IMG/VR virus record: IMGVR_UViG_3300017917_000449
Coordinates: 1 to 35,468 of that record
Length of the DNA: 35,468 bases
DNA from: a virus
Strand: one strand, 5' to 3'
How positions within the stretch are numbered: position 1 is the stretch's first letter; every line of letters begins with the position of its first letter. Under the pieces are notes generated by a model. It had not been told where the DNA came from and did not search any database. It saw only the letters and a list, made by a program, of their open reading frames with translations. Shown piece after piece: positions 1-35,468 of the stretch. Position numbers and translations under genes: made by a program.

Positions 1-1108
1 GAAGATCGCTGACAGCAACGTCACGACCCAGAAGATCGCTGACAGCAACGTCACGACCGCAAAGATCGCAGACAACGCCATCACCACCGCGAAGATCGCT
101 ACTGGCGCTGTGATCCCTGCCGACCTCGCCAACGGCGGCCAAGAGCTGGGGATGCGCAACCGCATCATCAACGGCGACATGCGGATCGACCAGAGGAATG
201 CTGGGGCGAGTGTGGCCGTATTGGGAAACGGATATTTCACGGTTGACCGTTTTAGCTGTCTTTCGTCACAAGCATCTAAGTATTCAATTCAGCAAAACGC
301 TAGTTCCGTTACACCGCCAGCGGGTTATTCAAATTACGTTGGCGTTACCTCCCTCTCCGCTTACGCAGTCACCAACACCGACTTCTTCGGGGTTGAGCAG
401 CGGGTTGAAGGGCTTAACGTTTCGGACCTTGGCTGGGGCGCCGCTGGCGCCATTTCTGTTACCCTGTCATTTTGGGTGCGCAGTTCCCTAACCGGCACTT
501 TTGGCGGGGTTGTCAGCAATGCCAATAACCGCAGTTACCCGTTTACCTACACCATCAGCAGCGCAAACACTTGGGAACAAAAGACCATTACTGTCCCCGG
601 TGACACGACCGGCACATGGCTAACGACAAACGGTATAGGTCTTCGAGTGGTGTGGGGTTTGGGTGCTGGGTCAACTGTCGTCGGCACAGCAGGGTCTTGG
701 CAGGCGGGCAACTTTGTTTCAGCCACAGGTGCAACCTCCATCGTTGGCACCAACGGAGCCACTTTCTACATCACCGGCGTCCAACTGGAAGCAGGCTCTG
801 TCGCCACGCCGTTTGAGCGCAGGCCGTATGGCACTGAGCTGGCGCTGTGTCAGAGGTATTTCCAGTCGTCTTCCGTGTATATGCTCGCCTACACAATGGC
901 CAATAGTGGGTTTCGTTTTCTTACAGCATTTAAGCAAACAATGAGAGCTGCCCCTACGGTAACGTATTTCAGTATTACTTACAACAACAGCAGCTCAGGG
1001 GCTATCTTTGGATCGACGACTACCGATCATTTTATTGCGGATGCCGTTTGTGCGACAAATGGGAGTGCTTCATTTTCGGCAAATTACACAGCATCTGCGG
1101 AGCTTTGA
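1..1108 (+). CDS. Tail fibre protein, C-terminal part (gene continues from the window end)
   Basis: This is the distal part of the tail fibre that begins at 34041 and runs off the right end. The reading frame is open from base 2 and matches the frame at the right end after the 58-base overlap is removed, so the GTG at 110 is not the true start. It begins with KIADSNVTT-type decapeptide repeats. Next comes GGQELGMRNRIINGDMRIDQ, a short motif often seen in phage fibres ahead of the distal domain, and then a beta-rich, Gly/Ser/Thr-rich region expected to contain the receptor-binding tip. Base composition from about 210 to 1050 is clearly less GC-rich than the flanking genes, as expected for an exchanged host-range module. 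The joined protein is 825 aa. Confidence 0.9.
   Translation, partial: KIADSNVTTQKIADSNVTTAKIADNAITTAKIATGAVIPADLANGGQELGMRNRIINGDMRIDQRNAGASVAVLGNGYFTVDRFSCLSSQASKYSIQQNASSVTPPAGYSNYVGVTSLSAYAVTNTDFFGVEQRVEGLNVSDLGWGAAGAISVTLSFWVRSSLTGTFGGVVSNANNRSYPFTYTISSANTWEQKTITVPGDTTGTWLTTNGIGLRVVWGLGAGSTVVGTAGSWQAGNFVSATGATSIVGTNGATFYITGVQLEAGSVATPFERRPYGTELALCQRYFQSSSVYMLAYTMANSGFRFLTAFKQTMRAAPTVTYFSITYNNSSSGAIFGSTTTDHFIADAVCATNGSASFSANYTASAEL
2..91 (+). repeat. 30-bp tandem repeats encoding a KIADSNVTT-like decapeptide
   Basis: Three 30-base units at 2-31, 32-61 and 62-91 encode KIADSNVTTQ, KIADSNVTTA and KIADNAITTA, and a partial unit (KIATGA) follows. The first two differ only in the last codon. 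The same units recur at 35412-35468. The repeat sits in the fibre shaft and is probably where the assembler broke the circle. Confidence 0.9.
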
Positions 1109-1110
1109 CC

Positions 1111-1263
1111 ATGTATAAACTTATCAACGACAAAACCGTCCTGCGCATCGCCGACAACGCTTTCATCCCTTTCGACGATGCCAACACCGACTATCAGGCT
1201 TACCTGAAGTGGCTGGCCGAGGGCAACCAACCGCTGCCTGCTGACGAGGCGCAGACAGAGTAA
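1111..1263 (+). CDS. Small tail-fibre-associated protein (assembly chaperone-like), 50 aa
   Basis: The ATG at 1111 lies two bases after the fibre stop, so expression is probably coupled to it. The protein begins MYKLINDKTVLRIADNAFIP and contains DANTDYQAYLKWLAEGNQP. Short proteins with a D-YQ-YL-WLAEGN pattern directly downstream of fibre genes are common in phages and are usually labelled tail-fibre assembly or XkdW-like. The role here is inferred from that position and pattern. There are no membrane segments or catalytic motifs. A longer in-frame start at 1048 would lie inside the fibre gene and is less likely. Confidence 0.7.
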   Translation: MYKLINDKTVLRIADNAFIPFDDANTDYQAYLKWLAEGNQPLPADEAQTE

Positions 1264-1277
1264 GTACAGAAACCAGT

Positions 1278-1296
1278 AGGCCCGTCTGGGCCTTTC
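1278..1296 (+). terminator. Weak intrinsic terminator-like hairpin
   Basis: AGGCCC-GTCT-GGGCCT forms a 6-bp stem with a 4-base loop, followed by TTC. It lies between the fibre-associated gene and the C1q-like gene. The T tract is short, so it may only attenuate transcription. Confidence 0.4.
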
Positions 1297-1319
1297 AGAA
1301 CATCGAAAGGAGTCCCGGC

Positions 1320-1784
1320 ATGGGCAAGTCAAGAGAAGTCGCAAGATTGCCAAACGCACCGGCATTCAGCGCATACAGGTCAGGCAGCAATCAGTCTGTC
1401 ACTGCTGGCGTGTGGACAAAGGTGCAAGCGCAGACCGAAGAGTTCGACACGGCCTCGGCCTATGACAACGCGACCAACTTCCGCTTCACGCCGCAGGTTG
1501 CGGGCTACTACCAGGTCAACGCGCAACTCTGCCCTGCTGGAGTCACGGTCACGAGGGGCATTGTGTCCATCTACAAGAACGGATCGATCTTCAAGATTGG
1601 ATCTGACTATCTGTCAGACGCCAATACTGTCGCCAGATCTACCGTGTCTGCGCTGATCTACATGAACGGCACGACTGACTTCCTTGAGATGTTCGGATTT
1701 GTCAGTGCTTCATCAGGTTCTGCGTTTGGTTTTTCAACAGGCGCAGACACCTACTTCCAAGCCTGCCTGGTGCGTACTGCTTGA
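1320..1784 (+). CDS. C1q/TNF-like jelly-roll protein, 154 aa
   Basis: The sequence has a C1q-domain pattern: PAFSAYRSGSNQSVTAG near the start, then VWTKVQAQTEEFD, FRFTPQVAGYYQVNAQL, a middle GIVSIYKNGS strand and a C-terminal YFQACLVRTA strand. C1q-like domains in phages form trimeric beta sandwiches on fibres or virion surfaces and often contact the host surface. Nothing enzymatic is visible. The start at 1320 follows AAGGAGT with good spacing. Its place between the fibre genes and the lysis genes supports an accessory adhesion or fibre-tip role. The domain call is by pattern; the function is inferred. Confidence 0.72.
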   Translation: MGKSREVARLPNAPAFSAYRSGSNQSVTAGVWTKVQAQTEEFDTASAYDNATNFRFTPQVAGYYQVNAQLCPAGVTVTRGIVSIYKNGSIFKIGSDYLSDANTVARSTVSALIYMNGTTDFLEMFGFVSASSGSAFGFSTGADTYFQACLVRTA

Positions 1785-1795
1785 CGGAGGATTGA

Positions 1796-2005
1796 ATGGA
1801 GCCAGGAGAGATCGACCCCATCAAGTACGGCGCAATGTGGCAGCGCGTGCAGGACATGGACAAGAAGATCGACAAGATGGAAGGCCAGATCGAGCAGCTG
1901 CTCGAGCTCGCCAACAAGAGCAAGGGCGGGCTGTGGGCTGGCATGGCCATCGCGTCTGCGCTGGGCGCTGCCCTGTCCTGGTTGGCCAGTCACTGGAAGG
2001 GGTAA
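1796..2005 (+). CDS. Small coiled-coil/membrane protein, XhlA-like, 69 aa
   Basis: Residues 14-41 (RVQDMDKKIDKMEGQIEQLL) form a heptad-patterned amphipathic helix. A single hydrophobic segment follows at about 45-64 (LWAGMAIASALGAALSWLA), with a short basic tail. Haemolysin XhlA-type lysis accessory proteins have this architecture, and the gene opens a cassette that ends in a holin and endolysin. The start is preceded by GGAGG at 1786-1790. A part in lysis is inferred from context; the sequence itself shows only a membrane-anchored coiled coil. Confidence 0.65.
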   Translation: MEPGEIDPIKYGAMWQRVQDMDKKIDKMEGQIEQLLELANKSKGGLWAGMAIASALGAALSWLASHWKG

Positions 2006-2008
2006 GTC

Positions 2009-2500
2009 ATGGTTGACCCGATCACCGCCTTTGCCGCAGTTCAGTCTGCGGTCAAGATGATCAAGAAGGCATCGGCTGCGGTGGATGACGTGGCCAGCCT
2101 TGGCCCGCTGATCGGGAAATACTTTGACGCCAAGCACGCGGCCACCAAGGCAGCACGCGAGGCCAAGAAGCAAGGCGGCTCCAACATGGGCAAGGCCATC
2201 GAGATCGAGCTCGCGCTCAAGAGCCAACGAGATTTCGAGGAGCAACTCAAGGGGCTGTTCTTCTCGTCCAACAACATGGACATCTGGAACAACATCCAGC
2301 GGCGCGTGGCCGAGATGGATCAAGAGGATCGGCTCGAGGCCGACCGCGAGCGCACGCGCATCCGCAATGCCAAGCGCAGGCAGCAGGAGATCAACGAGTA
2401 CCTGCTGGCCTTTGCCATCGTGACCGTGGTCGGCATCGTGGTTTTGTGGGGCGTCATGGAGGTGGCCGAATACTGCAAGGGTGCCAAATGTGGCCGGTGA
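2009..2500 (+). CDS. Single-pass membrane protein of the lysis region, 163 aa
   Basis: The N-terminal half is Ala/Lys-rich helix (AAVQSAVKMIKKASAAVDD). A charged, Arg/Glu-rich coiled coil at roughly 95-130 follows, then one strong transmembrane segment at about 132-152 (LLAFAIVTVVGIVVLWGVM) and a short tail with two cysteines. GGAAGG precedes the ATG. I do not recognise a family with a known role. Position between the XhlA-like gene and the other small membrane genes suggests lysis or membrane function, but this is not shown by any motif. Confidence 0.7.
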   Translation: MVDPITAFAAVQSAVKMIKKASAAVDDVASLGPLIGKYFDAKHAATKAAREAKKQGGSNMGKAIEIELALKSQRDFEEQLKGLFFSSNNMDIWNNIQRRVAEMDQEDRLEADRERTRIRNAKRRQQEINEYLLAFAIVTVVGIVVLWGVMEVAEYCKGAKCGR

Positions 2501-2660
2501 GAAAGACCCATGGAAGCAAGTCAGAGATGGCTTTGACAAGTGGATCAAGATCAGCTGCTACATCGCGTGCCTGTATTGGCTGGTCGGCATGCTGCCCTAC
2601 TTGCCCCGCGAGCTTGCGGACAAGATCGTGGCCCTGTTGTTGAGCAAGATTGGATTGTGA
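2490..2660 (+). CDS. Small hydrophobic protein, GTG start, 56 aa
   Basis: This short frame overlaps the previous stop by 11 bases. It reads VAGEKDPWKQVRDGFDKWIK, then a hydrophobic stretch ISCYIACLYWLVGMLPYL (one transmembrane helix, about residues 21-38), then PRELADKIVALLLSKIGL. The GTG at 2490 is nine bases after AAGG. Another GTG at 2481 is too close to that site. The amphipathic segment, membrane helix and second helix look like a genuine product rather than chance, and the gene closes the gap before the lipoprotein. Function is unknown; a holin or antiholin accessory role would fit the neighbourhood. Confidence 0.6.
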   Translation: MAGEKDPWKQVRDGFDKWIKISCYIACLYWLVGMLPYLPRELADKIVALLLSKIGL

Positions 2661-2662
2661 AC

Positions 2663-2851
2663 ATGAAGAGAACTGCAGCCGCCATTCTGGTGTTGCTTGG
2701 GATGGCCGGGTGCCAGGATCGCTTCCGCTACCCGTGCATGGACAAGAACAACTGGAGCAAGGAAGAGTGCCAGCGCCCCATGTGCGCGATCACCCAGACC
2801 TGCCCCGATCAGCTGCTCAAGCCTGAAGACATCAAAGGAGAAGTGCGATGA
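2663..2851 (+). CDS. Small cysteine-rich lipoprotein, 62 aa
   Basis: The N terminus MKRTAAAILVLLGMAGC is a textbook type II signal peptide with the lipobox LGMAGC, so Cys17 should be lipidated. The mature part is only about 45 residues and carries four further cysteines (25, 36, 41, 47) in RYPCMDKNNWSKEECQRPMC and TQTCPD, consistent with two disulfides in the periplasm. Similar small lipoproteins occur in lysis regions of aquatic podoviruses (recalled, not searched). It overlaps the next gene by ATGA. An outer-membrane spanin-like role is possible from context but the protein lacks the usual coiled coil or Pro-rich region. Confidence 0.75.
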   Translation: MKRTAAAILVLLGMAGCQDRFRYPCMDKNNWSKEECQRPMCAITQTCPDQLLKPEDIKGEVR

Positions 2852-3144
2852 CCTGGAACACAGAACACGTCGAGGCCAAGATCAAGCTCACCATCGCGGT
2901 GAGCTTCTGCGTGACCATCATGGCCATGGTCATCCTGTCCATGTACAGCCTGGTCTTTGTGACCCAGCCCATGAGCGGCATCGCGCCGGCCGACAAGCAG
3001 TTCTTCTTCCTGCTGTCGGACATGAGCAAGTACATCCTCGGATCGCTTGGCACGCTGCTGGCCATCAAGGGCAAGGACGCCATCAAGGAGATCCTGCCAC
3101 CCAAGGAAGAGCCGCCCAAGGCTGAAGAGAAAAAGGAGTCCTGA
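2848..3144 (+). CDS. Two-helix membrane protein, holin-like, 98 aa
   Basis: There are two hydrophobic segments, about residues 12-37 (TIAVSFCVTIMAMVILSMYSL) and 56-73 (ILGSLGTLLAIKG region). A highly charged C terminus follows (KEILPPKEEPPKAEEKKES). Two helices with a charged tail are typical of class II holins. The ATGA overlap with the lipoprotein gene suggests translational coupling, and a clear 3TM-type holin follows, so this may be an antiholin, a pinholin partner or an inner-membrane partner of the lipoprotein. The assignment is topological only. Confidence 0.65.
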   Translation: MTWNTEHVEAKIKLTIAVSFCVTIMAMVILSMYSLVFVTQPMSGIAPADKQFFFLLSDMSKYILGSLGTLLAIKGKDAIKEILPPKEEPPKAEEKKES

Positions 3145-3145
3145 C

Positions 3146-3625
3146 ATGCTGCCATTCGTCGCATCCATCGTGTCCAACCTGATCAGCAACGGCATGCACA
3201 AGGTCGCTGATGCCGTGATCGAGAAAGGCGTGGACGCCGTGCAAGACAAGCTGGGCATCGAGCTCAAGCCCGAGGGCCAGGCCACGCCTGAGTACAACGA
3301 CAAGCTCAAGGCCGAGGCCATGAAGCATGAGGAGTTCATGGCCGAGCTCGACGAGAAGTCGCGCCAGCGTGCGACCGACATGCAGATGCAGGCCATGAAG
3401 TCCGACGACCCGCTTGTGCGCCGCTTCGTCTACATCTTCATCGCCTTCTGGTCGCTGTTCGCGGTGGGCTTCATCCCGTCCCTGATCTGGGTGCAGATCC
3501 CTGAGTCGGGCACCCGGTACGCCGACACCATCCTGGGCTACGTCATGGGCACCATCGTGACCAGCATGTTCGCCTTCCTGCTGGGCAGCAGCCAGGGCAG
3601 CCGCATGAAGGACGACAAGAAATGA
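3146..3625 (+). CDS. Holin of the 3TM superfamily (GTA holin type), 159 aa
   Basis: The N-terminal amphipathic region MLPFVASIVSNLISNGMHKV is followed by a long charged helix with KAEAMKHEEFMAELDEKSRQ. The two clear membrane helices are at about 91-114 (FVYIFIAFWSLFAVGFIP) and 128-147 (ILGYVMGTIVTSMFAFLLG), ending SSQGSRMKDDKK. This layout and the 'two hydrophobic helices ending in GSS-GS' pattern match the holin family first described for gene-transfer-agent release. AAGGAG precedes the ATG, and the endolysin gene overlaps its stop by four bases. It should permeabilise the inner membrane at lysis. Confidence 0.78.
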   Translation: MLPFVASIVSNLISNGMHKVADAVIEKGVDAVQDKLGIELKPEGQATPEYNDKLKAEAMKHEEFMAELDEKSRQRATDMQMQAMKSDDPLVRRFVYIFIAFWSLFAVGFIPSLIWVQIPESGTRYADTILGYVMGTIVTSMFAFLLGSSQGSRMKDDKK

Positions 3626-4287
3626 CGCCGGGCATCGACCAACTGACGGCCGCCGGGATCAAGCGCGACGTCGCAGAGCGCTGGCTTCCGCATGTACAGA
3701 AAGCATTGGCCCGGTTTGGTATCGAGTCCGAGCGCCAGGTGGCAGCCTGGCTGGCGCAGACCGCGCATGAGTCGGGCGGCTACACCATGCTGATGGAGAA
3801 CCTGAACTACAGGGCGGCCACCATGGCCGTGTGCTGGCCCAAGCGATTCGCGGAGGTGGGCCCTGACGGCAAGCCCAAGCGGGACGCCAAGGGTGCGCTG
3901 ATCCCCAACAAGTTCGCGCTGGCGCTGGAGCGCAAGCCTGAGGCCATCGCCAACGTGGTGTACGCCAGCCGCATGGGCAACGGGCCGACCGAGTCAGGCG
4001 AGGGCTGGAAGTACCGGGGCCGGGGGCTGAAGCAGCTGACCGGCAAGGACAACTACACCCGCTGTGGCCAGGCCCTGGGCCTCGACCTGGTGGGCAACCC
4101 CGACCTGCTGCTCGAGCCAGAGGGCGCGGCACTGTCGGCCGCCTGGTTCTGGTCGGTCAACAAGTGCGGCCCGCTGGCTGACGCCGACGACTTCGTGGGC
4201 CTGACCAAGAAGATCAACGGCGGCACCATCGGGCTGGCAGACCGACAGGCGCGGTACAACGCCTGCCTGAACATCTGCCGGGCCTGA
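3622..4287 (+). CDS. Endolysin, glycoside hydrolase family 19 (chitinase-like), 221 aa
   Basis: This enzyme should cleave peptidoglycan glycan strands at lysis. The GH19 signature residues are visible: AQTAHESGGY with probable catalytic Glu50, ENLNYRA, GNGPTESGEGWKYRGRG and LKQLTGKDNY (about 121-148), and a C-terminal KINGGTIGLADR segment. The length is normal for phage GH19 lysins. No signal peptide is present, so export depends on the holin. The ATG overlaps the holin stop (ATGA at 3622). It is the last gene of the rightward late unit and converges on the recT-type gene with one base between the stops. Confidence 0.93.
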   Translation: MTPGIDQLTAAGIKRDVAERWLPHVQKALARFGIESERQVAAWLAQTAHESGGYTMLMENLNYRAATMAVCWPKRFAEVGPDGKPKRDAKGALIPNKFALALERKPEAIANVVYASRMGNGPTESGEGWKYRGRGLKQLTGKDNYTRCGQALGLDLVGNPDLLLEPEGAALSAAWFWSVNKCGPLADADDFVGLTKKINGGTIGLADRQARYNACLNICRA

Positions 4288-4288
4288 C

Positions 4289-5347
4289 CTACTGCGCCGC
4301 GCCGAGCGCCGCCAGGCGCTTGCTGTAGGCCGCCGTGTGCTGCACGCGCTTGATCGTGTCGATCCGCTGCAGCGTGTCGTTGTTGGCCTCCTTGAGCTCG
4401 CGCAGTTTGGTCATGCGCTCACGCGCCGCCACCTTGCCAGCCTTGGCCACCTTGTCGGCCAGCGCCTCGTAGGCCACGGCCCACTCCTCGAGGGTGGGAT
4501 GCACGCTGACCGGCTCGTCTTTGCCCGGCACCAGCAGCTGGTACCCGACCGGCACGGCCACCTGCCCCACCTCCTCGTCGTCCTGGCCGGGCTCGCGCTC
4601 GACCACCACCTCGGGGATGTCGACCACCTCAAAGCCGGCGGCCTGGGCCTCGGCCACCACCGTGGCCACCTCGGCATTGACCGCGTCGACCGTGTCCTCC
4701 ATGGCCTGGGCGATCACCACCGGGTCGGACGTGCGCTCAGGGATCGCAGGCGGGGCCTGCAGCGCGTCGAGCGGGTTGCGAGGGGTGATGTCCCGGGCCG
4801 GGCGCGGCGCGGCCTCTGAGGGGTAATCCTGGGCCTCCTCGGCGGTGATCAGACCCTTGAGCACATCGGGGAAGGCGTCGCGCAGGGCAAAGCCCCGGGC
4901 CCGCATCTGCAGCATGCGCTTGGGGTAGGCTTGCCAGGGGCCGCCCTTGCCCCACAGCCCTGCCCGCTTGGCATCGTCCACGCTGAAGCGGGCGATCACC
5001 GGGTTGCGGCCCTTGCGCTTGGCCACGCAGACGGCCACGGGGTTGCTGGTGCCCTCGTTCTCGATGTGCTCGTCGATGCCCTCGCACACGGGGCTGGCCT
5101 GCACCAGCGCCATCATGGCGTCGCCGTACACGGACGGCTTGCCGTTGATCACGGCGATGTTCTGCAGGGCCTGCATGGGGGCCAGGCCGAGCTCGTAGCC
5201 CCACTGCACGCAGACCATGATGTCCTGCGGCTTGCCCTGGTAGGCGCGGGGCACCATGCTGGACTCGGCCAGCATCTTGCTGAACTCCATGGCCTCGGTG
5301 ATGGTGGCGGGCGCAAAGCCCTGGCGGGTGGTGGTGGTCAGTTGCAT
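4289..5347 (-). CDS. recT: RecT-type single-strand annealing protein, 352 aa
   Basis: The protein should anneal complementary single strands during phage recombination, working with the YqaJ-type exonuclease upstream in the same operon. The RecT core is seen as TITEAMEFSKMLAESSMVP, GYELGLAPMQALQNIAVING, KPSVYGDAMMALV and PWQAYPKRMLQMRARGFALR in the first 190 residues. A long acidic linker follows, then a basic helical tail (VAARERMTKLRELKEAN). The ATG at 5347 follows AGGAG. Longer readings upstream have no start with equal support and become Arg/His-rich noncoding-like sequence. It overlaps the preceding gene by 10 bases. Confidence 0.88.
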   Translation of the reverse strand: MQLTTTTRQGFAPATITEAMEFSKMLAESSMVPRAYQGKPQDIMVCVQWGYELGLAPMQALQNIAVINGKPSVYGDAMMALVQASPVCEGIDEHIENEGTSNPVAVCVAKRKGRNPVIARFSVDDAKRAGLWGKGGPWQAYPKRMLQMRARGFALRDAFPDVLKGLITAEEAQDYPSEAAPRPARDITPRNPLDALQAPPAIPERTSDPVVIAQAMEDTVDAVNAEVATVVAEAQAAGFEVVDIPEVVVEREPGQDDEEVGQVAVPVGYQLLVPGKDEPVSVHPTLEEWAVAYEALADKVAKAGKVAARERMTKLRELKEANNDTLQRIDTIKRVQHTAAYSKRLAALGAAQ

Positions 5348-5520
5348 GTGTCTTCTCCTGGGAGGTATTGCTTGAGGGTCTCGAAGACCAGGGCGACGAT
5401 GGCGGTGACGATCTCGTCTGCGTCCTGCTCCGAGCACTTGGGGATGTTGAATCGGACGGCGTCGACGGCACGCTTGTGCGCGGCCGTGAGGCTGTCCACG
5501 TCGAGCATGTCGATCTTCAT
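5338..5520 (-). CDS. Small hypothetical protein, 60 aa
   Basis: The sequence MKIDMLDVDSLTAAHKRAVD continues into an acidic helix with DADEIVTAIVALVFETLKQY. It is helical and mildly acidic with no membrane segment or cysteine motif. The start has only a weak ribosome site (GAAAG), but the preceding stop is nine bases upstream and the downstream recT-type start overlaps its end. I do not recognise it. A small partner of the recombination proteins is possible from context. Confidence 0.6.
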   Translation of the reverse strand: MKIDMLDVDSLTAAHKRAVDAVRFNIPKCSEQDADEIVTAIVALVFETLKQYLPGEDTCN

Positions 5521-5529
5521 GGGCTGCTT

Positions 5530-5679
5530 TCAGGTGAACCACAGCCAGAAGCCGTGCAGGATGCCGATGGGGAACATGATTGCCCCGGCCAGCAGGAAGC
5601 CCCACAGACCTTGGGCGAAGCATGTGAAGACGTGGGTCAGCCACGCCAGCATGCAGGTGATGCCAATGATCCAGCCCAT
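5530..5679 (-). CDS. Small two-helix membrane protein, 49 aa
   Basis: The short frame encodes MGWIIGITCMLAWLTHVFTC then GLWGFLLAGAIMFPIGILHG and ends FWLWFT. It is almost entirely hydrophobic, with two membrane helices around a short turn. Its ATG overlaps the upstream exonuclease stop by one base (TAATG), which indicates translational coupling. Such mini membrane proteins in early phage operons can act in superinfection exclusion or membrane remodelling, but nothing in the sequence decides this. Confidence 0.62.
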   Translation of the reverse strand: MGWIIGITCMLAWLTHVFTCFAQGLWGFLLAGAIMFPIGILHGFWLWFT

Positions 5680-6638
5680 TATTTGGCCTCCTTGATGGTC
5701 AGATTCGACTGCCTGATGGTGTATGCCTCCTTGGCCGGCACTGTTTTGGCTGGCTGTGCCTTATAGGATCTGGTGGGCCAGCTGATGGTGACGTTGCCGA
5801 CCCTGCCGGCTTCGGCCTTGTCCAGCATCTTCTTGAGTTTCTCCTCGGCCTTGGCCAGGGCTGACTCGGCCGCCTTGATGTCGGCTTTGGCCTGCAGTAC
5901 CACGCCAGCCCACTGCTCTGCCTCGGGCGGCAGATCCACCACCACCGGCTCTGTGGGGTACTGGCCACGGCGCTCTGGCCACTTCTCTCCCTCGGCCGGC
6001 GGGTAATAGTCCACCTCGCCCGTGGCCTTCCACTTGTCCAGCCGCGCCTGGAAGTCTGTGGTTACCTGTGCGATGCGGTCGAGGGTGGCCTGGTGCGGGG
6101 CGAACAGGAAGATCCGCAGCTGGGTGCCCTTGTACAGGGTAGCGATGGCCCCCCACTTGACCTTGATGATGTCCATCTGGGCCTGCAGCTGGATGGGGCC
6201 ACGCCACAGGGGCGGCACATCCTCGGGCTCCATGGCCGTGAGCTTCGCCTCGAGCACGCCCAAGCCGTCCAGCGCGATGCTGTCCTGGCCGATGACGTAG
6301 ATCCCGGCGTCGGGGTCTGTCACCATGACCTGGCCACGGCCCATGGCGCTGCCGTCCAGGCTGCAGCACAGGGGCATGGCGTCGTGGAAGTAGGCGGTGT
6401 CGTGCTCGAAGTCCAGGTCGGTGAGCTCCAGCCGCTTGGCGGTCTCGCGCAGGATCAGGGGCTCCAGCTGGTTGCCCCAGTCCATGGATTCGTTGCCGAT
6501 GTCGGGCCGCTCCTCGCCACGGGCAGCACGGATGCTGTACTCGAGCTCGTCGTTGGGCGTCTGGTACCTGCTCATGCCCATAACCGCGGGCAGGCGGGAG
6601 GCCGACAGCATCGTGTCGGGCGTGACTTTATTGACCAT
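5679..6638 (-). CDS. YqaJ-type viral exonuclease (lambda Exo-like), 319 aa
   Basis: This is the 5'-3' exonuclease partner of the RecT-type protein. The YqaJ fold motifs are present in order: SASRLPAVMGMSRYQTP, DWGNQLEPLI with Glu59, LCCSLDG with Asp95, and GVLEAKLT with Glu130-x-Lys132 (the metal-binding ExK). WRGPIQLQAQMDI and ATLYKGTQLRIF follow. The C terminus is a lysine-rich coiled coil (AKADIKAAESALAKAEEKLK) followed by VTISWPTR, as often found in this family. AAGGAG lies seven bases before the ATG at 6638. The exonuclease, small membrane protein, 60-aa protein and recT form one leftward operon. Confidence 0.88.
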   Translation of the reverse strand: MVNKVTPDTMLSASRLPAVMGMSRYQTPNDELEYSIRAARGEERPDIGNESMDWGNQLEPLILRETAKRLELTDLDFEHDTAYFHDAMPLCCSLDGSAMGRGQVMVTDPDAGIYVIGQDSIALDGLGVLEAKLTAMEPEDVPPLWRGPIQLQAQMDIIKVKWGAIATLYKGTQLRIFLFAPHQATLDRIAQVTTDFQARLDKWKATGEVDYYPPAEGEKWPERRGQYPTEPVVVDLPPEAEQWAGVVLQAKADIKAAESALAKAEEKLKKMLDKAEAGRVGNVTISWPTRSYKAQPAKTVPAKEAYTIRQSNLTIKEAK

Positions 6639-6945
6639 CTTCTTTCTCCTTGGTACTGGTCAGTTGGTAGACCCGGACGACGCGGGCGTGCGCCTGGGGA
6701 TGGGTGGCCTCGGTGTACCCGATGGCCTGAAATTTTTTTGACTTGAACACCGCGCCCAGGACGGACGGGTGCATGTGGGCAGGCATCTGCACCCGGGCCC
6801 GGATGTCGTTGATGCTCACCTTCCCCTGCTCCTTGGCCACCAGCACGGCTAGTGCTCGGCAGTGCTCCAGGAACACAGCGTCCCTGACCTGAAACAGGTC
6901 AAGCTGGGCGTCGCGGAACGCCCGACCAACGTCGACTTGCTGCAT
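6628..6945 (-). CDS. Hypothetical winged-helix-like protein, 105 aa
   Basis: The N-terminal half is helical (RDAQLDLFQVRDAVFLEHCR). The middle reads KEQGKVSINDIRARVQMPAH and then HPSVLGAVFKSKKFQAIGYT, with a final strand ARVVRVYQL. That order (helix, basic recognition-like helix, beta wing) resembles short winged-helix proteins common in phage early operons. It overlaps the exonuclease start by 11 bases. A regulatory or DNA-binding role is inferred; I recognise no named family. Confidence 0.68.
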   Translation of the reverse strand: MQQVDVGRAFRDAQLDLFQVRDAVFLEHCRALAVLVAKEQGKVSINDIRARVQMPAHMHPSVLGAVFKSKKFQAIGYTEATHPQAHARVVRVYQLTSTKEKEDGQ

Positions 6946-6954
6946 GGCAATACG

Positions 6955-7170
6955 TCACGCAGTGGCGACGACGATGGGCAGGCCAACGGCCGCAATGACC
7001 AGCAAGGCCCACAGGAACCAGCGGTCGCTGCGTGCCTGGTGACCTTTGCGCTTGGCCAACAGGGCGGCCTGCAGCCGGTCTTCGAGGACGCTGGTCTGGT
7101 ACTTGGGACGGGGCTGGTAGTGAACCCCGATCAGCACTTTGCCGGTGTTGTATGGTGGGACTTTGTGCAT
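6955..7170 (-). CDS. Tail-anchored small membrane protein, 71 aa
   Basis: The protein opens MHKVPPYNTGKVLIGVHYQP, a motif I associate with uncharacterised short phage proteins, followed by a basic helix LEDRLQAALLAKRKGHQAR. One C-terminal membrane helix lies at about 50-70 (WFLWALLVIAAVGLPIVVA). It would sit with the N terminus in the cytoplasm. The ATG follows CCAGGAGAAGACC, nearly the same leader as before the recT-type gene. Function unknown. Confidence 0.72.
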   Translation of the reverse strand: MHKVPPYNTGKVLIGVHYQPRPKYQTSVLEDRLQAALLAKRKGHQARSDRWFLWALLVIAAVGLPIVVATA

Positions 7171-7183
7171 GGTCTTCTCCTGG

Positions 7184-7834
7184 TTAGATTCGTTTCAAAA
7201 GGTTGGCCACCTGGCTGGCGTGCCACTGTGTATTGCCACGAGGGGTTTCGATGGCCCTTGCGGTCAGTACCTCTGCTATGTCGCGCAGCGTGCTGGCACC
7301 ACTGCGTTTCATAATGTCTCGGATGACAGGCCCAACGCGCTCTGCGTATGCGTCGGCCTTGGCTTTGATCACACGAACGCCCTCGGCGCTGCCGATCTCA
7401 GGCGTGGGGCTGCCTAATGTGCGGCCTTGCGCTTTGACCTGTGCCAGTGCTGCTTTGGTGCGCTCGCTGATTTTGCGGGCTTCCCACTCAGCGAACACGG
7501 CCATCATCTGCAGGAAGGTGCGGTCGGCCTCGGGCATGTCGGCGCACACAAATGGCACGCCAGACTCCAGCAGCCCGCTGATGAAGTGGACATTGCGAGC
7601 GAGGCGGTCGAGCTTGGCAATCACAAGAATTGCTTTTGTACGCTTGGCCAGGCTCAAGGCATGAGCCAGCTGAATGCGGTCGTTTTTGCGGCCGGACTCT
7701 ACCTCGGTGAACTCAGCCACCAGATCAGACTGGCCAATGTGACGGGCCACAGCTTCGCGCTGGGCCTCGAGGCCAAGGCCTGACTGGCCCTGGCGGTCGG
7801 TGGAAACTCGATAATAGGCGACGAACTTGGGCAT
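7184..7834 (-). CDS. Serine recombinase, resolvase/invertase family, 216 aa
   Basis: The N-terminal catalytic domain is clear: VAYYRVSTDRQGQSGLGLEA with Arg9 and nucleophile Ser11, VESGRKNDRIQL, VIAKLDRLARN with Arg77 and Arg80, FVCADMPEADRTFLQMMAVF and EARKISERTKAAL. A basic linker and a C-terminal helix-turn-helix region follow (STLRDIAEVLTARAIETPRG, then WHASQVANLLKRI). It has the size of resolvases and invertases, not of large serine integrases. I chose the ATG at 7834 because GGAG precedes it; a TTG at 7846 would add four residues. No paired crossover sites could be located, so its target is unknown. Confidence 0.88.
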   Translation of the reverse strand: MPKFVAYYRVSTDRQGQSGLGLEAQREAVARHIGQSDLVAEFTEVESGRKNDRIQLAHALSLAKRTKAILVIAKLDRLARNVHFISGLLESGVPFVCADMPEADRTFLQMMAVFAEWEARKISERTKAALAQVKAQGRTLGSPTPEIGSAEGVRVIKAKADAYAERVGPVIRDIMKRSGASTLRDIAEVLTARAIETPRGNTQWHASQVANLLKRI

Positions 7835-7846
7835 GATGGTCTCCAA

Positions 7847-8074
7847 TCAGGTGCCGTAGGTTGCCCACTCGGGCACGTTCATGGTGAGCTCGATGGCCGT
7901 CCAGCACATCTGGTGGCGCTGGATCTCGCCCGCCATGAACCGACGGTAGTCGGCCAGGGCGCGGCTCAGGTCGGCCACCATGGTCAGGTTCCAATCGGTG
8001 GGGTTGACCTTGGCACGGCCCTGGAAGGCGGCCAGGTTGGACTCGAGGGTCTGCAGGTTGCGGTCGTGGCTCAT
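7847..8074 (-). CDS. Hypothetical protein, 75 aa
   Basis: The protein begins MSHDRNLQTLESNLAAFQGR and contains DWNLTMVADLSRALADYRRF and EIQRHQMCWTAIELTMNVPE. It is predicted mainly helical and soluble. It sits two genes into the leftward operon and its stop is 12 bases before the recombinase ATG. No family is recognised. Confidence 0.65.
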   Translation of the reverse strand: MSHDRNLQTLESNLAAFQGRAKVNPTDWNLTMVADLSRALADYRRFMAGEIQRHQMCWTAIELTMNVPEWATYGT

Positions 8075-8075
8075 G

Positions 8076-8219
8076 TCAGGCCACCACGCGAGTCACAAGC
8101 AGGCGACCGAAACAGTCGTGGATGTAGGCGGTGTCGCTGCACTTGGCCAGCCAGGCCAGAGCTTCGGTGCGCGACCAGGCACGTTGACGGGTGCCGAAGG
8201 TGTCGGTGATCAGGTACAT
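8076..8219 (-). CDS. Small hypothetical protein, 47 aa
   Basis: The product is MYLITDTFGTRQRAWSRTEA followed by LAWLAKCSDTAYIHDCFGRL and LVTRVVA. The ATG at 8219 has an excellent GAGGAG site, which is why the longer Ser/Ala-rich upstream reading is not used. Alternating strand and helix suggests a small alpha/beta fold. It ends one base before the next gene's start. Function unknown. Confidence 0.66.
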   Translation of the reverse strand: MYLITDTFGTRQRAWSRTEALAWLAKCSDTAYIHDCFGRLLVTRVVA

Positions 8220-8229
8220 GGTCGGCTCC

Positions 8230-8460
8230 TCAGATGCGGCAGAAGCCTTCAGCGTGGAAGACCTTGAGGCCGCCACGGGGGCCGACGTATGCAACGAGGC
8301 TCTTGACGTAGCCGACGAACTCGTCGCTGACGGTGTTTGTTGCGTGGAAGACGGCGGTGCTGCCGACCATCTCGACGCTGAAGCTGACCGGGCCAAAGCT
8401 GTCTTCGAGGGCCAGCGTGTTGGTCAGTGCTTCGATGCGGGATTGTTGCTTTGCTTGCAT
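8230..8460 (-). CDS. First gene of the leftward early operon, hypothetical, 76 aa
   Basis: The start at 8460 follows AGGAG. The protein reads MQAKQQSRIEALTNTLALED, then beta-rich FGPVSFSVEMVGSTAVFHAT and VSDEFVGYVKSLVAYVGPRG, ending KVFHAEGFCRI. It is probably a small alpha/beta protein and is expressed first from the leftward promoter whose start is covered by a palindromic site. First early genes often act on the host or in regulation, but I see no recognisable motif. Confidence 0.68.
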   Translation of the reverse strand: MQAKQQSRIEALTNTLALEDSFGPVSFSVEMVGSTAVFHATNTVSDEFVGYVKSLVAYVGPRGGLKVFHAEGFCRI

Positions 8461-8487
8461 TTTGAACTCCTGTTTCTCGGTGGTTCG

Positions 8488-8506
8488 TTGTATCGACGCG
8501 ATACAA
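8488..8506. promoter_or_regulatory. Putative operator, leftward side
   Basis: TTGTATCGACGCGATACAA is a palindrome with 8-bp perfect arms around ACG. It begins just downstream of the predicted leftward transcription start (about 8510). A second copy at 8627-8645 shares the 7-bp arms and the 5-bp spacing. Confidence 0.7.
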
Positions 8507-8516
8507 GCTGAGACGA

Positions 8517-8544
8517 ACTTTACCACATGCAATGGCTTGTACAA
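8517..8544 (-). promoter_or_regulatory. Predicted leftward early promoter
   Basis: Reading leftward, TTGTAC (8544-8539) and TAAAGT (8522-8517) are separated by 16 bases, giving a sigma70-like promoter with a start near 8510 and a roughly 50-base leader before the ATG at 8460. The -35 hexamer lies inside the 14-bp palindrome GGCTTGTACAAGCC. Confidence 0.5.
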
Positions 8545-8618
8545 GCCCCAAATCCCCCGGGTTTGATAGGTGTTTACCCTAAGTAACCCATTGTTTCGAC
8601 GGGTGTCCATTTATCAAG

Positions 8619-8627
8619 TGCTATGAT
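8619..8627 (+). promoter_or_regulatory. Predicted rightward early promoter, extended -10
   Basis: TGCTATGAT is an extended -10 element (TGn before TATGAT at 8622-8627). No good -35 is visible at the standard distance. The expected start near 8634 falls inside the second palindrome at 8627-8645, so bound protein would block it. Confidence 0.5.
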
Positions 8628-8645
8628 TGTATCGTGTTGATACAA
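8627..8645. promoter_or_regulatory. Putative operator, rightward side
   Basis: TTGTATCGTGTTGATACAA has the same 7-bp arms and 5-bp spacer as the copy at 8488-8506; the centres are 139 bp apart. It covers the predicted rightward start and ends 12 bases before the ATG of the HNH-RHH gene. Confidence 0.7.
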
Positions 8646-8657
8646 CGGAGCCACGAG

Positions 8658-9146
8658 ATGGACAACGCTGAAGACTTGAAGAAGAAACTGTTTTCCGGGG
8701 TGAAGGAGACGGACACAGGCTGCTGGATCAGGGGTGGCGGCAACCCCAACAACTACGCCAGGGTGGTGATTGACGGCGACGCCTACGTCGGACACCGCCT
8801 GTCTTATGAGCTCCACCACGGCCCGATCCCAGACGGGATGGTGGTGATGCACCTGTGCGATGTGCCTGCCTGCATCAACCCCAGCCACCTAAAGGTCGGC
8901 ACGCAGTCCGAGAACACCAAGGACATGTACGACAAAGGCAGGCGAGATGTGTCCGATGCCGTCTGGTCAAAGCCCTTCATGGTGCGCCTGCGCTCGAGCA
9001 CTCGCCAGCTGCTGGACAAAGCGGCCGAAGACCAGCGCAGGTCAAGAGCCAGCATTGTGGACGAGCTCATCCGCGAGGGCCTGCGCCAGCGCTACGCTGA
9101 CGTGAACGACCGCCTGGCCAGGCTGCTGCAGGGAGCGCAGCAATGA
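8658..9146 (+). CDS. HNH endonuclease fused to a ribbon-helix-helix domain, 162 aa
   Basis: The N-terminal half is an HNH_3-type nuclease: YVGHRLSYELHHGPIPDGMV, then HLCDVPACINPSHLKVGTQS with His65, Cys67, Cys72, Asn74 and His77, then ENTKDM. From about residue 104 the sequence changes to a CopG/Arc-like ribbon-helix-helix: strand PFMVRLRSS, helix TRQLLDKAAEDQ, turn RRSR, helix ASIVDELIREGLRQRY. RHH domains bind palindromic operators as dimers. GGAG lies seven bases before the ATG at 8658; an upstream GTG would fall in the operator. The gene is the first of the rightward operon, so self-regulation or site-targeted cutting are both possible. Confidence 0.82.
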   Translation: MDNAEDLKKKLFSGVKETDTGCWIRGGGNPNNYARVVIDGDAYVGHRLSYELHHGPIPDGMVVMHLCDVPACINPSHLKVGTQSENTKDMYDKGRRDVSDAVWSKPFMVRLRSSTRQLLDKAAEDQRRSRASIVDELIREGLRQRYADVNDRLARLLQGAQQ

Positions 9147-9319
9147 CGCACCAGGAGGCCACCAGGCTGCTGGACATGGCCAAGGATGGCCAGCCCATAC
9201 CCGACGAGGTGCTCAACGAGGCGCTGTTCCTGACTGGCGACGGTGCCTGCTGGCGCGACATCCCCTGCCCAGACATCGCTGATTTCGTGCAGGCCATGCG
9301 AGAGGCAGGCCTGCTGTGA
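9143..9319 (+). CDS. Small hypothetical protein, 58 aa
   Basis: This frame starts with ATGA overlapping the HNH-RHH stop and ends with a GTGA overlap to the RuvC-like gene. It encodes MTHQEATRLLDMAKDGQPIP followed by DEVLNEALFLTGDGACWRDI and an acidic/hydrophobic C-terminal helix ending REAGLL. It is predicted helical and soluble. No family is recognised. The tight overlaps on both sides are the main support for its being real. Confidence 0.66.
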   Translation: MTHQEATRLLDMAKDGQPIPDEVLNEALFLTGDGACWRDIPCPDIADFVQAMREAGLL

Positions 9320-9777
9320 GCGAGACCATCCTGGCCCTGGATCTGGGCACCACCACAGGCTGGGCAATGCGACCGACCGCGGGCGCACTGGCGCACGGCT
9401 GGATGTCGCTCAAGGGCGGCCGGTACGAGGGCGGCGGCATGCGCTTCCTGCGCTTCAGCCGATGGCTCTCCGAGATCCACGGCGTGGCCGGTGAGATCAA
9501 CGCGGTGTACTTCGAGGAGGTGCGCCGCCATGCGAGCACGGACGCCGCGCACGTCTACGGTGGACTGATGGCCACGCTGACTGCCTGGTGCGAGAGCCGC
9601 AACATTCCCTACCAGGGCGTGCCGGTGGGCACGATCAAGAAGCACGCGACCGGCAAAGGCAACGCGAGCAAGGACGACATCCTGGCGGCCATGCAGGCGC
9701 TGGGTCACCCGGTGACAGACGACAACGAGGCAGACGCCCTCGCCCTGCTCCACTGGGCCATCGAGGAACACAAGTGA
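9316..9777 (+). CDS. RuvC-like Holliday junction resolvase, 153 aa
   Basis: The RNase H-fold resolvase motifs are present: ILALDLGTTTGWA with Asp9, VYFEEV with Glu67/Glu68, and NEADALALLHW with Asp140 plus Asp136 or Glu138 in the C-terminal acidic cluster. The middle carries GTIKKHATGKGNASKDD, typical of phage RuvC-like enzymes. Length is normal. It would resolve branched DNA formed by the RecT/YqaJ system before packaging. It uses a GTG start in a GTGA overlap with the previous gene. Confidence 0.85.
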   Translation: MSETILALDLGTTTGWAMRPTAGALAHGWMSLKGGRYEGGGMRFLRFSRWLSEIHGVAGEINAVYFEEVRRHASTDAAHVYGGLMATLTAWCESRNIPYQGVPVGTIKKHATGKGNASKDDILAAMQALGHPVTDDNEADALALLHWAIEEHK

Positions 9778-9947
9778 CACCGATCAGTTTGAACAACACG
9801 CCGCGCAACTCGCACCCCCTGCGCTTCTGTGACAAGTGCGAGCGCAAGCAGCCGCCCGAGGGTGGCGTGCAGATGGGCACCGGCCGCTGGTACTGCGCCA
9901 GCTGCTGGGTCAGGAAGACCAACAAGCCGCCGACGGGGAAGAAATGA
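9774..9947 (+). CDS. Small zinc-ribbon protein, 57 aa
   Basis: Two CxxC knuckles are visible, Cys19/Cys22 (RFCDKCERKQPPEGG) and Cys41/Cys44 (WYCASCWVRK), separated by 18 residues, which is the geometry of a zinc ribbon. The ends are basic. It starts at GTG in a GTGA overlap and its stop overlaps the next ATG. Nucleic-acid or protein binding is likely; no target can be given. Confidence 0.75.
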   Translation: MTPISLNNTPRNSHPLRFCDKCERKQPPEGGVQMGTGRWYCASCWVRKTNKPPTGKK

Positions 9948-10213
9948 GCAGCAAGGAACTGACCTTCGCAGAGTTCTGGGAGTTGCCCATGCGCTACCAC
10001 ACGGGCATCAGCTTCGACGATGGCGCGATGCGCCTGTACCGCAACGATCAGTTCGGCCTGCAGATGGAAACCCACACGCCGCGCAATCCGCGCACGGGTG
10101 TATGGGGCAAGGGCAAGGTCTACTGGTTCCTGGACGGCGACGAGCGCGAGTTCACCGCCGCCGACCAGGCCTATGTGGCCTACATGGAAAAGGTCTGCGG
10201 GGTGAAGCCATGA
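9944..10213 (+). CDS. Hypothetical protein, 89 aa
   Basis: The sequence begins MSSKELTFAEFWELPMRYHT and has a middle rich in strands (AMRLYRNDQFGLQME) and aromatic residues (KVYWFLDGDEREFTAADQAY). It is soluble, with no known motif. It is joined to both neighbours by four-base ATGA overlaps, so it is almost certainly co-translated with the resolvase set. Confidence 0.68.
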   Translation: MSSKELTFAEFWELPMRYHTGISFDDGAMRLYRNDQFGLQMETHTPRNPRTGVWGKGKVYWFLDGDEREFTAADQAYVAYMEKVCGVKP

Positions 10214-10677
10214 GAAAGCGCAGCAAGTACAAGCCCAAGGGCGTGCGCCTGGACAACATGGCCTGGATCAAGCAGGGCATGCAGCCCATGCGCGACAACG
10301 AGCACGTCACCAACCTGCGGATCAAGAACCACGCAGCGCTGCTCGACATGGCCCAGGGGCGCGGCAGCCGGGACAGCATCGACGTGCTGATCGCGGCCAT
10401 GAACGTGGCCGAGGCGCTGGCCATCGTGAACTACGACAAGCTGGGCGGGCACTTGCTGCGGGAGATCGACGCCGCCCAGAACGCCCTGGATGCCATGGGC
10501 AAGCGCTCGCTGGCCAAGGGTGTGTTCCGCTTCACCGGCCCTGAACTGCAGGCCATGAACACCGGCATGGAGATCCACGACCAGCAGCTCGACACCTGCA
10601 ACATCGCCGAGCTCGAGCGTGCCATTGTTGTGGTGCAAGAGCACATCCGCAACCGCAAAGCGAGGGCCATCGCATGA
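10210..10677 (+). CDS. Conserved-type phage hypothetical protein, 155 aa
   Basis: The N terminus is very basic (MRKRSKYKPKGVRLDNMAWI) and the rest is helical, with RIKNHAALLDMAQGRGSRDS, LIAAMNVAEALAIVNYD and a C-terminal helix LERAIVVVQEHIRNRKARA. Proteins with this basic start and all-alpha body occur in many proteobacterial phages next to recombination genes, without a known function (recalled). Four-base overlaps link it to both neighbours. Confidence 0.72.
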   Translation: MRKRSKYKPKGVRLDNMAWIKQGMQPMRDNEHVTNLRIKNHAALLDMAQGRGSRDSIDVLIAAMNVAEALAIVNYDKLGGHLLREIDAAQNALDAMGKRSLAKGVFRFTGPELQAMNTGMEIHDQQLDTCNIAELERAIVVVQEHIRNRKARAIA

Positions 10678-11114
10678 GCACACGCCAACCCAAATACGGG
10701 GAGCTGCAGATCGCCAAGCAGCCCAGCGAGGTCAAGGCCATCTGGCACACCCGGGACGAAGAGCTCGAGCCCCTACCCTCATGGCGCTGGTCGTTCGACC
10801 ACCAGACAGACCTCGAGGCCGTCGAGCAGCGCGAGCTGCTTGAGAAAATTCTCGAGTCGGCCGGTATGAACGAGAGAGAGGAGATTGTTCTGCGGATGAT
10901 CACCATGGAGGACTGCACGCTCGAGGAGGCAGGCCAGGTGCTGGGCGTGACCAAAGAACGCGCCAGGCAAATGCACCTGCACGTCCTCCGCAAGCTACGC
11001 AAGGCCCAGTGGCGGCACACCGGCATCGCGCCGTGGCAGGTCTGGAAGGATGTCACCACCTGGACGCACTACAGCTGGCTGCAGCGGCAGATCAGACGGG
11101 AGGCCAAGCAATGA
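10674..11114 (+). CDS. Sigma region 4-like DNA-binding protein, 146 aa
   Basis: Residues 56-112 resemble sigma-70 region 4: LEKILESAGMNEREEIVLRM, MEDCTLEEAGQVLGVTKERA and RQMHLHVLRKLR, which is the helix-turn-helix that reads -35 elements. No region 2 is present, so it is not a complete sigma factor. The C-terminal 34 residues are Trp-rich (WRHTGIAPWQVW, TTWTHYSWLQRQIR). Phage proteins of this kind can redirect host polymerase. It is a good candidate for activating the late promoters at 15157 and 22387, but that link is inference. Confidence 0.75.
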   Translation: MSTRQPKYGELQIAKQPSEVKAIWHTRDEELEPLPSWRWSFDHQTDLEAVEQRELLEKILESAGMNEREEIVLRMITMEDCTLEEAGQVLGVTKERARQMHLHVLRKLRKAQWRHTGIAPWQVWKDVTTWTHYSWLQRQIRREAKQ

Positions 11115-11323
11115 GCCTGTCCGATCACCAGGTTTTCATGCTCAAGCACTTCGCCATGGGCTGGAAGTTCAAGCTGGACAACAAGGTCAATGGCAGCTGG
11201 GTGACGTACTGGTCGCTGCGCCGCCGCGGCCTGGTCGACGCTGGCAGCGTGGTCACCGAGCTCGGTCGCAAGGTGCTGGCCAAGCAGCTGCAACTGCAGG
11301 CCAGGCGCGAGGCAAGGAAGTGA
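11111..11323 (+). CDS. Small winged-helix-like protein, 70 aa
   Basis: The product MSLSDHQVFMLKHFAMGWKF continues with SWVTYWSLRRRGLVDAGSVV and TELGRKVLAKQL. The pattern 'short helix, SLRRRGLV, strand, TELGR' resembles the wing and final helix of minimal winged-helix proteins. It overlaps both neighbours by four bases. DNA binding is plausible; no more can be said. Confidence 0.66.
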   Translation: MSLSDHQVFMLKHFAMGWKFKLDNKVNGSWVTYWSLRRRGLVDAGSVVTELGRKVLAKQLQLQARREARK

Positions 11324-11553
11324 GGCTGCCGTGGAAGAAGTGGTACCCCAAGCACCACGGCCCAGTCGAGCCCGACAGGACGATCCTGCTCATGGGTGTG
11401 GCCAGGGAGCTGCTGACCACCTGGGAGATCACCAGAGACAAGGCCAACGTCGACCGGCATCTGGCTGCTCTGGATGGGATGTATGGGCCTGGCAGCGAGC
11501 AGCAGGTCAGGCAGCTGATGCACAAGGTGAAGGCAGATGAACGCCATGGCTGA
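11320..11553 (+). CDS. Hypothetical protein, 77 aa, GTG start
   Basis: The frame starts at GTG in a GTGA overlap and encodes MRLPWKKWYPKHHGPVEPDR, then helices TILLMGVARELLTTWEITRD and NVDRHLAALDGMYGPGSEQQ, ending KVKADERHG. Its end overlaps the replication initiator by 17 bases. It is small, basic and helical; no family is recognised. Such a position next to an initiator could suit a loader or accessory factor, but nothing specific shows this. Confidence 0.64.
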   Translation: MRLPWKKWYPKHHGPVEPDRTILLMGVARELLTTWEITRDKANVDRHLAALDGMYGPGSEQQVRQLMHKVKADERHG

Positions 11554-12514
11554 ACCCGTCCACTTCACGCTGCCCAAGAAGCCGCGCATCAAGGAGAAGG
11601 ACGCGCCGCCCGACCAGCGCAAGGTGGCCGTGCTGCCCATCCGCGCACTGACCGACAGCAGGCTGACCGACGGCGCATTCCGTGTGCTTGCCCTGCTCTG
11701 CAGCTACTGCAACCGGGCAGGCCTGACCTGGGTCAGCCAGAAGCGTCTGGCCGAGGACGCCAAGGTCAGCCGCCAGGCCATCACCAACCAGATCGCCCAG
11801 CTGCGCGAGCACGGCTACGTCGAGATCGTGCGCAAGGGCTTCCGAGGCGAGCGTGCCAACACCGTGCGGGTGATCTTCGACTCCAGCCTGACAGCCGAGG
11901 ACGCCATCGCCATCACCAGCAGCCAGGAAGACACCCGGCCACCAGCACTCAAGGAGGAGCAGCAACGACAGATGACCGAGACACCAGATCCCGAAGGCCA
12001 GCGGCGCATCGCAGCCCTGGTCGCCAAAGCACTCAAGCAACCACCCAAACCGAAGGAGCGAACCATGCCAGCAGACGGCCAAACCCGAACCGTGAAGAAG
12101 ATGAAGGAGGAGATCCAGCAGGCCAAGTCCAAGCGATCCAAAGCTGTGGACAAGCCTGTGGATCAGGAAGCCTCCATTGGACATCCACCAGTGTCCAATG
12201 AGACCAGTCCAGAAGTGTCCAATGAAGGCCTCCATAGGCAACCCATAGGACACTCAGGAGTTTCCCAGAACACCGAAAGAACACCTTTAAGACAATCTAA
12301 AGGAGTTGAAGATAAGAAGTCTTTTAAAAGTAAATCTGTTCTGGGAAATCTCGAAGTTTCTGATTTCGATTCGCTGATCGAAAGTCGAATGACGCCCGAA
12401 CAGATCGAAGACGCGCTCGGACACCTGCTGCCGCTGTTCCACGCCGAGGGACTGACGCCGACCAGCCGAGTCCTGGCCGACAGCATCCGTGAACTGCACA
12501 AGGTGCGGCTGTGA
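11537..12514 (+). CDS. Replication initiator-like winged-helix protein (lambda O-type organisation), 325 aa
   Basis: The N-terminal domain (about 33-116) is a winged helix as in phage replication proteins: LPIRALTDSRLTDGAFRVLA, LTWVSQKRLAEDAKVSRQAI and REHGYVEIVRKGFRGE. A long hydrophilic, low-complexity linker (about 125-275) follows and a short C-terminal helical region (TPEQIEDALGHLLPLFHAEG). The linker DNA contains DnaA-box-like sites, repeated TGTCCAATG elements and an AT-rich stretch, so the origin probably lies inside the gene, as in lambda O. The C terminus would then recruit host helicase machinery; no separate helicase or loader is recognised. Confidence 0.75.
   Translation: MNAMAEPVHFTLPKKPRIKEKDAPPDQRKVAVLPIRALTDSRLTDGAFRVLALLCSYCNRAGLTWVSQKRLAEDAKVSRQAITNQIAQLREHGYVEIVRKGFRGERANTVRVIFDSSLTAEDAIAITSSQEDTRPPALKEEQQRQMTETPDPEGQRRIAALVAKALKQPPKPKERTMPADGQTRTVKKMKEEIQQAKSKRSKAVDKPVDQEASIGHPPVSNETSPEVSNEGLHRQPIGHSGVSQNTERTPLRQSKGVEDKKSFKSKSVLGNLEVSDFDSLIESRMTPEQIEDALGHLLPLFHAEGLTPTSRVLADSIRELHKVRL
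12145..12370 (+). other. Putative replication origin inside the initiator gene
   Basis: TGTGGACAA (12145-12153) and TGTGGATCA (12157-12165) each differ by one base from the DnaA box TGTGGATAA and are 12 bp apart. CATTGGACA (12175-12183) and TGTCCAATG (12192-12200 and 12216-12224) are exact copies in both orientations, and CATAGGACA (12244-12252) is a one-mismatch copy. From about 12280 to 12365 the sequence turns AT-rich against a GC-rich background, a likely unwinding element. Confidence 0.6.
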
Positions 12515-12854
12515 TCGACAGGCCCAGCAAGGCACCTAGAACGGCGCAGGAGCCGCGATCAGGGGCTGGCCTAGGCAAGGGTAGCCACCAGCACCTCCAA
12601 GCGCTCCTACGGGCTTCTGTGCGGTCTGTACCGGAAATCAAACGAACGTATGGGTTCTGTACAGGCCGAGGGGTGTCCTGCCGCCAGGGAGCCGGCCTGC
12701 TGCCAACGCGCCCGTCGTCGCGCCCGGTATCGCGCCCGGGAGCGCCAGCGCGAGAGGCACCCTTTGCCCCCCCGGGCCCGGCCTGTACCGGTGGGGGGCC
12801 TACTCAATTTTTTCCCACTTTTTCGTTGACAATGACTTTTGAAAGGAAATGAAG
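12515..12854 (+). other. Non-coding-looking 340-bp gap
   Basis: No convincing gene is seen here. The only rightward frame, starting at GTG 12511, is Pro/Arg/Ser/Gly-rich with no structure. The gap contains related decamers TTCTGTGCGG (12615-12624), TCTGTACCGG (12625-12634), TCTGTACAGG (12656-12665) and CCTGTACCGG (12782-12791). It also has a direct repeat of TCGCGCCCGG near 12718 and 12730, a GC-rich hairpin with a downstream T run, and TTGACA at 12826 without a clear -10. It probably separates the early operon from the SSB/terminase unit. Confidence 0.5.
12766..12815 (+). terminator. Possible intrinsic terminator
   Basis: GCCCCCC (12766-12772) can pair with GGGGGGC (12793-12799), and CCGG (12778-12781) with CCGG (12788-12791) inside it. 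A T run (TTTTTT) follows about ten bases after the stem, further than ideal, so efficiency is uncertain. Confidence 0.4.
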
Positions 12855-13148
12855 ATGGCATACGAGATGAGACCGAGCAGTGGCTCGCTGTTCCGCAACA
12901 AGGACAAGAGGCCTGACCGCAAAGACCCGGATCTGACGGGCAGGATCATGCTGCCTGATGGGACGGTTCACTGGTTCAAGGCGTGGAGCAAGGCGACGGG
13001 TGCTGGTGAGAAGTGGTTGTCGTGCCAGATTGGTGAGCCGGTGCAGGGTGCTGGACGGCCGGCTGCTTCGACGGTTCCGCCGCTTGACGCGCACAACCAG
13101 GCCAAGGGCAACGGGTTCCAGCCTGATGACGATGACATTCCGTTCTGA
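12855..13148 (+). CDS. Mini single-strand DNA-binding-like protein, 97 aa
   Basis: The N-terminal part SGSLFRNKDKRPDRKDPDLT, GRIMLPDGTVHWFKAWSKA and GEKWLSCQIGEP resembles the small OB-fold 'GSLF-N-D' proteins found in phages and plasmids. The C terminus QPDDDDIPF is the exact kind of acidic tail that SSB uses to recruit partner proteins. It is much shorter than bacterial SSB (about 170 aa). AAGGA is seven bases before the ATG at 12855, so that start is preferred over ATG 12849. It would protect single strands for replication and RecT annealing. Confidence 0.7.
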   Translation: MAYEMRPSSGSLFRNKDKRPDRKDPDLTGRIMLPDGTVHWFKAWSKATGAGEKWLSCQIGEPVQGAGRPAASTVPPLDAHNQAKGNGFQPDDDDIPF

Positions 13149-13585
13149 TGGCACGCACCAAGTCCCGCATCAGTGAGCAAGTCCCCAGCCTGAAGAACTG
13201 GGGCGGCGTGCGCTCGATTGAGCGCCGTCTGGAGCGCTCGGAGACCATCGTGCAGAACCGCGAGGCGATTGCCTATGCGTTGCTGTGCATGGCCAACACG
13301 AAGCTCACGGACATCATGACCTGGGATGAGGAGGGCAACGTGCGCGTCAAGCCGTCCTCGGAGATCCCGGAGCATGCGCTGCAGGCGATCAAGTCGATCA
13401 AGGTCAACGAGAGGAAGGACAAGGACGGGCAGATCACCCGCACCTTGGACATCGAGCTCTACGACAAGGTCGGCGTGCTGCGTCTGCTGGCCAAGGCGTC
13501 TGGCCTGCTGGACAACCCGGACGACGGGAACGACAAGCCCAGCGTGATTGACGTGAATGTGATGGCACCACCTGGAGAGCAGTGA
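13148..13585 (+). CDS. terS: Terminase small subunit, 145 aa
   Basis: The gene precedes the large terminase with a TGATG overlap. The N terminus is basic (MARTKSRISEQVPSLKNWGG) with a helical segment IERRLERSETIVQNREAIAY. A middle DEEGNVRVKPSSEIPEHALQ AIKSIKV and LDIELYDKVGVLRLLAKASG pattern is characteristic of one TerS family of podoviruses. It should recognise the packaging start and regulate the ATPase. Its own ATG overlaps the SSB-like stop. Confidence 0.82.
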   Translation: MARTKSRISEQVPSLKNWGGVRSIERRLERSETIVQNREAIAYALLCMANTKLTDIMTWDEEGNVRVKPSSEIPEHALQAIKSIKVNERKDKDGQITRTLDIELYDKVGVLRLLAKASGLLDNPDDGNDKPSVIDVNVMAPPGEQ

Positions 13586-15135
13586 TGGCCAAGACCAAAG
13601 AACAGAGCGCCAAGGCCATGCCTGCCACGGGGCTCAACCTGGACTTCAGCACCAGCCCGGTGATCTACGACTTCATCCGCTCCAATGCCTTCGTGCAGGG
13701 CATCATGGGGCCGGTGGGCTCGGGCAAGTCATACGGCTGCTGCGGCAAGATCTTCATCAAGGCTGTGCAGCAAAAGCCCAGCCCCATCGACAACATCCGG
13801 TACAGCCGCTGGGCGGTGGTGCGAAACAGCTACCCCATGCTGAAGACCACCACCATCAAGACCTGGCTGGATCTGTTCCCCGAGTCGACCTTCGGGCCGA
13901 TGCTGTGGACGCCGCCGATCACCCACCACATCCGGCTGCCTGCCCGCGACGGTGCGCCAGGCCTGGACATGGAGGTGATCTTCCTGGCCCTCGACCAGCC
14001 CAAGGACGTGCGCAAGCTGCTCTCGCTCGAGCTCACGGGTGCCTGGGTCAACGAGGCGCGGGAACTGCCCAAGGCGGTGATCGACGGCCTCACCCACCGG
14101 GTCGGCCGCTACCCGACCAAGCGCGACGGCGGCGCGACGTGGCACGGCATCATCATGGACACCAACCCCATGGACGATGACCACTGGTGGCACAACATGG
14201 CCGAGAAGGAGAAGATGACCGGCCCCTACGCCTGGAAGTTCTGGAAGCAGCCTGGCGGCGTGGTGGAGGTGGACGGTGGCGACCTGCCCGAGAACCCCGA
14301 GGCCAACGACCACGTCTTCAGCGCTGGCAAGTGGTGGAAGCTCAACCCAAAGGCCGAGAACATCGGCAACCTGCCCGCCGGGTACTACCAGCAGATGCTG
14401 CTGGGCAAGAACATCGACTGGATCAGGTGCTACGCCGGGGGCTTGTACACCTACGTCCAGGAAGGCCGCCCCGTTTGGCCCGAGTACGACGACGCCACCA
14501 TGTCTGGCGACACCGAGGTCGACCCGACCGTGCCCATCCAGGTGGGCCTGGACTTCGGTTTGACCCCTGCGGCCACCATTGGCCAGCGCCTGTCCAACGG
14601 CCGCTGGGTGATCCATGAGGAGATCGTCACCTTCGACATGGGCCTCGAGCGCTTCGGTACCGAACTGCTGGCCCGCCTCAACCAGCGCTACCCCAACCAC
14701 CAGGTGCTGCTGTGGGGCGACCCGGCCGGCATGGCGCGGGACGCGATCTACGAGGTGACGTCGTTCGACTTCCTGCGAACCCTCGGCCTGCGTGCCCAGC
14801 CCACCGCGTCCAACGACTTCAAGGTGCGCCGCGAGGCTGCGGCCATGCCCATGCAGAGGCTGATTAACGGCAAGCCCGGCCTGATCGTCAACAGGGCGTG
14901 CAAGCTCCTCCGCAAAGCCCTGGGCGGCGGATACCACTTCAAGCGAGTATCCGTCGGATCTGGCCAGGAGCGATTCAGGGATGCCCCCAATAAAAACGAG
15001 CACTCCCACATTGGCGACTCGTTTGGGTACCTGATGCTGGGCGGCGGCGAGTACAACCGGATGACCCGCACCCTGTCACACGGTGCCAAGGCACCCGGCA
15101 TCGTGGTGGCCAAAACCGACTTCGAGGTGTTCTGA
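13585..15135 (+). CDS. terL: Terminase large subunit (packaging ATPase/nuclease), 516 aa
   Basis: The ATPase domain has Walker A GPVGSGKS at 42-49 and a Walker B-like GAWVNEAREL near 150-160. The nuclease domain shows the RNase H-type acidic residues in GLDFGLTPAA (about Asp322), LLWGDPAGMARD (about 376-385) and HSHIGDSFGYLMLGGGEYNR near 474. Length is typical. It pumps DNA into the prohead and cuts it. The ATG at 13585 overlaps the terS stop (TGATG); a GTG one codon earlier is also possible. Confidence 0.95.
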   Translation: MAKTKEQSAKAMPATGLNLDFSTSPVIYDFIRSNAFVQGIMGPVGSGKSYGCCGKIFIKAVQQKPSPIDNIRYSRWAVVRNSYPMLKTTTIKTWLDLFPESTFGPMLWTPPITHHIRLPARDGAPGLDMEVIFLALDQPKDVRKLLSLELTGAWVNEARELPKAVIDGLTHRVGRYPTKRDGGATWHGIIMDTNPMDDDHWWHNMAEKEKMTGPYAWKFWKQPGGVVEVDGGDLPENPEANDHVFSAGKWWKLNPKAENIGNLPAGYYQQMLLGKNIDWIRCYAGGLYTYVQEGRPVWPEYDDATMSGDTEVDPTVPIQVGLDFGLTPAATIGQRLSNGRWVIHEEIVTFDMGLERFGTELLARLNQRYPNHQVLLWGDPAGMARDAIYEVTSFDFLRTLGLRAQPTASNDFKVRREAAAMPMQRLINGKPGLIVNRACKLLRKALGGGYHFKRVSVGSGQERFRDAPNKNEHSHIGDSFGYLMLGGGEYNRMTRTLSHGAKAPGIVVAKTDFEVF

Positions 15136-15150
15136 TACCGCGCCGGTATC
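15134..15150. promoter_or_regulatory. Perfect palindrome between terL and the late promoter
   Basis: GATACCG-CGC-CGGTATC has 7-bp perfect arms, starts inside the terL stop codon and ends six bases before the -35 of the late promoter. No T run follows, so it looks like a protein site or mRNA hairpin rather than an intrinsic terminator. Confidence 0.5.
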
Positions 15151-15156
15151 GCTCGG

Positions 15157-15184
15157 TTGCACCATGTCCAAACACCAATAGAAT
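15157..15184 (+). promoter_or_regulatory. Predicted late promoter 1
   Basis: TTGCAC (15157-15162), a 16-base spacer and TAGAAT (15179-15184). The same hexamers, spacing and flanks (CGGTTGCACC and AATAGAATC) recur at 22387-22414. The predicted start (about 15191) is at or next to the ATG at 15193. Confidence 0.7.
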
Positions 15185-15192
15185 CGCTTGGT

Positions 15193-15507
15193 ATGAGTAT
15201 CGACATCGACCTGGGCGTGGTGCATCACTTCTCGGCTGGGCTGTACGCCAAGCAGATGGTGATGCCTGCTGGCCACTTTGCGGTGAGTCACGCGCATGCG
15301 TATGACCACCTGAGCATCTTGGCCAAGGGCGAGGCCACGGTCGAGGTCGACGGCGTGACGACTGCGTACAAGGCCCCGGCGTGCATCAACATCGCCGCTG
15401 GCAAGCACCACGAAATCGTCGCGCTCACCGACATCGTCTGGTTCTGCATCCATGCCACGGATGAGACAGACCCGGATCACATCGACGAAGTTCTGATCAG
15501 GAGTTAA
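15193..15507 (+). CDS. Cupin-like small protein, 104 aa
   Basis: The sequence has a cupin beta-barrel pattern: VMPAGHFAVSHAHAYDHLSI with candidate metal ligands His33, His35 and His39, LAKGEATVEVDG, then INIAAGKHHEIVALTDIVWF with His75/His76, and a final strand CIHATDE. Small cupins near phage structural genes are known, but their role is unclear. No ribosome site precedes the ATG and the predicted late promoter would start the mRNA within about two bases of it, so translation may be leaderless. A TTG at 15157 would add 12 residues but overlaps the -35 element. Confidence 0.72.
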   Translation: MSIDIDLGVVHHFSAGLYAKQMVMPAGHFAVSHAHAYDHLSILAKGEATVEVDGVTTAYKAPACINIAAGKHHEIVALTDIVWFCIHATDETDPDHIDEVLIRS

Positions 15508-15509
15508 CC

Positions 15510-15959
15510 ATGCCACTATGGATTGCAGGTGCCATTCTCGTTGGCAGCGCGTACACCGCCAACCAGGCGCGAAAGACGGCCGCACAGGCTGCCGACCAGC
15601 AGCGCACCGCTCTCGCGCAGCAGTCTGCTGACCAGGCCGCCATGCGTGCCGAGCTTGCCAAGCAGACGCAGGCATACGCGCAGCAAGCCTCATCGCTCGA
15701 GGCCCAGGCAAAGACCGCACGCGACCAGTTCAGCCTGGCCTCGATGCAGTACGAGAGCAACAAGGCCGAGATGCAGCGCAAAGCTGAAGAGGTGCAGCGT
15801 GCTGCCGAGGAAGAGCGTCGCAAGGCCGCCCAGCAGGAAGCATCCGCGCTCAAAGCCCGCACCCGTGGCGGCCGCCGTTCGCTGCTCTCCGATGTTCGTC
15901 CCGATGCAGAGCTCGGCGTGATGTCGCCCGAGCTAGGCGCTGGCATGAGGATTCAGTGA
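15510..15959 (+). CDS. Coiled-coil virion-region protein, 149 aa
   Basis: A short hydrophobic N terminus (MPLWIAGAILVGSAYTANQA) is followed by a long Ala/Gln-rich coiled coil (about 20-118: KTAAQAADQQRTALAQQSAD ... AEEERRKAAQQEASAL). The short tail is RRSLLSDVRPDAELGVMSPE. It could be membrane-anchored or packaged. AGGAG precedes the ATG. Similar proteins lie ahead of the portal gene in aquatic podoviruses, with no proven role. Internal head or ejection functions are reasonable guesses. Confidence 0.72.
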   Translation: MPLWIAGAILVGSAYTANQARKTAAQAADQQRTALAQQSADQAAMRAELAKQTQAYAQQASSLEAQAKTARDQFSLASMQYESNKAEMQRKAEEVQRAAEEERRKAAQQEASALKARTRGGRRSLLSDVRPDAELGVMSPELGAGMRIQ

Positions 15960-16642
15960 TGGCCACCCTGCCCCAGTTCAAACAGCGCCAACTGGCCCGC
16001 CGCACATCCTCGGATCTCGACCGCCTGGCGGCCCAGTTCCGCAGCGGCGTGGACAGCATCACCACTAAGTACCAAAAGGCATTTGGCACTTATCAGCAAA
16101 CAGTGGCCGAGAAGATGGCTCCGTTTGAGGCTGCTGTCGCCAACTATCAGACCAAGGACATGCCAGCGTATGAGGAGGCATTGGCAAAGTACAGGAAACA
16201 GCTTGATGCCTACAACGCGCAAATCAAGGACATTGAGGCTAATCCTTACCAGTCATTCAAATACAGAGTTGAGTATGGAAAACAAGGGACTTTGTACAAA
16301 GAAGCAACAACAGGGAAATTGGTCGATGACTTTTTGTCGTCTGTAACCAGTGATCGATATGGAGATCTGCCGCAAATCCCTGGTCAAGGTGCTTACGACA
16401 AAGCAACCAAAACATATACGGCTTACTACACAAGAAAAGTTCCAGAGGCTTTTACTGAAAAAGCGCCTGCGGCTCCACAAGCCCCACAAGCTCCAGACAT
16501 TGGTGCGTTTGACTCAAGCGCATTTGAATCAAAGAAAGCTGAATTGCAATCGGCTTTTACCCGCGAGGTTGGCGAGCGCCGCGCTGCAAAGTTAGGCGCT
16601 GTCGGCCGCCGCAGTGCCCGCCCAATGTTGCAAGGAGCATGA
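15959..16642 (+). CDS. Hypothetical helical virion-region protein, 227 aa, AT-richer middle
   Basis: The protein is mostly helical (TSSDLDRLAAQFRSGVDSIT, YEEALAKYRKQLDAYNAQIK). A Tyr-rich middle (KYRVEYGKQGTLYKEATTGK) and a Pro/Ala/Gln-rich stretch (KAPAAPQAPQAPDIG) follow, and the end resembles the preceding protein (GERRAAKLGAVGRRSARPML). The ATG at 15959 overlaps the previous stop (TGATG). Bases from about 16080 to 16560 are clearly less GC-rich than the neighbours, with AAA, TTT and ACA codons, suggesting that this part was acquired. No family is recognised. Confidence 0.72.
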   Translation: MATLPQFKQRQLARRTSSDLDRLAAQFRSGVDSITTKYQKAFGTYQQTVAEKMAPFEAAVANYQTKDMPAYEEALAKYRKQLDAYNAQIKDIEANPYQSFKYRVEYGKQGTLYKEATTGKLVDDFLSSVTSDRYGDLPQIPGQGAYDKATKTYTAYYTRKVPEAFTEKAPAAPQAPQAPDIGAFDSSAFESKKAELQSAFTREVGERRAAKLGAVGRRSARPMLQGA

Positions 16643-16643
16643 C

Positions 16644-16802
16644 ATGGACAAGGTCGAGAAAGTGATGCGCGAATACAAGCAGGGCAAGCTCAAAAGCTCG
16701 TCTGGCGACAAGGTCACCAGCCGCAAGCAGGCGATTGCCATCGGCTTGTCTGAGCAGCGCCGGGCCCGCAAGCAAGGTCTGATGAAGGACGCAAGAGCAT
16801 GA
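16644..16802 (+). CDS. DUF6496-like small basic protein, 52 aa
   Basis: MDKVEKVMREYKQGKLKSSS GDKVTSRKQAIAIGLSEQRR matches the 'KVM-E-K-G-LKS---GKKV-SRKQAIAIALSEA' pattern of DUF6496 proteins, common in phages and bacteria and of unknown function. AAGGAG lies before the ATG. It overlaps the next gene by ATGA. High Lys/Arg content suggests nucleic-acid binding or packaging with DNA. Confidence 0.75.
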   Translation: MDKVEKVMREYKQGKLKSSSGDKVTSRKQAIAIGLSEQRRARKQGLMKDARA

Positions 16803-16981
16803 AGATCGAAATCAGCATTGAAAAGGACGGCGAGGACAAGCCCGAGAACGGCGACATGTCCAAGACCGAGATCACCGACGAGCAGAAGCGCAAGATCGGT
16901 GAAAAGCTCAAGCGCAACATGACGCTGACCCGCATGGAGCGAAAGATGCTCGCGGGCTACCTGCTCGAGGAAGAGGACTGA
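16799..16981 (+). CDS. Small charged protein, 60 aa
   Basis: The protein MKIEISIEKDGEDKPENGDM SKTEITDEQKRKIGEKLKRN MTLTRMERKMLAGYLLEEED is highly charged, with an acidic N-terminal half and a basic helix before an acidic end. It is linked by ATGA to the DUF6496-like gene and stops two bases before the portal start. No family is recognised; its place suggests a head-assembly accessory. Confidence 0.66.
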   Translation: MKIEISIEKDGEDKPENGDMSKTEITDEQKRKIGEKLKRNMTLTRMERKMLAGYLLEEED

Positions 16982-16982
16982 G

Positions 16983-18602
16983 ATGGAATACAAAGCACCC
17001 CTGGGCGGCATGCGCCTCAAGCCCGACGAGATCCTCAAGCGCCAAGAGCTCGCCCAACGCAAGAAGGACGAGTTCCAGCAGCTGTATCAGGACGCCTACG
17101 AGTTCGCCCTGCCACAGCGCCAGCTGTACGGCGTCTGGGAGGGCAGCGCCACCGGCATGAAGAAGATGCAGCGCGTCTTCGACTCCACGGCCATCAACAG
17201 CACTCAGCGCTTTGCCAACCGGCTGCAGTCGGTGGTGTTCCCGCCCCAGCGCAAGTGGGCACGCCTGGAGGCCGGCAACGACATCCCGTTCGACCGTCGC
17301 GCCACCACCCAGGCCGTGCTCGAGATCTACGCCGACAAGATGTTCACGGTGCTCAAGCAGAGCAACTTCGACATCGCCATGGGTGAGTTCCTGCTCGACC
17401 TGGCCGTGGGCACCGCCTGCATGATGGTGCAGCCGGGCGACGACGTGAGCCCCATCAACTTCATCCCCGTGCCGCTGTTCCTGGTGAGCTACGAGGAAGG
17501 CGCGAACGGCCAGGTGGACAACGTCTACCGCCGCATGCGGATGAAGGGCGAAAGCATTGAGCGCCAGTGGCCCGACGCCAAGATCCCCGACGAGATGAAG
17601 CGCCGCATCGAGAACAAGCCGACCGAGGACGTCGAGCTCCTCGAGGCCACCATCCACGACCACAAGCGCGGCGACTACTGCTACCACGTCATCGACAAGG
17701 TGTCCAAGCAGGAGATCGTCTACCGCCGCCGCAAGACCAGCCCGTGGGTGATCTCGCGCTACATGAAGGTGGCCGGCGAGATCTACGGCCGGGGCCCGCT
17801 GCTCACGGCCCTGCCCGACATCAAGACGCTCAACAAGACCAAGGAGCTCCTGCTCAAGAACGCCTCGTTGGCCGTGGCCGGTGTATATACAGCCGCCGAC
17901 GATGGCGTGCTCAACCCCAACACGGTCAAGCTGGCCCCGGGCGCAATCATCCCTGTGGCACGCAACGGTGGCCCGCAAGGCCCGGCACTGATGGCCCTGC
18001 CACGCTCTGGCGACTTCAACGTCAGCCAGCTGGTGATCAACGACCTGTCGGCCAACATCAAGCGCATCCTGCTCGACGAGTCGCTGCCGCCTGACAACAT
18101 GAGCGCCCGCTCGGCTACCGAGATCGTGGAGCGCATGAAGGAACTGGCCCAGAACCTGGGCTCTGCCTTCGGCCGACTGATCAACGAGACCATGATCCCG
18201 CTGGTGGCCAAGATCCTTGAGGTCATGGACGAGCGCGGTCTGATCGATATGCCCCTGCGTGTGAACGGCCTGGAGGTCAAGGTTGTGCCGGTGGCACCGC
18301 TGGCCCAGGCCCAGAACATGGAGGAGGTCAACGCGATCATGCAGTTTGCCCAGCTGGTGCCCAACTTCGGCACCGACGGTGCGCTGGCCCTCAAGAACGA
18401 GGTGCTGGTAGACTACCTGGCCGACAAGCTCGGTGTGCCCGCAGCAGTGCGCAACACCAAGGAAGAGCGTGCCGTGCTCATGGAGGAAATGCAGAAGCAG
18501 CAGGACATGGCCGCCATGGCACAAGCGCAGATGGTGCAGGCCGCGCAGGAACAGGGCAACAACAACGACCAGAAACTATTGGAGGCCATCAATGCGGGAT
18601 GA
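16983..18602 (+). CDS. Portal protein (T7-like head-tail connector), 539 aa
   Basis: The dodecameric portal through which DNA enters and leaves. T7 gp8-family features are seen: ILKRQELAQRKKDEFQQLYQ, then DSTAINSTQRFANRLQSVVF PPQRKWARLE, FDIAMGEFLLDLAVGTACMM, SPWVISRYMKVAGEIYGRGP and LLTALPDIKTLNKTKELLLK, followed by RSATEIVERMKELAQNLG SAFGRL. The C terminus is a Gln/Met-rich helix (EEMQKQQDMAAMAQAQMVQA). Length is normal for the family. It follows the terminase and precedes the collagen-like and scaffold genes. Confidence 0.93.
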   Translation: MEYKAPLGGMRLKPDEILKRQELAQRKKDEFQQLYQDAYEFALPQRQLYGVWEGSATGMKKMQRVFDSTAINSTQRFANRLQSVVFPPQRKWARLEAGNDIPFDRRATTQAVLEIYADKMFTVLKQSNFDIAMGEFLLDLAVGTACMMVQPGDDVSPINFIPVPLFLVSYEEGANGQVDNVYRRMRMKGESIERQWPDAKIPDEMKRRIENKPTEDVELLEATIHDHKRGDYCYHVIDKVSKQEIVYRRRKTSPWVISRYMKVAGEIYGRGPLLTALPDIKTLNKTKELLLKNASLAVAGVYTAADDGVLNPNTVKLAPGAIIPVARNGGPQGPALMALPRSGDFNVSQLVINDLSANIKRILLDESLPPDNMSARSATEIVERMKELAQNLGSAFGRLINETMIPLVAKILEVMDERGLIDMPLRVNGLEVKVVPVAPLAQAQNMEEVNAIMQFAQLVPNFGTDGALALKNEVLVDYLADKLGVPAAVRNTKEERAVLMEEMQKQQDMAAMAQAQMVQAAQEQGNNNDQKLLEAINAG

Positions 18603-20964
18603 TGTAGCACGCGCCGCCGCTCTGCGTGCGCTGGAGATCGCACGCGAAGCAAAGGCCATGAAGGCCGAAAAGGGTGAGAAGGGCGACCCCGGCGAGGTGC
18701 GTGTCCTCAACGTCCCGGTGCCAGGCGAGCGTGGCCCCATTGGATCTGTTGGCCCGCGTGGCCCGCAAGGGCCGATGGGCATGCGCGGCGAGAAGGGTGA
18801 CCCCGGCCCACAAGGGCCCAAGGGTGAGCCCGGCCGCGACGGTGCAGATGGCCAGCCTGGTGCTGTCGGCCCGCGAGGTGATCGCGGCATGACTGGCCCT
18901 GTCGGCCCGCAAGGCCCACAAGGCCCGAAAGGCGACATGGGCCCGATGCCCAAGCATGAGCGCAAGGGCCTGATGTTCCGCTTTGAGAAGGCCCCCGGCG
19001 AGTGGGGCGAGTGGATCGTTGTGCCCACTGGCGGTGGCGGCGGTGGCCGCGATGACAAGCTGACTGATCGCCAAAAGGAACTGGTTGCAATCGCCGAGCT
19101 GATCAAGACGCAGGGCGACAACAGCAACAAGTTCATCAAGACGGTGGATGGCGTTCTGCAGTGGGACACGCTGGACGGCTCTGACATTAACCTGTCCAGC
19201 CCGCCTGCCATCGGCAACGTCACTCCCAATGCAGGTACGTTTACTACGCTCACTGCTACGGGTGCGTTGACAAGCAACGGGGCAACTTCTCTTACAAACG
19301 GTTCAGGAAGTCTTGTAATTGACGATGGCGGGGGTTCTGTAAATGCTGTTCGTTTAATTGGTCAAACGGCGTCTCTTGGTCGAAACAGGATTTATTCTCC
19401 AGCGCAGCTTCGCATTTCAACAGGTTCCATAAACTCTATTCGGTTTAACACGGCGGCAACATCGTCTGCTTCTGGTGATGGAAATACGCAATTGTTAGTT
19501 GCTGACACCGCCAGCGCAGTCAACTATGTGCAGGTGACTGGTGCGGCGACTGGTTCGGGGCCTGCTATAACAACGCAAGGTAGTGATACGGACGTTCGGC
19601 TAAACCTTAGCTCAAAAGGAGCGGGTTCAGTTGATGTTTTAACAAATAACACAGGAACTCGACAATTCAGATTTTCTCATACGGCATCTGCCATTAACTA
19701 TCTGCAAGCGGCAGGTTCTGCTGCTGGTTTTGGTTTGCAGTTCTCTGCACAGGGTTCCGACACCAATATCTCGCAAGTCTTCCAATCCAAAGGCACCGGC
19801 GCAATCAACCTCGCTCCCGGTTCCTCTGGTGTGAACATCAGCAACGGCGGGACTGTTACGGCGATTACGAGGACTGCGGCTGGTAGTGGATATACCTCAT
19901 TTCCTTCAGTTGCGATTAGCGCCCCGACCACTGCGGGAGGCGTCCAGGCTACTGGAACAATTACGCAGATGGGCGCAACCCTTGCGACAATTCAATCTGG
20001 AGGTAGTGGATACACAAACGGTGATGTGTTAACTGTTGTAGGCGGAACTCCTGTTTCTGTTGGCGCAACTTATACAGTAACGGCTGTTTCTGGCGGCGTG
20101 ATTACGGCTGTTACTCCGCTTAATTTTGCTACTTACACTGTGCTTCCTACCAGTCCCGTGTCTGTTACAGGCGGTACAGGTAGCGGTGCAACGCTTAACC
20201 TCACTTATTACTTTCCCGGTGTTATTAACATCACCAACGCAGGCAGTGGCTACGTAGAGCAGCCCACGGTGACGTTCTCTGGTGGTGGCGGTAGCGGTGC
20301 TGCTGCTTATGCGACTGTGGGGTCTGGGACGACTGTTCGTAGCCTTGGCGGAACAATGTCTTTCAACACTCCCGGTGGCGAACAATTCCGGATATTGGAC
20401 ATTGCTTCCTCCATTAACTTTTGGCAAGCCAGAGGCGCTTCAGGTAACCCAGCATTTTCTGTTGAAGGCGGGGGAACTAACGTAGCAGGGAACATTTCCT
20501 CCAAAGGCACCGGCGCTCTTAATTTCTTTACGAACGCTTTAAGTCAGCAACAGTTTGCAATCACCCACACAGCCTCTGCCGTGAACTATGTGCAGGTGAC
20601 GGGGGCGGCTACTGGTAACAGGCCAGCAATTACGGCACAAGGCAGTGACACCAACATCGGAATAACGGTGTCATCAAAAGGATCAGGTGTTTTTGCTGTT
20701 TTTACTGATAGCTCTACATTCACCGGGTTTGCTGTCAACCCAAGAGCAGCCAACGGCGACACTTGGATTGAGACTCAACGAAATGTCGGTTTTGTTGACT
20801 TAATTGCAGCCTCTGGCGTGACTGATGGCGACATCCGCTTCACGCCCAAAGGTGCTGGCAGAGTTCGATTCGGAACCTACACAGCCACGGTATCGAGCAT
20901 CACCGGCTACATAGAAATCAAAGACAGTGGCGGCACGGTTCGTCGTCTTGCTGTCGTCGCTTAA
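18592..20964 (+). CDS. Collagen-like repeat virion protein, 790 aa
   Basis: A basic/acidic helix (DDVARAAALRALEIAREAKA) leads into about 90 residues of Gly-X-Y repeats such as GPRGPQGPMGMRGEKGDPGP (about 27-118), which should form a trimeric collagen-like stalk. The rest is beta-rich with several copies of an approximately 50-residue unit (VNYVQVTGAATG, then AQGSDTN, then SSKGSG) and Gly/Thr-rich spacers. The end has FTPKGAGRVRFGTY. The ATG at 18592 has GGAGG and overlaps the portal stop; longer readings enter the portal gene. Such proteins decorate virions or act as adhesive fibres. Bases beyond about 19230 are less GC-rich. Confidence 0.82.
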   Translation: MRDDVARAAALRALEIAREAKAMKAEKGEKGDPGEVRVLNVPVPGERGPIGSVGPRGPQGPMGMRGEKGDPGPQGPKGEPGRDGADGQPGAVGPRGDRGMTGPVGPQGPQGPKGDMGPMPKHERKGLMFRFEKAPGEWGEWIVVPTGGGGGGRDDKLTDRQKELVAIAELIKTQGDNSNKFIKTVDGVLQWDTLDGSDINLSSPPAIGNVTPNAGTFTTLTATGALTSNGATSLTNGSGSLVIDDGGGSVNAVRLIGQTASLGRNRIYSPAQLRISTGSINSIRFNTAATSSASGDGNTQLLVADTASAVNYVQVTGAATGSGPAITTQGSDTDVRLNLSSKGAGSVDVLTNNTGTRQFRFSHTASAINYLQAAGSAAGFGLQFSAQGSDTNISQVFQSKGTGAINLAPGSSGVNISNGGTVTAITRTAAGSGYTSFPSVAISAPTTAGGVQATGTITQMGATLATIQSGGSGYTNGDVLTVVGGTPVSVGATYTVTAVSGGVITAVTPLNFATYTVLPTSPVSVTGGTGSGATLNLTYYFPGVINITNAGSGYVEQPTVTFSGGGGSGAAAYATVGSGTTVRSLGGTMSFNTPGGEQFRILDIASSINFWQARGASGNPAFSVEGGGTNVAGNISSKGTGALNFFTNALSQQQFAITHTASAVNYVQVTGAATGNRPAITAQGSDTNIGITVSSKGSGVFAVFTDSSTFTGFAVNPRAANGDTWIETQRNVGFVDLIAASGVTDGDIRFTPKGAGRVRFGTYTATVSSITGYIEIKDSGGTVRRLAVVA
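19490..20690 (+). repeat. Intragenic repeats encoding an NYVQVTGAATG unit
   Basis: Near-identical stretches at about 19509-19560 (SAVNYVQVTGAATG) and 20572-20625, plus diverged copies at about 19690-19750 (SAINYLQAAGSAAG) and 20402-20450 (SSINFWQARGASG). Each is followed by a GSDTN-like turn and a SSKG(A/T/S)G segment. They look like duplicated beta-repeat modules. Confidence 0.75.
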
Positions 20965-20982
20965 CAAACAAAGGAGAACCAC

Positions 20983-21252
20983 ATGGCCCTCATCAAATCA
21001 ATCCCGACCGAATTTGGCGTTCCTGCGGAATACTGGAACATCGGAACCGTGGACGAAGACTTCAAAGGCAAAGCCACGACCATCACTTTTTATGGTTATG
21101 CCAGCAAGCAAGCCCGTGAAGTTGGACACCAGCCTTTGGCTTCTGGCAAGATGCAAATTGCTGGCCCTGAGTACGTTGCAGGCGCTGACCGTGCTGCTCT
21201 GTACGCCATCATCAAGCAGCGCCCTGAGTTTGAAGGCGCACAGGACGCCTGA
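20983..21252 (+). CDS. Hypothetical virion-region protein, 89 aa
   Basis: MALIKSIPTEFGVPAEYWNI begins a beta-rich protein with TTITFYGYASKQAREVGHQP and helix DRAALYAIIKQRPEFEGA. AAAGGAGA precedes the ATG. The 'FGV-A-YW-I' start is typical of small accessory proteins seen next to fibre or capsid genes; function unknown. Its stop overlaps the next start (TGATG). Confidence 0.7.
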   Translation: MALIKSIPTEFGVPAEYWNIGTVDEDFKGKATTITFYGYASKQAREVGHQPLASGKMQIAGPEYVAGADRAALYAIIKQRPEFEGAQDA

Positions 21253-21509
21253 TGTCCTGGGACGACCTCGAGACACCAGCTGTCGACATCCGCGATGTGA
21301 TGCAGCAACGCGAAGACACAGCCCGCCTGTGCTTTCGCGTGTTCGCCACAGAGGATGGCCAGAAGTTCCTGGCCTGGCTGCAAGACCGCTATGTGAATGT
21401 GCCCATTGCCGTGCCGGGCACAGACCCGTCCCATGCGTTCTTTGCCGAAGGGCAGCGAACCGTGGTGCGGGACATTGAGGCATGGATCAACCAAGCAAGG
21501 AAACTATGA
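21252..21509 (+). CDS. Bbp19-like small protein, 85 aa
   Basis: The pattern CFRVFATEDGQKFLAWLQDR and HAFFAEGQRTVVRDIEAWIN matches the short helical family named after Bordetella phage Bbp19, found between portal and scaffold genes. The first twenty residues are variable and acidic. It is soluble and helical. The role is unproven but the position is characteristic. Its stop overlaps the scaffold ATG by ATGA. Confidence 0.75.
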   Translation: MSWDDLETPAVDIRDVMQQREDTARLCFRVFATEDGQKFLAWLQDRYVNVPIAVPGTDPSHAFFAEGQRTVVRDIEAWINQARKL

Positions 21510-22294
21510 GCGACACCAACGACCAGCCCGGTGGCAACACTGGCCTACTGGACAGCGTGACCATTGACGACCCAAATACCCCTGCGCAAGACACGCAGAA
21601 GGTCGACATCGACCACAAGCAGAGCGCTGACCCCGCCGCATCTGCCAGCAACACGGGCGCACCGAAGACGCGGCCCGAGTACCTGCCCGAGAACTTCTGG
21701 AACTCCGAGAAGGGCGAGCCCGACCTCGAGGGCATGGCCAAGTCCTGGCGCGACCTGCGTGCCAAGATCAGCCGAGGCGACCACAACGCGCCGGCCGATG
21801 GCAAGTACGACACCAGCAAGTTTGGCGAAGACGCCGAAGGCAACCCGATGGCCAGCACCATCGTGGGCTGGGCCAAAGAAAACGGCCTGTCGCAGGCCCA
21901 GTTCGACGACCTGGTCGACAAGCTGCAGACCAACGCCAAGGAGATGCTGGCCGGCGAGATGGTCGACCCGGCTCAAGAGATCGCCCAGCTGGGCCCCAAT
22001 GGCCAGGCTGTGATCAACGGCATGGTCGACTGGGCCCGTGGTCTGGTCAACAAGGGCGTCTGGAGCAAGGACGACTTCGAGGAGTTCAAGATCATGGGCG
22101 GCACCGCCCGAGGCCTCACCGCCCTGGTCAAGATCCGCGAGGCCTACGAAGGCCGCATCCCAATCGAGAGCGCACCCATCGACGGAGCCCCCAGCAAGGA
22201 AGAGCTCTACGCCATGGTGGGCGATCCCAAGTACAAGACAGACCCGGCGTACCGCCAAAAAGTCGAGCGCATGTTCCAGCAGTTCGCGCAGTAA
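21506..22294 (+). CDS. Capsid assembly scaffolding protein, 262 aa
   Basis: The acidic, low-complexity N-terminal third (NDQPGGNTGLLDSVTIDDPN) and helical body with LPENFWNSEKGEPDLEGMAK and SWRDLRAKI are typical of podovirus scaffolds. So is the helical end ELYAMVGDPKYKTDPAYRQK VERMFQQFAQ and the position directly upstream of the capsid gene. It should guide prohead assembly and leave before packaging. The ATG at 21506 has AAGGA and overlaps the previous stop. A strong intrinsic terminator follows the gene. Confidence 0.85.
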   Translation: MSDTNDQPGGNTGLLDSVTIDDPNTPAQDTQKVDIDHKQSADPAASASNTGAPKTRPEYLPENFWNSEKGEPDLEGMAKSWRDLRAKISRGDHNAPADGKYDTSKFGEDAEGNPMASTIVGWAKENGLSQAQFDDLVDKLQTNAKEMLAGEMVDPAQEIAQLGPNGQAVINGMVDWARGLVNKGVWSKDDFEEFKIMGGTARGLTALVKIREAYEGRIPIESAPIDGAPSKEELYAMVGDPKYKTDPAYRQKVERMFQQFAQ

Positions 22295-22338
22295 AGGTTG
22301 GTCTCCTCCAAGGTACCGCGAGCAGCGGTTGCCACTTG

Positions 22339-22364
22339 CCCCGGCCCCGTGCCGGGGTTTTTTT
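22339..22364 (+). terminator. Strong intrinsic terminator after the scaffold gene
   Basis: CCCCGGC (22339-22345), loop CCCGT, GCCGGGG (22351-22357) and seven Ts (22358-22364): a perfect 7-bp GC-rich stem with a T tract, the clearest terminator in the window. Confidence 0.9.
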
Positions 22365-22386
22365 GTCAAAAAAGCAACCACCCCGG

Positions 22387-22414
22387 TTGCACCCTTGACA
22401 AATCCGAATAGAAT
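22387..22414 (+). promoter_or_regulatory. Predicted late promoter 2, for the capsid gene
   Basis: TTGCAC (22387-22392), a 16-base spacer and TAGAAT (22409-22414), directly after the scaffold terminator. It shares hexamers, spacing and flanks with the promoter at 15157. The start would be near 22421, leaving a leader of about 134 bases. Confidence 0.72.
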
Positions 22415-22420
22415 CAGCGC

Positions 22421-22554
22421 TCAAGGCCCACCGCGCAAGCGACCCTTACCGCAGCGGATGCTGACGAGTGGCTGCCGCAAGCAGCAAGCGAAGGCCCTGG
22501 CAACAGGCTCACCGATGCGACAACCCCTGATCAACAACCGAATGAGGTAATCAA
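22421..22554 (+). promoter_or_regulatory. Capsid mRNA leader
   Basis: The predicted 134-base untranslated leader contains a possible 30-codon frame (ATG at 22458, stop just before the capsid start) and GAGG eight bases before the capsid ATG. The tiny frame has no recognisable product. I see no strong hairpin. Confidence 0.4.
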
Positions 22555-23409
22555 ATGAGCGTTTCTCTCTCGAACGCCTTTGTCACGCTCTTCGACGCAG
22601 AGGTCAAACAGGCTTACCAGGGCAAAGCAATGCTGGTGGGTGCTGTTCGTCAGCGTCGTGGTGTCGAAGGCTCCCAAGTCAAATTCCCCAAGGTGGGTCG
22701 TGGCGTTGCCATGCCCCGTGTTACCCAGACCGATGTGACCCCGATGAACGTCGGGTTCTCGAACGTCACCTGCACGCTGCAGGACTGGAATGCCGCTGAG
22801 TACAGCGACATCTTCAGCCAGGCCAAGGTGAACTTCGATGAGCGCTCGGAACTGGTGCAAGTGGTGGGTGCTGCCATCGGCCGTCGTCAGGATCAGCTGA
22901 TCCTCGACGCTCTGAGCGCTGCATCTGGCACCGGCACCGTGGCCAACTCTGTTGGTGGTGCAAACACCAACATGAACATTGCCAAGCTGCGCGAGGCCGC
23001 CAAGATCCTGAACGCCAAGAACGTGCCGAGCGAAGGCCGCCACATCATCATCCACGCCAACAGCCTGGCCGCCATGCTGGAGCAGACCTCGGTGACGAGC
23101 TCTGACTTCAACACCGTGAAGGCTCTGGTGCAGGGTGAGATCAGCACCTTCATGGGCTTCCAGTTCCACGTTCTGGGCGACCGCTCCGAAGGTGGCCTGC
23201 CCATCGACGGTTCCAGCGACCGCACGCTGTACGCCTTCCACCGCGACGCCATTGGCTACGCTGAAGGCATCGCCCCCAAGACCGAGATCAACTACATCCC
23301 CGAGAAGACCAGCTGGCTTGTCAACGCCCTGTTCTCCGCCGGTTCTGTTGCGATCGACGCCGAGGGTATCGTCAAGATCACCGCCCGCGACACTGCGGCT
23401 GCGGCTTAA
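22555..23409 (+). CDS. Major capsid protein, HK97-fold type, 284 aa
   Basis: The sequence is typical of the short HK97-fold capsid proteins of podoviruses: KMLVGAVRQR-type N-terminal arm (AMLVGAVRQRRGVEGSQVKF PKVGRG), EYSDIFSQAKVNFDERSELV, AIGRRQDQLILDALSAASGT, NIAKLREAAKILNAKNVPSE GRHIIIHANSLAAML, STFMGFQFHVLGDRSEGGLP and a C-terminal SAGSVAIDAEGIVKI. Length is normal. It has its own promoter and follows a terminator, fitting the high level needed. The ATG has GAGG upstream. Confidence 0.93.
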   Translation: MSVSLSNAFVTLFDAEVKQAYQGKAMLVGAVRQRRGVEGSQVKFPKVGRGVAMPRVTQTDVTPMNVGFSNVTCTLQDWNAAEYSDIFSQAKVNFDERSELVQVVGAAIGRRQDQLILDALSAASGTGTVANSVGGANTNMNIAKLREAAKILNAKNVPSEGRHIIIHANSLAAMLEQTSVTSSDFNTVKALVQGEISTFMGFQFHVLGDRSEGGLPIDGSSDRTLYAFHRDAIGYAEGIAPKTEINYIPEKTSWLVNALFSAGSVAIDAEGIVKITARDTAAAA

Positions 23410-23424
23410 TAGGAGGGCCTGACC

Positions 23425-23703
23425 ATGGCTTTCGATGCAAACGGCTTCACCGCCTACAGCGCCTCCAAGCGCGGCAACGCTCCTTCGATGTACGGTTACA
23501 AGACGACCGATGCCATCGCGGACGTGAACACCAGCGGCTACTTCAACTCTGTGGCAAGCCTGCTGGATGTTGGCGACGTCATCCACTGCGTGACCTCGAC
23601 CGGCACCACCGCCGTCGTCACCCTGGTGTATGTGGTCTCCAACGCATCGGGCGTGGTTGACGTCACCGACGGCACCACCCTGTCCAACACCGACAGCGAT
23701 TAA
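23425..23703 (+). CDS. Small capsid-associated protein, 92 aa
   Basis: AGGAGG precedes the ATG, 15 bases after the capsid stop. The protein is beta-rich with SAYSASKRGNAPSMYGYKTT-like start (FTAYSASKRGNAPSMYGYKT), AIADVNTSGYFNSVASLLDV GDVIHC and VTLVYVVSNASGVVDVTDG. Phages of many kinds have such a protein next to the capsid gene, where it may decorate the head or tail. Co-transcription with the capsid gene suggests high copy number. No enzymatic motif. Confidence 0.72.
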   Translation: MAFDANGFTAYSASKRGNAPSMYGYKTTDAIADVNTSGYFNSVASLLDVGDVIHCVTSTGTTAVVTLVYVVSNASGVVDVTDGTTLSNTDSD

Positions 23704-23721
23704 TCCTCGTTGAAGGCAACT

Positions 23722-23753
23722 GGGCCAGCCACTGAGCAATCGGAGGCTGGCCC
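23722..23753 (+). terminator. Hairpin after the capsid pair, likely attenuator
   Basis: GGGCCAGCC (23722-23730) pairs perfectly with GGCTGGCCC (23745-23753) around a 14-base loop; TTCTCAC follows. The weak T content suggests partial termination, lowering expression of the tail genes relative to capsid. Confidence 0.6.
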
Positions 23754-23774
23754 TTCTCACATTGAGAGGTTCAC

Positions 23775-24389
23775 ATGGCCGCTGGCGACACCGCAGTCTC
23801 AATCTGCTCCGATGCCCTGATCCTGATCGGCGCGAAGGCGATTTCGTCCTTCAACGAGGGCACCGATGAGGCGAGCGTCTGCGACCGCCTCTACCCCGAC
23901 ATCCGCGACTCCACCCTGGTCATGTACCCGTGGAGCTTCGCCACCAAGAAGATCCAGCTGGCTCGCCTGGTCACCGCGCCAACCAACGTGTGGCAGTACG
24001 CCTACCAGCTGCCCGGCGACCGCCTGGCCGGCCCGCGTGCGGTCTATGACAGCCCCGCCGTCGGCGCAAACGTGCGCAAGGAGTGGGAGATTCAGGGCGA
24101 CAACCTGCTCACAAACCTGCCTGCCGTCTACATCGACTACCAGTACAGCGTGGGTGAGTTCGCCATGCCCAAGTATTTCGTGCAGCTGCTCAAGTACATG
24201 GTCGCCTGGCACATTGCCGAGGCCATCACCGAGCAGCAGGACAAGGCTGTCAAGTGGCAGCGCGTTGCTGTGGGAGACCCGGCAGAGAACGGCCGTGGCG
24301 GCTTCTTCCGTCAGGCCACGCAGATCGACGGATCGAACAACCAGATCCGCATCATCGACGACTACACCCTGATCGCAGTGAGGAACTGA
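23775..24389 (+). CDS. Tail tubular protein A-like (T7 gp11 type), 204 aa
   Basis: Tail tube A features are visible: VSICSDALILIGAKAISSFN, ASVCDRLYPDIRDSTLVMYP WSFATKKIQL, WQYAYQLPGDRLAGPRAVYD and a C-terminal helix LLKYMVAWHIAEAITEQQDK followed by FFRQATQIDG. It should attach below the portal and join the nozzle. GAGAGG precedes the ATG. Its stop overlaps the start of the B protein (TGATG). Confidence 0.9.
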   Translation: MAAGDTAVSICSDALILIGAKAISSFNEGTDEASVCDRLYPDIRDSTLVMYPWSFATKKIQLARLVTAPTNVWQYAYQLPGDRLAGPRAVYDSPAVGANVRKEWEIQGDNLLTNLPAVYIDYQYSVGEFAMPKYFVQLLKYMVAWHIAEAITEQQDKAVKWQRVAVGDPAENGRGGFFRQATQIDGSNNQIRIIDDYTLIAVRN

Positions 24390-26380
24390 TGCCTCGCTTC
24401 GTCGACATCCAATCCAACTTCAGCACGGGCGAGCTCGACCCGTTGTTGCGTGCGCGTGTTGACCTGCAGCAGTACAACAACGCCCTGGCCAAGGCCACCA
24501 ACGTGCTGATCCAGCCCCAGGGCGGCCTGCGCCGTCGGCCTGGCCTCAAGCACATCCTGGCGCTGCCGTACACCAGCACCGAAAGCGCCGGCAACGGCGT
24601 GCGCCTGGTGCCGTTCCAGTTCTCGGTGGCCGACAGCTACATGCTCTGCTTCACGCACAACCGCATGTACGTCATCAAGAACGGCGCTGTGGTGGCCAAC
24701 ATCAACGGGTCGGGCAACAGCTACCTGACCACAGCCATCGGCAGCAGCATTGTGGACGACATGTGCTGGACGCAGAGCGCCGACACCCTGATCGTGGTGC
24801 ATCCCGACCTTGCGCCCATCAGGATCGTGCGCGGTGCCAACGATGCAACCTGGACACTGAGCAACATCACGTTCGACAGCATCCCGAAGTACGCCTTCAC
24901 GCTGACCACGACCACGCCGACCTCTGGCCATCTGACGCCAAGCGCGGTGTCTGGCAACGTCACGCTGACCGCGCAGAACAGTGTGTTCACTGCTGGCAGC
25001 GTCAACCAGTACATCAACGCATACCCGCAGGGCCGTGCTCGCATCGTCGAGTACGTCAGCGGCACCATCGTCAAGGCTGTCACCGAATACCCGTTCTTCG
25101 ACACCTCCAACATCGCGCAGGGCAACTGGGACATCGAGAGCGGCTACGAGGACGTGTGGAGCAGCAGCAAGGGCTGGCCGCGCACGGTGACCTTCCATGA
25201 GGGTCGCCTGTACTTTGGCGGCAGCAAGTCGCGTCCGTCCACCGTGTGGGGCAGCAAGATCGGCCTGTTCTTCGACTTCGTGCCCACCGAGTCGCTGGAC
25301 GACGATGCGGTCGAGGCAACGCTGGACACCAACGAGCTCAACGTCATCACCGACATCATCTCTTCGCGTGACTTCCAGGTGTTCACCACTGGCGGCGAGT
25401 TCTACGTCCCGCAGCAGGGCACCGACCCCGTCACACCGCTGACGTTCACCTTCAAGAACGTGAGCCGCAACGGCATCAAGCCAGGCACCCGCGTGCAGTC
25501 GGTGGAGTCTGGCTCGGTCTACATCCAGCGCCAGGGCAAGTCGCTCAACGAGTTCGTGTTCACGGACACGCAGCAGACCTACATCACGCAGCGCATCTCG
25601 CTGCTGTCTGGCCACCTGCTCAAGGGCCCCCAGCGCATCGCCATGCGCCGCGCCTCGAGCACCGAGGAGGCCGACCTGTTGCTGATGAGCAACACCGAAG
25701 ACGGCAGCATGGCCGTGTTCTCGATCATGCGCTCGCAGCAGATCACCGCGCCCAGCGAGTTCACCACCGACGGCGAGTTCATCGACGTGGGCGTGGACGT
25801 CACCGACATCTACTGCGTGACAAAGCGCGTGTTCAACGGCACCACCCGGTACTTCGTCGAGCGCTTTCAGGACGACCTGTTCACCGACTGCGCCTTCACC
25901 GGTGCATCCGCCGGCGGCGTGGGCTCTGGCCTGCCGCACATCGGCAAGAGCCTCAACGTGATCACTGATGGCGTGCCGCAGTCCAACGAGACCGTGAGCG
26001 CTGGCGGTGCTGTGACCTTCGACCGCGAGGCCGTGACGAGCTACGAGGTGGGTCTGCCCATCACCGTGTTCGTTAAGACCATGCCCGTGGAGATCCAGCT
26101 GCAGACCGGCTCGCGCATCTCCTTCAAGAAGCGGATCGTCGAGATCAGCGCGGTGCTCAAGGACACGCAGGAGATGAAGATCAACAACCAGCCGGTCACC
26201 ACGCGTCTGCTGGACAACCCGCTGCTGGATCTGCCCATGCCGACATTCACCGGCATCAAGCGCGTGCATGGCGTGCTGGGCTACAGCCGCGAGCAGGCCA
26301 TCGAGGTGACGCAGACCCTGCCGCTCAAGATGACCCTGCTGGGTCTGGACTACCGCGTGGCGGTTTATTCGGGGACGTAA
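24389..26380 (+). CDS. Tail tubular protein B-like (T7 gp12 type), 663 aa
   Basis: The N terminus MPRFVDIQSNFSTGELDPLL RARVDLQQYNNALAKATN and QPQGGLRRRPGLKHI is highly characteristic of podovirus tail nozzle/stabilisation proteins. Later strands include TVTFHEGRLYFGGSKSRPST VWGSKIG and IQRQGKSLNEFVF. The length is slightly below T7 gp12 (about 790 aa). The start at 24389 overlaps the A protein stop; an earlier start at 24254 would read through that gene in another frame. Confidence 0.9.
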   Translation: MPRFVDIQSNFSTGELDPLLRARVDLQQYNNALAKATNVLIQPQGGLRRRPGLKHILALPYTSTESAGNGVRLVPFQFSVADSYMLCFTHNRMYVIKNGAVVANINGSGNSYLTTAIGSSIVDDMCWTQSADTLIVVHPDLAPIRIVRGANDATWTLSNITFDSIPKYAFTLTTTTPTSGHLTPSAVSGNVTLTAQNSVFTAGSVNQYINAYPQGRARIVEYVSGTIVKAVTEYPFFDTSNIAQGNWDIESGYEDVWSSSKGWPRTVTFHEGRLYFGGSKSRPSTVWGSKIGLFFDFVPTESLDDDAVEATLDTNELNVITDIISSRDFQVFTTGGEFYVPQQGTDPVTPLTFTFKNVSRNGIKPGTRVQSVESGSVYIQRQGKSLNEFVFTDTQQTYITQRISLLSGHLLKGPQRIAMRRASSTEEADLLLMSNTEDGSMAVFSIMRSQQITAPSEFTTDGEFIDVGVDVTDIYCVTKRVFNGTTRYFVERFQDDLFTDCAFTGASAGGVGSGLPHIGKSLNVITDGVPQSNETVSAGGAVTFDREAVTSYEVGLPITVFVKTMPVEIQLQTGSRISFKKRIVEISAVLKDTQEMKINNQPVTTRLLDNPLLDLPMPTFTGIKRVHGVLGYSREQAIEVTQTLPLKMTLLGLDYRVAVYSGT

Positions 26381-26383
26381 ATC

Positions 26384-27055
26384 ATGGCAGTGACACCTGA
26401 CCAAATGACCTCGGTGGCTGGCCTGCTCAACACCTATGCGGCGGCCCAGTACCAACAGGCTGCAGGCATCCAGGAGCAGACCAGCTACCTGCTCAAGGCC
26501 CGCGACACCCTGGCTGTTGCCGAGGTGCGTGCCGACATGGATGCCCAGTATTCGGAGATCCAGGCTGGCCGCATGCTGGTCAAGGCCGAGAACGAGGCCC
26601 GCAACTGGCAGATCCAGGGCAACACCCTGCTCAAGAACATGCGCTCGGCCAACGCTTCGATCCGCGCCCGTGCGGCCGCCAATGGTGTGGCGCTGGGCTC
26701 TGGCTCTGTGGAGGCTGTGCAGCAGCAGAACACCCAGGCAACCATGCGCGACCTGGCCGTGACCGACTTCAACGCCCTGGCCGCCAAGGTGCTGGGCTTC
26801 GAGGACGCCACCGCGCTGCTGCAGTCCACCGAGATGCAGACCACCCTCAACCTGTACAGCGCCAAGCGCCAGGCTGGCCAGTACGAGCAGGCCGGCACGG
26901 CGTCCCGCCAGCGTGGCGGCATCCTGGCCAATGCCACTTTGCTGAAGGGTGGCCTCGATTTCGCAAAGACATTTGCACCATCGGCACCAAGTCCAACATT
27001 TGGCACCAAGGGGCTGGACAAACATTTCTTCGGTTCTGGCACCGGGGGGGATTAA
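26384..27055 (+). CDS. Internal virion protein, T7 gp14-like, 223 aa
   Basis: An all-helical Ala/Gln-rich protein follows the tail tube B gene, as gp14 does in T7-like phages. It shows LLNTYAAAQYQQAAGIQEQT, SEIQAGRMLVKAENEARNWQ IQGNTLLKN and the conserved RARAAANGVALGSGSVEAVQ segment. The end is Gly/Pro-rich. It should be the first ejected protein, entering the outer membrane. The identification rests on the conserved segment and gene order. Confidence 0.8.
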   Translation: MAVTPDQMTSVAGLLNTYAAAQYQQAAGIQEQTSYLLKARDTLAVAEVRADMDAQYSEIQAGRMLVKAENEARNWQIQGNTLLKNMRSANASIRARAAANGVALGSGSVEAVQQQNTQATMRDLAVTDFNALAAKVLGFEDATALLQSTEMQTTLNLYSAKRQAGQYEQAGTASRQRGGILANATLLKGGLDFAKTFAPSAPSPTFGTKGLDKHFFGSGTGGD

Positions 27056-27058
27056 GAG

Positions 27059-28840
27059 ATGGCAACGCAACGAATCGAATCTGGCCAGGTGCAGCTGCGG
27101 TCTGTGGGCACTGCGCCCATGCAGCAGGTCAGTCAGCCTGGCGTCAACTTCGTGGGCGGCCAGGCCGAGGCGCAGACCTCCAGTGCGCTGGCGCAGGTGC
27201 TCGACCGCATGAGCGGCGTGCTCTACGAGGAGGCCGGAAAGATGGCCGTGGAGCGTGCCAAGGTCGACTACTTCAACAACTACCAGATCAGCGACGAGCA
27301 GATCGCGCTGGCCAAGAACGGCGACCCGACGGCCGCTGCCGCGCTCAAGCTAGGCGGCAACTTCAACGTGTACGACGTGGCCATGCGCAAGCTGCGCACG
27401 TTCGACCTGTCTGGCCGCTTCGAGGTGCAGGCCGACAACGAGTTCCAGAAGGTGCTGGTCGACGTCACCGAGAACCGCATCGACGCCAAGACGGCCGCCG
27501 ACAAGATGTCCACCATCACCCAGGGCTTTACCCGGGCGCTGGGCTCGCAAGACCCCGAGGCTGCGGTCAAATTCCAGAACACGATGGGCATGCGTGCCAG
27601 CGTGATCATGGGCAAGGCCTACGAGCTCGCGGCCAAGCGCCAGCGCGAGGTGGACACCGCCGAGTTGCGCCTGGCCCTGGACAACGACATGAACCGGCTG
27701 GAGACCACGCTCGAGCAGGTGACCTACGTCAACAAGAACGGCGAGGTCAGGCCCATGACCGACCATGTGGACGCCACCGTGGCCAGCATCTACCAGCGCG
27801 TGACGCCGCGCCTGGGACTGCAGGAGGCCGAGCGCATGGTCACCGAGTACAAGGCCAAGGCCAAGCAGGCCACCATCGGCGTGATCAGCAAGCACGTCAC
27901 CGACACCGCCTTCGCGCCTGACGCCATGTCGGCCATCTCCAGGCTCGACCGTGGCGACGCCGGCAAGATGTCCCCGCTGTGGAATGCGCTCGGGTTCGAG
28001 GACAAGGCCAAGATCCGCAGCAACCTGCGCACCGTGCAGATCGAGCGCCAGGCCACTGCCGACCAAGCCGACAAGGACGCGCTCAAGGTGGACACCCAGC
28101 GCGTGGCCGAGCTCCAGTCCGACTTCTTCCGCACTGGCAGCAAGTCGGCGCTGGACGAACTGCGGGCCATCAGCATCCGCAACCCCAAGGCCATCAGCCC
28201 GGAGTCGGTGTTCGACCTGCCCAAGAAGCGCAGCGAGGGCGAGATCGCAAACCCGCGTGCCGAGTTCATTCTCAAGACCGAGATCATGGAGGGCCGCCAC
28301 CCGGACGCCGTTTCCATCGAGCGCCGTGGCCGCGAGCTCGGCATCGGCTACAAGCGACTGAGCGAGGGCATGCTGCCCTTCCTGATCACCCGCACCAACG
28401 ACGAGGAGCGCGACATCGAGCGCATGTTCCGCACCGAGTCGAAGATCGTGCCGGGCCAGTTCAACATCAGCCAGCGACAGAACGACGCATACGCCAGCAT
28501 GACCAGGAACTTTGCCAAAGAGTTCCAGCGCCAGACGGCCGAGGCGCAGGCCCAGGGCAAGCCCGCACCGACCCGTACTCAGGTTGCCCAGCAGATCATC
28601 AACAATCGCAAGACCAGCAACTTCAGCCAAATCATTGAAAGAAATCTGACTGAATTGAACCGTCAGTTCGGGCTGGAAGGACAGATCCGCAAAACAGGGA
28701 TCGTATTCACCGAGGAGTCGAACTACACCGACATCGCCAACCGAGCAAAAGATCTGGGTCTTGATACGCCTGCTCTGTCAAGCATCCAGCAGCGGCTGCA
28801 AATCATCAAGCAACAACGTGATGCACTGGACGCACAATGA
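27059..28840 (+). CDS. Internal virion protein, T7 gp15-like, 593 aa
   Basis: The protein is almost wholly helical, with VNFVGGQAEAQTSSALAQVL DRMSGVLYEEAGKMAVERAK near the start, then ISDEQIALAKNGDPTAAA. Long charged helices follow, ending LSSIQQRLQIIKQQRDALDA. The N-terminal region resembles gp15-like ejection proteins of aquatic podoviruses, and gene order (14, 15, large proteins) agrees. It would form part of the periplasmic DNA-ejection tube. The 3' end is less GC-rich from about 28610, and its stop overlaps the next gene by ATGA. Confidence 0.78.
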   Translation: MATQRIESGQVQLRSVGTAPMQQVSQPGVNFVGGQAEAQTSSALAQVLDRMSGVLYEEAGKMAVERAKVDYFNNYQISDEQIALAKNGDPTAAAALKLGGNFNVYDVAMRKLRTFDLSGRFEVQADNEFQKVLVDVTENRIDAKTAADKMSTITQGFTRALGSQDPEAAVKFQNTMGMRASVIMGKAYELAAKRQREVDTAELRLALDNDMNRLETTLEQVTYVNKNGEVRPMTDHVDATVASIYQRVTPRLGLQEAERMVTEYKAKAKQATIGVISKHVTDTAFAPDAMSAISRLDRGDAGKMSPLWNALGFEDKAKIRSNLRTVQIERQATADQADKDALKVDTQRVAELQSDFFRTGSKSALDELRAISIRNPKAISPESVFDLPKKRSEGEIANPRAEFILKTEIMEGRHPDAVSIERRGRELGIGYKRLSEGMLPFLITRTNDEERDIERMFRTESKIVPGQFNISQRQNDAYASMTRNFAKEFQRQTAEAQAQGKPAPTRTQVAQQIINNRKTSNFSQIIERNLTELNRQFGLEGQIRKTGIVFTEESNYTDIANRAKDLGLDTPALSSIQQRLQIIKQQRDALDAQ

Positions 28841-30945
28841 TCAAAGACTTCGACTCCGCTTACATGGACTTCGGTGCTGCGCGGGACTACCCGCCGGCGG
28901 TGCAGGACGAGCCCAGCATTGACGGCATGCAGCTGGCTGCAGGGCCGAGCCCCGTGGTCTCTGATGCTGGCGCTGCTTTTGGCGTCTATCCTGGTGCTGG
29001 CAAACGGTCGCAGAAAAGCGACATTGGCGAACGCATGATATTGGGTGCGCCTGATGCTGCTGCCGGTGGTGTTCGCGGCGTGTTTACCTCTGGCCTTGGC
29101 ATGGGTGGCGACCTCGAGAAGCTGGGCAAGTTCATCTACCGCCTGGCCGCCGACAGCCAGGGCGGCTCGTTCATGGATCGACTGGGCCGCGCTGCCAGTG
29201 CGCTCGAGGAGCGCTCGCTGCTGCCCTCCAGCGACGACATCAGCAAGAACGGCTACACCATCCCCGGCACAAGCATCACCCTGCCGCCCCTGCCGCAGGC
29301 GGTGCCAGAGGGCACGTCTGCCTTCGGCCTCACGCCCGACCAGCGCCAGACCGCTGCAGACATTGGCCAGACGGCCGGTGAACTGGTGGGCGACCCGCTG
29401 GTGCTGGCCAAGGGTGCCAAGGCCGTGGGCAAGGGCGCGGCCGCTGTGGGCCGCATGGCCGGCGAGCAGCTGAACCAGGCCATCCTGGAAGGCACCGGCC
29501 CGCTGGCCAAGGTGGTGCCCAACGCGGTGCGACCGCTCAACGTAGTGCAGCCTGGCCCGGGCGTGGTGTCGACCCGCCTGCCCACCGCCGTGAAGGCCAC
29601 CGAAGACCCGATCAAGGATCGCCTGGTCATCGACCTGGACGCATCCAAGCGCGACCCAGAGGCTTTCTCGCACAACATGGGCCTGATCCGTCAGTACCCG
29701 AACTTCGCGTCCAAGGCCCGCAACCCGGAGCGCCAGGCCGAGGACTTCATCACCGAGGTGAAGAACAACCTGCTGTACCTGCACGACCAGGTGCCCGAGG
29801 CCACGCGCCAGCGCAGCAAGCTCTGGTACGACGGCGCACGCAACATCACCGACCGCTTCTCCAGCGAGTACGGCGTGCCCGATCAGGCAGTGTCTGGCGT
29901 GCTGGCCGTGCTGTCGCCGCAGAAGGACTGGTTCATGAACGTGTCGCTGGGCCAGCGCGTCCTCGACATCGTGACCAAACAGCAAGCGTCCCGTTGGGAT
30001 TCCAGCATGGACGAGATGGCCAAGATCATCTGGAACAAGCCGCAGTACGCGCCGATGGTCGACGCCATCCGTGGCAAGAGCCTGGCCGAGATCCAAGACC
30101 CTGGCCTCAAGGCCATGTGGCTGCGAACCTACGACCAGGCCAAGCTGCCCCGCGAGCACCAGATCGTGAGCCCCGAGGGCGACTTCGTCGGCATCCGCAC
30201 CAACGCCAACGGCGCACCGACCAAGACCGGCTGGGGATCGCTCAACGAGATCGGCAAGGCCATCGTCATTCTGGACAACCCGAGCGTCGAGAACATCAGC
30301 GCGAACCTTGGCCAGCAGCACAAGGTGCGCAACTTCTACAACAACATCTACGCCCCGAACGACCCGGCCGGCCATGTGACCATCGACACCCACGCGGTGG
30401 CCGCTGGCCTGCTGCGCCCGCTGTCTGGCAACAGCCGCGAGGTGCTGCACAACTTCGGCTCTGGCGTGGTTGGCGAGGGCGGCCCCAAGAACAGCAGCAT
30501 CACTGGCGTGCAGGGCACCTATGGCATCTACGCCGAGGCATACCGCCGGGCTGCCCAGGAGCGCGGCATCCTGCCCCGTGAGATGCAATCCATCACCTGG
30601 GAAGCTGTGCGCGGCCTGTACCCGGACACCTTCAAGAGCCAGGCCAAGAACGTGCAGCAGATCGACGATGTCTGGCTACAATATCGGAAGGGCAAACTCT
30701 CCCTTGAGGAGGCACGGAATGAAGTCTTCAGAATCTCAGGCGGCATCGACGCCCCCGAATGGGAGCGAGCAGGACTTCGTCCTGGATCTGCTCAAGAAGT
30801 TCAACCTGCCGGTAACGCGGGAGAACTACCTGGGCCTGGCGTATCCGGAGGGGGTGCCCCAGGAACTGGACGAGAGCAGCCTCCCGCAGGAAATTCGTCA
30901 AGCGTAAAGCGGGGCCGTCAAGCTCTGCAGCAAGGAGCTAAGTGA
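28837..30945 (+). CDS. Ejection-module protein with an HhH-glycosylase-like domain, 702 aa
   Basis: The first 240 residues are low-complexity with Gly/Ala hydrophobic stretches (VLAKGAKAVGKGAAAVGRMA). Residues about 330-640 form a distinct domain with VSGVLAVLSPQKDWFMNVSL (about 352-371), HKVRNFYNNIYAP (about 494-506) and GHVTIDTHAVAAGLLRPLSG (512-531, Asp517). Their order and spacing recall the HhH-GPD DNA glycosylase fold, where a lysine or aspartate in a 'VDTH' helix is catalytic. This is motif-level inference. The last 75 residues are Pro/Gly-rich and are also read in another frame by a second gene. The stop overlaps the next ATG. Confidence 0.72.
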   Translation: MIKDFDSAYMDFGAARDYPPAVQDEPSIDGMQLAAGPSPVVSDAGAAFGVYPGAGKRSQKSDIGERMILGAPDAAAGGVRGVFTSGLGMGGDLEKLGKFIYRLAADSQGGSFMDRLGRAASALEERSLLPSSDDISKNGYTIPGTSITLPPLPQAVPEGTSAFGLTPDQRQTAADIGQTAGELVGDPLVLAKGAKAVGKGAAAVGRMAGEQLNQAILEGTGPLAKVVPNAVRPLNVVQPGPGVVSTRLPTAVKATEDPIKDRLVIDLDASKRDPEAFSHNMGLIRQYPNFASKARNPERQAEDFITEVKNNLLYLHDQVPEATRQRSKLWYDGARNITDRFSSEYGVPDQAVSGVLAVLSPQKDWFMNVSLGQRVLDIVTKQQASRWDSSMDEMAKIIWNKPQYAPMVDAIRGKSLAEIQDPGLKAMWLRTYDQAKLPREHQIVSPEGDFVGIRTNANGAPTKTGWGSLNEIGKAIVILDNPSVENISANLGQQHKVRNFYNNIYAPNDPAGHVTIDTHAVAAGLLRPLSGNSREVLHNFGSGVVGEGGPKNSSITGVQGTYGIYAEAYRRAAQERGILPREMQSITWEAVRGLYPDTFKSQAKNVQQIDDVWLQYRKGKLSLEEARNEVFRISGGIDAPEWERAGLRPGSAQEVQPAGNAGELPGPGVSGGGAPGTGREQPPAGNSSSVKRGRQALQQGAK
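30719..30907 (+). CDS. Nested gene in another frame, 62 aa
   Basis: Inside the 3' end of the 702-aa gene, a second frame has a strong site (GAGGAGG at about 30705-30711) ahead of ATG 30719. It encodes MKSSESQAASTPPNGSEQDF then VLDLLKKFNLPVTRENYLGL and AYPEGVPQELDESSLPQEIR. The LLKKFNLPVTRENYLGLAYP segment is a recognisable conserved pattern of short aquatic-phage proteins (recalled). The overlapping residues of the host gene are Pro/Gly/Gln-rich and featureless, so this frame appears to be the constrained one. Function unknown; position suggests the virion or ejection module. Confidence 0.75.
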   Translation: MKSSESQAASTPPNGSEQDFVLDLLKKFNLPVTRENYLGLAYPEGVPQELDESSLPQEIRQA

Positions 30946-33900
30946 TGGCCATTCAACCCCTCGAGCAACGCCTGGACAGCATGGCCGCACCGGCCGATGC
31001 TGCCGATGTCCAGCCCTCACTGCCCGCCACGCCTGAGCAAGGCGCACCAGGCATGCCGCAGGAGGAAGGCATCCAGGTCGCTGGCCTTGGCATGAAGGTG
31101 CTGGAGGGCCTGACCAAGCGCGGCGCACGCGCAGTCAAAGAGCCCAAGCTGATCGACAACCTGGTGCCCGACACCCCGCCGGGTGCCACCAAGCCGCTGG
31201 CCACACCCGTCGCTCCTGTCACCACCGCGACACCGCCGGCACCAGCCCCCAAGCCTGCAGTGCCCAAGCCGCGCCCGGTCGACGTCAGCACCATGAACCA
31301 GGTGGCCGACGAGCGCATGTTCCTGCAAATGGAGGGCGCTGGCCAGGCCAAGCCGCCAGACACCCCGATCTCGAGCGCATGGACTGACAACGACGGCCTG
31401 GCCGCCACCATCCGCGCTGCCGGCGACAACTTTGCCGCGCAGGAGCCCAGCATGTCGCTGCGCTCGATCTACACCCAGGCCATCAACGCTGGCGTGCCAG
31501 AGCAGTTCCTCAAGACCGCGCTGGCCGGCGAGAGCATGGAGGCCACGGTCGGTGGCAGCAGCCTGGCCAAGCAGCTGGCCGGTGCCGTGCTGGTGCATGA
31601 CGAAAGCGCCAAGAAGCTGGACGCCCTGTTCCAACAGATGGCCGCCGGCAGCCTGGACGACCAGGGCAAACTCAACCTGCGCCTGCAGCTGGCCCAGCAC
31701 AAGATCGTGGTCGACCAACTGAAGGGCATCCAGACCGACGTGGCCCGCTCGCTCAACGTGTTCAAGCGCGTGAAGGACGCGGGCCCTAACCTCGACACCC
31801 GGGCCGTGCGTGCCGCGCTGGACGAGCTCGGCGCGAACCAGTCCGACCAGGTGCTGTTCCAGCTGGCCAACGACTACATCAACACGCCCACCCGCGCAGG
31901 CAAGAACCGCATCATCGAGGCTGGCCTCGGTGCCAAGCTGCGCGACGTCTGGTTCCACACCTACCAGGCCAACCTGCTCAACGATCCGCAGACCCACGCC
32001 TACAACCTGGTGGGCAGCGGCGTCTTCGGTGCGCTGGCCCCGGTCGAGCGCACGGTGGCCGTCGGCATCGGCAAGGTGCGCTCCATGATCCCGGGCGCGA
32101 ACCCCGACCGCTACATGCTGGACGACGTCCAGGCTGGCCTGTCTGGTCTGAAGAACGGCATCCTCGACGGCTGGGAGCTCGCCAAGGAAGCGCTCAAGCA
32201 GGGCGGCGAATCCAAGATGACTGATGCGGGTAAACCCTTGAACCCCGTCAGCGCGGCCAACCTGTCCGACACGCCGCTCAGGCTTTTCGGCCAGGAGGTC
32301 TACCGCACCCCGGATCTGCGCGACACCTGGCTGGGCCGTGCCATCGACGGCATCGGGTTCGTGCAGGACGCCATGAGCTTCAGGCCCATCGCTGCGGCCG
32401 ACGAGTTCGTGGGGGCCATCGCTGGCCGCTACCAGCTGCACGAAGAGGCGTGGCGCTTTGCCAACAAGGAATACGACCGCCTGGTGGCCGAGGGCATGAG
32501 CGATGCTGCTGCCCGCGCCGAGGTGGAGGGCAAGGTCACCCAGCTGCTTTCCGAGCGGCCGCGTGAAATGCAGGAGAGCATCGACGGCATGCGCCGCATG
32601 GTGACTCTGCAGGAGACCATCAGCAAGGAAGGTGCGCTGGGCGAGACCTACTGGTGGAGCAACCAGATCCTCAACCTGGCCCCGGTCAAGGTGGTGGTGC
32701 CCTTCGCCAAGACGGTCACCAACCTGTTCATCGAGGGCTCGAGCTACATCCCCATGCTCAACACCCTGTCGCCCCGCTTCTACGACCTGTGGAGCAAGGG
32801 CGGCCGCCACCGCGACGTGGCCATCGCTCGCCTGGCCATGGGCGGCACGGCTGTCACGGGCGCTGCCATGCTGACACTGGACAACCGGATCACCGGCTCG
32901 GGCCCGTCCCAGACCGAAGACCGCCAGGCGCTGCAAAACCTGGGCTGGCAGCCCTACTCCCTGGTGTTCGACAAGGGCGAGATCAGCGAGCAGAACCTCG
33001 AGCGCCTGAGCGCCATCACCAAGGTGGCCGTGGGCCCCGACAAGGTCTATGTCAGCTACGCCCGATTTGACCCCATCAGCATGATTTTCTCGATGGGCGC
33101 GGACATGGCAGACGCTGCCAAGTTCGACCGGCACCCTGACCGCGAGGACTACCAGGTCATGGCCATGGCCGGCATGACCTCCGTGGGTGAGTACATGAGC
33201 AACCTGCCCCTGCTGCAGGGCGTGGGCGAACTGCTGGCCACCGCACGCTCGCGCTCGACCGACACGGGCGAGAAGGTGGTGCAGATCTTCGACTCGCTGG
33301 CCAAGCAGTACGCCAACTTCATCTACACCGGCACGCCCGGCGTGGGCATGAGCAACAGCACGCTGATGGCCCACATCGAGCGCCTGGTCGACCCCACCCG
33401 CTCCAACACCAAGAGCCCGGAGATGAACACGCCGCCCGGCATCCGCGCCTTCTACGAGGCCCGCCAGCGCGTCATGTCCCGCATCCCCGGCCTGTCGGAC
33501 AACGTGCCGCCCCTGCTGGACAACCTGGGCCGCGAGCTCAAGGTGCAGAACCGAGGTCTCGACTACTGGGCCAACTGGTCGCCCGTGGTGCAGGCCACCG
33601 AGGGCAAGACGTCCGAGGTCGACGAGATCCTGGCCAGCCTCAACTTCGGCATCGCCAACCCCAGCGAGACCTGGGACGGCGTGCGCCTGTCGGCCGGCCA
33701 GATCAACCGCTTCAAGCGGCTCTATGGCCAGGAGATCCTGGACGAGGGCATGAACCTCGAGCAGCGCATCCCCTACGAGATCAAGCAGGCCGAGATCGAC
33801 GCCAGCGTCACGGGCGAGCCCATGCTGATTGGCGACAAGCAGAAGCTGATCATGTCCATCGTGGAGCGCTACCGGGCCATGGCCAAGGCGCAGATGGTGG

Positions 33901-34007
33901 GCGACGTCACCGCGCCAGAGGGCATGGATGAGGGTGTTGCGGAATACCCAGATCTGGCTGCCGCGATGCGTCGAAACCGTGAAATTTCAAGGACATACGG
34001 GCGCTGA
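30945..34007 (+). CDS. Large internal virion protein, T7 gp16-position, 1020 aa
   Basis: This is the last and largest gene of the ejection module. The N-terminal 130 residues are Pro/Ala-rich. A mainly helical body follows, with YNLVGSGVFGALAPVERTVA, ETYWWSNQILNLAPVKVVVP FAKTVTNLF, a hydrophobic segment near 628-646 (IARLAMGGTAVTGAAMLTL) and SMIFSMGADMADAAKFDRHP. I see no lysozyme or transglycosylase motif, unlike T7 gp16. It should form the inner-membrane part of the ejection tube. AAGGAG precedes the ATG at 30945; the first Met of a longer reading (30942) is a GTG. Confidence 0.78.
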   Translation: MAIQPLEQRLDSMAAPADAADVQPSLPATPEQGAPGMPQEEGIQVAGLGMKVLEGLTKRGARAVKEPKLIDNLVPDTPPGATKPLATPVAPVTTATPPAPAPKPAVPKPRPVDVSTMNQVADERMFLQMEGAGQAKPPDTPISSAWTDNDGLAATIRAAGDNFAAQEPSMSLRSIYTQAINAGVPEQFLKTALAGESMEATVGGSSLAKQLAGAVLVHDESAKKLDALFQQMAAGSLDDQGKLNLRLQLAQHKIVVDQLKGIQTDVARSLNVFKRVKDAGPNLDTRAVRAALDELGANQSDQVLFQLANDYINTPTRAGKNRIIEAGLGAKLRDVWFHTYQANLLNDPQTHAYNLVGSGVFGALAPVERTVAVGIGKVRSMIPGANPDRYMLDDVQAGLSGLKNGILDGWELAKEALKQGGESKMTDAGKPLNPVSAANLSDTPLRLFGQEVYRTPDLRDTWLGRAIDGIGFVQDAMSFRPIAAADEFVGAIAGRYQLHEEAWRFANKEYDRLVAEGMSDAAARAEVEGKVTQLLSERPREMQESIDGMRRMVTLQETISKEGALGETYWWSNQILNLAPVKVVVPFAKTVTNLFIEGSSYIPMLNTLSPRFYDLWSKGGRHRDVAIARLAMGGTAVTGAAMLTLDNRITGSGPSQTEDRQALQNLGWQPYSLVFDKGEISEQNLERLSAITKVAVGPDKVYVSYARFDPISMIFSMGADMADAAKFDRHPDREDYQVMAMAGMTSVGEYMSNLPLLQGVGELLATARSRSTDTGEKVVQIFDSLAKQYANFIYTGTPGVGMSNSTLMAHIERLVDPTRSNTKSPEMNTPPGIRAFYEARQRVMSRIPGLSDNVPPLLDNLGRELKVQNRGLDYWANWSPVVQATEGKTSEVDEILASLNFGIANPSETWDGVRLSAGQINRFKRLYGQEILDEGMNLEQRIPYEIKQAEIDASVTGEPMLIGDKQKLIMSIVERYRAMAKAQMVGDVTAPEGMDEGVAEYPDLAAAMRRNREISRTYGR

Positions 34008-34040
34008 GTCCGTACAATTTCCAACAGGAAGGAATGAACC

Positions 34041-35468
34041 ATGGGCGTCCCAATTTCCAACGTCACCCGTCGAGTGGTCTACGCAGCCAGCGGCACTGGC
34101 CCGTACAACTTCTCGTTCGAGATCCTGGCCAGCACCGACATCGCGGTGTACCGGGACGACACGCTGCTGACGCTGACGACCGACTACACGGTAACGATCA
34201 ACACCAACGGCACCGGCAGCATCAACCTGACGGCCGCGCCCACTGGTGCCACTCAGATCGCCATCGTCGGCAACCGCACCATCCAGCGCAGCAGCGACTT
34301 CACCACGGGCGGCGACTTCTTCGCCAACACGCTGAACGACGAGCTCGACCAGCAGACCATCTTTGCCCAGCAGAACGCCGAGGCAGTTGACCGTGCGCTC
34401 AAGGCTCCGCAGACCGACCCGACCAGCATCAACATGACGCTGCCCCGCGCATCGGTGCGGGCCAACAAGACGCTGGCATTCGACGCAAACGGCAACCCTA
34501 CCACCGGCGAGATCATCGGCGACAACCGTGGCAACTGGGCAGCAGGCATTGCGTACAACAAGCGCGACATCGTGCGCGATGCCAGCAACGGGAACGTCTA
34601 CTACGCCAACACCGCGCACACCTCGAGCGGCACCACGCCGATCACCAGCAACGCCGACGCTGCGAAGTGGGATCTGATCGTCAACAACGCGGCCGCTGGC
34701 GCGTCTGCATCGGCAGCAGCTGCATCGGCCTCGGCTGCCGCGACCAGCGCCAGCAGCGCCAGCACCTCGGCATCGACCGCAACGACTCAAGCAGGCATTG
34801 CCACCACGCAGGCCACAAATGCGGCCACCAGCGCGACCAACGCAGCCTCGTCTGCAACCAGCGCAGCCGCATCTGCCGCTGCTGCAGCCACCGCGCTGGA
34901 CAACTTCGACGACCGCTACCTCGGCCCGAAGTCCAGCAACCCGACTGTCGACAACGACGGCGACCCGCTGGTGACTGGTGCCCTGTACTACCGCACCACC
35001 AACCCCATTGGCATGAAGGTGTGGGACGGCTCGCAGTGGCTTGAGGCATCCGCTGCACAGCAGGCCACCATGGTCACCTATGAGTACGTCGCCACCGCTG
35101 GCCAGACCACCTTCTCTGGCAACGACGCCAACGGCGTGACTCTGAGCTACACCGTCAACAACATCCTGGTGATGCTCAACGGCGTGCAGCTGCGACCAGG
35201 TGATGACTACACCGCGAGCAACGGCACAAGCGTGGTGCTGCTGTCTGCCGCTGCGCTGAATGACGAGATCACCATCAACGCATTCCGCACGTTCGATGTG
35301 GCCAACACCTACACCCAGGCGCAGGCCAACGCGCTGCTGGCTGGCAAGTTGGACACCACGGCTGGCGCTGTTGGCGCAACCAACTTGGCCAGCAACTCGG
35401 TGACGACGGTGAAGATCGCTGACAGCAACGTCACGACCCAGAAGATCGCTGACAGCAACGTCACGACC
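34041..35468 (+). CDS. Tail fibre protein, N-terminal part (continues at base 1)
   Basis: The N terminus VPISNVTRRVVYAASGTGPY NFSFEILASTDIAVYRDD and NRTIQRSSDFTTGGDFFANT LNDELDQQTIFAQQ is the phage T7 fibre attachment domain (about 1-150), which docks on the tail tube. A carbohydrate-module-like GNWAAGIAYNKRDIVRDASN segment follows, then an Ala/Ser/Thr coiled shaft (34690-34890). Next are VTYEYVATAGQTTFSGNDA with VNNILVMLNGVQLRPG, a beta domain common in fibres, and the KIADSNVTT repeats. AGGAAGG precedes the ATG. With bases 1-1108 (overlap removed) it totals 825 aa. Confidence 0.92.
   Translation, partial: MGVPISNVTRRVVYAASGTGPYNFSFEILASTDIAVYRDDTLLTLTTDYTVTINTNGTGSINLTAAPTGATQIAIVGNRTIQRSSDFTTGGDFFANTLNDELDQQTIFAQQNAEAVDRALKAPQTDPTSINMTLPRASVRANKTLAFDANGNPTTGEIIGDNRGNWAAGIAYNKRDIVRDASNGNVYYANTAHTSSGTTPITSNADAAKWDLIVNNAAAGASASAAAASASAAATSASSASTSASTATTQAGIATTQATNAATSATNAASSATSAAASAAAAATALDNFDDRYLGPKSSNPTVDNDGDPLVTGALYYRTTNPIGMKVWDGSQWLEASAAQQATMVTYEYVATAGQTTFSGNDANGVTLSYTVNNILVMLNGVQLRPGDDYTASNGTSVVLLSAAALNDEITINAFRTFDVANTYTQAQANALLAGKLDTTAGAVGATNLASNSVTTVKIADSNVTTQKIADSNVTT
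35411..35468 (+). repeat. 58-base terminal duplication, identical to 1-58
   Basis: Bases 35411-35468 equal 1-58. Collapsing the two keeps the fibre frame open (1370 plus 1108 bases, 826 codons with stop). This marks a circular assembly overlap rather than a biological long terminal repeat. It consists mostly of two 30-base repeat units. Confidence 0.92.

Follow-up and report, generated by a model that had tools for sequence, protein, structure and literature searches.

An HNH nuclease domain joined in frame to a predicted Arc-like ribbon-helix-helix regulator in an uncultured virus contig

Introduction

Why should a phage carry a nuclease domain and a DNA-binding domain in one gene, directly behind a palindromic control region, and what might such a protein do? 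The question is raised by a gene in IMG/VR virus record IMGVR_UViG_3300017917_000449 (35,468 nucleotides), a contig classed as a virus record and analyzed here over its whole length ("the window"). A preliminary description had proposed that this gene joins an HNH nuclease to a CopG-like ribbon-helix-helix (RHH) domain; its open reading frame (ORF), coordinates, and length of 162 amino acids (aa) all proved correct, and profile matches to HNH_3 and to an Arc-like repressor, together with two palindromes, support a nuclease/operator-binding chimera. We conclude that the fusion is genuine, that both of its parts are of known kinds, and that it is the only such chimera found to date. The features of the locus are as follows.

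8230..8460, minus strand: 76-aa gene that opens the divergent leftward operon (ORF call, neighborhood comparison)
8488..8506, no strand assigned: predicted distal operator, TTGTATCGACGCGATACAA, adjoining the leftward operon start
8622..8627, plus strand: candidate −10 box TATGAT (TGC-TATGAT), touching the proximal operator (control-region alignment)
8627..8645, no strand assigned: predicted proximal operator, TTGTATCGTGTTGATACAA, directly preceding the fusion gene
8658..9146, plus strand: HNH-RHH fusion gene, 162 aa plus stop; each domain is single copy in the contig
8658..8942, plus strand: HNH_3 nuclease part, aa 1-95 (Pfam/PHROG, alignment of relatives, model, I-HmuI fold match)
8943..8969, plus strand: linker, aa 96-104 (pLDDT about 49-63; alignment with stand-alone relatives)
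8949..8951, plus strand: possible internal GTG start, which would give a free 65-aa RHH protein, MSDAVWSKPFMVRL...
8970..9143, plus strand: Arc-like RHH part, aa 105-162 (phrog_3431, Arc alignment, identity to stand-alone relatives)
9143..9319, plus strand: next rightward gene, 58 aa, whose start codon overlaps the stop of the fusion (neighborhood comparison)

The closest terminase to that of the contig is from Methylophilales phage MEP301, at 72% identity; the next relatives, in Pelagibacter phage Hodr and BcepC6B-like phages, are about 42% identical. A 58-bp direct repeat at the contig ends (1-58 and 35411-35468) sits inside a repetitive tail-fibre-like gene (KIADSNVTTQ repeats), and the contig is perhaps a circular map, unless assembly closed it across this repeat. 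A long ORF in the structural region (18433-20964), with a collagen-like Gly-X-Y stretch (GEKGDPG...GPQGPKGDMGP), likely encodes a tail fibre, and the rightward operon includes a 146-aa protein (10674-11114) with a σ-factor match (PHROG, E = 1.3e-7).

Results and Discussion

The nuclease half retains its catalytic residues and lacks a helix-turn-helix

Residues 46-87 match Pfam HNH_3 with 51.1 bits (E = 1e-13; cutoff, 24.8 bits), and in PHROG at least 10 HNH/endonuclease families give E values of 0.0025 or lower (top E = 5.5e-28). Conserved HNH residues in the window protein are C22, H46, R47, H65, C67, D68, C72, N74, H77, and N86, including the HNH-type set H65, N74, and H77 with C67 and C72. 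All positions invariant across ten phage HNH relatives are kept (C22, H46, R47, G60, V63, H65, C67, D68, C72, H77, L78, and N86), and the same alignment shows that N74 of the HNH motif is retained; the full HNH_3 motif set proposed earlier, catalytic and zinc residues included, is thus present. Two near-invariant positions are unusual in comparison with the ten relatives: GYG is changed to NYA, and CDN to CDV. In an AlphaFold2 monomer model, aa 1-80 have pLDDT values mostly above 80, and the nuclease half is predicted to adopt the β-β-α nuclease fold; the closest solved fold is I-HmuI (PDB 1u3e; probability, 1.00, but E only 7.6e-3).

Most full-length HNH relatives have a KGR motif followed by a helix-turn-helix (HTH) after the nuclease domain. 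In the window protein, a linker of nine residues, modeled at low confidence, comes after the KGR motif, and the RHH after that (junction, KGRRDVSDAVWSKPFMVRL); we found no C-terminal HTH, NUMOD, or AP2 DNA-binding module, the RHH standing there instead. Free-standing phage HNH_3 endonucleases (T7-group 7.7-like; PHROG 1872/59/826) share the domain and the full catalytic/zinc set but mostly end in an HTH-type C terminus. Judged by alignment, the catalytic set is intact and the HTH is missing; on our preferred reading, this half would most likely have kept its nicking activity. Its best relative is 69% identical over 51 aa, with no close copy found; identity to T7-group members is 50-52% over about 80 aa.

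The RHH half resembles Arc in sequence

Residues 99-151 match phrog_3431, annotated "Arc-like repressor" (E = 1.5e-7). The RHH family profile aligned without gaps to P22 Arc over 43 columns (score, 23.7; maximum of 60 shuffled Arc sequences, 15.2) and scored 20.6 with Mnt (shuffle maximum, 18.3), while CopG gave no significant match. No Pfam RHH model matched the window protein, and the RHH_1, RHH_5, and Arc matches of its stand-alone relatives all lie below the Pfam cutoffs. For both reasons, the lack of a significant CopG match and the subthreshold Pfam matches, the earlier label "CopG-like" should read "Arc-like"; the assignment to RHH itself is supported by the sequence profiles. Two AlphaFold2 monomer models (the whole protein and the RHH alone) show the RHH half as a single long helix with no strand or turn. 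RHH domains are obligate dimers whose sheet forms only in the dimer, so the monomer models neither confirm nor refute the fold.

The RHH part is up to 80% identical over 54 aa to stand-alone proteins in IMG/VR and 38% identical to gp52 of MEP301, a distant isolate relative. Alignment places the linker (aa 96-104) where the stand-alone protein has its few N-terminal residues. On this comparison, the RHH part is the ortholog of the phage group's stand-alone 59- to 64-aa regulator.

Two predicted operators lie in the divergent control region

The intergenic control region upstream of the fusion is 197 bp long and holds two perfect palindromes, TTGTATC-N5-GATACAA, with arms of 7-8 bp. The distal one lies 27 bp upstream of the leftward start codon (8460) and the proximal one 12 bp upstream of the rightward start codon (8658). 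These are the only two sites in the 35.5-kb window within 3 mismatches of TTGTATC-N5-GATACAA, and even TATC-N5-GATA occurs at these two places alone (expected, 0.03); the palindromic control region of the preliminary description is therefore real. Predicted palindromic operators thus lie at the RHH's own promoter.

The control regions of the window and of stand-alone relatives align at the divergent start, including the leader GAACTCCTGTTTCTCGGTGGTT, TATGAT, and the operator positions. Several relatives whose RHH is unfused keep the TATGAT box; a consensus promoter scan did not report it. Of the fetched loci, only five have the exact arms TGTATC-N5-GATACA, always in this control region: the window (L080) and L084, L100, L102, and L103, where they lie upstream of a stand-alone RHH gene. 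Elsewhere the arms have changed together (TATC/GATA, TTGC/GCAA, TAGC/GCTA, TGTC/GACA, CTGC/GCAG, and TACC/GGTA, the comparison being confined to sites with C..G inner ends across a 5-bp spacer).

In 42 regions we counted 32 perfect 5+5+5 palindromes (arm, spacer, arm; in bp) versus 10.9 expected from simple base shuffles; perfect distal 6+5+6 palindromes were found in 23% of 47 regions versus 2.3% of dinucleotide shuffles, and the proximal signal was weaker (36% versus 19% at 5/6 matches), all these counts being nonindependent, as the control regions are related. Covariation of both palindrome arms is hard to obtain otherwise. That the same design, with covarying arms, precedes the stand-alone genes supports the proposal that these are operators, and the shared, covarying sites mean that both are most plausibly attributed to the RHH family rather than to the HNH.

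The regulator is the resident and the nuclease the newcomer

Two IMG/VR scans yielded 142 loci with an RHH relative, some representing the same contig fetched twice, and MEP301 added one more; among these 143 loci are 48 distinct stand-alone RHH sequences. The RHH was unfused to HNH in 143 of 143 loci, the IMG/VR proteins normally being 59-64 aa long, and the window is the sole fetched locus with an HNH in front of the RHH. In the loci of the first scan, the RHH gene is the first of a rightward replication/packaging operon that faces a leftward recombination operon: where the contig reaches, the left strand encodes recT, a recE-like exonuclease, and a resolvase, and the right strand encodes the RHH and then various subsets of the 58-aa gene, a RuvC-like resolvase, a replication protein, and terminase. 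The 58-aa gene is conserved behind many stand-alone RHH genes. In two sister phages an extra gene lies directly behind the stand-alone RHH: a Dcm-like cytosine methyltransferase (L013:5171-6367) and a shorter methyltransferase-like protein (L068:5168-5764), both named by eye from sequence. From these two cases, the RHH gene seems to mark a hot spot for insertions.

Because the RHH stands alone in all relatives found, at the same place in the loci of the first scan and with the same operator design, we regard it as the phage group's resident regulator. By this comparison of loci, the RHH half is the old resident and the HNH half alone is the newcomer. Since the contig has a single RHH copy, the regulator's task must fall to the chimera or to a shortened version of it.

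Free-standing HNH genes are found elsewhere in sister phages, between the exonuclease and the next leftward gene in L013 (2867-3322, minus strand) and between recT and its neighbor in L015, L016, and L018 (L016 copy at 1850-2212, minus strand), so the group has been invaded by such elements. The L016 HNH gene ends shortly past its nuclease domain and has no HTH.

The preliminary description had suggested a search for the same fusion in other phages; two queries of IMG/VR found none, leaving the window fusion a singleton. We also scanned eight HNH proteins from INPHARED, the majority with alignments that extended into the second half, and saw an HTH or nothing recognized there, but no RHH. GTDB genome contigs held no relative, plasmids gave no match, and we found no HNH + RHH or HNH + Arc fusion in the open-access literature. 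Apparent partial fusions in L020-L022 and L075 (tblastn) were rejected, their pre-RHH extension being a chance alignment in the noncoding leader. An intein or intron was likewise set aside, as the insert is N-terminal and would be read as an ordinary nuclease domain.

Alternative readings of the fusion

The chimera could be a repressor that carries its nuclease as a passenger, with the HNH a recent or decaying insert of no useful activity, tolerated by RHH dimerization and binding as an N-terminal extension. The singleton status of the fusion, the changes in GYG and CDN, and the retention of the RHH and both operators all fit such an insert; decay is harder to reconcile with a nuclease fold predicted with high confidence, with the retention of every remaining invariant catalytic and zinc residue, and with a third-position G+C of 0.82 in the HNH frame, which keeps the genome's bias and is inside the range of its other genes. 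We consider an inactive passenger somewhat unlikely. Being known from a single contig, with no independent copy found, the fusion might also have arisen during metagenome assembly, by splicing of another phage's HNH gene into a stand-alone RHH gene. Such an error would need two precise joins, both in frame and about 300 bp from each other; control region and downstream genes both match the phage group, and no close copy of the HNH was found. We judge it very improbable.

The gene may make two products, the HNH-RHH protein from the ATG at 8658 and a free RHH from the GTG at 8949, with the fusion as the selfish enzyme and the short form as the regulator and perhaps as a mixed dimer partner. The GTG has the best Shine-Dalgarno sequence of 16 in-frame starts (−7.1 kcal/mol versus −5.8 at the ATG), and its 65-aa product would resemble the natural 59- to 64-aa proteins. 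A start this strong would fall within nine codons of this position by chance about 3% of the time; the statistics are weak, however, and the Shine-Dalgarno match falls in codons of the conserved KGR motif. That the internal GTG could still make a free repressor is suggestive only, and we think two products unlikely as the account of this gene, while noting that they would be compatible with our preferred explanation.

A proposed autorepressed, homing-capable chimera

We give roughly even odds (about 0.5) to a chimera of the resident Arc-like regulator and an HNH homing-type nuclease that would be autorepressed, operator reading, and capable of homing. The best reading of its origin is that a homing nuclease was either captured in frame by the regulator gene or invaded it. 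An HNH gene, of a sort that phages carry in abundance, would have landed between the regulator's promoter/operator and its coding sequence, fused in frame with the RHH, and lost its own C-terminal HTH. The RHH half, probably dimeric, would still bind both TTGTATC-N5-GATACAA operators and repress both divergent operons, the fusion's own gene included, as expected of the RHH family. The nuclease would thereby be autorepressed, and the DNA-binding half would now serve as an operator reader. In a mixed infection, the nuclease could be brought to the same control region in a related phage whose regulator gene is uninvaded, and copying of the fusion would start there; the RecE/RecT-like genes of the leftward operon might aid the repair step. 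The scheme starts from what the sequence shows (the fusion, a gene order shared with the stand-alone regulator, the family of operators, the intact catalytic residues, and the missing HTH), and it borrows nuclease autorepression and delivery of the HNH by the RHH from I-TevI and the modular phage homing enzymes. Points against it are that the fusion comes from one contig, that GYG and CDN are altered, that the AlphaFold models lack the RHH turn and strand, and that both operators are intact in the phage's own genome, so that self-nicking would have to be avoided in some way.

By these analogies, the nuclease is probably autorepressed and perhaps operator guided. Full operator-guided homing, in which the RHH aims at the regulator's operator in related phages and the enzyme cuts beyond it, spreads, and is repressed at home by the same operator, seems rather doubtful to us. 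It would be self-protecting if the cut falls beyond the operator, at the insertion point where the phage's own copy is interrupted. The preliminary description had offered a targeted homing enzyme, a regulator that keeps a nuclease fold, and a self-limiting nuclease; the first and last both fit our reading and are not mutually exclusive; the second may also apply.

Comparison with known systems

The stand-alone Arc-like regulators of IMG/VR relatives (for example, L082, L084, and L013) share the position, divergent control region, and operator type of the window gene but have no nuclease domain. I-HmuI, like the window protein, has a modular nuclease and DNA-binding design, as do phage homing enzymes more generally (PMC3943268); it is intron encoded, and its DNA-binding domains are other than RHH. 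I-TevI of phage T4 is a homing endonuclease that also represses its own promoter via its DNA-binding part (PMC2988022). It is a precedent for a nuclease doubling as an autorepressor, and it differs in having a GIY-YIG nuclease with a zinc finger and HTH, in being intron borne, and in not being fused to a resident phage regulator. The ShiLan domain is an HNH inside a phage methylase gene, open in the host gene's frame (PMC11855218); that HNH is a separate protein in another frame, whereas the window HNH is a true in-frame N-terminal fusion.

Implications

The covarying arms define an Arc-like two-operator switch in widespread uncultured BcepC6B/MEP301-like phages. A homing endonuclease must have a module that binds DNA, a target, and some means of doing no harm, and fusion to a resident repressor could supply all three together. 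With matched uninvaded relatives at hand, the origin of new homing-enzyme specificities becomes directly testable.
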